64,000 nucleotides of DNA, taken from assembly GCF_000378945.1 (NCBI RefSeq), contig NZ_KB900539.1:3914688-3978687 (forward strand), written 5' to 3'. Below the pieces are notes generated by a model. The model did no database searches. It had not been told where the DNA came from and saw nothing but the letters and a program-made list of their open reading frames with translations. Source of the stretch: Methyloversatilis universalis EHg5 (GTDB taxonomy: Bacteria; Pseudomonadota; Gammaproteobacteria; Burkholderiales; Rhodocyclaceae). Positions 1 through 64,000 of this stretch are shown here, piece by piece. Position 1 is the stretch's first letter, and each line of letters starts with the position of its first letter. The translations under genes and the position numbers were made by a program.

Positions 1-1289
1 TCCTTCGCGTGGCCGAGGCGTTCGAAGGCGTTCTCGACCACCACTACCGAACCGTCCACCATCAGACCGATGGCGATCGCCAGACCCCCCAGCGACATCA
101 GGTTGGCCGACAGTCCCAACTGGTTCATCGCCATGAAGGTGACCAGCGGCGTCACCACCAGCGTGGCGATCACGATGACCGAGGATCGAAGGTCGCCGAG
201 GAACAGGTAGAGCACGATGACGACGAAGATGACACCTTCGATCAGCACCTTGATCACGGTGGCCAGCGCCGCGTCGACCAGTTCGGAACGGTCGTAGTAG
301 GCCTCGATCTTCAGGCCGCCGGGCAGCATGTTGTTGTCGTTGATTTCGGCCACTTTCTTCTTGATGTCCGAAACCACCGCCTTGGCATTGCCGCCGGCCA
401 TCATCATGACCACGCCGCCGACTGCCTCGGTGCTGCCGTTCTTCACCACCGCACCGACCCGCACCGCGTGGCCGAAGGCCACTTCGGCCACGTCACGGAT
501 GAATACCGGCGTGCCGTCGACCTCCTTCACCACGATGAGGCGGATGTCGTCCAGGTTCTTCACCAGACCGACGCCGCGTATCAGGTACTGCTCGGCGTTC
601 TGCGGCAGCACGCCGCCGCCCGCATTGGCGTTGTTGCGCGCCAGCGCCTCGTACACGTCCTTCACCGTCAGGTGGTAGTGGCGCAGGCGGTCCGGATTGA
701 CCAGCACCTTGTACTGCTTCTGGTAACCGCCCTGCGAGTTGATTTCGGCGACGCCGGTGGTCGAACGCAGCAGCGGGCGCACCACCCAGTCCTGCACGGT
801 GCGGCGCTCGGTCAGCTCCTGCTGGGTCAGTTCGCGCTCGCCGTCATCCGGCCGCACCAGCGTGTACTGGTAGACCTCGCCCAGGCCGGTGGACACCGGC
901 CCCAGCACCGGCACCACGCCCTGCGGCATGCGGTCGCGCACTTCGAGCAGACGCTCCATCACCAGCTGGCGCGCGAAATAGACGTCGGTCTTGTCGGTGA
1001 ACACCAGCGTGATCAGCGACAGGCCCGGCTTGTTCAGCGAACGCATCTCGACCAGCCCGGGCAGGCCGGTCATGCCGATCTCGACCGGCACCGTGATGAA
1101 GCGCTCCACCTCTTCCGGCGAACGGCCGGTGGCGTCGGTGGCGATCTGCACCTGAACGTTGGTCACGTCGGGGAAGGCATCCACCGACAGCTTGCGCGCC
1201 GCGTCCAGGCCGAAGGCCAGCAGACACAGCGCGACGACGACGAGGACGAGGCGCTGCTTGAGCGCCCCGCGCACGAGGGATTCAATCAT
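1..1289 (-). CDS. czcA: Heavy-metal efflux RND pump subunit (CzcA/CusA type), N-terminal part
   Basis: Inner-membrane proton-driven pump of a tripartite metal efflux system. Only about 429 N-terminal residues of a family usually near 1040 residues are present; the gene runs off the left edge. The start is the ATG at 1289, giving a protein that opens with a basic end and a first membrane helix rich in L and V, followed by the porter-domain stretch DAFPDVTNVQVQ that is typical of the family. The last visible residues include AIGLMVDGSVVVVEN, the TM4 motif of heavy-metal RND pumps with its proton-relay aspartate. It is the third gene of the leftward efflux operon, 39 bp after czcB. Whether the substrate is Zn/Co/Cd or Cu/Ag cannot be decided from this part; the neighbouring outer-membrane gene and small leader protein favour the Czc side. 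Confidence 0.9.
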   Translation of the reverse strand, partial: MIESLVRGALKQRLVLVVVALCLLAFGLDAARKLSVDAFPDVTNVQVQIATDATGRSPEEVERFITVPVEIGMTGLPGLVEMRSLNKPGLSLITLVFTDKTDVYFARQLVMERLLEVRDRMPQGVVPVLGPVSTGLGEVYQYTLVRPDDGERELTQQELTERRTVQDWVVRPLLRSTTGVAEINSQGGYQKQYKVLVNPDRLRHYHLTVKDVYEALARNNANAGGGVLPQNAEQYLIRGVGLVKNLDDIRLIVVKEVDGTPVFIRDVAEVAFGHAVRVGAVVKNGSTEAVGGVVMMMAGGNAKAVVSDIKKKVAEINDNNMLPGGLKIEAYYDRSELVDAALATVIKVLIEGVIFVVIVLYLFLGDLRSSVIVIATLVVTPLVTFMAMNQLGLSANLMSLGGLAIAIGLMVDGSVVVVENAFERLGHAK

Positions 1290-1328
1290 GGCGGCTCCAG
1301 TTCATCCGTTGGGCAAGGGCGAGGGCAC

Positions 1329-2486
1329 TCATTCGAGTTCCTTGCGCTTGCGCTCGTTGTTCAGATGAAAGGCGCCATCGGTCACCACCTTCGTGCCTTC
1401 GGCCACACCCCCCAGCACCGGACGCATGTCGCCGATGGCCGCAGCCAGCGCAACCTCGGTCAGCTTGTACTGCTGCGCACCGACCTCGACGAACACGTAG
1501 TCCTTGTTGTTCTCGCGCACCACTGCGGTGGCAGGCACCACCAGCCGTGCGGTGGGCCGGGCTTCGATCAGCACCGTGGCCAGCATGGCCGGCTTCAGTG
1601 CGCGGTCACTGTTGTCGAGCTCGCTGCGCACCATGACCGTGCGGGTGGCCGGATTGACGGTGTCGGCGATGAAGATGAGCTTGGCGGTGAGCTGCTGGCC
1701 CAGCGCCGGAATCTCGACCTGGATGTTCTGGCCCGGACGCACCGCGGCCGCCTGCTGTTCGGGCACTTCCGCCACCACCCAGACGCGCGACAGATCGGCC
1801 ACCGAGAACATGATTTCGCTGGGCTGCACCACCTGGCCCTGGGTCACCCGGCGTTCGACCACGGTGCCGGCCATGGTGGCCACCACCGGCGACACCGAAT
1901 TGATGGTGCCGTTGGACGACAGTTTTTCCAGCGACTTTGCCGACACGCCGAGCACCCGCAGCTGGTCGGCCGCGGCGCGCTGTTCGGCGCGGGAAATCGA
2001 CAGTTCGCTCTCGCGGCGCTGCAGTTCGGCGCTGCCGATCACGTCGGCTGCGAACAGCTGCTGCGCACGCTCCACGTTGCGTTCGTTCAGCTGCGCCTGT
2101 GCGCGTGCCTTCATGTAGGTGAGCTGGGCCGCGCCCAGTTCGGTGCTGTTCAGCACGGCCAGCGTGTCGCCCACCTTCACCTGCTGGCCGAGCGTGGCCT
2201 GCAGTTCGGTCACGCGGCCGGTCACGGTGGCGCCGATGCGGGTGACCCGCTGTTCGTCGAAATCGACCTGGCCGGCCACGCGCAGCGTGTCCGACAGTTC
2301 GACCTTGGCAACCGTGCCAAGCTTGATGATGTTGCCGAGGTTGTCGCCGGCCTTCACCAGATTGGGGTCGGCGGGCGCTTCGACCTTGGCCGGCGCGGCC
2401 TTGTCGGCCTCGCCGGAGCAGGCGGTGAGCACGAGGGCGGCGCCGAGCAGGCCGGCACACAGCAGGGGACGTTGGGTCAGTTTCAT
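1329..2486 (-). CDS. czcB: RND efflux periplasmic adaptor (CzcB/CusB type)
   Basis: Periplasmic membrane-fusion protein that links the inner-membrane pump to the outer-membrane channel. The 385-residue product begins with a signal peptide ending in the lipobox LTAC, so it is probably a lipoprotein anchored at Cys 23. Then follow a lipoyl/barrel-sandwich half (VGDTLAVLNSTELGAAQ), an alpha-helical hairpin rich in A, E, R and Q (about 120-190), the second lipoyl half (VVATMAGTVVERRV) and a beta-barrel domain with PGQNIQVEIPALG. No His-rich N-terminal metal-binding extension is seen, unlike classical CzcB. It lies 43 bp after czcC and 39 bp before czcA, consistent with one transcript. Confidence 0.9.
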   Translation of the reverse strand: MKLTQRPLLCAGLLGAALVLTACSGEADKAAPAKVEAPADPNLVKAGDNLGNIIKLGTVAKVELSDTLRVAGQVDFDEQRVTRIGATVTGRVTELQATLGQQVKVGDTLAVLNSTELGAAQLTYMKARAQAQLNERNVERAQQLFAADVIGSAELQRRESELSISRAEQRAAADQLRVLGVSAKSLEKLSSNGTINSVSPVVATMAGTVVERRVTQGQVVQPSEIMFSVADLSRVWVVAEVPEQQAAAVRPGQNIQVEIPALGQQLTAKLIFIADTVNPATRTVMVRSELDNSDRALKPAMLATVLIEARPTARLVVPATAVVRENNKDYVFVEVGAQQYKLTEVALAAAIGDMRPVLGGVAEGTKVVTDGAFHLNNERKRKELE

Positions 2487-2529
2487 GATGTGGACTGTCT
2501 GAATGGGGGGAATGTGCTTGCCGCCGGCG

Positions 2530-3753
2530 TCAGCGCACGGCGCCCAGTCGCTCGATCTCGGCGACTGCGTTGATCAGCTCGTAGCGCGCGCTGATGAGTT
2601 CGTTGCGGGCGGCACGGAACACGCGCTGCGCGTCGAGGAAGTCGAGGATGCCGCGCTCGCCGAACTTGTAGGCTGCTTCAGCCACCCTCAGCGCCGCTTC
2701 CGCTTCGCGCAGGATGCCGGTTTCCAGCGCCACCACCTGGGTACGCGACAGTTCGTACTGACGGTAGGCCGCGTCCAGCTGCCGCTCCAGTTCGAACACG
2801 CGGCCTTCGAGCGCCATCCGGTTGCGTTCCGCCTGGGCGCTGGCCTGGGCGATCGGGCCCTGGCGGCGATCGAACAGTGGCACGGTCACCGCGACGCCGA
2901 TGCGGTTGGCGTCGTATTCCGGATCGCGGTCGCGGCCAAGCTTGAACGACAGGTCGGGCATGCGGCGCAGCTTTTCCAGTTCCAGCTGCTGGCCGGCACG
3001 GTCGATCTCGGCACGCAGCCGGGCGATGTCCGGGTTGCGCGCCAGCATGTCATCGCGCATCTGCGCCAGCGGCGGCAGCGCCACTTCGCTGGCCAGTACG
3101 CCGTCCAGCTCGTAGTCCGCCGGCAGCGCGCCGCCGGTCAGCGCACGCAGCCGGGCCTTGGCCTGGGCAATGCGCAGTTCGGCCGAATCGGCGTTCTTCT
3201 GCGCGTTGAGCAGTTCGGTGTCGGCCTTGATCAGTTCATAGCGCGGCGCCTCGCCGGTATTGACCCGCACTTCCACCCGGTTGCGGATGGCGCGCGCCAG
3301 TTCCAGGTCTTCGCGCGCAGCGCGCAGTTCGCTCTGGTGGCGGATGACCGCGTAAAAGGACTGCTTGAGCCGGGCCAGCAGATCGACTTCGTAGGACAGC
3401 GCGCCGGACTGCGCGGACAGCACGCCGGCTTCCGCCACGCGCAGACGGGCGTCTCGCTGCGACGGATAGTCGAAGCGCTGGGTCACGGTGACCGAGCCGA
3501 GCGAACCGGGCTCAAGGCCGGGGCCGCGCGCGCTGCGGTCGCCGCCGCTCACTTCCAGTTCGGGGTTGGGATAGGCGCGCGCAGTCAGCGTGTCGGCACG
3601 GCTGACGTCGATGTCGGCACGGGCGGCGCCGAGCGAAGCATTGGATTGCAGGGCCAGCGACTTGAGCTGGTCCAGCGTGTAGCGCTCGGCAGCCCCTGCT
3701 GCGTGCGTACACAGGCCGATTGCGGCCATGAGGGCAATGGCTGTTTTTTTCAT
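2530..3753 (-). CDS. czcC: TolC-family outer-membrane efflux channel (CzcC type)
   Basis: Outer-membrane channel of the same efflux system. The start is set at the ATG at 3753, which opens MKKTAIALMAAIGLCTHAAGA, a standard cleaved signal peptide; an upstream in-frame ATG at 3855 would bury this peptide behind 34 unlikely residues. The mature protein of about 385 residues has the two OEP repeats of long amphipathic helices, with YPNPELEVSGGD and the second-repeat motif GVAVTVPLFDRRQGPIAQA, which are typical of CzcC. A weak AGGG lies about 11 nt upstream. The next gene, czcB, starts 43 bp on. Confidence 0.88.
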   Translation of the reverse strand: MKKTAIALMAAIGLCTHAAGAAERYTLDQLKSLALQSNASLGAARADIDVSRADTLTARAYPNPELEVSGGDRSARGPGLEPGSLGSVTVTQRFDYPSQRDARLRVAEAGVLSAQSGALSYEVDLLARLKQSFYAVIRHQSELRAAREDLELARAIRNRVEVRVNTGEAPRYELIKADTELLNAQKNADSAELRIAQAKARLRALTGGALPADYELDGVLASEVALPPLAQMRDDMLARNPDIARLRAEIDRAGQQLELEKLRRMPDLSFKLGRDRDPEYDANRIGVAVTVPLFDRRQGPIAQASAQAERNRMALEGRVFELERQLDAAYRQYELSRTQVVALETGILREAEAALRVAEAAYKFGERGILDFLDAQRVFRAARNELISARYELINAVAEIERLGAVR

Positions 3754-3871
3754 GAGTGTTGTGCCCTGACGGGATGAACGGAACATGCACGCGCGCGCAC
3801 CGGCTGCGAGACCGGTGCCACGAAGCGGCGTGTGGACTGCGGACTGCCGGCGCAAACGACCGGCAGGGGAA

Positions 3872-4195
3872 TCAGACCGGCCTGGGCGGCCTGAGCGGTA
3901 CCCGTGCCGGTTCCGGCTCGAGCAGGGAGGGAATCAGGGAAGAGTGTTCCGGCCGCGCTTCGCGCCCGGCCGAACGGATCACTTCGGCGACGAATGAATC
4001 CGGCGGGTCGCCCGCCAGATCCAGCCGGTACATGAGCGCACCGTAGGCGTCGGTCGGCACGTCGTCCGGCGATTCGGCTACGGTACAGCGCACGCACTGT
4101 TCCGGTGCATGCGCGAGCGCATCCTGCCCGGACCACAGCGTGGTCAGGGCCAGCACCAGGGTGCCGATCAACAGGGCGATACGCGCAATACTCAT
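3872..4195 (-). CDS. Small secreted protein heading the metal-efflux operon (CzcI-like position)
   Basis: A 107-residue product with a hydrophobic N-terminal signal sequence (ALLIGTLVLALTTLW) ending near ALAHA, then a short mature domain with a single CxxC pair (PEQCVRCTVAES), many acidic residues and a proline-rich tail. It precedes czcC by 118 bp in the same direction, the place where czcI-like small periplasmic proteins sit in beta-proteobacterial czc operons. This is a positional inference; the sequence itself is not recognisable. No good ribosome-binding site is seen before the ATG at 4195, so the exact start is uncertain. It could also be an unrelated periplasmic protein. Confidence 0.6.
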   Translation of the reverse strand: MSIARIALLIGTLVLALTTLWSGQDALAHAPEQCVRCTVAESPDDVPTDAYGALMYRLDLAGDPPDSFVAEVIRSAGREARPEHSSLIPSLLEPEPARVPLRPPRPV

Positions 4196-4412
4196 CGGGC
4201 CGTCGGAGGGGGCTCACAACAATTAAGTTCCCGTTAATGAAAACACCGAACCACGCTGCGCTGCAAGATGAAACCGGCCGGAACCGCTGTTCGATACATC
4301 CGGAAGCAGCTTCCATGCCGGCAGCCGGCCGCGCTTTGGTAGACTGTCGGCCTTCACCGTCTGCCTCCTGTGGCAGGGCCTTTTCCGTTTGTCCGACCGA
4401 AGCCCCGAACCC

Positions 4413-5549
4413 ATGCTCAAGCTGTTGCGCTGCACCGCGCTTCTCGTGTCTGCCCTTATTCCGCTCACCGCGTCTGCCGACCTGATTCCACCGCCGCAGC
4501 CCGATGCCCGGGCCTGGCTGCTGATCGACCACGAATCCGGCGCCGTGCTGGCGCAGGCGCGTCCGGACGAAAAGGTCGAACCGGCATCGCTGACCAAGCT
4601 GATGACCGCCTACCTGACCTTCAAATCGCTGAAGAACGGCCAGCTCAAGCCCAACCAGGCGGTGCCGGTCAGCGTCGCGGCCTGGAAGACCGGCGGCTCC
4701 AAGATGTTCATCGCGCCGGACAAGCCGGTCACGGTCGATGAACTGATCCGCGGCATGATCATCCAGTCCGGCAACGACGCCTGCGTCGCGCTGGCCGAAG
4801 CCATCGCCGGTTCGGAAGCCGCCTTCGCGCAGATGATGAATGCCGAGGCGAAGCGCCTGGGCATGGCCGGCACGCAGTACCGCAATTCGACCGGCCTGAC
4901 CGAGGACGGCCATTACACGACCGCGCGCGACCTCGCCATCCTGGCGCGCGCGCTGATTCATGACTTCCCCGAGTACTACCCGCTGTACTCGACGCTGGAT
5001 TACACCTACAACGGGATCAAGCAGGGCAACCGCAACCGGCTGCTGACCATGGACCGCAGCGTGGACGGCATGAAGACCGGCCACACCGACGCCGCCGGCT
5101 GGTGCCTGGTGTCGTCGGCCAAGCGCGACGGCCGCCGCATCGTATCGGTGCTGCTGGGTGCGCCGAACGAGAAGGGCCGCATCGAGTCGTCGGCCGCGCT
5201 TCTGAACTATGGCTACAACGCCTGGGAAAACGCCCGCCTCGCGCTGGCCGAGGAAGTGCTGGAAACGCCTGCGGTCTACAAGGGTGCGGCAGCCAGCGTG
5301 CAGGTCGGCCCCGCCGCCGACGCCGTCGTGACCGTGCCGCGCGGCCAGGCCGGCAAGGTCACCCGCGAGATCGTCGTCGACAAGCCGGTCATCGCCCCGG
5401 TCGCCGCCGGCCAGAAGCTGGGCACGCTGAAAGTGGCCATCGACGGCAAGCCGGCGGGCGAATACCCGCTGGTGGCCAAGGTGGCGGTCGAGGAAGGCGG
5501 CTTCTTCCGCCGCATCTGGGACACGATCCGGCTCTGGCTGGGTCTCTGA
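4413..5549 (+). CDS. dacC: D-alanyl-D-alanine carboxypeptidase (PBP5/6 family)
   Basis: Periplasmic penicillin-binding protein that trims the terminal D-Ala from peptidoglycan pentapeptides. The start chosen is the ATG at 4413, giving a signal peptide that ends TASA before DLIPPP; a TTG at 4389 is possible but adds eight residues with no role. All three serine DD-peptidase motifs are present: S59-L-T-K62, S119-G-N121 and K221-T-G. The C-terminal PBP5 domain ends in an amphipathic helix (FFRRIWDTIRLWLGL) that attaches the enzyme to the outer face of the inner membrane. 378 residues, normal for the family. It is the first gene of a rightward operon with ybeD, lipB and lipA. Confidence 0.95.
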   Translation: MLKLLRCTALLVSALIPLTASADLIPPPQPDARAWLLIDHESGAVLAQARPDEKVEPASLTKLMTAYLTFKSLKNGQLKPNQAVPVSVAAWKTGGSKMFIAPDKPVTVDELIRGMIIQSGNDACVALAEAIAGSEAAFAQMMNAEAKRLGMAGTQYRNSTGLTEDGHYTTARDLAILARALIHDFPEYYPLYSTLDYTYNGIKQGNRNRLLTMDRSVDGMKTGHTDAAGWCLVSSAKRDGRRIVSVLLGAPNEKGRIESSAALLNYGYNAWENARLALAEEVLETPAVYKGAAASVQVGPAADAVVTVPRGQAGKVTREIVVDKPVIAPVAAGQKLGTLKVAIDGKPAGEYPLVAKVAVEEGGFFRRIWDTIRLWLGL

Positions 5550-5572
5550 GCACCGCCGCCGAGGACAGCACC

Positions 5573-5860
5573 ATGGCCGATCAGCCGCAGCAGACGTCGC
5601 GCGCCGACACGCTGCTCGAATTCCCGACCGACTTCCCGCTCAAGATCATGGGCGAGCGGCATGACGATTTCGCCCAGGTGGTGGTCGAGGTGGTGCTGCG
5701 CCACGCGCCGGATTTCGACCCGGCCACACTGGGCATGCGCCCCTCGTCCGGCGGCCGCTACATCGGCCTCACCGCCACCATACGCGCGACGTCGAAGGCG
5801 CAGCTGGATGCGCTCTACACGGAACTGAGCGCCCACCCGATGGTGAAGGTCGTCCTGTGA
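5573..5860 (+). CDS. ybeD: YbeD/DUF493 family protein
   Basis: A 95-residue alpha/beta ACT-like protein of the DUF493 family. It has the typical central [15 protein letters not shown] region and a C-terminal segment ending [15 protein letters not shown] that closes the fold. Its molecular role is not settled; it is nearly always found between dacA/C and lipB in Proteobacteria, as here. It begins 23 bp after dacC and its stop overlaps the GTG start of lipB by four bases (GTGA), which suggests translational coupling with lipB. Confidence 0.9.
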
Positions 5861-6477
5861 CCGCCGTCGTCCGCGCGCTGGGCCGGATGGAGTACACGCC
5901 GGTCTGGCAGGACATGCAGGCCTTCACCGCGGCCCGCGGCGCCGACACGCCGGACGAGTTCTGGCTGGTCGAACACCCGCCAGTGTTCACGCTCGGCCTG
6001 GCCGGCAAGCGCGAGCACCTGTTGCGCGAAGTCGGCGTGCCGGTGGTCGACAGCGACCGCGGCGGTCAGGTGACCTATCACGGCCCCGGCCAGGTGGTCA
6101 TCTACACGCTGGTGGATCTCAAGCGCGCCGGCCTCGGCGTGCGCGAAATGGTGAGCAGCATCGAACAGGCCGTGATCGACCTGCTCGCCACGCACGGCCT
6201 TGCCTCGCAGCGGCGCGCCGGTGCACCCGGCGTCTATGTCGGCGAGGGCGACGACGAAGCCAAGATTTCCGCACTCGGCCTGCGCATCCGCAACGGCCGC
6301 ACCTACCACGGCGTGTCGCTGAACGTCGATATGGACCTGACACCGTTTACCGCGATCAACCCCTGCGGTTACAGTGGGCTGCGCGTCACACAGACGCGCG
6401 ATCTCGGCATTGACCTCCCACCGGAGGCGATCTGCCGGCAACTGACCGACGCGCTACAGCGCGCCCTCTACGCATAG
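5857..6477 (+). CDS. lipB: Octanoyl-[acyl-carrier-protein]:protein N-octanoyltransferase
   Basis: Moves octanoate from ACP to the lipoyl domains of 2-oxoacid dehydrogenases and the glycine cleavage H protein, the first step of lipoate attachment. The 206-residue product carries the family signature [13 protein letters not shown] (about 67-79), the catalytic lysine K136 in AKISALG, and the acyl-thioester cysteine C170 in INPCGYSGL. Translation starts at a GTG that shares bases with the ybeD stop. lipA follows 13 bp after its stop, so both lipoate enzymes come from one transcript. Confidence 0.96.
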
Positions 6478-6490
6478 GTAACTACCCGCC

Positions 6491-7446
6491 ATGAGCGACA
6501 CCGCCTACGACCCGACCGAAAAGCAGAAAGGCTCGCTGAAGACCGCCCGCATCCCGATCAAGGTGGTGCCGGCCGAAACGCTGCGCAAGCCTGACTGGAT
6601 ACGGGTGCGCGCCGCGCGCCACGACAGCCGCTTCGGCGAGATCAAGCAGATCCTGCGCGACAGCGGCCTGCACACCGTGTGCGAAGAAGCCAGCTGTCCG
6701 AACATCGGCGAGTGCTTCGGCGGCGGCACCGCCACCTTCATGATCATGGGCGACAAGTGCACCCGCCGCTGCCCCTTCTGCGACGTGGGCCATGGCCGCC
6801 CTGACCCGCTGGACACCGAAGAGCCGCTGAAGCTGGCGAAAACCATCGGCGCGCTGAAGCTGAACTACGTGGTGATCACCAGCGTGGACCGCGACGACCT
6901 GCGCGACGGCGGTGCACAGCACTTCGTCGACTGCATCCGTGCGGTGCGCGAACATTCGCCGCGCACGCAGATCGAGGTGCTGGTGCCGGACTTTCGCGGC
7001 CGGCTGGACATCGCGCTGTCCATCCTCGACGCCGCGCCGCCCGACGTGATGAACCACAATCTGGAAACCGTGCCACGGCTGTACAAGATGGCGCGCCCGG
7101 GCTCCGATTACGCGCATTCGCTGGAACTGCTACGCCAGTTCGGCGCCCGCCACCCGGAAGTGCCGACCAAGAGCGGCCTGATGCTGGGGCTGGGTGAAAC
7201 CGACGAGGAAATCCTCGAGGTGATGCGCGACATGCGTGCGCACAACGTGCAGATGCTCACGCTGGGCCAGTACCTGCAGCCCTCCGGCGGCCATCTGCCG
7301 GTGCTGCGCTACGTGCATCCGGACACCTTCGCGATGTTCGAGCGCGAAGCGACGGCGATGGGTTTCAGCCACGCCGCCTGTGGCCCGCTGGTGCGCTCCA
7401 GCTACCACGCCGACCAGCAGGCACACGCCGCCGGTCTGACCACCGA

Positions 7447-7450
<4 letters not shown>
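6491..7450 (+). CDS. lipA: Lipoyl synthase (radical SAM)
   Basis: Inserts two sulfur atoms into protein-bound octanoyl groups to give lipoyl groups. The 319-residue protein has both cluster-binding motifs: the auxiliary cluster C64-x4-C69-x5-C75 and the radical-SAM cluster C90-x3-C94-x2-C97 (CTRRCPFC). The sequence [13 protein letters not shown] in the barrel and the C-terminal RSSYHADQQ region with the conserved RSS are intact. Its TAG stop shares the palindrome CTAG with the stop of the convergent kinase gene, so there is no intergenic space. Confidence 0.97.
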
Positions 7451-11625
<4,175 letters not shown>

Positions 11626-11626
11626 G

Positions 11627-16414
<4,788 letters not shown>

Positions 16415-16426
16415 CTTCATTGCGGA

Positions 16427-17608
16427 TCAGGCCGGACCGGTTTCCTCCGCCACGCCCTGTTCGGTCTGGTCGGCATGCCGCGCCGCGATCGCGATGAACT
16501 CGCCGATGTTCGCCAGATAGGCGTCGACCACCTCAGGATCGAAGTGCTGGCCACGGCCCTGCACGATGATTTCGGTCGCCTTCTCGATCGGAAAGGCCGG
16601 CTTGTACGAACGCTTGGAAATGAGCGCGTCAAATACGTCGGCCAGCGCCATCAGCCGTGCCGGCAGCGGTATGGCCTCGCCGGCCAGCCCTTCGGGGTAG
16701 CCGCTGCCGTCCCACTTCTCGTGGTGATAGCGTGCGATATCCATCGCGATGTACAGGAAGTCGAGCGCCTCGCGCTCGTCCTGATCACAGATCGCGCGCC
16801 AGATGGCATCGGCCCCCTGCCGGGCGTGGGTTTTCATGATTTCCCACTCGTCCGGCGTGTGCTTGCCCGGCTTGTGCAGGATGTGATCGGGAATGGCCAC
16901 CTTGCCGATGTCGTGCAGCGGCGCAGCCTTGGTGTAGGTTTCGATGCGCGCCGGCGTAAGCAGGTCGGCATGACGCGGCAGTACGGACAGCGCACGCGCC
17001 AGCACGTTCACATACGACTGGGTGCGCAGGATGTGATTGCCGGTCTCGTCGTCGCGCGCCTCGGCCAGACTGGCCAGCGCACGCATGCTCACGTCCTGCA
17101 CCACCTGGTTCTGCCTCATGCGCCGCGCGATCTCGCCTTCGAGCCAGTCGTTCTGGCCGCGCATGCGGTCACGAGCGTCCTTCAGTTCGAGCTGACCGCG
17201 CACCCGCGCCAGCACGATGGCCGGGCGTACGGGCTTGGTGATGTAATCCACCGCACCCAGTTCAAGGCCGTGCGCCTCGTCTTCGGTGCTGTCGAGCGCG
17301 GTCACGAAGATGACCGGAAGCTCACGGGTGACCGGGTCATCACGCAGACGGCGGATGACCTCGTAGCCATCCATCTCCGGCATCATCACGTCGAGCAGCA
17401 TCAGGTCGGGGCGCGGATCCGATATCGCCGCAGCCAGCGCGCGCAGGCCGGAACTGGCCACACGCACGCGGTAATGCGGCATCAGTATCTCGCCGAGCAC
17501 CGTCAGGTTCTCGGGCGTGTCATCGACCAGAAGCAAGGTTTTCTGCGGGGTCTCGGCATCGCCTTGCAAAGCGTTCACAACAGTTTTCTCCAGATCATGC
17601 CAGGGCAT
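16427..17608 (-). CDS. Response regulator with HD-GYP cyclic-di-GMP phosphodiesterase output
   Basis: Cytoplasmic regulator that, when phosphorylated, is expected to hydrolyse cyclic di-GMP. Receiver domain at 23-140 with acidic pair DD (29-30), phospho-acceptor Asp 73 ([11 protein letters not shown]) and Lys 125 (YITKP). A linker helix leads to an HD-GYP domain (about 175-365) with [18 protein letters not shown], the metal-binding HD (232-233), the H-x-x-H-W pattern [12 protein letters not shown] with the GYP triplet, and LADVFDAL. All catalytic residues look intact. The start is the ATG at 17608 (393 residues); a GTG at 17638 would add ten residues, and neither has a clear ribosome-binding site. 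It is the first gene of the three-gene operon with the two hybrid kinases, which makes it their likely phosphorelay target. Confidence 0.9.
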
Positions 17609-17772
17609 GAACGATGGGTTCGTCCATCGACGTACCACACAGCGTGCATGGGATCCATCTTACTCCGGCGACCTGAAGCAAATGTATAAACAATGTGCAG
17701 GAAGCCCGTCGCCACGCCATTCCAGCAGCGCGCGACGGCCTGCACCCGCGCACGAGAAAGGAAGACGTTCCG

Positions 17773-18498
17773 ATGAAGGCCCTGCTGACCGGACACACCC
17801 ACGGGCTGGGCGCCGCCCTGGCCGACGCCCTGCTCGCACGCGAGGTCCGGGTACTCGGGCTGTCGCGCGGACGGGCGCCGGAGCGCGCCGCGCTGCAGCA
17901 GGTCGCGCTGGACCTGGCGGACAGCGCCGCGCTGGCAACCTGGCTGGCCGGCGATACGCTGTCAGAATTCCTGGCCGGCGCCGGACAGGTGATGCTGATC
18001 AACAATGCCGGCACGCTGGGGCCGGTGAAGCCCCCGGGCCGGCAGTCCGCACCCGCGCTGGCGCAGGCGGTAGCACTGAACGTGGCGGCGCCGCTGATGC
18101 TGGCCGATGCGCTGATCGCCGCCAGTCCGGCGGCGCATGACCGGCGGATCGCGCATGTGTCCAGCGGTGCTGCGCGCACGCCCTATGCCGGCTGGTCGGT
18201 GTATTGCGCGACCAAGGCGGCGCTCGACCAGCATGCGCGGGCAGCCGCGCTCGACGCACCGGCCGGCTGTCGCATCGTCAGCGTGGCTCCGGGCGTGATC
18301 GACACCGCGATGCAGGCGCAGATCCGCGCGACACCGGACAGCGACTTTCCGAACCGCGCCCGCTTCGAGACGCTGCAGCGCGACGGCAGCCTGTGGTCGC
18401 CGGCCGACGCCGCGGCACGCTTTGTCGATCACCTGCTGTCGCCGCAGTTCGGCGATGAGGCGGTGGTAGACCTGCGCATGCTGTACGCCGCACGCTAG
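17773..18498 (+). CDS. Short-chain dehydrogenase/reductase
   Basis: A 241-residue classical SDR enzyme that uses NAD(P)H. The cofactor motif is TGHTHGLG (7-14, TGxxxGxG form), the structural NNAG motif appears as INNAGTLG, the catalytic Ser is in HVSSGAAR and the active-site pair is YCATK (YxxxK). The start is the ATG at 17773, preceded by GAAAGGAAG about 10 nt upstream; earlier in-frame codons are not supported. It stands alone between the divergent HD-GYP gene and the convergent EAL gene, whose end lies 16 bp away. The substrate is unknown; similarity is to the sepiapterin-reductase-like group by length and motif style. Confidence 0.88.
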   Translation: MKALLTGHTHGLGAALADALLAREVRVLGLSRGRAPERAALQQVALDLADSAALATWLAGDTLSEFLAGAGQVMLINNAGTLGPVKPPGRQSAPALAQAVALNVAAPLMLADALIAASPAAHDRRIAHVSSGAARTPYAGWSVYCATKAALDQHARAAALDAPAGCRIVSVAPGVIDTAMQAQIRATPDSDFPNRARFETLQRDGSLWSPADAAARFVDHLLSPQFGDEAVVDLRMLYAAR

Positions 18499-18514
18499 CC
18501 GCCGCAGGGAGCGC

Positions 18515-20065
18515 TCAGCTGCGGGTGGCCAGGAACTGGCGGAACTCGCCCGCGTCCATCGGCCGCGCATACAGATAGCCCTGCGCGACCTCGACCCCCT
18601 GTTCGCGCAGATAGCTGGCCTGCTGTTCGGTCTCCACGCCTTCGGCCACCATGTGCAGCTTGCGGCTGCGGGCAATCTCGACGATGTGCGGCACCAGCGG
18701 CGCATGCGGCGTGTCGGCGCCTATGGTGCCGACGAAGGCGCGGTCTATCTTCAGCGCATCGACCGGCAGATCGTGCAGATAGGACAGGCTGGAATAGCCG
18801 GTACCGAAATCGTCCAGCAGCACGATGTGGCCGGCCTCGCGCAGCTGGGCCAGCGCATCGGCGGCCGGACCGGCCTGTATCAGGTTGCGTTCGGTCAGTT
18901 CCAGTTCGATCTGGCTGCGCCGGATGCCGCTGCCCTCGATCACTTCGGTCAGCAGGCCGACGATGTCGCCGCGTTCCAGATCGTGCGACGCCAGATTCAG
19001 CGACACCGTCAGTTCCGGCCGCCGCTGCAGCAGATCGCCGATCTCGGCGATGGCGGTGCGCAGCACGCGGGCCGTGATTTCGTGCTCGAAGCCGGAGTGC
19101 TCGGCCAGATGCACCAGATCGTCGGTACTCATGACCGGTTCGTTCTGGTCGGGCCAGCGCACCAGCAGTTCGGCACCGACGCAGCGGCCATCGCTCAGCC
19201 GTATCTGCGGGTGATAGGCCACGCGCAGCTCACCGCGGCGGATGGCGGCCAGCAGCGCGGTGGCCGGCGAGAAATAGTCGCGTGCGAAGCGGCGCACCGC
19301 CCACATCAGCAGCGTACTCAACAGCACGCCGAGCAGGGTCATCATGACCAGCGGCTGGGTCCACGCCGCCATCAGCTGGGCGCGGGTCTGCGCGCCGACC
19401 GCCACGATGGGCAGCCGTTCGGACTGGGCCACCGCATACAGCCGGTCGCCCTGTATGCGCTCGCGGCCGGTCACCGCGGTATCGATCATGCTGGGCAGCA
19501 GCGGTTCGTCGACATGGGCCAGCGGCAGCCAGTCGGTGGTGCTCAGCACCGCCAGCCGGGTGTCGCCGACCGGGCGTGCCTGGAAGTGACTGGCGTGGAT
19601 CAGGGCGATGTGGGCGCCGCGGCCGATGGCCACCGAGGGCCGCACGTCATCCAGCGTATGGGTGACGCGGAACCAGATCTGGCGGCCGTTGCCGTCGGAC
19701 CAGTCGGCCGCGGGCAGCACCCGGCCGTGATCGGCTTCGCCCATGCTGCTGCAGGCGATGCGACCGTTCTCGACGTAGGCGATCTCGCGCACGAAGGGCG
19801 TGCAGTAGGCGATCTGGCGCAGGCGTTGGATGTGCCCGACAGAACAGGCGGGCTGCGGAAAGCTGTCCAGGCCGGACAGTTCGGACTGCGCTTCGTCGAA
19901 CACCTGCTCGGCGCGCGCGAGCGCCTGCTGCGCGAGCGCATCAAGGTGCTGGGTTTCGACCCGCAGCGTATACACCCATGAAAAGTACAGGCCGGCCGCG
20001 ACCGGCAAAAGGCCGGCCAGCAGCGCTGCCAGGGTGAGCAGCGAGGTCAGTGCGCGACGTCGCAT
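18515..20065 (-). CDS. CSS-motif EAL-domain cyclic-di-GMP phosphodiesterase
   Basis: Inner-membrane phosphodiesterase of 516 residues. It has a first helix (about 8-30), a periplasmic sensor region of 200 residues with a CSS motif (Cys 105-Ser-Ser) and further cysteines at 74 and 88, a second helix (about 238-258) and a cytoplasmic EAL domain (about 265-512). The signature reads ELL (Glu 299) in AELLVRW rather than EAL, but the catalytic glutamate is kept, and NLASHD, LDDFGTGYSSLSYL, LKIDRAFV and VAEGVETEQQ are intact, so it should be active. In enterobacterial CSS-EAL proteins, periplasmic disulfide state controls activity; this is likely but unproven here. It may work with the HD-GYP gene nearby. 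Confidence 0.93.
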   Translation of the reverse strand: MRRRALTSLLTLAALLAGLLPVAAGLYFSWVYTLRVETQHLDALAQQALARAEQVFDEAQSELSGLDSFPQPACSVGHIQRLRQIAYCTPFVREIAYVENGRIACSSMGEADHGRVLPAADWSDGNGRQIWFRVTHTLDDVRPSVAIGRGAHIALIHASHFQARPVGDTRLAVLSTTDWLPLAHVDEPLLPSMIDTAVTGRERIQGDRLYAVAQSERLPIVAVGAQTRAQLMAAWTQPLVMMTLLGVLLSTLLMWAVRRFARDYFSPATALLAAIRRGELRVAYHPQIRLSDGRCVGAELLVRWPDQNEPVMSTDDLVHLAEHSGFEHEITARVLRTAIAEIGDLLQRRPELTVSLNLASHDLERGDIVGLLTEVIEGSGIRRSQIELELTERNLIQAGPAADALAQLREAGHIVLLDDFGTGYSSLSYLHDLPVDALKIDRAFVGTIGADTPHAPLVPHIVEIARSRKLHMVAEGVETEQQASYLREQGVEVAQGYLYARPMDAGEFRQFLATRS

Positions 20066-20088
20066 CTGAGCTGTTCTTCGTTGATCGC

Positions 20089-20104
20089 GACCGTTCGGAC
20101 GGTC
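20089..20104. other. Short perfect hairpin in the leader of the EAL gene
   Basis: GACCGT/ACGGTC six-base stem with the loop TCGG, 24 to 39 bases upstream of the EAL start codon. A second hairpin with stem GCGAGGAC/GTCCTCGC lies at 20144-20168. Neither has a following T tract. They could be leader structures or the factor-dependent end of the asparaginase transcript; the role is not known. Confidence 0.4.
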
Positions 20105-20190
20105 TTCTTATCGGAGTGCACGAGTCCCGGAGTGTAAGCGTTCGCGAGGACTGCGATGCGGTCCTCGCACGCAATCTTCGGGACTTTTTG

Positions 20191-21123
20191 TCACGACGCG
20201 TGCTGCAGCAGCTTCAGTATCAGTTCCACCCGTGCCTGCACCGGGGTCAACGCACCGGCAGATGGCAGCGCCGGCACCGCGTCATCCGCCTCGACCAGCG
20301 CGCCGCGGCCGATGCGGCCGGCGCGCAGCACCTCGACACCGCCGGCCTGCGCCTGAAGCAGCGCGGCTTCCAGCGCCGCGGCCAGCGTGCCGTTGCCGGT
20401 GCAGGCGGCGACGATGCCGCGCGCGCCCAGCGCACACAGGGCCTCCACCAGCGCACCGTCGGCACCGGCGGCGCTGGTCACGATGTCCACCCGCGGCCAG
20501 TCCTCACGCAGCACCGGCGCCAGGCCGATGGCCTCGCCGGCTGGCCAGTCGCGCACGCGGCGCAGGCGGCCCTCCTCGATGTAGCCGAGCGGGCCGGCGT
20601 CGCCGGAATCGAAGGCGTCGACACGATAGGGATGGATCTTGCGCACCTGATCCCCGGCATGCACCGCGCCGGCGATGCAGGCCAGCACGCCGCGCGCGCC
20701 GGGCAGCGCGGCCACGCGCACCGCATCGAGCAGGTTCTGCGGCCCGTCGGCCGACGGTGCGGTGGCCGGCCGCATCGCCGCGGTCAGCACCACCGGCTTC
20801 GCCGGCGCCAGCACCCGCTGCAGGAAGTAGGCGGTCTCTTCCAGCGTGTCGGTGCCGTGGGTGATCACCACGCCCGCCACCTCGTCGCGCGCCAGGTGAT
20901 GGGCGACGCGCGCCGCCAGCGCCCGCCAGATGGCAAAGGACATGTCCTTGCTGTCGACCTGGGCCACCTGTTCCGCCTCCAGCGGCAGACCGGCCAGCGC
21001 CGGCACGCCGGCCACCAGGTCGTCGACCGAAATCTGCGCCGCGGTATAGCCGACATGGCTGTCGCCGCGACGGGCCTGACCGGCGATGGTGCCGCCGGTG
21101 CCGAGAATGACGATGCGCTTCAT
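20191..21123 (-). CDS. Asparaginase
   Basis: Hydrolyses L-asparagine to aspartate and ammonia. The 310-residue protein shows both signature regions of bacterial asparaginases: the N-terminal TGGTIA (nucleophile Thr in GTGGTIAGQ, about 9-17) and the second active-site box VVITHGTDTLEETAYFL with the T-D pair and Lys-containing AAMRP further on. There is no signal peptide, so it is probably the cytoplasmic form, although it is shorter than E. coli AnsA. It reads leftward and stands alone; 125 bp separate it from the EAL gene. Confidence 0.9.
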   Translation of the reverse strand: MKRIVILGTGGTIAGQARRGDSHVGYTAAQISVDDLVAGVPALAGLPLEAEQVAQVDSKDMSFAIWRALAARVAHHLARDEVAGVVITHGTDTLEETAYFLQRVLAPAKPVVLTAAMRPATAPSADGPQNLLDAVRVAALPGARGVLACIAGAVHAGDQVRKIHPYRVDAFDSGDAGPLGYIEEGRLRRVRDWPAGEAIGLAPVLREDWPRVDIVTSAAGADGALVEALCALGARGIVAACTGNGTLAAALEAALLQAQAGGVEVLRAGRIGRGALVEADDAVPALPSAGALTPVQARVELILKLLQHAS

Positions 21124-21257
21124 GGCATACCTTGCTGTGGGCTCGCCGCATTCTCGCGGAGCGTGCGACCGCGGCGCAAGCGCGGCGCGGCTTCACAGCG
21201 GACCGCACGTTCGGACACAATGCGGGCCGACCCGCCGATGTTCACCGGATACCCACC

Positions 21258-21476
21258 ATGCGCCTGCTGTTCTTCTTCGCCGCCCTCGGCTTCGCCATCC
21301 TCGGCATGTCCGGCGTGACGCTGAGCCTGCTCAACCTGATCGACGACAGCCAGACCGGCGGCTGGCCGCTGTGGCAGTCGCTGCCGATGGCCGCGGTCGG
21401 CGCCGGCGGCTTCCTGTTCTGCCTGATCCGGGTCATCCGCGGCGTGCATGCCGCGGGTTCGGCTCAGCAGGACTGA
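21258..21476 (+). CDS. Small two-helix membrane protein
   Basis: A 72-residue product with two predicted membrane helices (about 3-28 and 41-62) separated by a polar loop (LIDDSQTGG) and ending in a short polar tail. It is not recognised. The start is the ATG at 21258, where the first hydrophobic segment begins; a longer in-frame opening has arginine-rich low-quality sequence. It is followed by the EamA permease gene 49 bp on in the same direction, so co-expression is likely. Confidence 0.6.
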   Translation: MRLLFFFAALGFAILGMSGVTLSLLNLIDDSQTGGWPLWQSLPMAAVGAGGFLFCLIRVIRGVHAAGSAQQD

Positions 21477-21525
21477 GCCGGCAGCTCAGCGAATAGCCGA
21501 GCGAGCCACTGAGCGAGCGCCGCCG

Positions 21526-22374
21526 ATGGCTCCCGACGTGATGGCGGTGGTGCTGTGCGCGGCGCTGCTGCACGCCGGCTGGAATGCACTGGTACGCAGT
21601 TCGCAGGACACGCTGCGCGACACCGTGCTCATCGTCGCCGGTGCGGGTCTGTGGGCGCTCTGCCTGCTGCCGGCGCTGCCCGCCCCGGCGGCCGCCAGCC
21701 TGCCCTGGCTGGCCGCGTCGATCGCGATACACGTCGCCTACTTCCTGCTGGTGGCGCGCGCCTACCGGCACGGCGAACTGGCGCTGGCCTATCCGCTGAT
21801 GCGCGGCTCGGCGCCGCTGATGACCGCACTGGCCGCCAGCGCGCTGCTGGGTGAAACGCTGCCGCCCGGTGGCTGGATGGCCACGCTGCTGATCGCCGCC
21901 GGCATTCTGCTGCTCGGACTGGAGGCGTGCCAGCGCGGGCTCGCCGCACCCGGCGTGCTGCGCACCGCGCTGTGCAACGGCGGTGTAGTCGCGCTGTACA
22001 CGCTGGTCGATGGTCAGGGCGTGCGGCTGTCCGGCAGTGCGTTCGCCTACACCGGCTGGATGTTCGTCGGCACCGCCGCACTGCTCTCCGCGCTGCTGTG
22101 GCGGCTGCGCCGGCCCGCCCTGCCTGCGCTGCTGCGCTCGGGCGGCCGCCGTCTGCTGCTGGGCGGTGCCGGCACGCTCGGGTCCTATGCGCTGGCGCTG
22201 TGGGCGATGACGCGCGCACCGGTGGCGCTGGTCGCGGCGCTGCGCGAAACGTCGGTGGTGTTCGGCCTGCTGATCGCCACCTGCGTGCTGAAGGAGCCAG
22301 TCACCCGGGTACGCGTGGCCGCCATCCTGACCGTGGCGGCCGGAGCGGTCGCGCTGCGGCTGGCGCCGGCGTGA
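21526..22374 (+). CDS. EamA/DMT-superfamily permease
   Basis: Inner-membrane transporter of about 282 residues with ten predicted helices in two EamA repeats. The first repeat has the LLHAGWNALVR opening and ARAYRHGELALAYPLMRGSAPL, the second the matching AYTGWMF and MTRAPVALVAALRETSVVFGLL motifs with the conserved RETS. Such proteins export or import amino acids and small metabolites; the substrate cannot be read from sequence. The ATG at 21526 is chosen because it opens directly into the first helix; an earlier ATG at 21448 lies inside the preceding gene and adds charged residues. Confidence 0.88.
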   Translation: MAPDVMAVVLCAALLHAGWNALVRSSQDTLRDTVLIVAGAGLWALCLLPALPAPAAASLPWLAASIAIHVAYFLLVARAYRHGELALAYPLMRGSAPLMTALAASALLGETLPPGGWMATLLIAAGILLLGLEACQRGLAAPGVLRTALCNGGVVALYTLVDGQGVRLSGSAFAYTGWMFVGTAALLSALLWRLRRPALPALLRSGGRRLLLGGAGTLGSYALALWAMTRAPVALVAALRETSVVFGLLIATCVLKEPVTRVRVAAILTVAAGAVALRLAPA

Positions 22375-22378
22375 ACGA

Positions 22379-23272
22379 TCAGGGCTGCCGGCGCCGGCTG
22401 CCGCGCAGCTGGGCCGGGGTGACGCCGAGCCGGGCGCGCAGTACGCGGGTCATGTGGGCCTGATCGGAAAAACCGCAGCTGGCCGCCACTTCCTTCACCG
22501 CCTGATCACCGGCCACCAGCAGCTGCTGGGCGCGCTTCACCCGCTGGTCGATCACGAAGGCATGCGGCGCGCGGCCCTGGGTGGCGCGGAAGCGGCGATG
22601 GAAGGTGCACACGCCGAGGCCGGCCGCTTCGGCCAGGTCTTCCAGGCTCAGCGCTTCGTGCATGCGGGCCTCGATCAGATCCAGCACCCGGCGCATCTGC
22701 GCCGGCGACAGCCGGCTACCGGCGATCGGGGCACGGAAGGATACTTCGGCGTACTTGCGCAGCAGGTGCACCGCGAGCTGGGTGGCCAGCGACTCGGCAT
22801 ACAGCGCGCCGCCCAGTTCCGGCTGCACCGCCTCGCCGGTGATGGCGTCGGTGATCGCCAGCAGCGTCGGATCGCGGGTGCACAGCACGTCGTGCAGCCT
22901 GACCCCGGACACCGGCCTTTCCATCATCTCGCCCGCCACCCGCGACATGAGGCCGTTCGACAGATAGACGTGCGACACGTCGATCTGCCGCGTCCAGTGC
23001 CAGTGCGACGGCTCCGACATCGACAGCAGCGAGGCGTCGCCCGGCCGGCAGTCGGCACGCGACCAGCGCGCGTCGAAACAGCGGTCCATCGGCGTGCTGC
23101 CGGCGCTGTAGCGCACCACCATGAAGTGGTCGAGCGGCGGAATCGGCACGTCGAGACCGGCATAGCGGTAGGAGCGGTGGGCCACGCCCTTCCAGCCCAG
23201 TCCGTCGCTGGACGAAAGCACCCTGCCCGGCACCCACTGCGGCAACTCTTTCGGCGTGATGATGTTCGGCAT
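22379..23272 (-). CDS. AraC-family transcriptional regulator
   Basis: A 297-residue one-component regulator. The N-terminal 170 residues form a cupin-like effector domain (DHFMVVRYSAGSTPMDR, then WHWTRQIDVSHVYLSN), and the last 100 residues form two helix-turn-helix motifs: LSLEDLAEAAGLGVCTFHRRFRATQG and VKEVAASCGFSDQAHMTRVLRARLGVTPAQLR (second motif with the usual GFSDQ). It lies 91 bp downstream of the hydrolase and reads the same way, so it is probably a local activator of the monooxygenase-hydrolase pair. Repeats at 26249-26282 are the best candidates for its binding sites. Confidence 0.92.
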   Translation of the reverse strand: MPNIITPKELPQWVPGRVLSSSDGLGWKGVAHRSYRYAGLDVPIPPLDHFMVVRYSAGSTPMDRCFDARWSRADCRPGDASLLSMSEPSHWHWTRQIDVSHVYLSNGLMSRVAGEMMERPVSGVRLHDVLCTRDPTLLAITDAITGEAVQPELGGALYAESLATQLAVHLLRKYAEVSFRAPIAGSRLSPAQMRRVLDLIEARMHEALSLEDLAEAAGLGVCTFHRRFRATQGRAPHAFVIDQRVKRAQQLLVAGDQAVKEVAASCGFSDQAHMTRVLRARLGVTPAQLRGSRRRQP

Positions 23273-23363
23273 GTCGTGCTCCCGACGGAACGGCCCTCCG
23301 CAGCGTAGCAGAGCGCACGCGCGCCGGTTTTTGCGGCGCAGCGTGCACAGGCCGGCCGCCGGC

Positions 23364-24419
23364 TCAGTCCACCGGCGCGGCGAGCAGCGCCTTCAGGTGC
23401 TCATCAACCTGGGCCACCATCGCCGGGTCGGTACCGAGCAGTGCGAAGTGGCCATCGATGCTGTCCAGCACGCGCAGCTCGCTTCCGGCCACCATCTGCT
23501 GTTCGCGGCGGCAGTCTTCCGGCGGGAAGAACATGTCGTGGCTGATCGGCATCACGGTCATCTTTGCGCGGATGCGGCCGAGTGCGGCCGCGAGGTCGCC
23601 GCCGGCGTGGCGGCTCACGTCGCCGCGCTGCCACTTCCAGGCCATGCACAGCAGGTCGTTCGGGTCCATCGGGCCAAAGTAGCCGATCATGAAGCGCTCG
23701 GTGAAGTCGGCCACTGACTCGAAGCCGAGCGCGCGGTGCCGGCCTTCACGGAAGAAATCCACGCTCCAGCCCATGACGGTCCACAGCCTGGCGTGCCGGC
23801 GCAGCCCGGCGATCACGTCGGCGGAGTCGGCATAGCGGCCGTCGCGGAAGGCCGGATCGGTGGTGATGGCCTCGATCAGCGTTTCGGCGAACAGATAGTC
23901 ATGCTCGGTGTTCTTCGCGGTGCCGGCGATCGGTGCCGCGCGCTTCACGCGGTCGGGAAAGCGCACCGCCCATTCCCAGGTCTGCTGCGCCCCCATCGAG
24001 CCGCCGACCACCAGCGCCAGCCGTTCGATGCCGAAGTGCTGCGCAAGCAGGCGCTGCTGCGCACGCACGTCGTCTCCGATGCGCACATGCGGGAAACGCG
24101 CCATCGCGATGTCGCCGCCGCTGTTGTGCGGAGAGCTCGACAGCCCGCTGCCGATCTGGTTGATCTGGACGATGAAATACCTGTCCGGGTCGAGCGCGTG
24201 GCCTGGCCCGATGTATACCTGCTCGATGATCTTGCTGGTGCCCGAGTACCAGGTGGGCACCAGGATGGCGTTGTCCTTGCGGGCATTGAGCGTGCCGTGG
24301 GTGGCCACCGCCAGCCGGCAGTCGGGAATCGTGCCGCCCTCTTCCAGCTCCAGCGCACCGATGCTGATGAGCTGGAAGGGACCGTGCACGGCCTGGCTGT
24401 AGTAGTCGTTCTGGATCAT
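23364..24419 (-). CDS. Alpha/beta-hydrolase of the homoserine O-acetyltransferase (MetX-like) type
   Basis: A 351-residue alpha/beta-hydrolase. The start is the ATG at 24419, preceded by an excellent GGAGGAGAAGG ribosome-binding site. The nucleophile elbow is GGSMGAQ (Ser 141), the acid is the Asp in SHDMFFPPED and the histidine is in DSIDGHFALLG. The oxyanion stretch around VPTWYSG and the pattern NQIGSGLSSSPHN place it with MetX-like proteins, many of which are esterases or lactonases, not methionine enzymes. There is no methionine context here. It follows the Baeyer-Villiger monooxygenase by 82 bp, so hydrolysis of the ester or lactone made by that enzyme is a sensible inference. Confidence 0.85.
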   Translation of the reverse strand: MIQNDYYSQAVHGPFQLISIGALELEEGGTIPDCRLAVATHGTLNARKDNAILVPTWYSGTSKIIEQVYIGPGHALDPDRYFIVQINQIGSGLSSSPHNSGGDIAMARFPHVRIGDDVRAQQRLLAQHFGIERLALVVGGSMGAQQTWEWAVRFPDRVKRAAPIAGTAKNTEHDYLFAETLIEAITTDPAFRDGRYADSADVIAGLRRHARLWTVMGWSVDFFREGRHRALGFESVADFTERFMIGYFGPMDPNDLLCMAWKWQRGDVSRHAGGDLAAALGRIRAKMTVMPISHDMFFPPEDCRREQQMVAGSELRVLDSIDGHFALLGTDPAMVAQVDEHLKALLAAPVD

Positions 24420-24501
24420 TGCCTTCTCCTCCGTCGGCGCCGTCACCGTGCGGCGCAGTGTCCGGGCCCGGCCGGCGCATGCCGGCCGGGTGCATCGCCT
24501 G

Positions 24502-26148
<1,647 letters not shown>

Positions 26149-26186
26149 CATCCCCTCCGTTTTTTTGGCTGTATGCAGAACCCGGA

Positions 26187-26211
26187 ATGGCCCCGCGCAG
26201 GGCGGGACCAT
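26187..26211. other. Hairpin in the leader of the monooxygenase gene
   Basis: ATGGCCCCGC and GCGGGACCAT pair with one C-A mismatch around a five-base loop, 39 bases upstream of the start codon at 26148. No T run follows in the direction of the gene before the ribosome-binding site except the A/T tract next to 26160. Possible attenuator or mRNA stability element; unproven. Confidence 0.35.
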
Positions 26212-26248
26212 CTGGCGCTGACTTTAGGGACGGACGGAGGGGACGGGC

Positions 26249-26282
26249 TTGAACAATCCGGGCGAATGTTTGAACGATCCGG
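26249..26282. promoter_or_regulatory. Direct repeat upstream of the monooxygenase, likely AraC-type operator
   Basis: TTGAACAATCCGG (26249-26261) and TTGAACGATCCGG (26270-26282) match at 12 of 13 positions and are 21 bp apart, two turns of the helix. This is the typical layout of AraC/XylS half-sites. They lie 101 to 134 bp upstream of the monooxygenase start, with a TAAAGT -10-like hexamer on the minus strand at 26221-26226 and no good -35, as expected for an activator-dependent promoter. The 312 bp between the monooxygenase and the next gene hold this repeat, the hairpin at 26187-26211 and nothing else that can be identified. Confidence 0.55.
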
Positions 26283-26460
26283 TATGCGCGACGTGCCGGG
26301 CCGGCAAACGTATCCATGACGCCATCGAGCGCTCGTTTTCTGGCGCCACCGGCCGGCTCGGCCTATGCTTCTGTGTTGAAGTCGTTGCACGGCCGAAAGG
26401 CCGGCGCAATGGCGGCAGAGGGCAGACCCGCATGCCGCCTCCAGCCAGAGGAGTGACACC

Positions 26461-26742
26461 ATGACCGACATATCCGCACTACCGATCAGACACTGTCATT
26501 TCCGGTTCAAGTGCCACGCCAGATGGGGAGATCTGACGCCGACCGCGGTGGAAACCGTCCGCTACTGCAACGAATGCGGCAAGGAGGTTTTCTTGTGCAC
26601 GGACGGAAGGCAACTTTTCGAGGCCATTCAACAGCAACGCTGCGTTGCGGTAGACATCGCTCCACTCGACATGACCTTGAAGCCCGGGCCCCTGCCCGAG
26701 TCCTTCCAGCTCATGACACGACTGATTGGTGAGGTCGGCTGA
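26461..26742 (+). CDS. Small cysteine-rich (zinc-ribbon-like) protein
   Basis: A 93-residue protein with FKCHARWGDLTPTAVETVRYC followed by NECGKEVFLC: four cysteines in a C-x(n)-C-x2-C-x6-C pattern that suggests a metal-binding knuckle. The pattern of a W/L/T-rich segment between cysteines, then RxCxxCxKxV, recurs in small uncharacterised bacterial proteins, often as an N-terminal module; no function is known to me. A good AGAGGAG ribosome-binding site lies 8 nt before the ATG. It is divergent from the monooxygenase gene and is followed by the tRNA terminator region. Confidence 0.75.
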   Translation: MTDISALPIRHCHFRFKCHARWGDLTPTAVETVRYCNECGKEVFLCTDGRQLFEAIQQQRCVAVDIAPLDMTLKPGPLPESFQLMTRLIGEVG

Positions 26743-26775
26743 TCGACGTCAGAACGCGATGCCGGAGCGGAAATG

Positions 26776-26807
26776 AAAAAGGCCAGTCCCGGGGGACTGG
26801 CCTTTTT
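26776..26807. terminator. Bidirectional intrinsic terminator between the small protein and the tRNA genes
   Basis: AAAAAGGCCAGTCC, loop CGGG, GGACTGGCCTTTTT: a nine- to ten-base GC stem flanked by A5 and T5, so it can end transcription in both directions. It serves the tRNA-Lys transcript (leftward) and the small cysteine-rich gene (rightward). Confidence 0.92.
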
Positions 26808-26810
26808 GAC

Positions 26811-26886
26811 TGGTGGGTTGTGAGTGGCTCGAACACTCGACCTACGGATTAAGAGTCCGCTGCTCTACCAACTGAGCTAACAACCC
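26811..26886 (-). tRNA. tRNA-Lys (anticodon CTT)
   Basis: On the minus strand, 76 nt including an encoded CCA end. The acceptor stem pairs GGGTTGT with ACAACCC, the D loop has AGCTCAGTTGGTAGAGCA, the anticodon loop is CTCTTAA giving anticodon CTT, and the T arm contains GTTCGAG. It lies 36 bp downstream of the second tRNA-Lys and 4 bp before the terminator. Confidence 0.96.
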
Positions 26887-26922
26887 GGAAAACGGCTTCG
26901 CCTGCTGCTACGGCCCACCTTG

Positions 26923-26998
26923 TGGTGGGTCGGGCGAGACTCGAACTCGCGACCAACGGATTAAAAGTCCGCTGCTCTACCGACTGAGCTACCGACCC
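26923..26998 (-). tRNA. tRNA-Lys (anticodon TTT)
   Basis: On the minus strand, 76 nt with encoded CCA. Acceptor GGGTCGG pairs with CCGACCC, the D arm is AGCTCAGTCGGTAGAGCA, the anticodon loop CTTTTAA gives TTT, and the T arm has GTTCGAG. The anticodon stem is identical to that of the CTT gene next to it, which suggests that they arose by tandem duplication. It is the first of the two in the transcript. Confidence 0.97.
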
Positions 26999-27018
26999 TC
27001 GCCTTGCGAAGACCGCAG

Positions 27019-27047
27019 ACTATAGGCAAGCGGAGACTTCCCGTCAA
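27019..27047 (-). promoter_or_regulatory. Sigma-70 promoter of the tRNA-Lys pair
   Basis: Read on the minus strand: TTGACG at 27047-27042, a 17-base spacer, and TATAGT at 27024-27019. Transcription would begin near 27012, about 13 bases before the first tRNA. Both hexamers are near consensus, in keeping with a stable-RNA promoter. Confidence 0.85.
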
Positions 27048-27062
27048 CCTTTTTCTGCGATT

Positions 27063-28178
27063 TCAGTCGCGCATCAGCCACCACGAAGTGGCTTTCATGG
27101 TCAGTGCGGAACCGGCGATCACCGCCAGCAGCGTGAGCAAGGCGCCCAGCGCCAGCGTGGCGAGGCCGGTGATGCCCTGTCCCACGCTGCAGCCGGAGGC
27201 CAGCACGCCGCCGCAGGACATGAGCACCGCGCCGAGCGCATGCCGCACCAGATCGGCCTTGCTGCGGAACCATTCGATGCGGAAGCGCCGCGCAAGCAGC
27301 GCGTAGATGAAGGCGCCGAGCACCACGCCGGCCAGCGCCATGGTGCCGAAATTGAGCAGCGCGCCATTGGTCGGGTCCATCAGCCAGCGCAGGCCGTCGG
27401 CCATCGGGCTGACGAAGGTGTAGGACTGCGCTTCGACCCGGCTGGGCACGACGTCGGCGAACTCGGCCCATTCTTTCCACGCGGCTGCACGCGGGCCGGC
27501 GGTGAGCCACCAGCCGGCGAGCACCGCCAGACCGAAACCGATGCCGCCCAGCAGATGGTCCGGATTGCGGCGGAAGTCGGCGGACGCGAATGCCCAGATC
27601 GCCAGCGCAGCCGCCAGCGCCCACGACAGCCCGGCATTCAGCGCGGCGGCGTCGCCACCGCTGACCGCCGCCACCAGTGCGCCGATGGACTGCGATGGAA
27701 TGCCGTGCGCGTCGAGCGCGACCGTGAAGGACTGGGTCCAGCCGAACAGCGCCTGATAGCTGTCGGTGTAGATCATCCGGTAGGCGGTGACCGCGGCCAC
27801 CGCCAGTACGAACAGCGACTTCAGGTTGCCACCGCCGATGCGCACCAGGGTCTTGTTGCCGCAGCCGCTGGCCAGCGTCATGCCGACGCCGAACATGAGG
27901 CCGCCCAGCAGATGGCGCAGCCAGGCGAACTGCGGCGTGCGGTAGGGCGGGAAGGTGGCGCTCAGATCGACCACGCCGGCCGATTCCATGGCCGCCACAC
28001 CGGCCAGCGCCACCGCGATCGCCAGCATCCACGACCGCATGCGGCCGAGGTCGCCGATATTGATCCAGTCGGACACCGCGCCCATGGTGCAGAAGCCGGT
28101 GCGCGCGGCAAGCGCGCCGAGCGCGACCGACAGCGCGAACACGGCGAGCAGGGTTTCGGTGTGGATGTTCAGTTCCAT
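27063..28178 (-). CDS. YeeE/YedE-family sulfur-compound transporter
   Basis: Polytopic inner-membrane protein of 371 residues and about nine to ten helices. It carries the conserved cysteine motifs of the family: ARTGFCTMGAVSDW near the start, LASGCGNKTLVRIGGGN in the middle and LASGCSVGQGITGL near the end, which form the conducting path in the thiosulfate transporter of the family. Both halves are in one chain, so it is the long YeeE type. It lies between the tRNA-Lys promoter (16 bp after its stop) and queC, and reads with the Tol-Pal direction but is separated from queC by 45 bp. The substrate may be thiosulfate or a related sulfur anion; this is an inference from family members. Confidence 0.92.
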   Translation of the reverse strand: MELNIHTETLLAVFALSVALGALAARTGFCTMGAVSDWINIGDLGRMRSWMLAIAVALAGVAAMESAGVVDLSATFPPYRTPQFAWLRHLLGGLMFGVGMTLASGCGNKTLVRIGGGNLKSLFVLAVAAVTAYRMIYTDSYQALFGWTQSFTVALDAHGIPSQSIGALVAAVSGGDAAALNAGLSWALAAALAIWAFASADFRRNPDHLLGGIGFGLAVLAGWWLTAGPRAAAWKEWAEFADVVPSRVEAQSYTFVSPMADGLRWLMDPTNGALLNFGTMALAGVVLGAFIYALLARRFRIEWFRSKADLVRHALGAVLMSCGGVLASGCSVGQGITGLATLALGALLTLLAVIAGSALTMKATSWWLMRD

Positions 28179-28223
28179 CGTCGTTCCGGAGCGGTGGCAC
28201 CGCCCGGGCCTCCGAACAGTGGA

Positions 28224-28916
28224 TCAGCGGTAGCGGGTGGGGTCGGGCACGCCGGCGGCGGCAAAACCTTCGCGGCGCAGCCGGCAGGAGTCGCACACGC
28301 CACAGGCCCGGCCCTCGTCATCGGCCTGGTAGCAGGACACGGTGAGCGCGTAATCCACGCCCAGCTGCGTGCCGGCCCGGATGATACCCGCCTTGCTCAG
28401 GTCGATCAGCGGCGCGTGCACCGTAAGCTTCGCGCCCTCGACCGCTGCCTTGGTGGCGAGATTGGCCATCGTCTCGAAGGCGCGGATGTATTCGGGCCGG
28501 CAATCCGGGTAGCCCGAGTAATCGACTGCATTCACGCCGCAGAAGATGGCGTTCGCACCGAGCACTTCAGCCCAGGCGAGCGACAGCGACAGCATGATGG
28601 TGTTGCGTGCCGGCACATAGGTGACCGGTATGCCTTCGGCCACGCCGCCGGTCGGCACGGCTATCGCGCTGTCGGTCAGCGCCGAGCCGCCGAAGGCGCG
28701 CAGATCGAGCGATATGGTGCGATGGCCGGCCGCGCCCAGCGCCTGCGCCACCCGTTCGGCCGCCACCAGTTCGGCGCGGTGGCGCTGGCCGTAGTCGAGC
28801 GACAGGCAGTAGGCGTCGAAGCCCTGCGCGCGCGCCATGGCGAGCACGGTGGCCGAATCCAGGCCGCCGGACAGCAGCACCACCGCCGGCCTGCGGCTTG
28901 CCGGCGATGCGCTCAC
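28224..28916 (-). CDS. queC: 7-cyano-7-deazaguanine synthase
   Basis: ATP-dependent enzyme of queuosine synthesis that makes preQ0 from 7-carboxy-7-deazaguanine and ammonia. The 230-residue protein has the PP-loop SGGLDSAT (about 16-23), [12 protein letters not shown], the PARNT region and the zinc-binding cysteine cluster at the C-terminus (SCYQ, then GVCDSCRLR). It starts with GTG at 28916, which overlaps the cpoB stop by four bases (GTGA), so it is translationally coupled to the Tol-Pal operon. This tail position of queC is usual in many Proteobacteria. Confidence 0.95.
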
Positions 28917-29674
28917 TTCTTCGACGCCATCTGCTTGAGCCGCTGGCGCGCGGTGTCGGCGGACGAGGTGCCCGGATACTGGGCCACCACGGTTTCCAGC
29001 GTCTTCTTCGCGCCCTTGGCATCCCCCTGCACCTGCTGGGTATTGGCCAGCCCGATCAGCGCCTCGGGTGCGCGCACGTCGGCCGGCCACTGCGCGTACA
29101 GCTGCTGGTACAGCTCGGCCGCGCGCGCATAGGCCTTGGTCTGGAAAGCCGCGCTGGCGGCCCAGTAGTGGGCTGCCGGCTGGAAATTGCTCTTCGGCCA
29201 GGCCTTGATGAAGTTCTCGAACGCCACCTGGGCTTCCGGGTACTTGCCGCCCTTCAGCAGGTTCAGCGCCGCCTCGTAGTCGCGCGGCTCAGCCGCCGGA
29301 TCGACGGTCGGCTCGGCTGCGGCCGCCGGCTTGGCGGGCTGGGTTTCCAGCACGCGCAGCCGGTTGTCGAGGTCGAGGTAGAAGTCCTTCTGGCGCTTGG
29401 TGGCCGCTTCCAGCTCATAGGTCAGCACTTCGACCTGGCCGCGCAGCTTGGCGATCTCGCCGCGCAGGCTTTCGATCTGGTTGCCCAGATCGCCCTGCAT
29501 GCGCTGCGACTGTTCCAGCTTCTGGGTCAGCGCATCGACGCGCGCCTTGGTGTCGGCGCGCAGATCCTCGATGCGCTGGCGGGCGATGTCGTCATCGAAC
29601 AGCGCAGCCCGCGCCGGAGCCGCGATCAGGAACAGCGCGGCGAGCGCCGCCGCGACCCCGTGGCGGGCCTGCAT
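28913..29674 (-). CDS. cpoB: Cell division coordinator CpoB (YbgF)
   Basis: Periplasmic Tol-associated protein, 253 residues. A signal peptide ends near APARA, a coiled-coil segment follows (about 35-95, with [22 protein letters not shown]), then a proline/alanine linker and a TPR domain (about 125-250) with the repeats [39 protein letters not shown] and [19 protein letters not shown]. CpoB links peptidoglycan synthesis to Tol-driven outer-membrane constriction. Its ATG overlaps the stop of pal by one base. Confidence 0.95.
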
Positions 29675-30240
29675 CAGTACTCACCCGAGTAGAGGATTTC
29701 CGAACGGCGGTTCTCGGCGTACGACGCTTCGTCTGCGCCGGTCATGCGCGGCTTCTCTTCGCCCAGGCTGACCGATTCGATCTGCGCTTCGTTCACGCCC
29801 AGCAGCATCAGCGCGCGCTTGACCGCTTCGGCACGCTTCTGGCCCAGCGCCAGGTTGTACTCGCGCGAACCGCGTTCGTCGGTATTGCCCTGGATGAGCA
29901 TGCGGAACTTCGGATTGGCGATCAGGAACTTGGCGTGCGCCGAAATGATGGAGGCGTAGCTGTCCTTGATCGCGTAGCTGTCGTAGTCGAAGTACACGAT
30001 GCGCTTGGACAGCGGGCTGTTCGGGTCCTTCAGCTGGGCCAGCAGCGCCTCTTCCGGCGTCATCTGCTTGGTGCCGACCTGCGGCTGGGTGACCGGCGCG
30101 CCGGTGGCACCGCCGGTGGACGGCGTGGCGGGCTTCTTGTCCTCGGTCGGTGCGGCCGGCTGTTCGGGGCCGGTCGACGAGCAACCGGCCAGCACGGCCA
30201 GCGTCAGGGCTGCGAGGGTGATCTTGGTGGGGGTGCGCAT
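29674..30240 (-). CDS. pal: Peptidoglycan-associated lipoprotein Pal
   Basis: Outer-membrane lipoprotein that holds the outer membrane to peptidoglycan. The start at 30240 gives a signal peptide with the lipobox LAGC and acylation at Cys 20 in the 188-residue precursor. A linker rich in P, T and G is followed by the OmpA-like domain (about 72-186) with VYFDYDSYAIKD and the peptidoglycan-binding motif TDERGSREYNLALGQKRA. The mature linker and domain have normal length. It lies between tolB (55 bp upstream) and cpoB (one-base overlap). Confidence 0.97.
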   Translation of the reverse strand: MRTPTKITLAALTLAVLAGCSSTGPEQPAAPTEDKKPATPSTGGATGAPVTQPQVGTKQMTPEEALLAQLKDPNSPLSKRIVYFDYDSYAIKDSYASIISAHAKFLIANPKFRMLIQGNTDERGSREYNLALGQKRAEAVKRALMLLGVNEAQIESVSLGEEKPRMTGADEASYAENRRSEILYSGEY

Positions 30241-30295
30241 GGTGGAGGCCTCTCTGTGTGCGGGTGTTGTGTTGGGTGCTGACGGGAAGACGGGA

Positions 30296-31570
30296 TTACG
30301 GCTGGTTGAACGGGCCCCAGGCCGGCTCGCGGACATCGCCACCGGCCTGACCGGACAGCTTCTGCCGGACGCGGCCGTCGGCGGACACCGCCGACAGCAC
30401 GCCGCGGCCACCGATCTCGGAGGCGTAGATGATCATGCGGCCGTTGGGCGCGAACGACGGCGATTCGTCGCGCGACGAGTCGGTCAGGATCTGCACCTGG
30501 CGGCTGGCCAGATCCATCGACGCGATCTGGAAGCGGCCGCCGTTGCGGGTCACGTAGGCCAGCGACTTGCCGTCCGGCGACAGGCGCGGCGTCACGTTGT
30601 AGCTGCCTTCGAAGGTGACCCGTTCCGGATTGCCGCCGCCGGCCGCCACGCGGTAGATCTGCGGGCTGCCGCCACGGTCGGAGGTGAAGTAGATGAACTG
30701 GCCGTCGGGCGAGAACTGCGGTTCGGTATCGATCGCGCTCGAACTCACGATACGGTTCAGACCGCTGCCATCGACATTGATGGTGTAGATCTGCGACGAA
30801 CCGTCCTTGGTCAGCACGATGGCCAGGCGCTTGCCGTCCGGTGCCCAGGCCGGCGCCGAATTCGAGCCCTTGAAGTTGGCCACCACGGTCTGCGCGCCGG
30901 TCGCCAGCGAATGCACGTAGATGATGGGCTTCTTGGCCTGGAAGGACACATAGGCCAGGCGCGAGCCGTCCGGCGACCAGGCCGGCGAAATGATGGGCTC
31001 GGTCGAACGCAGCGCGGTGCGCGGGTTCTGGCCGTCGGCGTCATCCACCTTCAGTTCGAAACGGCCGGCAGTCTTGCTCACGTAGGCGATGCGGGTCGAG
31101 AACACGCCCTTCTCGCCGGTCATCTTTTCGTAGATGAAGTCAGCGATGCGGTGGCCGGTTTCTCGCATGGTGGCCGGGGCGAACACGAAAATCATGCCGT
31201 CCGGCTTGTTCTGGCGGGCGATGTCGTACAGCCGCATGCGCACTTCGTAGCGGCCACCGGGCACCGGCAGGATGCTGGCCAGCGCCAGCGCGTCGGCACC
31301 GCGGTCTTTCCACTGGTTCAGGTCGATCGCCGCGTTCTCCGGCACCTGGGCCGGGCCCGGGTCGATCATCTTGAACGCGCCGCTGCGCTCCAGATCGGCG
31401 CGCACGACACCGGTCAGCGCCTGCGGCAGCAGGCCCTCACCGGCGAAATTGGCGATCGCCACCGGAATGCGGTTGGCACCGGCACCGGTGATTTCCACCG
31501 TGAGCTGGGCGTGCGCAGCGGTCGCGACAAGACCCAGCACCGCGGTCATCAGTCTGAAGAACTTGATCAT
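30296..31570 (-). CDS. tolB: Tol-Pal system beta-propeller protein TolB
   Basis: Periplasmic protein that interacts with Pal and TolA. 424 residues: signal peptide ending AHAQ, N-terminal TolA-contact domain (about 22-165) and a six-bladed beta-propeller made of repeats such as ISPAWSPDGSRLAYVSF, APAWAPDGKRLAIVLT, PQFSPDGQFIYFTSDRGG and PRLSPDGKSLAYVT. The starting ATG at 31570 follows GAAAGGATCC. It lies 35 bp after tolA. Confidence 0.97.
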   Translation of the reverse strand: MIKFFRLMTAVLGLVATAAHAQLTVEITGAGANRIPVAIANFAGEGLLPQALTGVVRADLERSGAFKMIDPGPAQVPENAAIDLNQWKDRGADALALASILPVPGGRYEVRMRLYDIARQNKPDGMIFVFAPATMRETGHRIADFIYEKMTGEKGVFSTRIAYVSKTAGRFELKVDDADGQNPRTALRSTEPIISPAWSPDGSRLAYVSFQAKKPIIYVHSLATGAQTVVANFKGSNSAPAWAPDGKRLAIVLTKDGSSQIYTINVDGSGLNRIVSSSAIDTEPQFSPDGQFIYFTSDRGGSPQIYRVAAGGGNPERVTFEGSYNVTPRLSPDGKSLAYVTRNGGRFQIASMDLASRQVQILTDSSRDESPSFAPNGRMIIYASEIGGRGVLSAVSADGRVRQKLSGQAGGDVREPAWGPFNQP

Positions 31571-31605
31571 CGGATCCTTTCCGTAAAGTGTCTGCAGCCG
31601 CGGCC

Positions 31606-32460
31606 TTACTCGGCCAGCGGGCGGAATTTCAGTTCCAGGTTGCGCTCGAAGGCAGCCGGGTCTTCCGGCTTGGGCAGCGGCGACGACTTCACGATGGCGC
31701 GCAGTATCGCCTCATCCAGCGCCCGATTGCCGGTCGACTGTCTCATTGTGGGCTCGCCGGACACCGTGCCATCCGGCAGCAGCGAGATCATCACCACGGC
31801 GAGCGGATTGCCTGAGGCTCCCGGCGGCACGGCGATATTCGGCTTCACCTTGGCGCTGATGCGGCCGGCCCACGATTCCTTCGCCTTGATGCGCGCACCA
31901 TCCGCCGCCACCTTGGCCATCAGGTCGGCTTCCTGCGCGGCCTGCCGGCGCATCTGTTCGGCACTTTCCCGCTGCAGCGATTCCTTCAGCAGCTTGTCCT
32001 GCAGTTCCTGCTCCAGCCGGTTGTCAGGCTTGGGCGGCACCTTGGGTTCCGGCTTCTTCTCGACCTTGGGCTCCGGCTTCGGTTCCGGTTTCTTTTCTAC
32101 CGGCTTGGGCTTGGGCGGTTCGGGCCTGGGCTCCGGCTTCGGCGGTGTCTTCGGCTTCGGCGGTTCCTTGATCGCGATATCCGGCTTGGGCGGAGGTGGC
32201 GGGGGCGGCGGCTCGACCACCGGCTCCGGCTGCTTCTCGACCACCGGCTCGGGCGGCGGCACCGGTCGCACCGGCGCTTCGAGCGGCGGCAGGCTGCCCA
32301 CCAGTTCGACCTGCACCGCCGCCGGCTTGCTGGTCTGCCAGCTCACGCTGTAGAACAGGAACAGCCCGAGCAGCAGATGCATGCCGGCGGCCAGCGCGAC
32401 CGACGGCCACTTGCCCGGCTGCGGCCGCTTGAAGGCGAAATCGTGCGCCGGTGCGTGCAT
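31606..32460 (-). CDS. tolA: TolA, energy-transducing spanning protein
   Basis: Inner-membrane protein that reaches across the periplasm to link TolQR energy to Pal and TolB. 284 residues: an N-terminal helix (about 22-43, LAAGMHLLLGLFLFYSVSW), then an unusual long stretch of P, K and E repeats (about 65-145, PPKPEPRPEPPKPKPVEKK style), a short helical part rich in E, Q and R, and a C-terminal TonB/TolA_C domain with LLPDGTVSGEPTMRQSTGNRALDEA. The TolA central domain here is more TonB-like (Pro-Lys) than the alanine-rich helix of E. coli. Its ATG shares one base with the tolR stop. Confidence 0.93.
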   Translation of the reverse strand: MHAPAHDFAFKRPQPGKWPSVALAAGMHLLLGLFLFYSVSWQTSKPAAVQVELVGSLPPLEAPVRPVPPPEPVVEKQPEPVVEPPPPPPPPKPDIAIKEPPKPKTPPKPEPRPEPPKPKPVEKKPEPKPEPKVEKKPEPKVPPKPDNRLEQELQDKLLKESLQRESAEQMRRQAAQEADLMAKVAADGARIKAKESWAGRISAKVKPNIAVPPGASGNPLAVVMISLLPDGTVSGEPTMRQSTGNRALDEAILRAIVKSSPLPKPEDPAAFERNLELKFRPLAE

Positions 32461-32894
32461 CAGCGCTCCGGGCGGGCGCTCTGGCCGCCCTGCTCCACCA
32501 GCAGGCCGATGCGGGTGAAGCCATTGTTCTGCAGCGCGCCGACCACCTTGGTGATCTCTTCGTAGCGCACCGCCTTGTCACCGGCCACCACCAGCGGCCG
32601 GCTGGCATCGCCCGCCTGCAGGTCGCGCACCGCGCCGATCAGCGTGTCGCGGGTGACCGCGGTTTCCTTCAGGCTGGCGGCGGCACGGTCACGCAGCGCC
32701 AGCTTGCCGTCCGCCTTCACGATCACCTCGATCGGATGGGCGGGCGTCTGCGAGGCCTGGCCGACGCTGGGCAGTTCGATGCTGCCGGTGGGCGTGGCCT
32801 GCGGGGCCACCATGAAGATGACCAGCAGTACCAGCATCACGTCGATGTAAGGCACGACGTTGATCTGGTTCATCATGCGGCGCTGTCTTCTCAT
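32460..32894 (-). CDS. tolR: Tol-Pal biopolymer transporter TolR (ExbD family)
   Basis: 144-residue inner-membrane protein with one helix (about 16-34) containing the proton-carrying aspartate in YIDVMLVLLVIFMV and a periplasmic ExbD-like domain. It works with TolQ as the proton-driven motor. Its ATG at 32894 follows the tolQ stop by six bases. The C-terminus overlaps the tolA start by one base. Confidence 0.95.
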   Translation of the reverse strand: MRRQRRMMNQINVVPYIDVMLVLLVIFMVAPQATPTGSIELPSVGQASQTPAHPIEVIVKADGKLALRDRAAASLKETAVTRDTLIGAVRDLQAGDASRPLVVAGDKAVRYEEITKVVGALQNNGFTRIGLLVEQGGQSARPER

Positions 32895-32900
32895 CGCCGC

Positions 32901-33578
32901 TTACCGGGTCTGGCGCTGCAGGATGTTGGAGAACTCTTCCATGAAGCTCTCCCAGCGGATGGAAATGCGGTCGATGTCGTGCGCGAAGCGGTTGTAGGCC
33001 ACCACCGCCGGAATCGCCGCGAACAGGCCGATCGCGGTCGCCACCAGCGCTTCGGCAATGCCGGGCGCGACCTGGGCCAGCGTGGCCTGACCGACATTGG
33101 ACAGGCCGCGGAAGGCGTTCATGATCCCCCACACCGTACCGAACAGGCCGATATACGGGCTGACCGAACCGGTCGAGGCGAGGAAGGCGGTGTGCGATTC
33201 CAGTTCGTCCAGTTCGCGCTGGTAGGTGGCGCGCATCGCGCGCCGGGCGCCATCGACCACAGTCGCGGTGTCCATGTTCGGACGCGCGCGCAGCTTGGTG
33301 AATTCGCGGTAACCGGCTTCGAATATGCGTTCCATGCCGCCGGCGTTGTGGCGGTCGTTGGCCGCGCTCTGGAACAGCGCGTTCAGATCGCCGCCGGACC
33401 AGAACTCCAGCTCGAACTTGTCGGAACTGAGGCGCGCCGCGCGGATGGCAAAGGATTTGCGGAAGATCCAGTACCAGCTCATGAAGGAAACGCCGACCAG
33501 CAGCGCCATCACCAGCTTGACCAGCAGGCTGGCGTGCATCACGAGCGAAATGATCGAAAGGTCTTCGGTAGGGGTCAT
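32901..33578 (-). CDS. tolQ: Tol-Pal proton-channel subunit TolQ (MotA/ExbB family)
   Basis: 225-residue inner-membrane protein with three helices. The N-terminal helix (about 15-35) and the pair near 130-195 contain [15 protein letters not shown] and the conserved [18 protein letters not shown] segment. TolQ pentamers with TolR turn proton flow into TolA motion. Its ATG overlaps the stop of ybgC by four bases (ATGA), which couples their translation. Confidence 0.96.
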
Positions 33579-34021
33579 GTCGGCAGGGCGGAAGAAGACG
33601 GAATGGAGGGAGACAGGCGCGCACGCAATGCAGGCGGCAGCGATACCGGGCGGTTCTTCACCATGTCGATCGCCACCACCCTGACCGTGCCGTCGAACAG
33701 CAGTTCATCGCCGCGATAAAGGCGCTGCGCGAAATCGACCGCAGCCCGGCTCACGGCCGCGATCTGGCTGCGCACTTCCAGCGCGTCGTTGAAGCGCGCC
33801 GGCTTCAGGTATTCACCCTGTACCGAACGCACCACGAAACCGACGCCGCCGGCTGCCATGTCGACCTGGTCGAAGCCGAGCGCACGCAGCCATTCGGTGC
33901 GCGCGCGTTCGAGGAAGCGGAAGTAGTTCGCGTAGTACACCACGCCGAAGCTGTCGGTATCTTCGTAGTAGACGCGTACCGGCCACGAAAAGCCGGCAAC
34001 GTGCTGCGCTGGTGAAGTCAT
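33575..34021 (-). CDS. ybgC: Acyl-CoA thioesterase YbgC (hot-dog fold)
   Basis: 148-residue hot-dog fold thioesterase that normally starts the Tol-Pal operon. The active-site aspartate is in [27 protein letters not shown], the usual YbgC signature. The start is the ATG at 34021; upstream, the same frame stays open for 460 codons without family resemblance and overlaps the photolyase gene, so it is not used. It acts on short-chain acyl-CoA or acyl-ACP in other species. The next gene, tolQ, overlaps its stop. Confidence 0.95.
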
Positions 34022-34110
34022 GGCGCGGGATTTTACCCGACGCCGGCGTCCGCCTTTGCGCAGGGCAGCAAAATCGCTTGGAAAACGGATGTAACAGACC
34101 CGGGAGCCGG

Positions 34111-35664
34111 CTACAGCGCATCCAGCCCGGCCAGCATCTGCGCCGCCCGCGCCCGGATCGCCGCCCGCTCGTCCGGCGACAGCTTCGCCAGATTCTTCGC
34201 CATCAGCGCGGTGCGCGGATTGGCCGCGAAGTCGGCTTCGTGCCGGTCGAGGAAGTGCCAGTACAGCACGGTGACCGGACAGGCCGCGTCGCCGCTGCGC
34301 ACCGAAGGGCTGTAGCGGCAGCCGTCGCAGTAGTTGCTCATGCGCTGGATGTAGGCGCCGCTCGCCACATAGGGCTTGCTGGTGAAGCGCCCGCCGTTGG
34401 CGTACAGCGTCATGCCCGCCACATTGGGCAACTCCACCCACTCCACCGCATCCACATACACCGCCAGATACCAGTCCTCGACCTGCTGCGGCTCGATCTC
34501 CGCCAGCAGCGCGAACTGGCCGGTCACCATCAGGCGCTGGATGTGGTGGGCGTAGCCGTGCTTCATCGTCTGCCCGACCACCCCGCGCATGCAGGCCATC
34601 TGCGTGTCGCCGCTCCAGTACCAGCGCGGCAGCGCGCGCCGGTGGCCGTAGTGGTTGGCCGCGCGCAGGCCCGGCATGTCCAGCCAGTACATGCCGCGGA
34701 TGAATTCGCGCCAGCCGATCACCTGCCGCACGAAGCCCTCGACCGACTGCAGCGGCAGACCGCGTTCGCGCCATGCGTTCACCGCCGCGGCGATCACCTC
34801 GCGCGGTGAAATGAGCTTGAGATTCATCGCGGCGCTGATGCGGGCATGCCACAGCCAGGGCTGGCCGGTCCACATCGCGTCCTGGTGATGGCCGAACAGT
34901 TCCAGCCGGTGCTCGACGAAATCGGCCAGCGCGGCCAGCGCCTGCTCGCGGCTGACCGGCCAGTCGAAGGCGGCGGTCGAGCCCGGGTGATCGGCGAAGC
35001 GGGCGTCGACCTCGGCCATCACCTCGCGCGTGATCGCATCCGGCTCGAAGCGCAGCGGCGGCGGCACCAGACCCGGGCCCTTGCGGCCGAAGCCGCTGCG
35101 GTTCTCGGCGTCGAAATTCCAGCGCCCGCCGGCCGGCTCGCCGCCCTCCATCAGCACGCCGTGGCGCTCGCGCATCATGCGGTAGAAGAACTCCATACGC
35201 GGCTGGCGGTACTTCTTCGCCCAGTCGGCAAAGCCGGTGCGCGAAATCATGAAGTGCAGGTCGTCGCGCAGGTCGAGCGCCACGCCCAGCCGCTCGCACG
35301 CCGCGCGCACGCCCTGCTCCAGCCGCCATTCGCCCGGCTCGACCAGAACCAGCCGCGCCGGCCGGTCGCGTTCCAGCCGTGCAGCCAGCAGCGCGCACAG
35401 ATCCCGGTCAGCGCCTTCGCCCAGCCGCCGGTAGTCGACCGGCCAGCCGCGCTGGCGCAGGGTTTCGGCGAAGTGCCGCATGGCCGACAGGAACAGCACG
35501 CTGCGCGCCCTGTGGCTCCACACCGCGGTCGATTCGCCCTCCGCCTCGATCATGAGCACCCGGTCGCGGGCCGGGTCGAAGCCCTCGAACGCCGCCGAGT
35601 CGAGGTCGAGCTGGTCGCCGAGCACCAGCACCAGATGCCGCACCGCCGCTGTCGCCTCAGGCAT
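34111..35664 (-). CDS. Iron-sulfur cryptochrome/photolyase (PhrB/FeS-BCP class)
   Basis: A 517-residue flavoprotein of the cryptochrome-photolyase superfamily that repairs UV photoproducts (the class includes (6-4) photolyase PhrB). The N-terminal Rossmann-like domain begins LVLVLGDQLD and has the FeS-BCP pattern RLEQGVR; the C-terminal FAD domain contains WREFIRGMYWLDMPGL, MKHGYAHHIQRLM and VEWVELPNVAGM. Cysteines at 358, 446, 449 and 462 have the spacing of the [4Fe-4S] ligands of PhrB, and LYANGGRFTSKPYVASG precedes the last three. The start at 35664 lies eight bases inside the end of the upstream DUF2256 gene, so the two are coupled. Confidence 0.94.
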   Translation of the reverse strand: MPEATAAVRHLVLVLGDQLDLDSAAFEGFDPARDRVLMIEAEGESTAVWSHRARSVLFLSAMRHFAETLRQRGWPVDYRRLGEGADRDLCALLAARLERDRPARLVLVEPGEWRLEQGVRAACERLGVALDLRDDLHFMISRTGFADWAKKYRQPRMEFFYRMMRERHGVLMEGGEPAGGRWNFDAENRSGFGRKGPGLVPPPLRFEPDAITREVMAEVDARFADHPGSTAAFDWPVSREQALAALADFVEHRLELFGHHQDAMWTGQPWLWHARISAAMNLKLISPREVIAAAVNAWRERGLPLQSVEGFVRQVIGWREFIRGMYWLDMPGLRAANHYGHRRALPRWYWSGDTQMACMRGVVGQTMKHGYAHHIQRLMVTGQFALLAEIEPQQVEDWYLAVYVDAVEWVELPNVAGMTLYANGGRFTSKPYVASGAYIQRMSNYCDGCRYSPSVRSGDAACPVTVLYWHFLDRHEADFAANPRTALMAKNLAKLSPDERAAIRARAAQMLAGLDAL

Positions 35665-35830
35665 GGGACGCCCCCTTGCGACGGCAGGCGTCGGAACAGT
35701 ACTTCACGCTGTCCCAGGTGTTGCGCCAGGCGCGCCGCCAGCTCATCGGCCGGCCGCAGGCGACGCAGGGTTTGGTCGGCAGGAAGGACTTGTTGCCCTT
35801 GTGAGTGCTGGCTTTGCGGACGGGTGGCAT
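35657..35830 (-). CDS. DUF2256 zinc-ribbon-like small protein
   Basis: A 57-residue basic protein: the ATG at 35828-35830 opens MPPVRKASTHKGNKSF, then come CVACGRPMSWRRAW and NTWDSVKYCSDACRRK, four cysteines in two CxxC/CxxxC pairs that suggest zinc binding. This is the DUF2256 family, usually found next to photolyase/cryptochrome genes, and its stop overlaps the photolyase start here. Its role is not known to me. The gene is short but has good coding structure and a family match in full length. Confidence 0.9.
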   Translation of the reverse strand: MPPVRKASTHKGNKSFLPTKPCVACGRPMSWRRAWRNTWDSVKYCSDACRRKGASHA

Positions 35831-35876
35831 GGCGGTGCCTGCAGGAAGGTGGGCGAAGTCGTGCGGCAGACCGGAA

Positions 35877-35904
35877 AAGCGGCGGGAGGTTTCCGCCGCC
35901 GCTT
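35877..35904 (-). terminator. Intrinsic terminator after apbE
   Basis: On the minus strand a nine-base stem (AAGCGGCGG/CCGCCGCTT) with a ten-base loop is followed by TTTT. It includes the last base of the apbE stop codon, so it ends the gshA-gshB-apbE transcript before the DUF2256-photolyase pair. The T tract is short, so termination may be partial. Confidence 0.6.
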
Positions 35905-36956
35905 CAGTCGCGCAGCCGGGCCCGCATGGCGGCGGTCATGTCCATGCTGCCGTCGGCATCGACCCGCAGCGCCTGGCTCACGCCCATGCGCTGCGCCAGC
36001 GCCTGCCACTGGTCGCGACCGGCGATGAACAGCGGCTTGCTGTCGGCATCGGAGCGGGCGCCGGCGTCCGGCCCGGCCGGCATCAGCACGGTGAGCGACT
36101 GGGTGTGACGCACCGGCTCGCCGCTGCGCGGATCGATAAGGTGGCACAGCCGCTCGCCGTCCAGTTCGAAATAGCGCTGGTAGTCGCCGGAGGTGCCGAT
36201 CGCCTCGCCGTCGTGCAGATCGACCGCGGCCAGCGTTTCCGGCTTGCGCGGATGCTGGATGCCGATGCGCCAGGGCTGACCGCCCTTGCTGCCCAGCGCC
36301 ATCACGTTGCCGCCGATGTTGATCAGCGCGCAGCACACGCCGCGGGCGCGCAGCAGCGCGGCGGCGCGGTCCAGCGCGTAGCCCTTGGCATAGCCGCCGA
36401 GGTCGAGCTGCACCGCCGGGTTGCGGCTGGACACCGCGGCGCCGTCATCCGGCTGCGGCACGATGTCGATGTCCGCCATGCGCGGCCGGGCGGTGACCAG
36501 CGCGTCGCGCAGCGCGGGGTCCGGACGGCGCGGCACGAATTCGTCGGCATGGAAGCCCCAGGCGGCGATCAGCGCGCCGGCGGCCGGATTGAACAGGTCC
36601 TCGCCGCGCACCGCTGCGGTCTGCACCGCGCCCAGCAGCGCGGCCATGTCGGCGTCGACCATCGCCGTCTGGCCAGCCGCGAAGGCGGCGTTCAGACGGG
36701 TCAGTTCCGACGGCTGCCAGGCGTGCAGCCGGCGGTGAAGACGGTCGAATTCCTGCAGCACCTCGGCCAGCGCTGCGCGCGCCTGACCGCGGTCGAGGCC
36801 GTACACGACCACCTCGACCCGGGTGCCGAACACGAAGGCTTCCTGCCGCTCGACCGCATCGCGCGCACCGCAGCCGGCGAGCAGCAGTGCGCAGGCGCAC
36901 GCGGCCAGCAGCCGCAGGAAAGTCCGCTCAGCGATGCGCCGCGCGTTCCAGTGCAT
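35904..36956 (-). CDS. apbE: FAD:protein FMN transferase ApbE
   Basis: Attaches FMN to threonine in periplasmic or membrane flavoproteins such as NqrC and RnfG, using FAD. 350 residues; a signal peptide with the lipobox LLAGC (Cys 29) makes it a lipoprotein facing the periplasm. ApbE motifs include FGTRVEVVVYG at the start, LQEFDRLHRRLHAW, LDLGGYAKGYALDRAA, GVCCALINIGGNVMALG and HLIDPRSGEPV with the metal-binding end DSKPLFIAG. Its start overlaps the gshB stop by 29 bases, so they are likely co-transcribed. The target flavoprotein is not in this window. Confidence 0.94.
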   Translation of the reverse strand: MHWNARRIAERTFLRLLAACACALLLAGCGARDAVERQEAFVFGTRVEVVVYGLDRGQARAALAEVLQEFDRLHRRLHAWQPSELTRLNAAFAAGQTAMVDADMAALLGAVQTAAVRGEDLFNPAAGALIAAWGFHADEFVPRRPDPALRDALVTARPRMADIDIVPQPDDGAAVSSRNPAVQLDLGGYAKGYALDRAAALLRARGVCCALINIGGNVMALGSKGGQPWRIGIQHPRKPETLAAVDLHDGEAIGTSGDYQRYFELDGERLCHLIDPRSGEPVRHTQSLTVLMPAGPDAGARSDADSKPLFIAGRDQWQALAQRMGVSQALRVDADGSMDMTAAMRARLRD

Positions 36957-37878
36957 CGACGAACATGGCGGCCACGTCGAAGCCGGTCTGTTCGGTGATT
37001 TCGACGAAGCAGGTCGGGCTGGTGACGTTGATCTCGGTCAGCCGGTCGCCGATCACGTCCAGACCGACCAGCAGCAGGCCGCGTGCGGCCAGTACCGGCC
37101 CCAGGCGGCGGGCGATGGCGAGATCGGATTCCGACAGCGGTTGGGCGACACCGCGGCCGCCGGCCGCCAGATTGCCGCGGGTTTCGCCGGCTTTCGGGAT
37201 GCGCGCCAGACAGTAGGGCACCGGCTCGCCGGCGATCAGCAGCACCCGCTTGTCGCCTTCGGTGATTTCCGGAATGTAGCGCTGCGCCATCAGCGTGCGC
37301 GCGCCGTCCTCGGTCAGCGTTTCGATGATGACGTTGCGGTTGGCGTCGTCGGCGCGCACGCGGAAGATGCGCGAACCGCCCATCCCGTCCAGCGGCTTCA
37401 GGATGCAGTCGCCGTGGCGGTCGATGAAGGCATTGATCGCCACCGTGTCGCGCGACACCAGCGTGGGCGCGATCAGGTCCGGAAACTCGCAGATCGACAC
37501 CTTCTCCGAGTGGTCACGGATGGCGCGCGGATGGTTGAACACCCGCACGCCGGCAGCAGCTGCCCGCTCCAGCATCCAGGTCGCGGCGATGTATTCGAAA
37601 TCGAAGGGCGGGTCCTGGCGCATCAGCACCGCGTCGAACTCGCGCAGCGCGCGGGTCGCCCCCTCCTGCGCCAGATACCACGGCGCATCGGTGCGCTGCG
37701 GCACGATGCGCACTGCCTCGGCCATCACTTCGCTGCCGTGCAGGCTGAGTGCTTCGCGCTGTACGGTCCAGATGTCGTGACCGCGGCGCGCCGCCTCACG
37801 CATCATCGCGATGCTGGAATCCTTGGCCGGCTTGAGCTTGTCGAGCGGGTCGACGATGAAGGCGATGCGCAGCGTCAT
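36928..37878 (-). CDS. gshB: Glutathione synthetase
   Basis: ATP-grasp enzyme that adds glycine to gamma-glutamylcysteine. 316 residues of the bacterial GshB type: [16 protein letters not shown] at the start, [29 protein letters not shown] (the glycine-rich ATP lid), [19 protein letters not shown] and the C-terminal [18 protein letters not shown]. The ATG at 37878 overlaps the gshA stop by four bases (ATGA). Together with gshA it gives the full glutathione pathway. Confidence 0.96.
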
Positions 37879-39197
37879 CCGCGCAGCTCCGCTTCCAGCG
37901 CTTCCGCCGTGGCGTCGAGCGGCGCGCCGCGCTCCAGTTCCAGGCTGGCGGCCAGCAGCGCCAGACGCGCCACCACGCCGTACGCATAGAAGCGGTTGGG
38001 CGCAGCATCGGGTGCGCAGCCGGGGTCCGGCATCGAGCAGCAGGACTCGAAAGCCAGCGGCTTGAAGTGCATGCCCGGCGCGTTCAGGTTTTCGTCGATG
38101 CCGCGCTCACCATGCACGCGGTAGAAACCGCCGACGACGTAGCGGTCCATCATGTACACCACCGGTTCGGCCGCGCCGCCATCGACGCTTTCGAAGGTGG
38201 GCACGCCTTCCTGGATCAGCACCGAACTGACTTCCAGCCCTTCCTTCACCACCGCCATCTTGTTGCGCTGCTTGCGGTTCAGGCCGACCACTTCGGACGG
38301 GTCGCGTACCGTCATGATGCCCATGCCGTAGGTGCCGGCATCGGCCTTCACGATGACGAAAGGTTCGTGGTCCACGCCGTGCTGCGCGTACTTCTCGCGG
38401 ATGCGCGCCAGCAGCGCGCCGACGCGCGTGGCCAGGCATTCCTCGCCGCTGCGCTCCTGGAAGTTGATGTCGTTGCACACGTCGTACAGCGGGTCGAGCA
38501 GCCAGGGGTCGATGTCCATGACCGACGAGAAGCTGCGCGCAACTTCGCTGTAGGCGTCGAAGTGCTGCGACTTGCGGCGCGTGGTCCAGCCGGCGTGCAG
38601 CGGCGGAATGAAGGTCTGCTCATTCACGTTCTGCAGCAGTTCGGGCACACCAGCCGACAGGTCGTTGTTGAGCAGGATGGCGCAGGGGTCGAAGCCCTCG
38701 ACGCCGATGCGGCGGCCGCCGGGCAGACGGATGAGCGGTTCCAGCGTCAGGCTCTGGCCGTCGCCGAGGTCGAGCACGGTGGGGCCGGTCAGGTCGGGAA
38801 TCAGGCTGCCGATGCGCACATTGAGGCCGGCCAGTTTCAGGATCTGCGCCAGCCGGGCGACATTGCGCAGATAGAACTGGTTGCGCGTGTGGTTTTCCGG
38901 CACCAGCAGCAGGTTGCGCGCTTCCGGACACAGCTTTTCGACCGCGGTCATGGTCGCCTGCACGCACAGCGGCAGGAATTCGGCATTCAGGTTGTTGAAG
39001 CCACCGGGAAACAGATTGGTATCGACCGGCGCCAGCTTGAAGCCGGCGTTGCGCAGGTCGACCGAGGCGTAGAAGGGCGGACTGTGTTCCAGCCACTGCG
39101 AACGGAACCACTGTTCGATGTCGGTCTGGCGTTCAAGGAAGCGGCTCTCCAGCGCGAGCAGCGGGCCGGTGAGCGCGGTGGTCAGATGAGGCACCAT
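37875..39197 (-). CDS. gshA: Glutamate-cysteine ligase (proteobacterial GshA type)
   Basis: First enzyme of glutathione synthesis, in the beta-proteobacterial/acidithiobacillus form, not the E. coli form. 440 residues from the ATG at 39197, which begins [19 protein letters not shown]. Conserved stretches include [49 protein letters not shown] and [22 protein letters not shown]. The frame stays open upstream for over 2 kb, antisense to the ABC-F gene and repeat block; that part is not coding. It lies 132 bp from the divergent ABC-F gene. Confidence 0.95.
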
Positions 39198-39240
39198 GGG
39201 CGTGGGCGGGCGCGATCCGCATTGAAAGTCAGGCGCGCGG

Positions 39241-39283
39241 ATTCTACACCCGCGGTCGGCGCCCTCTCCCGCTCCGGTACAAT
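39241..39283. promoter_or_regulatory. Candidate divergent -10 elements between gshA and the ABC-F gene
   Basis: TACAAT at 39278-39283 reads toward the ABC-F gene and TAGAAT at 39246-39241 reads toward gshA. Neither has a convincing -35 element, so promoter activity is only suggested. The 132 bp gap shows no other feature. Confidence 0.3.
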
Positions 39284-39329
39284 CCCGCCTTTCGTGCGCG
39301 TCTGCACGATCCCGCCTTGTGAGTTCCCC

Positions 39330-40952
39330 ATGCTGTCCGCTTCCAACATCACCATGCAGTTCGGCGCCAAGCCGCTTTTCGACAACGTCAGCATCAAGTT
39401 CGGCGACGGCTACCGCTACGGCCTGATCGGCGCCAACGGTGCCGGCAAGTCGACCTTCATGAAAATCCTTGCCGGCGTGCTCGAACCGACCGCCGGCAAC
39501 GTGGCGATCGACGCGCACGAGCGCATGGCCTTCCTGCGCCAGGACCAGTTCGCCTACGAAGACGTGCGCGTGCTCGACGTGGTCATGATGGGCCACGCCG
39601 AAATGTGGGCCTGCATGAAGGAAAAGGACGCGATCTACGCCAACCCGGAGGCGACCGAGGACGACTACATGCGTGCCGCCGAACTGGAAGGCCAGTTCGC
39701 CGAGTACGACGGCTACACCGCCGAAGCGCGTGCCGGCGAACTGCTGCTGGGCGTGGGCATTCCGTCGGAACAGCACGACGGCCCGATGAGCCAGGTCGCC
39801 CCCGGCTGGAAGCTGCGGGTGCTGCTGTGCCAGGCGCTGTTCGCCAATCCGGACATCCTGCTGCTGGACGAACCGACCAACAACCTGGACATCAACACCA
39901 TCCGCTGGCTCGAACACACGCTGAACGAGCGCAACAGCACGATGGTGATCATCAGCCACGACCGCCACTTCCTGAACCAGGTGTGCACCCACATGGCCGA
40001 CCTGGACTACGCCACCATCCGGCTGTATCCGGGCACCTGGGACGACTACATCGAGGCCTCGACCCAGGCGCGCGAACGCGCGTCGGCGGCCAACGCCAAG
40101 GCCAAGGAGCGGGTGGCCGAACTGCAGAGCTTCGTGCGCCGCTTCTCGGCCAACAAGTCCAAGTCCAAGCAGGCCACTTCGCGCCTGAAGATGATCGACA
40201 AGATCAAGATCGAGGAATTCAAGCCCAGCTCGCGCCAGTACCCGTGGATACGCTTCGACTACGACCCGAAGGAAAAGCTGCACCGGCAGGCGGTCGAACT
40301 GGACAACGTGGTGTTCGGCTATGACGGCGGCCCGCAGATCCTGAAGGGCTTCACCGCCACCTTCGACGGCGGCGACCGCGTGGCCATCATCGGCGAGAAC
40401 GGCGTCGGCAAGACCACCTTCCTGAAGCTGCTGGTCGGCGAACTGACGCCGCAGCACGGTTCGATCAAGTGGGCGGAAAAGGCCCGCCTCGGCTATTTCG
40501 CGCAGGATCATTCGGCCGATTTCGCCAGCAACGAGAACCTGACCGACTGGATCAGCGGCTATGTGCGCGAAGGCGGCTACGAAGGCGACGACGCGATCAC
40601 GCTGATCCGCGGCACGCTGGGCCGGCTGCTGTTCGGCGGCGACGACGTGAAGAAGGCGGTGCGCGTGCTGTCCGGCGGCGAACAGGGCCGCATGATGTTC
40701 GGCCGTCTGATGCTGCAGCGGAACAATGTGCTGCTGCTCGACGAACCGACCAACCACATGGACATGGAATCGATCGAGTCGCTGAACGGCGGCCTCGACG
40801 CCTTCGACGGCACGCTGTTCTTCGTGTCGCACGACCGCGAATTCGTATCCACGCTGGCCACCCGCGTGCTCGAAATCCGCGCCGACGGCCAGATCATCGA
40901 CTACCGCGGTGGCTACGAGGACTACCTCGCCAGCCAGGGCATCGACGACTGA
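39330..40952 (+). CDS. ABC-F family translation factor ATPase (YbiT type)
   Basis: 540-residue soluble protein with two ABC domains and no membrane part, of the ABC-F group that act on ribosomes. First domain: Walker [10 protein letters not shown], signature-region [13 protein letters not shown] (an altered signature characteristic of YbiT) and Walker [13 protein letters not shown]. The inter-domain linker (about 235-315) is rich in charged residues ([22 protein letters not shown]). Second domain: Walker [10 protein letters not shown], signature LSGGEQGRM, Walker [12 protein letters not shown]. The start is the ATG at 39330 after GAGTTCCCC. It is followed by a repeat block and a HIT protein. 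Confidence 0.95.
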
Positions 40953-40956
40953 AATG
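40945..40956. repeat. 12-bp direct repeat, left copy, flanking the repeat block
   Basis: ACGACTGAAATG, covering the last codons and stop of the ABC-F gene. An identical copy lies at 41254-41265 and spans the start of the HIT gene. The pair frames the repeat block 40957-41253 like a target-site duplication. Confidence 0.7.
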
Positions 40957-40987
40957 AGGCCCCCACGCTCACTGCGTTCGCTGCCCC

Positions 40988-41083
40988 CCGAGGGGGCTGC
41001 GCTCGCCCTTGGGGCGGCCCTGCGGGCGGCGCGGAGGCCCCCACGCTCACTGCGTTCGCACAGGGCCGGCTTTGCACAGCCGG
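40988..41083. repeat. Repeat unit copy 1 (96 bp)
   Basis: First of two 96-bp copies; the copies differ at two positions only (G/A in the GCGTTCGC/GCATTCGC part and C/T in GGGCCGGC/GGGCTGGC). It begins CCGAGGGGGCTGCGCTCGCC and ends TTTGCACAGCCGG. Confidence 0.9.
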
Positions 41084-41134
41084 CCCGTTCGGCAGGCACG
41101 GCGCATGCGCCGCGAAACCCCTGCCTCACCCCCG

Positions 41135-41230
41135 CCGAGGGGGCTGCGCTCGCCCTTGGGGCGGCCCTGCGGGCGGCGCGGAGGCCCCCACGCTCACTGC
41201 ATTCGCACAGGGCTGGCTTTGCACAGCCGG
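41135..41230. repeat. Repeat unit copy 2 (96 bp)
   Basis: Second copy of the 96-bp unit, 94 of 96 bases identical to copy 1. The near identity suggests recent duplication or gene conversion. Confidence 0.9.
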
Positions 41231-41253
41231 CCGGTTGCGCAGCACCTATCTGA

Positions 41254-41265
41254 ACGACTGAAATG
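41254..41265. repeat. 12-bp direct repeat, right copy
   Basis: ACGACTGAAATG again. The ATG at 41263-41265 is the start codon of the HIT gene. The identical left copy contains the ABC-F stop (TGA), so an original ABC-F/HIT junction reading TGAAATG is implied. Confidence 0.7.
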
Positions 41266-42114
41266 TCCGACAATTGCCCGATCTGTGACGACACGCCCGG
41301 CCATCACTGGCTGTGGCGCGACGACCGGCTGCGCGTGATCGACGCGCGCGACCCTGACCACCCGGCCTTCCTGCGCGTGATCTGGAACGGTCACGTGCGG
41401 GAAATGACCGACCTTGTCGATGCCGACCGCGACCACCTGATGAATGTGGTGTGGCAGGTCGAACGCTGCGTGCGCGACGTGGCCCAGCCGGAGAAGATGA
41501 ATCTCGGCAGCCTCGGCAACATGGTGCCGCACCTGCACTGGCACGTGATCGGCCGCTGGCCGGACGACGCCCACTTTCCCGGTTCGGTGTGGGGCGCGAA
41601 ACAGCGCGAATCCGCACCCCGTCCGCGTCTGCCGTCGGCGCTGTGGCGCGCCACGCTGCTGGCCCGGCTCGGTCTGCCGACCGTTCAGGTCAGCGATGCG
41701 CTGGCCGGCGCCTACGAAGGCAGTGACTACGCGGTGGCGCTGCCCGATGGCGAAGCGGTGCTGAACGTGGGCGCCCCGTCACCGGCGCTGGACCGCTGGC
41801 TGGCGGCCCAGGGCCAGGCTCAGTGGGCGCTGATCTCGGCGGTCAATCCGTGGTCGTCGCACTGCGACGAAGACAGCAACCGCGCAGCCCATGCCGCGCT
41901 GCGCGCCCTGCTGACCCAGCGCGGTCTGGCCGTGCTCGATGCCCAGAACCGCAGCGCCGACGCAGGCTGGACCGAAACGTCGCTGCTGTGCGCCGGCCTG
42001 AGCGGCGAAGAGGCGCTGCGCATCGGCGCCGCCTTCGGCCAGAACGCGGTGCTCACCGGCGATGCAGGTCAGCCGGCACGGCTGCGCTGGTGCGTGCGCC
42101 GGCAGGACGACTGA
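41263..42114 (+). CDS. HIT-domain protein fused to a DUF3293 domain
   Basis: 283 residues in two parts. Residues 1-120 are a HIT (histidine triad) nucleotide-binding domain: CPICDDTPGHHW at the start and the triad HLHWHVIGRWPDD (H-x-H-x-H) at about 91-95. After a linker of about 40 residues, residues 165-278 resemble DUF3293: ALISAVNPWSSHCDEDSNRAAH and DAGWTETSLLCAGLSGEEALRIGAAFGQNAVL. HIT proteins hydrolyse or transfer nucleoside phosphates; the role of DUF3293 is unknown. A plain ribosome-binding site is missing before the ATG, which is inside the 12-bp repeat. Its close original link to the ABC-F gene suggests a shared function in translation or nucleotide clean-up. Confidence 0.85.
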   Translation: MSDNCPICDDTPGHHWLWRDDRLRVIDARDPDHPAFLRVIWNGHVREMTDLVDADRDHLMNVVWQVERCVRDVAQPEKMNLGSLGNMVPHLHWHVIGRWPDDAHFPGSVWGAKQRESAPRPRLPSALWRATLLARLGLPTVQVSDALAGAYEGSDYAVALPDGEAVLNVGAPSPALDRWLAAQGQAQWALISAVNPWSSHCDEDSNRAAHAALRALLTQRGLAVLDAQNRSADAGWTETSLLCAGLSGEEALRIGAAFGQNAVLTGDAGQPARLRWCVRRQDD

Positions 42115-42132
42115 AGCCCGTCTGCCGCGCTT

Positions 42133-42864
42133 TCACCACAGCTTGACGCAGTGACCGCGCAGCACGAAGGCGGCCGACGGGCGGGACGAGTCGGCTGAAG
42201 GTTCGAGGGACACGCCCAGTTCGTCCACCTCGGACAGCAGCGCCTCCGAACTGTCTGACATCTTCAGCATCTGCTTTGGCGCCGCCTGCAGCGCGCCAAG
42301 ACGGAAAGGCGCCCGGCCTTTCGGCAGCGCCCACAGCACCGCCACCTGACCGGCCGGCACCGCCAGCGGCTGCAGCAGCTTCACGCTGAGGTCCATGCCG
42401 CGCCGGCGCGATGACGCCAGCGCGGCAGGGCGGCCTTCGGCGTCGGTCAGCAGGCCGACATAGCTGGCCGGCAGCACCGCCTGCGGCGGCAGATCGGCCG
42501 ACACGATCCAGTCCGGCTGCAGACGCACCACCCCCACCGTCAGCAGCAGGCCGCAGGCAAAGCCCAGCGCAGGCCGCAGCCAGCCCGCCCACTGGCGCGA
42601 CGCGGGGGCACCGAGCCCGGTGCGGCGTTCTATGCCGCGCCACACGGCGGACGACGGCTGTACCGGCGGCACCACCGCGGCCAGCGCGGCGCCATGGCTT
42701 TCCCACTTCTTCAGGGCGCGCGCCGCAGACTCGCGGCTGCGCACCAGCCGCTCGAAGCGGCGGCGCGGCAGGCGGCCCAGGGTGCCCAACACATAGGCGG
42801 CAGCCAGCCGGTCCAGCAGTTCCGGGTTGCCGTAGCGACCGGCCGGATGTTCGGCCCCGTTCAT
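42133..42864 (-). CDS. Anti-sigma factor (RskA-like, one transmembrane helix)
   Basis: 243-residue inner-membrane protein that should hold the ECF sigma factor encoded just upstream. The cytoplasmic N-terminus (about 1-90, RYGNPELLDRLAAAYVLGTLGRL) has the RskA/anti-sigma-K layout without a zinc HxxxCxxC motif. One helix lies at about 97-115 (LGFACGLLLTVGVVRL), and the extracytoplasmic part contains VLWALPKGRAPFRLGAL, a RskA-domain feature. The ATG at 42864 overlaps the sigma stop by four bases. The signal it senses is unknown. Confidence 0.85.
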   Translation of the reverse strand: MNGAEHPAGRYGNPELLDRLAAAYVLGTLGRLPRRRFERLVRSRESAARALKKWESHGAALAAVVPPVQPSSAVWRGIERRTGLGAPASRQWAGWLRPALGFACGLLLTVGVVRLQPDWIVSADLPPQAVLPASYVGLLTDAEGRPAALASSRRRGMDLSVKLLQPLAVPAGQVAVLWALPKGRAPFRLGALQAAPKQMLKMSDSSEALLSEVDELGVSLEPSADSSRPSAAFVLRGHCVKLW

Positions 42865-43418
42865 TCCAGGTGCTCCAGGCAGCGGCGCAGGCGCTCGACA
42901 CCGCGTCTGAGCCAGGCTTTCACGCTGCCGACCGGCGAGCCGAGATGGGCCGCCAGTTCGCTGTGCGAAAGCCCGTGGTAATAGGCCAGCGCCAGACACT
43001 GGCGCTGCGGGCCTTCGATGTCGTCGATGCAGCGACGCAGGTGAAGGGCATCCGCCGCCTGTTCGAGCAGACCCAGCGGATCCGGCCGCTCATCGGCACG
43101 GCGTTCGGCGTCGGCCGGATCGAGCGATTCGGTCGCGCGCACCCGCTCGGCGCGCAGCAGGTCGAGCGCGCGGTTGCGCACCAGCGCGGTCAGCCAGGCC
43201 ATCGGCGTACCAGCGTCTGCGCGGTAAGCTGCGGCGCGCTGCCACACGCCGGCAAAGGCTTCCTGCAGCACGTCTTCGGCCAGATCGCGCCGGCGCAGCA
43301 GGCGCAACGCAACCCCCAGCAGCTGCGGCGCACAGGCGTCGTACAGCTGGCGGAAGGCCGCGCGGTCGCGCAGCGCAACCCGGGCAAGCAGCCCGTCGAG
43401 ACCGGCAGGATCATGCAT
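42861..43418 (-). CDS. ECF sigma factor
   Basis: 185-residue extracytoplasmic-function sigma factor. Region 2 (about 20-90) has LYDACAPQLLGVALRLLRRRDLAEDVLQEAF and AWLTALVRNRALDLLR; region 4 (about 125-182) has LALAYYHGLSHSELAAHLGSPVGSVKAWLRRG, a standard helix-turn-helix. It lies 36 bp after the small secreted protein gene and overlaps its anti-sigma factor, so the three form an operon. A target promoter motif could not be assigned. Confidence 0.93.
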   Translation of the reverse strand: MHDPAGLDGLLARVALRDRAAFRQLYDACAPQLLGVALRLLRRRDLAEDVLQEAFAGVWQRAAAYRADAGTPMAWLTALVRNRALDLLRAERVRATESLDPADAERRADERPDPLGLLEQAADALHLRRCIDDIEGPQRQCLALAYYHGLSHSELAAHLGSPVGSVKAWLRRGVERLRRCLEHLE

Positions 43419-43454
43419 CGGCGCATGATGCCATGCACATCGCGCTCACCGGCA

Positions 43455-43865
43455 TCAATACTCTTTCGGGCGGTAGCTGCCGGCATCACCGGTCATCGGC
43501 GTGTCACGCACCACGTGCCACACACCCTTCACGCCGTCACCGGTGGCCTGCCCCGGCCCGCTGTCGCCGGCATAGAAATACAGCGGCCGCCCGCGCACGG
43601 CCCACTGGCGGCTGCCGTCGCTGCGGGTCACCAGCCCGTAGTCACCCACCGGCTTCGCATCCGCCGCCGCAACGAAGGGTGGCCACAGCGCGGCGCACTG
43701 GTCGTAGCACACGCTCTTGCCCTCGCTGTCCTTGTCGAACACGTAGAGCACCCGGCCTGCGGCATCGGTAAGCAGGCCGGCCTTGCCGGTCACCGGCTGG
43801 GCGTGCAGGGGCCCGGCACTCAGGGTCAGCGCGAACAGGGACATAAGGGACAGGGTTTTCTTCAT
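43455..43865 (-). CDS. Secreted protein of the Lipoprotein_15/COG4315 repeat type
   Basis: A 136-residue exported protein: the start at 43865 with a GAGGAG site about 9 nt upstream, and the signal peptide KKTLSLMSLFALTLSAG ending GPLHAQ. Two repeats follow the pattern GLLTDAAGRVLYVFDKDSEGKSVCYDQCAALWPP and YGLVTRSDGSRQWAVRGRPLYFYAGDSGPGQATGD with CYDQCAALWPP typical of secreted COG4315 proteins. Its function is unknown. It is the first gene of the sigma/anti-sigma operon and could be a stress-induced periplasmic protein controlled by that sigma factor. Confidence 0.88.
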   Translation of the reverse strand: MKKTLSLMSLFALTLSAGPLHAQPVTGKAGLLTDAAGRVLYVFDKDSEGKSVCYDQCAALWPPFVAAADAKPVGDYGLVTRSDGSRQWAVRGRPLYFYAGDSGPGQATGDGVKGVWHVVRDTPMTGDAGSYRPKEY

Positions 43866-43998
43866 CGGAGCACTCCTCAGGTCGGGGCACGCAAGGCTGC
43901 GCACCTGTCCGGGTCTACGGCCGCTGCACGGAATCGGAGGCAGCCACCGCACAAAAGACGCGAAAGCGGTGTCAAAAAGAGTGCCCTGCGTGGCGCCC

Positions 43999-44031
43999 TT
44001 CCGCGCGGAAAACCGCGCCAGCACATAGAAT
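43999..44031 (+). promoter_or_regulatory. Palindrome and -10 upstream of the PilZ-like pair
   Basis: TTCCGCGCGGAA (43999-44010) is a perfect 12-bp palindrome; within it starts a second inverted repeat, GCGCGG-AAAA-CCGCGC (44003-44018). TAGAAT at 44026-44031 is one base from the -10 consensus and the palindrome falls where a -35 should be. This suggests an activator- or repressor-bound promoter of the following gene. The gap 43866-44062 shows nothing else. Confidence 0.4.
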
Positions 44032-44062
44032 TGCTTACATCAGGTTACAACGACAGTCTTTC

Positions 44063-45601
44063 ATGCACCTGTTTGCTCTCCCAGCCACCAGCAGCACCCA
44101 CTTGCCGGAGTTCCGCGATGCCCGCACCGCGCGCGAGTGGCTGGACGGCACCGACGGCAATCAGCCGCTGGCGACCCAGGCGCGTCTGCTCGGCCAGCTC
44201 AACCTGCTGAACCGCTGCACGCTGGCCGCGGGCGAGCGGCTGCGCGTGGCCGAAGAGCTGCGCGACACCGTGCTGGCGATTCAGGCCTCGACCTCCAATC
44301 GCTTCGTCGGCCGCCCGCTGCCGCTGTCGGCTGGCGAGCGCGCCGCCTTCGATGCCAACCAGGGCATGTGGGACACGCTGGCCACCGCCTATCTGCACTG
44401 TCTGGCGGCCGCACTGGACGGCGACGGCGCCGTGGTCGGCCAGACCGGCCTGATCGCCCATCGCGCGCTGAGTGCGCTGGCGCTGATGCAGCTCGACGCG
44501 CTGCGCACCGCGCACACGCCCGCGCCCGGGTACTGGCGACGGGTGCATGCCTGTTTCGACGCCGCCGAGCGGCTGGGCGCAGCAGAGCGCAAGATCCGCG
44601 ACGACATCATTCACGACGAACGCCCGACCACGGTGCGCGCCGCCTATGTGCTGTGCGTGCTGCTGCACGGCGCCAGCCCGTTCGGCCTGACCCACCGCCA
44701 GCTCAGGGTGCTGCACCGCTGGCTGGGCAAGTGGTCGGGCAAGGTGGCGGTGTTCGACGCGCCGGTCACCCACAGCGCGCTGCCGCCGCTGATGCTGGAC
44801 CTGAGCGCAGACGCGCCGGTGGCCCGCATGCCGCAGGCCGGCAGCCGGCTGCGCTGGCTGGTGCTGGACGAGTTCTCGCACAGCGTGCGCAAGCGTCTGG
44901 CACTGCTCGCCCAGGGCGAAACGCCGCTGGCGCTGCGACTGGGCGACGAACTGAGTCCGGCTCAGGCGGAACGCCTGCTGCGCCATCTGCACGGCCACTG
45001 CTGCCGCGGCGGCCTCACCCGCGCCGAAGCGCGCCGACCGCTGCAGCAGAACGCCGCGGCGGTCATCGGCATGGCCGCGGTGCAGCAGTTCCTCGGCGGC
45101 GGTGACGACGCGATCGACACCTTCGGCACCCGCACGATGGAAGCCGGCTACCTGGTGGAAGACTGGCGCATCCTCGACGACAGCCCGGCCGGCCTGCGCC
45201 TGGGCCGGCGCGCCACCGGCGACGGCGCGCGGGTCGCCAACGGCATGCTGCTGGCGGTCCGGCCGGAGAACGCCACCCAGTTCATGCTGGCTCATGTGTG
45301 CTGGGTCATGATGAGCGACGGCGAACTGCAGATCGGCATACGGATGCTGGCCGGCACACCGCGCCTGGTGGAACTGAGCCGCGCGCCGGACGGCAGCGGA
45401 GAGCATGCCGCACGAGGCGTGCTGATGCCCGAGGTGTCCCGCATCGGCCAGCCGGAATGCGTCGCCCTGCCCGCCGGCTGGTACCGCAAGGCGCGCGACA
45501 TCACGCTGGGCGACGAAGACGGCCCGCGCCGGGTGCGCCTGGTCGAATCGATGGAACGCGGCGCCGACTTCGACCTGGCCCGCATCGAGCCGGTGGCATG
45601 A
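44063..45601 (+). CDS. Conserved protein with PilZ-like C-terminal domain (paralogue A)
   Basis: A 512-residue soluble protein of unknown function. Its N-terminal 330 residues are helical (GQLNLLNRCTLAAGERLRVAEEL) with no known motif. The C-terminal 160 residues resemble a PilZ-like beta-barrel: DDSPAGLRLGRR (a DxSxxG motif) followed by VANGMLLAVRP, AHVCWVMMSDGELQIGIRML and a tail containing LPAGWYRKARDITL. The RxxxR half of the canonical cyclic-di-GMP site is not evident, so binding of the dinucleotide is doubtful. The start is at 44063 with only a weak ribosome-binding site. Its last bases overlap the start of its paralogue (ATGA). It may act with the cyclic-di-GMP enzymes encoded elsewhere in this window. 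Confidence 0.6.
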   Translation: MHLFALPATSSTHLPEFRDARTAREWLDGTDGNQPLATQARLLGQLNLLNRCTLAAGERLRVAEELRDTVLAIQASTSNRFVGRPLPLSAGERAAFDANQGMWDTLATAYLHCLAAALDGDGAVVGQTGLIAHRALSALALMQLDALRTAHTPAPGYWRRVHACFDAAERLGAAERKIRDDIIHDERPTTVRAAYVLCVLLHGASPFGLTHRQLRVLHRWLGKWSGKVAVFDAPVTHSALPPLMLDLSADAPVARMPQAGSRLRWLVLDEFSHSVRKRLALLAQGETPLALRLGDELSPAQAERLLRHLHGHCCRGGLTRAEARRPLQQNAAAVIGMAAVQQFLGGGDDAIDTFGTRTMEAGYLVEDWRILDDSPAGLRLGRRATGDGARVANGMLLAVRPENATQFMLAHVCWVMMSDGELQIGIRMLAGTPRLVELSRAPDGSGEHAARGVLMPEVSRIGQPECVALPAGWYRKARDITLGDEDGPRRVRLVESMERGADFDLARIEPVA

Positions 45602-47202
45602 ACGCGCCCACGCTCAATTACCGCGACGCGACCCAGTGCATGACGCTGATCGCCGAGCTGCCGCTGACCAATGTCCCACGCGTGCGCGACACGCTCACCC
45701 GCATGCTGTACGGCCTGCGGCAGACCCCGCCGCGCAGCGCCGACTACCTCGCGGTGCTGGAGGCGATGCGCCCGCCGCTGCACTTCCTGCAGGAAAGCCT
45801 GGGCAAGCGCTACAGCAGTCGCCCGGTGGCACCGGGCAGTGCGGACGACGGCGTGCTGCGTCAGGTGGTGGCGCTGTGGCTGGCGATGGCCCAGGCCTAC
45901 GCGCAGGCCGCCGAGAATGCCGGCGTGAACCCGCTCGGCGACGGCCGGCTGGCCCAGGTGTGCCAGCGCTGCGTGCTGTACGCCGGACGGGCGGTGCTGG
46001 AGTATTTCCGCGCCCGGCGCACCGTACCGCGCGGCCTGTGGCTGGAACTGCACGGCTACTACAGCACCGCCGAGGAATGGGGCTTTGCCACCCAGCCGGT
46101 GCCCGACGGCCTGAAGGAAGGCGGCCACCCGCAGAGCGCGGCCGAGTCCTACTGCGGCGTGCTGCTGGTCGACCTGTCCAACCCCTATGGCCGCAGCCCA
46201 CGCGAATTCGACTGGGTGTGCCGCTGGGCCGAACAGTACGCAGGCCTGACCGAAATCATGCCGGTATTCGGCGGCACCGACGCCAAGACCTATGCGGTTG
46301 ATCTGAACCAGGACAGCGGCGCGCGGCCGCTGGAGGTGTTCGCCCGCTCGCCCCATCTGCGCCGGCTCGGTTCGGCGCGACTGGCCAGCGAAATCGAACG
46401 CGCCGTGGCCGGACTGCGCCAGGGCCAGTCACCGGAGGTGCTGGGCCTGGGCGCCGACTGCCACCCGGTGTCGGCCGGCCGGTTGCTGCTGCAGCTGTAC
46501 AAACCCTGGTGCCACGCCGCCAACCCGCGCCGCTTCCAGCGCCGGGCGGGCGAAGGCGACATCGAGGTCGCGCTGAGCCCCGACTCCATGCACTTCTTCA
46601 TCGCCGGCCACGATTTCGTGCAGCCACCGCCGGCCCGCATCTACAGCCACAGCGACTTCGTCGACATCGCCACCTTCGGCGAACGGGCCGCCGACACCGG
46701 GCAGCTGGCGGTACGCCAGGCCAGTGCGCGTGCGCAGTACCCGTCACAGCACTGGGCCATGCTGGACCACAGCGTGATGGGCTACCGGCTGCGCGCGCCG
46801 CGCGACACGACGCCGGTGGAATATGCGCAGCTGATCGCGGTGTTCGGACCGGATTCCGAACACTGGCGGCTGGCCCGGGTGTCCTGGCTCATGTACGAGT
46901 CGGATGGCAGCCTGCTGAACGGTCTGCACGTACTGCCGGGCACGCCGCGCGCGCTGTCGGTACGGCCGCAGGCGGAAGAGGGCCAGCCGGCCGAGCGCTT
47001 CATCCGCGCCTTCCTGCTGCCGGCGGTACAGGTGATGGGCGAGGAAGCCACGCTGGTGCTGCCACGCGGCTGGTTCCAGCCGGACCGGAAGATCGAGGTC
47101 TATGTTGCCGAACTGCTGCGCAGCGTGCAGCTGGTGCGGCTGAACAGCTTCGGGGTCAATTACGAGCGGGTGGCTTTCATCGAGCTGGGCTCGGCCGGCT
47201 GA
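45598..47202 (+). CDS. Conserved protein with PilZ-like C-terminal domain (paralogue B)
   Basis: A 534-residue protein that is a full-length paralogue of the one before it. The matches run across: N-terminal helices (RVRDTLTRMLYGLRQTPPRSADYL) align with GERLRVAEELRDTVLAIQAS of paralogue A, and the C-terminal part repeats the same pattern: LDHSVMGYRLRAP (again a DxSxxG form), AQLIAVFGPD, ARVSWLMYESDGSLLNGLHVLPGTPRAL and LPRGWFQPDRKIEVYV. It starts at 45598 with ATG within the stop of paralogue A. No canonical RxxxR is visible. The function is unknown; the pair is best described as a duplicated, translationally coupled unit. Confidence 0.6.
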   Translation: MNAPTLNYRDATQCMTLIAELPLTNVPRVRDTLTRMLYGLRQTPPRSADYLAVLEAMRPPLHFLQESLGKRYSSRPVAPGSADDGVLRQVVALWLAMAQAYAQAAENAGVNPLGDGRLAQVCQRCVLYAGRAVLEYFRARRTVPRGLWLELHGYYSTAEEWGFATQPVPDGLKEGGHPQSAAESYCGVLLVDLSNPYGRSPREFDWVCRWAEQYAGLTEIMPVFGGTDAKTYAVDLNQDSGARPLEVFARSPHLRRLGSARLASEIERAVAGLRQGQSPEVLGLGADCHPVSAGRLLLQLYKPWCHAANPRRFQRRAGEGDIEVALSPDSMHFFIAGHDFVQPPPARIYSHSDFVDIATFGERAADTGQLAVRQASARAQYPSQHWAMLDHSVMGYRLRAPRDTTPVEYAQLIAVFGPDSEHWRLARVSWLMYESDGSLLNGLHVLPGTPRALSVRPQAEEGQPAERFIRAFLLPAVQVMGEEATLVLPRGWFQPDRKIEVYVAELLRSVQLVRLNSFGVNYERVAFIELGSAG

Positions 47203-47247
47203 TCTGCCGGGCGCGGATTCCGGCGGAGAGCCGTAGCGCCCGCCTGC

Positions 47248-48549
47248 TCAGCAGGTCAGCGTGCGCCGTGCCGGGAAGCGCACGGTGAAGCGGCTGCCGC
47301 GACCGGGTTCGCTGTCGATCTGCAGCGTGGCCTGGTGGCGTTCCAGCACGTGCTTCACGATGGCCAGCCCGAGACCGGTACCACCGGTTTCGCGCGAACG
47401 GCCGCGATCGACCCGGTAGAAACGTTCGGTCAGCCGCGGAATGTGGGCGGCGTCGATGCCGATGCCGTTGTCGGTGACCGAAAACTCGCCGCCGCCATCG
47501 ACCACCCGCCAGTCCAGCTTCAGCGTGCCGCCGTCCGGCGTGTAGCGCACCGCATTGCTGGCCAGATTGCCAAGCGCGCTGCGCAGGTCTCGCGCACAGC
47601 CGAGCAGCGCGCCCGGCGCGCCGTCGACAGTGAGCGACACCGTGTGCCGGCCGGACGACAGCGCCCGTGTTTCGACCAGCACGATGTCCAGCAGATTGCG
47701 CATGTCGACCTGCTCTTCCGGCGTCGGCGTATCGGTTTCCAGCGCCGACAGCGTGAGCAGGTCATCCACCAGCCGCTGCATGCGCACCGACTGCTGCTGC
47801 GCCATGCGGATGAAGGACAGCGCCTGTTCCTGCGGCAGATCGGGCAGCGCGTCCTCCAGCGTTTCCAGGAAGCCGTGGATGACGGTGAGCGGCGTCTTCA
47901 TTTCATGCGACACGTTGGCGACGAAATCGCGGCGCATGGTTTCCAGCTTTTCCAGCTGGGTGATGTCGCGGGTGAGCAGCAGCTTCTGGTCATCGCCGAA
48001 GGGCACCACGCGCAGCTGCAGCGTGCGGCCGGGCTGACGCGGTGACGGCATGGACAGCGGCTCGCCGTACTCGCCGGACTGCAGGTATTCGGCAAATTCG
48101 GGCTGACGGACCAGATTCAGGATGGGCATCGCGATGTCGCGCCGGCCGTCCAGACCGAGGTGCTCTTCGGCCATCGGGTTCAGCCACTCGATCAGTTCGT
48201 CGCGCGACATGATGAGCGTGCCGTCCGGCATCGCACGGCTGGCCTCGCGCATGCGTTCGAGCCGGCTGCGCAGATCCTCGCGCTGGTGACGGGCGTTACG
48301 CTCGCGCCGGGCCAGCTTGGCGAACAGGAATTCCCACTGGCCGCCGCCTTCCGGCAGCTCGGCCTCACCGGTCGAATTGAGCCAGCGGTCGAAGCGGCCG
48401 ATCTCGAACTGGTCGCGCAGGCTGCCGATCAGCAGCAGCGCGCAGGCGAATATCAGCGCCGGCACCAGCAGGTCGGCGGCGTAGCCGATCAGCGCGCACA
48501 GGGCGACGAAGGCGATGCGGAGCACCGCACGGAACCAGAATTCACGCAT
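47248..48549 (-). CDS. phoR: Phosphate regulon sensor kinase PhoR
   Basis: Membrane histidine kinase of 433 residues. Two N-terminal helices (about 9-27 and 28-46), a short DUF3329-like segment, a PAS domain (about 95-200) and the kinase core: H-box ANVSHEMKTPLTVIHG with His 215, N-box LGNLASNAVRYTP, G1 DNGIGI and G2 [12 protein letters not shown]. The mid-part TRDITQLEKLETMRRDFVANVSHE is characteristic of PhoR. It follows phoB by 89 bp, in a gap that holds an eight-base hairpin (48589-48610). It should phosphorylate PhoB at low phosphate. Confidence 0.93.
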   Translation of the reverse strand: MREFWFRAVLRIAFVALCALIGYAADLLVPALIFACALLLIGSLRDQFEIGRFDRWLNSTGEAELPEGGGQWEFLFAKLARRERNARHQREDLRSRLERMREASRAMPDGTLIMSRDELIEWLNPMAEEHLGLDGRRDIAMPILNLVRQPEFAEYLQSGEYGEPLSMPSPRQPGRTLQLRVVPFGDDQKLLLTRDITQLEKLETMRRDFVANVSHEMKTPLTVIHGFLETLEDALPDLPQEQALSFIRMAQQQSVRMQRLVDDLLTLSALETDTPTPEEQVDMRNLLDIVLVETRALSSGRHTVSLTVDGAPGALLGCARDLRSALGNLASNAVRYTPDGGTLKLDWRVVDGGGEFSVTDNGIGIDAAHIPRLTERFYRVDRGRSRETGGTGLGLAIVKHVLERHQATLQIDSEPGRGSRFTVRFPARRTLTC

Positions 48550-48588
48550 GGGAAGGTCAGCAGGCGGTCACGGCGCCGGATTATGCGC

Positions 48589-48610
48589 GGTCGCGCAGAC
48601 GGGCGCGACC
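48589..48610. other. Hairpin between phoB and phoR
   Basis: GGTCGCGC and GCGCGACC form a perfect eight-base stem with a six-base loop. No T tract follows. It could lower phoR expression relative to phoB or protect the mRNA end; this is a guess. Confidence 0.45.
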
Positions 48611-48638
48611 GTCACGACCGGCGACGCGCCGGTGCCGT

Positions 48639-49328
48639 TCAGTCCTTCTGGCAGGAGAGGCGGTAGCCGCTGCCGCGTACGGTCTGGATCAGCGCGTCGT
48701 GGCCACTGGCTTCCAGCGCGCCGCGCAGACGGCGGATGTGCACATCCACCGTGCGCTCCTCGACGAACACGTGGTCGCCCCACACGCTGTCCAGCAGCTG
48801 GGCGCGGGAGTGCACGCGTTCGGCGTGGGTCATGAAGAAGTGCAGCAGACGGAATTCGGTCGGGCCCAGCACCACCGCCGCGCCGCGTGCAGTGACGCGG
48901 TGGGTGGCCGGGTCCAGCCGCAGACCGTCGATCTCGACCGGATCTTCAGTCGCCTGCGGCTTCTGCCGGCGCAGCACCGCCTTGATGCGGGCGGCCAGTT
49001 CGCGCGGCGAGAAAGGCTTGGTCACGTAGTCATCGGCGCCGGTTTCCAGACCGGTCACCTTGGACTGTTCGTCACCACGCGCGGTGAGCATGATGATGGG
49101 CACGCCACGGGTGCGCTCGTCGCCACGCAGGCGACGGGCCAGATCGATGCCGCTCTGGCCCGGCAGCATCCAGTCAAGCAGCACCAGATCGGGCAGTTCG
49201 GCCTGCAGCAGGCGCAGTGCGGTTTCCGCGTCCGGCGCGCGCAGCGGGTCGTGCCCGGTGCGGGTGAGCGTGACGCTGATCAGTTCCTGGATGGACGGTT
49301 CGTCCTCGACGACAAGAATGCGGGCCAT
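48639..49328 (-). CDS. phoB: Phosphate regulon response regulator PhoB
   Basis: 229-residue OmpR-type regulator. Receiver with Asp 52 ([16 protein letters not shown]), LTARG and the [13 protein letters not shown] lysine; DNA-binding winged helix with [27 protein letters not shown] and [15 protein letters not shown]. The start is the ATG at 49328, which opens [12 protein letters not shown] Pho box lies just upstream, so it is probably autoregulated. The neighbour phoR follows in the same direction. Confidence 0.96.
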
Positions 49329-49366
49329 GACGGGTTTGCGTGCGGGCTGTGACGGGAACGCGACGC

Positions 49367-49400
49367 AGTCTATTTCAGTATGGTGACGGTTTAGTGACAG
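49367..49400 (-). promoter_or_regulatory. Pho box and -10 element of phoB
   Basis: On the minus strand CTGTCAC-TAAA-CCGTCAC (49400-49383): two seven-base repeats separated by four A/T-rich bases, which fits the Pho box (CTGTCAT-N4-CTGTCAT) at all but a few positions. Ten bases later TAGACT (49372-49367) can serve as the -10. This is the standard layout of a PhoB-activated promoter that lacks a -35. Confidence 0.8.
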
Positions 49401-49513
49401 GGGAAACCCTCGCCTCAATACGATGTCGCGGAGCGCTGCGGCGCTGCCTGGAAAGGGCGGCAGCGACCCGCGAGGGGTATCATCCGCATTCTTCGCATCG
49501 CTCGCAGGACATC

Positions 49514-49951
49514 ATGGCAGGACTGGACAAAGACACCCCCATCCCCACCGAAATCAAGGTGCAGCAGAAGTCGAAGGTGATGGAAGTCAGCTTCGACAAT
49601 GGCAGCAGCTTCAGCTTCACCTTCGAATTCCTCCGCGTGTGCTCGCCGTCCGCCGAAGTGCGCGGCCACGGCCCGGGGCAGGAAACGCTGCAGGTGGGCA
49701 AGCGCGACGTGGACATCGTGCGGGTCGAACCGGTGGGCGCCTATGCGGTGAAACCTGTGTTTTCCGACGGTCACGACAGCGGCATCTATTCGTGGGACTA
49801 CCTCTACCTGCTGGGCGAGAACCAGCAGGCGCTGTGGGAGGACTACCTGCACCGCCTGGCCGCCGCCGGCGCCAGCCGCGACCCGGCCCTGGTGCCACCG
49901 GCCGCGCCCAAGGGTGGCTGTGGCAGCGGCGGTTGCGGCCATCACCACTGA
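49514..49951 (+). CDS. DUF971 protein with metal-binding C-terminal tail
   Basis: A 145-residue protein with a DUF971 (gamma-butyrobetaine hydroxylase N-terminal type) domain: [32 protein letters not shown], then [31 protein letters not shown]. The C-terminus [12 protein letters not shown] adds cysteines and histidines that may bind Fe-S or metal. It is followed by ubiE with seven bases between, an arrangement common in beta-proteobacteria. Its function is not known; the position suggests a link with ubiquinone or Fe-S assembly. Confidence 0.85.
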
Positions 49952-49958
49952 GGCGGCC

Positions 49959-50696
49959 ATGAGCGACAACTCCACCGATTTCGGCTTCGAACGCGTGCCC
50001 GAGGGCGCCAAGGCGCGCCGCGTGGCCGGCGTGTTCTCGTCGGTCGCGCGCCGCTACGACGTCATGAACGACCTGATGTCGGCCGGCCTGCACCGCGCCT
50101 GGAAGGCCTTCGCCATCCAGATGGCCGGCGTGCGGCCGGGCCAGCGCGTACTCGACGTGGCGGCCGGCACCGGCGACCTCACCATCGCCCACGCCAAGCG
50201 CGCCGGCAGCAGCGGCGAGGTATGGCACACCGACATCAACCCGGAAATGCTGGGCGAAGGCCGCGACCGGCTGCGCGATGTCGGCCTGGTGCTGCCCAGC
50301 CTGCTGTGCGACGCTGAAAAGCTGCCCTTCCCGGACAACTACTTCGACTGCGTCACGGTGGCCTTCGGCCTGCGCAACATGACCCACAAGGACCGCGCAC
50401 TGGCCGAGTTCCGCCGCGTGCTGAAGCCGGGTGGCCGTGCGCTGGTGCTGGAGTTCTCGCGCGTGGCCAAGCCGCTGGAAAAGGCCTACGACCTGTATTC
50501 GTTCAAGGTGCTGCCCTGGCTTGGCAAGAAGGTGGCCAATGACGAGGCGAGCTACCGCTATCTGGCCGAATCGATCCGCATGCATCCGGACCAGGAAACG
50601 CTGGCCGGCATGATGCGCGACGTGGGGCTGGGCCGGGTCGAGTATTTCAATCTGAGCGCCGGCGTAGTGGCCCTGCACCGCGGCTTCAAGATTTGA
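49959..50696 (+). CDS. ubiE: Ubiquinone/menaquinone methyltransferase UbiE
   Basis: C-methyltransferase of the quinone pathway, 245 residues. Typical motifs: [49 protein letters not shown] (SAM site), [71 protein letters not shown] and the C-terminal [13 protein letters not shown]. It is preceded by DUF971 and followed, after 146 bp, by a Tim44-like gene and ubiJ. Confidence 0.97.
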
Positions 50697-50842
50697 AATC
50701 CCGGTCGTGCGGCCTGTCGCCGCCGACCTGACAGGAAGGAAAGGACACAGGACGGTAGAACCAAAGTCCGGCTTCACGGTCACTTCGTGTGCTAACTTTA
50801 ATGCCCTCCCCCCTCTTCCCACCCTTATCCGGAGATGTCCAG

Positions 50843-51733
50843 ATGAAGAAATTCCTGCTCGCACTGTGTGTGGCCATGGTTGGCCTCGGCGGTGCATTGC
50901 ACGATGCCGAAGCCGCCAAGCGCATGGGTGGCGGCAAGTCCTTCGGCAGCCAGCGCGACTCGAACACCATGCAGCGCGACGCGGCCCCGACGCCGTCCAG
51001 CCCGCAGAATGCCGGCGCGATGCAACGCCAGGCACAGCCGGCGGCGGCCGGTGCTGCGCAGCCGGCCAAGCGCTCGTGGATGGGCCCGCTGGCCGGTCTG
51101 GCTGCCGGTATCGGCCTGGCCGCCCTCGCCTCCCACCTCGGCTTCGGCGAGGAAATGGCGTCCTTCATGATGATCGCGCTGCTGGTGATGGCTGCACTGT
51201 TCGTCTGGCGCATGTTTGCCGCCCGTCGCGGCGCCGCGCAGCAGCAGCAGGGCATGCAGTACGCCGGCGCGACCTCCGGTGCCGCCAGCCAGCAGCCTGC
51301 CCGCTTCGAAGCCGCCGCCCCGGTGGCCGGAGGCAGCGTAGCGACCGCGGTGAATGACATTCCGGCGGATTTCGATGTCGAGGGCTTCCTGCGTCAGGCC
51401 AAGCTCAATTTCGTCCGTCTGCAGGCGGCCAACGACAAGGGTGACGTGGAAGACATCCGCCAGTTCACCAGCCCGGAAGTGTTCGCCGAAATCCGCATGC
51501 AGATCCAGGAACGCGGCCCGGTCCAGCAGCACATCGACGTGGTGCAGCTCGACGCAGCGCTGGTTGATCTGGTGACCGAAGGTGGCCAGTACGTCGCCAG
51601 CGTGCGCTTCGGCGGACTGCTGCGCGAAGACGCGGACGCCTCGCCGGAGCGCTTCGACGAGGTGTGGCACCTGGCCAAGCCGGTATCCGGCGAGCGCGGC
51701 TGGGTCATTGCCGGCATCCAGCAGCTGCAGTAA
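50843..51733 (+). CDS. Tim44-like domain protein
   Basis: 296-residue membrane-anchored protein. A signal sequence (FLLALCVAMVGLGGALHDAEA) is followed by a glutamine/alanine-rich region, a second hydrophobic segment (about 106-126) and a C-terminal Tim44-like domain (about 175-295) with FLRQAKLNFVRLQAANDKGDVEDIRQFTSPEVFAEI and the ending SGERGWVIAGIQQLQ. Bacterial Tim44-like proteins of unknown role often sit between ubiE and ubiJ in this class. The ATG at 50843 follows CCGGAG with nine bases between. Confidence 0.88.
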   Translation: MKKFLLALCVAMVGLGGALHDAEAAKRMGGGKSFGSQRDSNTMQRDAAPTPSSPQNAGAMQRQAQPAAAGAAQPAKRSWMGPLAGLAAGIGLAALASHLGFGEEMASFMMIALLVMAALFVWRMFAARRGAAQQQQGMQYAGATSGAASQQPARFEAAAPVAGGSVATAVNDIPADFDVEGFLRQAKLNFVRLQAANDKGDVEDIRQFTSPEVFAEIRMQIQERGPVQQHIDVVQLDAALVDLVTEGGQYVASVRFGGLLREDADASPERFDEVWHLAKPVSGERGWVIAGIQQLQ

Positions 51734-51736
51734 GTC

Positions 51737-52321
51737 ATGATCACCGGCGCCGCGCTGCCCGTCCTGAATCACCTGCTCGATCAGGCGCCGGGCGCCCACG
51801 CCCGGCTGCAGCGCCACGCCGGAGCGGTCGCGCGGCTTGAGCTGGGCGGCGTCGGCATGAGCTTCCTGATCGGTGAAGACGGCCGGCTGCTCGCGGACGG
51901 CGGACAGCCACCGTCGGTCACGCTGCGACTGCCTGCCGATGCGCTGCTGAAGCGGATGCACGAAGGTGACGCCGTGCTGCGCGATGCGCGCATCGAGGGC
52001 GACGCGGCGCTGGCCGAAACGCTCGGGCAGGTGCTGCGCGGCCTGCGCTGGGACGCCGCAGAGGATCTGAGCCGGCTGATCGGCGACGCTGCGGCCGAAC
52101 GCGTGGTCGGCGGCGCCCGTGCAGCCCTGGCCGGTGGACGCGATCTTGGCGCGCGGCTGGCCGCCTCTGCCGGCGAGTACGTGGCGGACGAAGCACAACT
52201 GCTCGTGCGCCCGGTGGCGACGGCGGTTTTCAGCGATGAGGTCGACACGCTGCGCGACGACCTCGCACGGCTGCAGAAGCGCATCGAACTGCTGGAGCGG
52301 CGCGCTCAGCCCGGTCGCTGA
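51737..52321 (+). CDS. ubiJ: Ubiquinone biosynthesis accessory factor UbiJ (SCP2 domain)
   Basis: A 194-residue lipid-binding accessory of the Ubi complex. The N-terminal SCP2 part (about 15-105) has VTLRLPADALLKRMHEGDAVLRDARIEGDAALAETLGQVLRGLRWDAAEDLSRLIGD, the typical UbiJ signature; the C-terminal end is a coiled coil (VDTLRDDLARLQKRIELLERRA). It starts three bases after the Tim44-like gene. The ubiB gene that usually follows it is missing here, replaced by a convergent glpD whose end overlaps its own by 16 bp. Confidence 0.92.
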   Translation: MITGAALPVLNHLLDQAPGAHARLQRHAGAVARLELGGVGMSFLIGEDGRLLADGGQPPSVTLRLPADALLKRMHEGDAVLRDARIEGDAALAETLGQVLRGLRWDAAEDLSRLIGDAAAERVVGGARAALAGGRDLGARLAASAGEYVADEAQLLVRPVATAVFSDEVDTLRDDLARLQKRIELLERRAQPGR

Positions 52322-53787
52322 TCCGCCCACCAGCGCGCGAACGCCTCCCGCTGCGCCGGACTCATCCCGACACCGCATTTCGTTCTTCGCCAGAGCAGGT
52401 CGTCGGCGCTGTGCGCCCATTCATGGCGCGCGCACCAGCGCACTTCGGCCTCGTACAGGCCGCCACCGAAATCCCGCCCTGCCCCGCCCGACGCCGCCTG
52501 TTCGAGCAGCGTCGATGTCATGCTGCCATGTCGCCCGACCAGCGCATTCACCCAGCCGGCCGGCAGATCGGCATGCCGCTCGCTCAGCCTGCGCGCCAGG
52601 TCCGGTCTTTGCGCCGCGTCCGCATCCTCAGCGCCCGGCAACAGACGGTCGGCAGTGCCACAGCGCGCATCCGATCCGAAAAAGACAGTCAGGCGGTCTA
52701 GCGCCTGCTCCGCCAGACGGCGGTGCGTCGTGAGCTTGCCGCCCTGTATCGACATCCAGCCGCGGCCTCCGCGCTCGCCGTCCATCGTCATCCGGTATTC
52801 GCGACTGGCGGTACGGGCGCTGCCGCCACCGCCGACCAGCGGCCGCATGCCGCTGAATTCCCAGCGGATGTCCCGCTCCGACGGAGTTTGACCGAAGGCT
52901 CGCGTCAGACAGTGGATCAGATAGCGGCGCTCTGTGTCCGTTGCACCGAGCAAGTCCGGAGAAGGCAGCTCCGTTTCGGTGGTGCCGACCAGATGAGCGT
53001 CATCACCGAACGGAATGACGAACACGACACGGCGGTCCGGCTGCTGCAGCAGCCAGGCGTCTTCACCATCATGCAGACGCGGCACCACGATGTGCGTGCC
53101 CTGCACCAGCCGTACCGGTGGCGCCACCACACCGCGCAGCGCCTCGACCGCGCTCATCCACGGCCCGGCGACATTGACCACGCAGCGCGCCATCACCGTG
53201 GCCTCTCCTGCGGCGTCGCGCACGGTACAGCGCCAGCGGTCGCCATCGGGTGCGACCCCGATCAGCGCGCTGCGGGGTCGCACACGGGCGCCCAGCGCCT
53301 GCGCGTCGATCAGTGTGCACAGCGTGAGCCGTGCATCGTCCACCCACAGATCGTAATAGGCGTGTGCGGCGCCGACAGCCGGCTGCAGCCTGCCCAGCAG
53401 GGGAAAGCCGGGAGGCAACCGCTGCGATCGCGGCAGACAGGTAGTGCCGGCCAGCAGGTCGTACAGCGTCAGACCGGCGGCCAGCATCCACGCCGGTCGC
53501 TCGCCGGTATGCGGCACGATGAAGCGCTGCGGACGCACCAGATGCGCCGCGATGCGGCCCAGTGTTTCGCGCTCCTGCAGGGATTCCCGCACCAGACCGA
53601 AGGCGCCCTGTTCAAGGTAGCGCAGTCCGCCGTGAATGAGCTTGGTCGAGGCCGACGAGGTGGCGCCGGCAATGTCGCCGCGGTCGCAGACGACGACGTC
53701 GAAGCCGCGCAACGCGGCATCGCGTGCGATGCCGGCGCCATTGATGCCGGCACCGACAATGAGCAGGTCACAGCTATCCCGGGACAT
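52306..53787 (-). CDS. glpD: Glycerol-3-phosphate dehydrogenase (aerobic, FAD)
   Basis: Membrane-associated flavoprotein that passes electrons from glycerol-3-phosphate to ubiquinone. 493 residues from the ATG at 53787: FAD fold LLIVGAGINGAGIARDAALRG, STKLIHGGLRYLEQGAFGLVRESLQERE, and a C-terminal domain with WWADQRPG. An upstream in-frame extension to 54015 would run into the atp terminator and is not used. It converges on ubiJ, overlapping by 16 bp. No glpK, glpF or glpR gene is nearby. Confidence 0.95.
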   Translation of the reverse strand: MSRDSCDLLIVGAGINGAGIARDAALRGFDVVVCDRGDIAGATSSASTKLIHGGLRYLEQGAFGLVRESLQERETLGRIAAHLVRPQRFIVPHTGERPAWMLAAGLTLYDLLAGTTCLPRSQRLPPGFPLLGRLQPAVGAAHAYYDLWVDDARLTLCTLIDAQALGARVRPRSALIGVAPDGDRWRCTVRDAAGEATVMARCVVNVAGPWMSAVEALRGVVAPPVRLVQGTHIVVPRLHDGEDAWLLQQPDRRVVFVIPFGDDAHLVGTTETELPSPDLLGATDTERRYLIHCLTRAFGQTPSERDIRWEFSGMRPLVGGGGSARTASREYRMTMDGERGGRGWMSIQGGKLTTHRRLAEQALDRLTVFFGSDARCGTADRLLPGAEDADAAQRPDLARRLSERHADLPAGWVNALVGRHGSMTSTLLEQAASGGAGRDFGGGLYEAEVRWCARHEWAHSADDLLWRRTKCGVGMSPAQREAFARWWADQRPG

Positions 53788-53810
53788 GGCCGGATTCTGC
53801 GCCCGGGACG

Positions 53811-53844
53811 CCAAAAACAAAAAGGCACGCCGTAGCGTGCCTTT
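53811..53844 (-). terminator. Intrinsic terminator of the atp operon
   Basis: On the minus strand AAAGGCACGC-TACG-GCGTGCCTTT is a perfect ten-base stem, followed by a T-rich tract (TTTTGTTTTTGG). It is 23 bp past the atpC stop and ends the leftward atp transcript before glpD. Confidence 0.92.
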
Positions 53845-53866
53845 CCGGACCTGCTTGAAACTGCGC

Positions 53867-54289
53867 TCAGTGACGCTTGCGCAGCTTCTGGATCGCCGCC
53901 AGCTGGGCGATGGCCGAAGCCAGTTCCGCCTGGGCCGCTGCGTAATCCACACCCGCCTGACGATTGGCCAGTGCTTCTTCGGCCTGACGCTTGGCTTCGT
54001 TCGCCTTCGCTTCATCCAGATCGTGGCCGCGGATGGCGGTATCCGCCAGCACGGTCACGAGGCCCGGCTGAACTTCCAGCAGGCCACCGGCCACGAAGAT
54101 CAGCTCGTCGGTGGCCTGATTCGGCACCTTGATGCGGACTTCGCCCGGACGGATGCGGGTGATCAGCGGGGTGTGGCCGGGCAGGATGCCCAGCTCGCCG
54201 CTTTCGCCCGGCAGCGCGACGAATTCAGCCAGCCCGGAGAAAATCTTCTCCTCCGCGCTGACGACGTCGACATGTACGGTCATAGCCAT
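53867..54289 (-). CDS. atpC: ATP synthase epsilon subunit
   Basis: 140-residue F1 epsilon subunit. N-terminal beta-barrel with [41 protein letters not shown]-terminal two-helix domain with [14 protein letters not shown]. The start is the ATG at 54289 with a GGAG site five bases upstream. Last gene of the operon, before the terminator. Confidence 0.97.
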
Positions 54290-54348
54290 GGTTACTCCGT
54301 GAAAGCTGTGCCCGACCCCGCTTCCGCAGGATCAGGCACGTCGCGTCA

Positions 54349-55755
<1,407 letters not shown>

Positions 55756-55786
55756 CTATCCCCAATACAAAAATTCGTTTGCGCGA

Positions 55787-56656
55787 TCAGACTGCCGCGG
55801 CGCCGCCGACGATCTCGGACAGCTCCTTGGTAATCGCCGCCTGGCGGGTCTTGTTGTAGACCAGCTGCAGTTCGCCGATGACATTGCCTGCGTTGTCGGA
55901 CGCGGCCTTCATCGCCACCATACGTGCGCTCTGTTCGGACGCCATGTTTTCGGCGACCGCCTGATACACCAGCGCTTCAACGTAACGAACGAGCAGCTCG
56001 TCGATCACCACCTGCGGGTCCGGCTCGTACAGGTAATCCCAGGTGCCTTCCGGCGTACCCAGACGATCGCCCGTGAGCGGCAGCAGCTGATCAAGCACCG
56101 GCTCCTGCTTCATCGTGTTGATGAAGCGGGTGAAGGAGAGGTACACCGCGTCGATCTCGCCGGCCTGGAAAGCGTCGATCATGACCTTGACCGGCCCGAT
56201 CAGTCTTTCCAGATGCGGCGTATCGCCGAGCTGCGTCACCTGGGACACCACCTTGGCGCCCACGCGCTGCATGAAACCCAGACCCTTGTTGCCGATTGCG
56301 GCAACGCGGATCTCGGTGGCGCCCTTGGCTTCCCACTCCTTCATCGCATTGGTCGCCAGACGCAGCACGTTGGTGTTCATGCCGCCGCACAGACCCTTGT
56401 CGGTCGTGACGACGATGACACCCACGCGCTTGATCTGACCCACCGTCGCGAGGAACGGATGCTTGTAGTCGCTGATCGTTGCGGCAGACAGGTTGGCAGC
56501 AAGACGGCGGATCGTTTCGGCGTAGGGCCGGGCGGCACGCATCCGGTCCTGCGCCTTGCGCATCTTGGATGCAGCCACCATCTCCATCGCCTTGGTGATC
56601 TTCTTCGTGTTTTGCACGCTCTTGATCTTGGAACGGATCTCTTTTCCGCTGGCCAT
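55787..56656 (-). CDS. atpG: ATP synthase gamma subunit
   Basis: Central-stalk subunit of 289 residues. The N- and C-terminal helices that form the rotor coil are present ([27 protein letters not shown] and the end [36 protein letters not shown]). The ATG at 56656 follows CGGAGATAACC. Confidence 0.98.
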
Positions 56657-56674
56657 GGTTATCTCCGTCCGCGC

Positions 56675-58213
56675 TTACGCCCAGCTCTTCTTGAACTCGG
56701 CCACCGCGGCAGCGAGCACCTTTTCCGACTCACCGTCGAGATCCTTGGAGGTCTCGATCTTGGTGACCAGATCAGCGTACTTCTGCTGCAGGAACTGATG
56801 CAGGGCCGATTCAAAGGCGAGCACGCGCGGCACTTCGATGTCATCGAAGTAACCGTTGTTCGCGGCGTACAGCGAAATACCCATCTGGGCGACCGACAGC
56901 GGAGAGTACTGCGGCTGCTTCATCAGTTCGGTCACGCGGCGGCCACGCTCGAGCTGCTTGCGGGTCGCTTCGTCCAGATCGGAGGCGAACTGCGCGAACG
57001 CAGCCAGCTCACGGTACTGGGCCAGAGCCAGACGGACACCGCCACCCAGCTTCTTGATGATCTTGGTCTGGGCCGCACCGCCGACGCGGGACACCGACAC
57101 ACCGGCGTTGATAGCCGGGCGGACGCCTGCGTTGAACAGATCGGTTTCCAGGAAGATCTGGCCGTCGGTAATCGAGATCACGTTCGTCGGAACGAAGGCG
57201 GACACGTCACCGGCCTGGGTTTCAATGATCGGCAGCGCGGTCAGCGAACCGGTCTTGCCCTTCACTTCGCCGTTGGTGAACTTCTCGACGTAGTCGGGGT
57301 TCACGCGGGCTGCGCGCTCGAGCAGGCGGCTGTGCAGATAGAACACGTCACCCGGGTAGGCTTCACGGCCCGGCGGACGGCGCAGCAGCAGCGAAATCTG
57401 GCGGTAGGCAACGGCCTGCTTGGACAGATCGTCGTACACGATCAGCGCGTCTTCGCCGCGATCGCGGAAGTATTCGCCCATCGTGCAGCCCGAGTACGGT
57501 GCCAGGAACTGCATGGCGGCCGAATCGGAAGCCGAGGCGGCGACCACGATGGTGTATTCCATCGCGCCGTACTCTTCCAGCTTGCGCACCACGTTCGCGA
57601 TGGTCGAGGCCTTCTGGCCCACCGCGACGTAGATGCAGGTCATGTTCTGACCCTTCTGGTTGATGATGGCGTCGACGGCGACCGCGGTCTTGCCGGTCTG
57701 ACGGTCACCGATGATCAGCTCGCGCTGGCCACGGCCGACCGGAACCATCGAGTCGATCGACTTCAGGCCGGTCTGCACCGGCTGCGAAACCGACTGACGT
57801 GCGATCACGCCCGGAGCGACCTTTTCAACCTTATCGGTCAGCTTGGCGTTGATCGGGCCCTTGCCGTCGATCGGCTGACCCAGCGCGTTCACGACGCGGC
57901 CGATCAGCTCGGGGCCGACCGGCACTTCGAGAATGCGGCCGGTACACTTGACGGTCTGGCCTTCGGAAATGTGTTCGTAGTCACCCAGAACCACGGCGCC
58001 GACGGAGTCGCGCTCGAGGTTCAGCGCCAGACCGAACGTGTTGCCTTCGAATTCCAGCATTTCACCCTGCTGGACGTCGTCCAGGCCGTGCACGCGCACG
58101 ATGCCGTCGGTCACCGAAACCACGGTGCCTTCGGTACGCGACTGCGCCGACAGCTGCAGGTTCTGGATCCGGCTCTTGATCAGGTCGCTGATTTCAGACG
58201 GATTGAGGTTCAT
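56675..58213 (-). CDS. atpA: ATP synthase alpha subunit
   Basis: Regulatory F1 subunit, 512 residues from the ATG at 58213, preceded by AGGAG seven bases upstream; a TTG three bases earlier is less likely. P-loop [15 protein letters not shown], then [35 protein letters not shown] and [44 protein letters not shown]. Normal for F-type enzymes. Confidence 0.98.
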
Positions 58214-58223
58214 CAAAAAACTC

Positions 58224-58760
58224 CTAGTTCTTTAGCGCAGTGGCCATGGCGGCGAGCTTGCCGCGGACCGAGGCGTCGATCACTTCGTCACCGACCGCAA
58301 CTTTCACACCGCCGATCAGCTCGGGATCCAGCGACACACGGGCTTCCAGACGACGGCCGAAACGCGGCTCGAGGTCGGTCAGCAGGCGCGACACCGTGGC
58401 GTCGTCCATCGGGAATGCCGAACTGATGTGGGCGACGGCGCTGCTCTCGTGCTCGTTCTTCAGCTCGACGAACAGCTCGGCGATCTCGGGCAGAACGCCC
58501 AGACGGCCGTTCTGCGCCAGCACGCGCGCAAAGCTGCGATGCTCGTCGGCGATCTCGCCGGGCACTGCGGTGAGGAAGAGGAAACCACGGTCGGTCGAGG
58601 TGCGGGTCGGATCGGCCAGCAGCTGCTTGACCTGCGGGTCGCCGGCAGCGGCGGCCATCAGGCCGAGGGCATCAGCCCAGGCTGCCAGCGCGCCGCCTTC
58701 CTTGGCCAGCTGGAACGCGGCTTCGGCGTAGGGTCGCGCGATGGTGACGTTCTCTGCCAT
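58224..58760 (-). CDS. atpH: ATP synthase delta subunit
   Basis: 178-residue F1 peripheral-stalk subunit. N-terminal six-helix part starts [18 protein letters not shown]-terminal part has [37 protein letters not shown]. The atpF stop lies four bases upstream. Confidence 0.96.
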
Positions 58761-58764
58761 GGTG

Positions 58765-59238
58765 TCAGCTCAGTTCCTGCTTCAGGTTGGCAAGCAGATC
58801 GGCGTGGACTTGGGCATTGATCTCGCGACGCAGGATGCGTTCTGCGCCTGCGACAGCCAGCTGGGCAACCTGGTCACGCAGGGCATCCTTCGCCTTCTGC
58901 GCAGCCGCAGCTGCTTCGTTGCCAGCCGCTTCGCGGGCCGCTGCGACGATGCGGTTCGCTTCAGCGCGAGCATCCTCGACCAGCTTCGCAGCCTGCTTCT
59001 CGGCGCCGGAACGGAGTTCAGCCGCGGACTCGCGCGCAGAGCGCAGTTCCTCGACCGACTTCTTCTCGGCATTCGCCAGATCCGCCTTTGCCTTGTCCGC
59101 AGCCGCCAGCCCGTCAGCGATCTTCTTCGCGCGCTCGTCGAGTGCCTTGACGATCGGCGGCCACACGAAACTCTTCGTGAACCACACAAACGTCAGGAAC
59201 ACGACGATCTGGATGATGAGCGTTGCGTTCAAATTCAC
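58765..59238 (-). CDS. atpF: ATP synthase b subunit
   Basis: 157-residue peripheral stalk with one membrane helix ([20 protein letters not shown], about 8-27) and a long charged helix ([40 protein letters not shown]). It starts with GTG at 59238, with AAGGGAAAG before it. The conserved arginine of the b-subunit stalk is present. Confidence 0.96.
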
Positions 59239-59284
59239 GGCAACTTTCCCTTCATTAAATCGGTGTTGGGGAGGAAAGCCGTTC

Positions 59285-59603
<319 letters not shown>

Positions 59604-60497
59604 TTAGTGACCTTCGTGTGCCTGGCCGATGTACACCAGCGTCAGCATCATGAAGATGAATGCCTGAAGCGCGACCACGAGGATGTGGAACACCGCCCAT
59701 GCGAAGCCTGCAACGACGTGACCGAAGGCGAGCAGGAAGCTCGGCGCGTTGGCACCCGTCCAGGCAGCACCCATCAGCGCGATCAGCATGAAGATGAGTT
59801 CGCCGGCAAACATGTTGCCGAACAGACGCATGCCGTGCGACACGGTCTTGGCAAGGAATTCGATGACGTTCATCGCGAAGTTGAACGGCGCCAGGATCAG
59901 CTTGTCGCCGAAGGGGGCCGAAATCAGCTCGTGCGCCCAGCCGCCGGCGCCCTTGATCTTCACGTTGTAGTACAGACACACCAGCAGCACGGCAATCGAC
60001 ATGCCCATGGTGGCGTTGATGTCGGCGGTCGGCACGACACGCATGTAGGCGTGGTGCGGATCATGGCCGGCGGATGCGTAGATGCCTTCCCAGATGCGCG
60101 GCAGCAGGTCGAGCGGCAGGAAGTCCATCGCGTTCATCAGGAAGATCCAGACGAACACGATGAGCGCCAGCGGAGCCACGGTGCGACGGGACTCTTCACT
60201 GTGGATCAGGCCCTTGGCCTGATCGGCCACCATCTCGACCAGGATTTCGACCGCAGCCTGGAAGCGACCGGGCACGCCGGACGTGGACTTCGCCGCGGCG
60301 CGGTAAAGCACGAACAGAGCGATGACGCCCAGAATGACCGAGTAGAAAACGGTGTCGAGGTTGACCAGATTCCAGTTGATCAACTCCGCCTGCTTTTCGC
60401 CGGTGTTGTTCAGGAAGGTCAGGTGGTGAGCGATGTACTCACCGGGGGTCGGGCCATGATGGGCCACTTCAGTCGCCAGTTCGGTTCCGGATGCCAT
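59604..60497 (-). CDS. atpB: ATP synthase a subunit
   Basis: 297-residue membrane subunit of the proton channel, from the ATG at 60497 (an earlier codon at 60521 adds eight unneeded residues). Helices contain NAMDFLPLDLLPRIWEGIYASAG and the conserved arginine helix MRLFGNMFAGELIFMLIALMG. Ending ILVVALQAFIFMMLTLVYIGQA is typical. It starts one base after the atpI stop. Confidence 0.97.
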   Translation of the reverse strand: MASGTELATEVAHHGPTPGEYIAHHLTFLNNTGEKQAELINWNLVNLDTVFYSVILGVIALFVLYRAAAKSTSGVPGRFQAAVEILVEMVADQAKGLIHSEESRRTVAPLALIVFVWIFLMNAMDFLPLDLLPRIWEGIYASAGHDPHHAYMRVVPTADINATMGMSIAVLLVCLYYNVKIKGAGGWAHELISAPFGDKLILAPFNFAMNVIEFLAKTVSHGMRLFGNMFAGELIFMLIALMGAAWTGANAPSFLLAFGHVVAGFAWAVFHILVVALQAFIFMMLTLVYIGQAHEGH

Positions 60498-60498
60498 G

Positions 60499-60849
60499 TC
60501 AGTGTTTGAACAAAAAAGCAAAAAAACCTGCCTGCAGCGCTGCAGCCAGACCTCCCAGGAACCAGCCCCACATCAGGCCGGGCATGAGGGCGTGACCCAG
60601 CAACAGCAGCCCAATCGTCGAAACGACCTTGATCGCCTCGCCGACAAAGAATTCGACCGGGTACGACACTTTCCCGTGCGCCGCCACATGCGACAGACGC
60701 CCGAGCCGGATCGCGAACAGAAGGCTGGGCAGCACATAACTCAGGCCACCGAGCAGGGCGGACACGCCGGCAACCATTCCGCCAGCGAACAGCGCGATGC
60801 CGGTCACTACCAGCACCAGCGACAGCTGCAGCATGATCGCCTTCAACAT
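60499..60849 (-). CDS. atpI: ATP synthase protein I
   Basis: 116-residue small membrane protein with four helices that assists ring assembly. It begins MLKAIMLQLSLVLVVTGIALFAGG and has GLLLLGHALMPGLMWGWFLGGLAAALQAGFF. The first gene of the atp operon, 125 bp after the predicted transcription start. Confidence 0.88.
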   Translation of the reverse strand: MLKAIMLQLSLVLVVTGIALFAGGMVAGVSALLGGLSYVLPSLLFAIRLGRLSHVAAHGKVSYPVEFFVGEAIKVVSTIGLLLLGHALMPGLMWGWFLGGLAAALQAGFFAFLFKH

Positions 60850-60980
60850 GCAGCCATCCCAGAAGCCATCACTTCACGCATTCCTGCCACCCAACGTTCG
60901 CGAACGCAGGTCATCTATAAGACACAAGTGTTCGCACTGCGACGAGCCGAAACCGCACGGCAACGCGCGCAAAGTCCTCG

Positions 60981-61009
60981 ATGATACATACGCTTACAGC
61001 CAGGGTCAA
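60981..61009 (-). promoter_or_regulatory. Sigma-70 promoter of the atp operon
   Basis: Read on the minus strand: TTGACC at 61009-61004, a 17-base spacer, TATCAT at 60986-60981. Transcription should begin near 60974, about 125 bp before atpI. The 329-bp gap between atpI and the ArsR gene holds this promoter, the ArsR promoter and no other clear element. Confidence 0.82.
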
Positions 61010-61142
61010 TAAGTTCCAGACTTTGCTCGGATTTTCCCGATCCGGCCTTCTTTGCCCCCTGTCCGAGCCGCCTTGCGTTCTCTTCCCGCCCTTCCTCGTC
61101 CCGCCGTTCCTCGTCCGTATGGATTAGGCGTCTCATCCCGTC

Positions 61143-61178
61143 TTGACGAAGCGGCTCAATTAGTCGATATTTTTCGAC
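61143..61178 (+). promoter_or_regulatory. Promoter and operator of the ArsR-like regulator, probably leaderless
   Basis: TTGACG at 61143-61148, a 17-base spacer and GATATT at 61166-61171 give a sigma-70 promoter whose predicted start falls at about 61178-61179, on the ATG itself. No ribosome-binding site precedes the ATG. A perfect inverted repeat GTCGA-TATTTT-TCGAC (61163-61178) overlaps the -10 and touches the start codon, so a bound repressor would shut the promoter. Both features fit an autoregulated, leaderless gene. Confidence 0.6.
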
Positions 61179-61490
61179 ATGAGAAAAGATTATGCGCAAA
61201 CCATTCCGTCGCAGTGGCTCGAATATTCGGGTCTGTTCGCGGCACTGGGGGATCCGGAGCGCCAGCGCATCCTGCTCAGTTTCGAGCCGGGCGAAAGCCT
61301 GAACGTGACCGAACTGACCCGTGCGTCCGCGCTGAGCCGGCCCACCGTGTCGCACCATCTGAAGCTGCTGTGCGAAGCCGGCGTGCTGGAACGCACCCGC
61401 CACGGACGCGAAATGCACTTCCGGCTGCGTGCCGATGCGCTGATCGAACGCCTGCGCACCGTCATCGACTATCTCGAGGCCCACCGTTGA
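61179..61490 (+). CDS. ArsR-family transcriptional regulator
   Basis: 103-residue winged-helix protein: LFAALGDPERQRILLSFEPGESLNVTELTRASALSRPTVSHHLKLLCEAGVLERTRHGREMHFRLRA. The recognition helix is SRPTVSHHLKLL and the wing is RTRHGREMHFRL. No metal-binding ELCVCD-type cysteine motif is present in the recognition helix, so it is unlikely to sense arsenic or cadmium. Its stop (TGA) is overlapped by the TTG start of the decarboxylase, so it heads that operon. The signal is unknown. Confidence 0.9.
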   Translation: MRKDYAQTIPSQWLEYSGLFAALGDPERQRILLSFEPGESLNVTELTRASALSRPTVSHHLKLLCEAGVLERTRHGREMHFRLRADALIERLRTVIDYLEAHR

Positions 61491-62665
61491 ACGCCCGGCT
61501 GACCTCGGACGTGCTGCACGCACTGCTGGCGCAGGCCGGCGACACGCCTTTCTACGCGATCGGTCGGGATGCGGTCGATGGGCGGATCGCCACACTGCGC
61601 GCACTGCTGCCGGCCACTTTGCAGCTGTGCTTCGCGGTCAAGGCCAATCCGCTGCCGGCGCTGCTGCAGCATCTGGCAACCCGTGTAGACGGCGCCGACG
61701 TCAGTTCGGCCGGCGAACTGACGCGCGCACTGGCAGCCGGCTTCGCAGCCGACGACATCGGCTTCACCGGCCCCGGCAAGCGCGACGCGGAACTGAGCGC
61801 AGCGATCGACGCCGGCGTGCGCATCTGCGCCGAATCGACCGGTGAAATCGAACGCATTGCCGGGCACTGCGCGCGGCTCGGCCGCACCGCGCGGGTCGCC
61901 CTGCGCGCGAACCCCGATCTCGCGATCACCGGCAGCCGGGTGCGCATGAGTGGCGACAGCTTCTTCGGCATCGCCAGCGAAGACCTGCCGGACGCGATCG
62001 CGCTGCTGCGCAGCCGCGGCCTGCCGTTCGCCGGCCTGCATTATTACTGCGCGTCGCGCATGCTGGACGCGGCCGAAATCGTCGCGCTGCACGACCGCTG
62101 TACCGACGAGGCACTGGCGATCTGCGCGCGCGCTGGCGTCGCCCTGGCCTGGCTCAATCTGGGCGGCGGTTTCGGCGTCCCGGTCGCCGCCGACGAGCGC
62201 GCGCTGGATTTCGCGCCGGTCGCCGAGAACCTGCACATGCTCGACGCGCGCCTGCGCGCCGCCCATCCGGACGCCCGGCTCGCGCTCGAACCCGGCCGCT
62301 ACCTGGTGGCCGAAGCCGGTCATTACATATGCCGCGTGATCGACCGCAAGACCATGCGCGGCCGCACCTGGCTCATCGTCGATGGCGGCGCCCACCAGCA
62401 TCTGCAGGCGACGCTGCAACCGGACCGGTTACAGCCGGCCAACTTTCCGATGACGCTGCACCCGCATGCGGCCACCGGCGAACGCGAACGGGTGAGCATC
62501 GCCGGCCCGCTGTGCGCGCCCTTCGACGTGCTGGCACGCGACATCGAACTGCCGCGCGCGCGGCCGGGCGACCTGCTGGTGGTGCATTGTTCCGGCGCCT
62601 ACGGCGCCAGCGCCAGCCCGGTGAATTTCCTCGGCCATCCGCCGCCAGCCGAATTTCTTTTCTGA
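61487..62665 (+). CDS. Type III PLP-dependent decarboxylase (ornithine/diaminopimelate decarboxylase-like)
   Basis: 392-residue fold-type III PLP enzyme starting at a TTG that overlaps the regulator stop (TTGA). The PLP lysine is in CFAVKANPLPALLQHL, followed by HYYCASRMLD, the phosphate-binding LNLGGGFGVP, LEPGRYLVAEAGHY, the catalytic cysteine in GPLCAPFDVLARD, and GAYGASASPVNFLGH near the end. It is closer to the special-purpose decarboxylases used in secondary pathways than to standard LysA. The substrate may be a diamino or basic amino acid; not known. It is followed by a gene for an acyltransferase/acyl-AMP ligase 15 bp on. Confidence 0.88.
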   Translation: MNARLTSDVLHALLAQAGDTPFYAIGRDAVDGRIATLRALLPATLQLCFAVKANPLPALLQHLATRVDGADVSSAGELTRALAAGFAADDIGFTGPGKRDAELSAAIDAGVRICAESTGEIERIAGHCARLGRTARVALRANPDLAITGSRVRMSGDSFFGIASEDLPDAIALLRSRGLPFAGLHYYCASRMLDAAEIVALHDRCTDEALAICARAGVALAWLNLGGGFGVPVAADERALDFAPVAENLHMLDARLRAAHPDARLALEPGRYLVAEAGHYICRVIDRKTMRGRTWLIVDGGAHQHLQATLQPDRLQPANFPMTLHPHAATGERERVSIAGPLCAPFDVLARDIELPRARPGDLLVVHCSGAYGASASPVNFLGHPPPAEFLF

Positions 62666-62680
62666 ACCCACGGAGCATTC

Positions 62681-64000
62681 ATGCGCCGCATCCTGCGTCC
62701 CCTGCTGGTACTTGTCTGCCGTCTGCTGTTCCGCATCGAGCCGCCGGCTGCACTGCCAGCGCAGCGCGACCGCCTGCTGGTCGTCGCCAACCACGAGTCC
62801 TTTCTCGACGGTCTGCTGCTCGGCCTGTTCCTGCCCATCGATCCGGTGTTCGTGGTGCATACCGGCATCGCGCGCAATCCGTTCTTCCGCGTGCTGCTGT
62901 GCATGGTCGATTACCTCGCGGTAGACCCGACCAGCCCGATGGCGATGAAGAAGGTGATCCGTCTGCTCGAATCCGGACGCCCGGTGGTCATCTTTCCGGA
63001 AGGGCGCATCACCACCACCGGCAGCCTGATGAAGGTGTATGACGGCCCGGCTTTCGTCGCCGCGAAGACCGGCGCCACCGTGCTGCCGGTGCGCCTGGAC
63101 GGCGCCTCGCGCAGCTATTTCTCGCGCGTGTCCGGCCGCTATCCGAAATCGCTGTTTCCGCGCATCGCGCTCACCGTGCTGCCGGAAACGAAGATCGTCA
63201 TGCCGGAAGCGCCCTCCGCGAAGGAACGCCGCCGCCGCGCCGGCGAAGCGATGCGCCGGCTGATGCAGGAAATGATTTTCGCGTCGCGCCCGCAGCAGAC
63301 GCTGTTCGACGCGCTGTGCGACGCCGCCGAAATCCACGGCCGCAGCCGGCGCCTGATCGAGGACATGAAGCAGATCGAGTATTCCTACGGCGATCTGCTG
63401 AAGATGGCGCTGGCACTCGGCCGCGTGGTCGCGCGCATCACGCGTCCCGACGAGCGGGTCGGCGTGCTGCTGCCCAATCTCGCGCCGACCCTGGGTCTGG
63501 TGTTCGGCCTGAACGCCCACCGTCGGGTGCCGGCCATGCTCAATTACACCGCCGGTGTCGACGGCATGCAGGCCGCCTGCACCGCGGCTGAACTGCGGGT
63601 GATCGTCACCTCGCGCGCCTTCGCCGAACAGGCCAAGCTGGCCGACAAGCTGGCGGCGCTGCAGGGCGTCGAACTGCACTATCTGGAAGACCTGCGCGAA
63701 ACGATCACGCTGGCAGACAAGCTGTGGCTGGTGCTGTGGGCGATGCGCGCGCCGCGTCTGGCAGCCGCAGCCGTATCGCCGGAAGCGCCGGCGGTGGTGC
63801 TGTTCACCTCCGGTTCCGAAGGCAAGCCCAAGGGCGTGGTGCTGTCGCACCGCGCGCTGCTGGCGAACATCGCGCAGATCCGCGCGGTGATCGACTTTTC
63901 GGTCGACGACAAGATCCTGAACGCGCTGCCGCTGTTCCACTCCTTCGGCCTCACCGCAGGCGGCCTGCTGCCGGTGCTCACCGGCGCCAACGTATTCCTC
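62681..64000 (+). CDS. Bifunctional acyltransferase/acyl-AMP ligase (Aas-like), 5' part
   Basis: 440 residues are visible before the right edge. The N-terminal 200 residues form a PlsC-type acyltransferase with NHESFLD (HX4D, His 38 and Asp 43), FPEGRITTTGS and VLPVRLDGASRS. An AMP-binding ligase domain follows: it starts around residue 210, with ERVGVLLPNLAPTLGL, LFTSGSEGKPKGVVLSH (the AMP motif) and ALPLFHSFGLTAGGLL. In the Aas family an MFS transporter may precede these domains; here there is none. The start is the ATG at 62681 with GGAG five bases upstream. It may acylate a lysophospholipid or another lipid head group. Confidence 0.88.
   Translation, partial: MRRILRPLLVLVCRLLFRIEPPAALPAQRDRLLVVANHESFLDGLLLGLFLPIDPVFVVHTGIARNPFFRVLLCMVDYLAVDPTSPMAMKKVIRLLESGRPVVIFPEGRITTTGSLMKVYDGPAFVAAKTGATVLPVRLDGASRSYFSRVSGRYPKSLFPRIALTVLPETKIVMPEAPSAKERRRRAGEAMRRLMQEMIFASRPQQTLFDALCDAAEIHGRSRRLIEDMKQIEYSYGDLLKMALALGRVVARITRPDERVGVLLPNLAPTLGLVFGLNAHRRVPAMLNYTAGVDGMQAACTAAELRVIVTSRAFAEQAKLADKLAALQGVELHYLEDLRETITLADKLWLVLWAMRAPRLAAAAVSPEAPAVVLFTSGSEGKPKGVVLSHRALLANIAQIRAVIDFSVDDKILNALPLFHSFGLTAGGLLPVLTGANVFL

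Follow-up and report, generated by a model that had tools for sequence, protein, structure and literature searches.

The window analysed here, the whole stretch of 64 kb, contains a gene encoding an ABC-F ATPase followed by a gene encoding a HIT-domain protein whose best named relatives belong to M. discipulorum MAG_31 (84%) and M. thermotolerans 3t (76%). Between both genes lies a GC-rich repeat block flanked by two copies of the 12-bp sequence ACGACTGAAATG, as the original prediction had described, and this sequence occurs in the window only at these two positions (Table 1). The left copy covers the ABC-F stop codon TGA (40950-40952), and the right copy runs into the HIT start codon ATG (41263). 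A 12-base match between the two 50-base flank windows was obtained in 1 of 20,000 mononucleotide shuffles and is thus no effect of base composition, with the caveat to this figure that about 7 of the 12 letters lie over the stop-start motif. The block is spanned by a mini-ORF without a Pfam match, and the ABC-F frame is likewise open from the ABC-F stop to the TGA of the right 12-mer. The predicted fold of the block (-174.6 kcal/mol) was moderately better than that of shuffled sequences (z -2.55). The Rfam search around the block gave no match above the gathering score; a sub-threshold match to the che1 RNA (31.1 bits, gathering 54.1, E 0.013) was observed on the minus strand at 41050-41127 of the window, over module B of the block (Table 1).

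Table 1. Features of the ABC-F/HIT junction and of the repeat block (positions in the window).
Feature	Position	Strand	Remarks
ABC-F ATPase gene, 540 aa, upstream partner	39330..40952	+	Pfam ABC_tran (two stretches) and ABC_tran_Xtn; start codon located
Left copy of ACGACTGAAATG: ABC-F stop and mini-ORF start codon	40945..40956	+	
Mini-ORF, 99 codons, ATG to TGA, spanning the whole block	40954..41253	+	Stops 9 nt short of the HIT ATG
Complete unit A, 79 nt, CCCCCACGCTC...CTGCCCCCCGAGGGGG...CTTGGGGCGGCC...	40956..41034	+	Served as search query
Compound array of repeat modules inserted at the junction, 297 bp, 76% GC	40957..41253	.	Eight relatives of the genus have an empty junction
Region X, 5' arm of the covarying 3' hairpin, first unit	40995..41008	+	Covariation
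Region X', 3' arm, first unit	41024..41037	+	Covariation; pairing with X leaves one base bulged, as judged by eye
Second copy of the 26-nt left end of unit A	41034..41059	+	
Module B, consisting of two GC hairpins and lying within the second unit A	41060..41130	+	Direct sequence reading; other copies exist
Right part of the second unit A	41131..41181	+	X 41142-41155, X' 41171-41184
Third copy of the 26-nt left end	41181..41206	+	
Partial module B	41207..41242	+	End of the second 112-nt repeat member
Right copy of ACGACTGAAATG, with its stop-start motif at the HIT start	41254..41265	+	
HIT-domain gene, 283 aa, downstream partner	41263..42114	+	Pfam HIT and DUF3293

The block had been described as a pair of 96-bp units. 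Instead, we found two 112-nt copies (40984-41095 and 41131-41242, 95% identical, spacing 147), together with a 26-nt left end that occurs three times, at 40956, 41034, and 41181. The spacings of 78 and 147 and the copy-to-copy distance of 309 are all multiples of three. This composition corresponds to one complete 79-nt unit (unit A), a second unit A split by another module (module B), and the left end of a third unit A accompanied by a partial module B. The focal block was also searched for terminal inverted repeats: the closest 12-mer correspondence between its two end regions reached 8/12 and was non-terminal, and no inverted pair was present between the block ends.

The ABC-F/HIT junction was compared across 13 genomes of the genus Methyloversatilis. 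It was empty in eight, including the close relatives G001, G004, and G010, filled in four (our own genome included), and occupied in G002 by a 50-nt remnant that starts with GATGAAGGCCCCC. The other filled junctions, those of G006, G007, and G012, carry blocks of the same family that differ in composition and length. The view of the block as an insertion is thereby borne out. The expectation that its removal would join both genes as TGAAATG is arithmetically true, but this junction was absent from all eight relatives with an empty site. In a tree of the HIT protein with several open forks, filled and empty junctions appeared in both main clades, which implies more than one gain or loss.

Copies of the unit were found elsewhere in our own genome: the block used as query gave 22 matches, and the left end gave 20, with none for the reversed control. 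Unit A was present in 13 of 13 genus genomes, with 140 matches forming 99 clusters, 98 of which were analysed (all except that at 1880443 in G012). According to gene directions obtained with a small codon model trained on four stretches of the window, both flanking genes were co-directional with the unit in 94 of the 98 clusters, and the left end lay at most 16 nt from the upstream stop codon in 81 of 98. These clusters represent 35 sites and are therefore not independent; at 31 of the 35, every member was co-directional. The junctions presumably include cysD/cysN, sucC/sucD, and mraY/murD, judging by the protein sequences. For a neutral element filtered by harm alone, sites between convergent genes and both orientations would be expected, and unit A is hardly found there in the genus. 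This points either to a target preference for the stop-start motif or to selection for the coupled module. Regarding module B, three of five inspected module-B-only copies did not follow this junction rule, and the module may be a separate repeat that inserts into unit A. At the module-B-only loci L017, L019, and L020 of our own genome, the flanking genes did not display the sense, co-directional pattern of unit A.

Empty sites were compared at 18 of the 35 sites against five genomes, site 21 being left out. A repeat-free junction of at most 25 nt was found in at least one relative at 15 of these 18 sites; at site 8, the relatives had a longer repeat-free spacer, and at sites 2 and 4 the compared relatives carried inserts too. 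Several sites exhibited duplicated flanks. At site 19, the 16-bp sequence GGAGATCCTGTCATGA flanks the insert on both sides in G001 and G010 and is single in G004, while G000 and G002 have empty junctions in which the sequence differs slightly. Likewise, at site 23 the 10-bp sequence ACTGAAATGA is found on both sides in the filled genome G001, whereas the empty genomes G000, G004, and G010 read GA(A/G)CTGAAATGAACGCC once, G002 being likewise empty. At site 32, the 9-bp sequence GAACTGACA occurs on both sides in the filled genome G010 and once in G004, and at site 4 about 55 nt of the start of the downstream gene are duplicated with about six changes. At locus L008, which represents site 4, this duplicate of the downstream 5' end sits upstream of the repeat and in frame with the mini-ORF, and L097 and L126 are similar. 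Sites 8, 22, and 25 had no clear duplication, and for site 8 this also holds in comparison with its relative. The repeat-free junctions in relatives, some of them exact empty sites with 10- or 16-bp duplications, show that the repeat is an insertion.

The duplication is real at some sites, and it is neither universal nor of fixed length. Considering one copy per site, the longest flank match averaged 6.5 nt, compared with 5.6 +/- 0.22 for shuffled partners, and matches of at least 8 nt were found at 5 of 28 sites against 1.6 expected, only a modest excess over chance. In other genera, 7 of 70 copies had a flank match of at least 8 nt where 0.85 were expected, and four of these seven (L253, L269, L277, L286) adjoin another unit. 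Duplications range from none to 16 bp, with about 55 bp at a single site, and a constant footprint of 12 bp is thus absent. The proposed 12-bp target-site duplication therefore does not hold as a property of the family, and the idea that the other copies are bounded by duplications fails for many of them.

What most inserts have in common is an open reading frame that adjoins the neighbouring genes at both ends. Mini-ORFs were counted in 81 copies at 28 sites, after removal of sites 7, 24, 26, 28, 31, and 34 and loci L146 and L165, of copies without a plus-strand upstream gene, and of junctions outside 40-700 nt; at the six removed sites, the match involved the GCCCCCCGAGGGGGC core alone or a different repeat, or the ends were unresolved. 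A mini-ORF was considered coupled when its start lay within -4 to +10 of the upstream stop and its stop within -15 to +8 of the downstream start. By this rule, 62 of the 81 copies bear a coupled mini-ORF through the whole insert, spanning 25-196 codons, with at least one such copy at 24 of the 28 sites; 11 of the 19 misses belong to site 0. Among the 72 copies with a left start, the start frame reached the junction in 61 and the other two frames in 5 and 5, while exact +4, +1, or -1 overlaps (of the ATGA, TGATG, and TGAnATG kinds) numbered 42 in the start frame against 3 and 2 in the others. Orthologous inserts differ in length by whole codons and keep their end: 143, 85, and 38 codons at site 13, all ending at +4; 196, 48, and 75 codons at site 14, ending at +4; and 107, 62, and 52 codons at site 12, ending at -1. 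At site 2 this was observed in four of six scored orthologs, the poorer fits being G000, with one frame to -10 and another to +4, and G001, with a frame to -41 and perhaps a misplaced downstream start. At the focal junction, the mini-ORFs of G006, G007, and G012 comprise 110, 42, and 88 codons and end in TGA(A/G)ATG. The block had been thought to split an operon; as it reads as an open, coupled mini-ORF, it probably keeps the operon joined. Stop codons in the inserts totalled 71 in the three sense frames and 218 in the antisense frames, compared with 161 +/- 10 after shuffling, and the lower number in sense might help to explain why the copies are biased in orientation.

The 3' part of the unit has the form X - CTTGGGGCGGCCCGGC - X', in which the arms vary among copies yet remain complementary. 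With 58 distinct X sequences, an average of 6.59 of 8 positions formed Watson-Crick pairs, whereas shuffled partners gave 3.25 +/- 0.18 pairs (maximum 3.84 in 1,000 shuffles) and partners slid by 1-3 bases gave 2.05-3.57. In some copies of other genera, X' includes the downstream start region, for example CATGTCAGTTCC/GGAACTGACATG in L187 and CATGCTGCC/GGCAGCATG in L190.

Beyond the genus, unit A was found in at least 25 of 200 genomes of the order (18 of 109 genera, our own genome included), a lower bound given that four candidates per genome were scored. The core pattern, searched for as an exact pattern that would miss diverged copies, was present in 29 of 399 genomes of the order Burkholderiales (23 of 159 genera) with up to 58 copies, and its reversed control in none. 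Outside the order it was absent from 183 genomes of the class, the two matches among the 185 drawn being our own genome and one of the same order. From 73 rows of other genera, minus two that were too short and one from our own genome (L274), 70 copies were classified with the codon model: 37 lie in sense and 6 in antisense at junctions, 13 in antisense and 3 in sense within open frames, another 6 are flanked by genes that differ in direction, and 5 are unsure. The antisense copies inside open frames are L174, L176, L179, L197, L261, L277, L278, L303, L307, L308, L311, L313, and L319; in L278, CGGGAATG is present on both sides of the unit. Outside the genus, 43 sense copies are situated between co-directional stretches, and 35 of them have a left start. 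Coupling was observed for 26 of the 35 in the start frame and for 17 and 10 in the two other frames, a contrast weaker than that within the genus. Tandem arrangements were also observed: L172 (about 1490-1750) comprises three units, each followed by GGAGGCGAGATGAA, and genome G073 (C1:2692284-2692644) has five core matches with a spacing of 81 nt. Four loci of other genera had no match in Rfam.

The unit was additionally present in 11 plasmid records of other genera (Burkholderia, Paraburkholderia, Variovorax, and Azoarcus) and matched no phage record. Eight of the 11 records were read. In the four that include gene tables, the unit is flanked by co-directional genes (histidine kinase and cheB, gnd and zwf, a binding protein and a permease) or, at an sdhB/sdhE junction, falls within the 5' end of sdhE as annotated. 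All eight have a mini-ORF that begins immediately upstream of the unit; in six it terminates at -1 or +4 relative to the next long ORF, and in the other two, which represent one junction, it continues in frame. In the Paraburkholderia plasmid L338 (1493-1849), the annotated SdhE starts at the ATG of the repeat and so would bear a repeat-encoded N-terminal extension, possibly a true fusion or a start-site misannotation; L344 has the same open frame.

We lean towards interpreting the block as a compound copy of a Burkholderiales repeat, mobile but non-autonomous, that resides in sense at operon stop-start junctions and is carried as a coupled mini-ORF, and hold this reading to be probable, by no means certain. 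The pattern of presence and absence, together with the spread across genera, suggests that the repeat moves as a unit. Insertion would often leave a partial duplicate of the junction on either side, of which the left one supplies a start codon that touches the stop of the upstream gene, and the inserted DNA would then be read as a mini-ORF that stops at the start of the downstream gene. As the mini-ORF runs from the upstream stop to the downstream start, we propose that translational coupling survives the insertion, with the mini-ORF being translated and mediating the coupling. For the single-unit copies of several other genera, in which the 3' hairpin X - CTTGGGGCGGCCCGGC - X' reaches the downstream start region, a ribosome translating the mini-ORF would need to open the hairpin before the next gene could start. 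The nearest X' of the focal block, with its last base at 41184, lies 79 nt upstream of the HIT start. Direct coverage of this start by the hairpin is therefore impossible in the focal block, and the melting step is not directly applicable. A bolder version is possible, albeit doubtful: a selfish transposable mini-cistron that would recognise stop-start junctions, carry or copy its own start, stop, and ribosome-binding motif, place a single-unit hairpin complementary to the next start region, leave the operon coupled, and form, through tandem copies, chains of mini-cistrons linked by ATGA or TGACATG.

Other explanations were weighed against the same observations. An intercistronic RNA hairpin inherited vertically as a messenger stabiliser, attenuator, or processing site, with the 12-mer representing two look-alike stop-start motifs, would account for the sense orientation, the covarying stem, and the similar stop-start motifs at both ends of unrelated copies; we consider it unlikely, as presence, absence, and length vary among close relatives with exact empty sites, and an open coupled frame over 25-196 codons is not expected of an untranslated element. 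A classical miniature transposon that leaves a fixed 12-bp target-site duplication and is neutral to the operon appears decidedly unlikely. While the exact 12-bp repeat, improbable by chance in the shuffles, the eight relatives with an empty junction, and the duplications at sites 19, 23, and 32 agree with it, duplication lengths of none, 9, 10, 12, 16, and about 55 do not, and such an element should also be found at convergent sites and in both orientations, unlike the 94 of 98 clusters in sense between co-directional genes. The original prediction of a non-autonomous mobile element thus stands as far as insertion with empty sites is concerned, but not with regard to a transposon-like body, for which the block lacks terminal inverted repeats.

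The spread, as a gene, of a conserved small-protein family (M-K-x-P-P-R-S-L-R-S-L-P-P-E-G-A...) is very unlikely. Outside the genus, 33 of 42 copies do share the L-P-P-E/K-G frame of the core, but within the genus two frames are used for the core (9:9), all three occur for the left part of the unit (11, 9, and 3 sites with a stricter anchor; 12, 9, and 3 before), the frames differ between orthologs at sites 2 and 14, and the focal mini-ORF matches no Pfam family. Because the frames differ, openness and coupling are kept in the genus and the peptide is not, and a conserved peptide was set aside as the whole explanation there. Least probable of all, and only barely credible, is a REP element moved by a RAYT transposase. 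The repeat is short, GC-rich, and palindromic, and our own genome has two RAYT-type (Y1_Tnp) genes, but both adjoin other repeats (the best nearby match to the block being 32 nt at 81%), and the GTAG/CGTC tag is missing from both strands of the focal block. RAYT was rejected as the mobiliser, given that both loci carry other repeats, and the transposase search, which covered the Y1_Tnp genes of our own genome, yielded no mobilising enzyme. The RAYT-type locus L111 (C1:2229800-2232300 of our own genome) is bordered by GTGCGCAGACC...GGTCTGC arrays and L110 (C1:2180500-2182700) by GTGGGAGCGGCGCC...GGCGCCGCTCCCAC arrays; they are apparently separate REP systems.

When compared to known systems, the repeat resembles several. 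Miniature inverted-repeat elements (MITEs) are defined by terminal inverted repeats and direct repeats of set length. Like our repeat, MITEs such as Chunjie of Geobacter uraniireducens are non-autonomous, mostly intergenic, and found in an operon, and the empty sites in relatives are a trait in common; in contrast, the focal block is devoid of terminal inverted repeats and the repeat family of a fixed-length duplication. A review has one Chunjie copy disrupting a phosphate operon, and the title of a work cited there refers to an undisturbed operon structure (PMC10969869). The same review describes the Rickettsia palindromic elements (RPEs) as in-frame insertions within genes, with a conserved peptide (PMC10969869). 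Both are short palindromic mobile repeats compatible with translation, and some unit copies of other families are open inside ORFs, but the main site of the unit in the genus is the stop-start junction, which yields a separate coupled mini-ORF. In-frame placement within host ORFs is not the pattern of the genus; among the copies of other genera, 16 of 70 were classed by the codon model as intragenic and open. REP elements and BIMEs are GC-rich palindromes organised in mosaic arrays downstream of genes (PMC3733652). These features are shared by our repeat, which differs from the REP/BIME and RAYT systems in the missing GTAG/CGTC tag of the focal block, a unit of about 80 nt, and no RAYT link in our own genome. 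Traits are shared with RPEs, MITEs, and REPs, but the focal block lacks features that define MITEs and REPs. Translational coupling at overlapping stop and start codons is a general mechanism, and the ends of the inserts display such overlaps (ATGA, TGATG, and TGAnATG); the difference is that the coupling cistron here is an inserted repeat. A search of the open-access PMC literature, judged by title and including a search by the letters of the repeat, found no description of it.

If this interpretation is true, mobile DNA would enter operons of core genes without polar damage, as a translated link. Some short hypothetical or N-terminally extended genes of the Burkholderiales could be explained in this way, and the question would arise as to which enzyme finds stop-start junctions. 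The family would also provide a natural set of coupling modules with built-in replicates, in which one junction is represented by inserts of varied lengths and by empty relatives.
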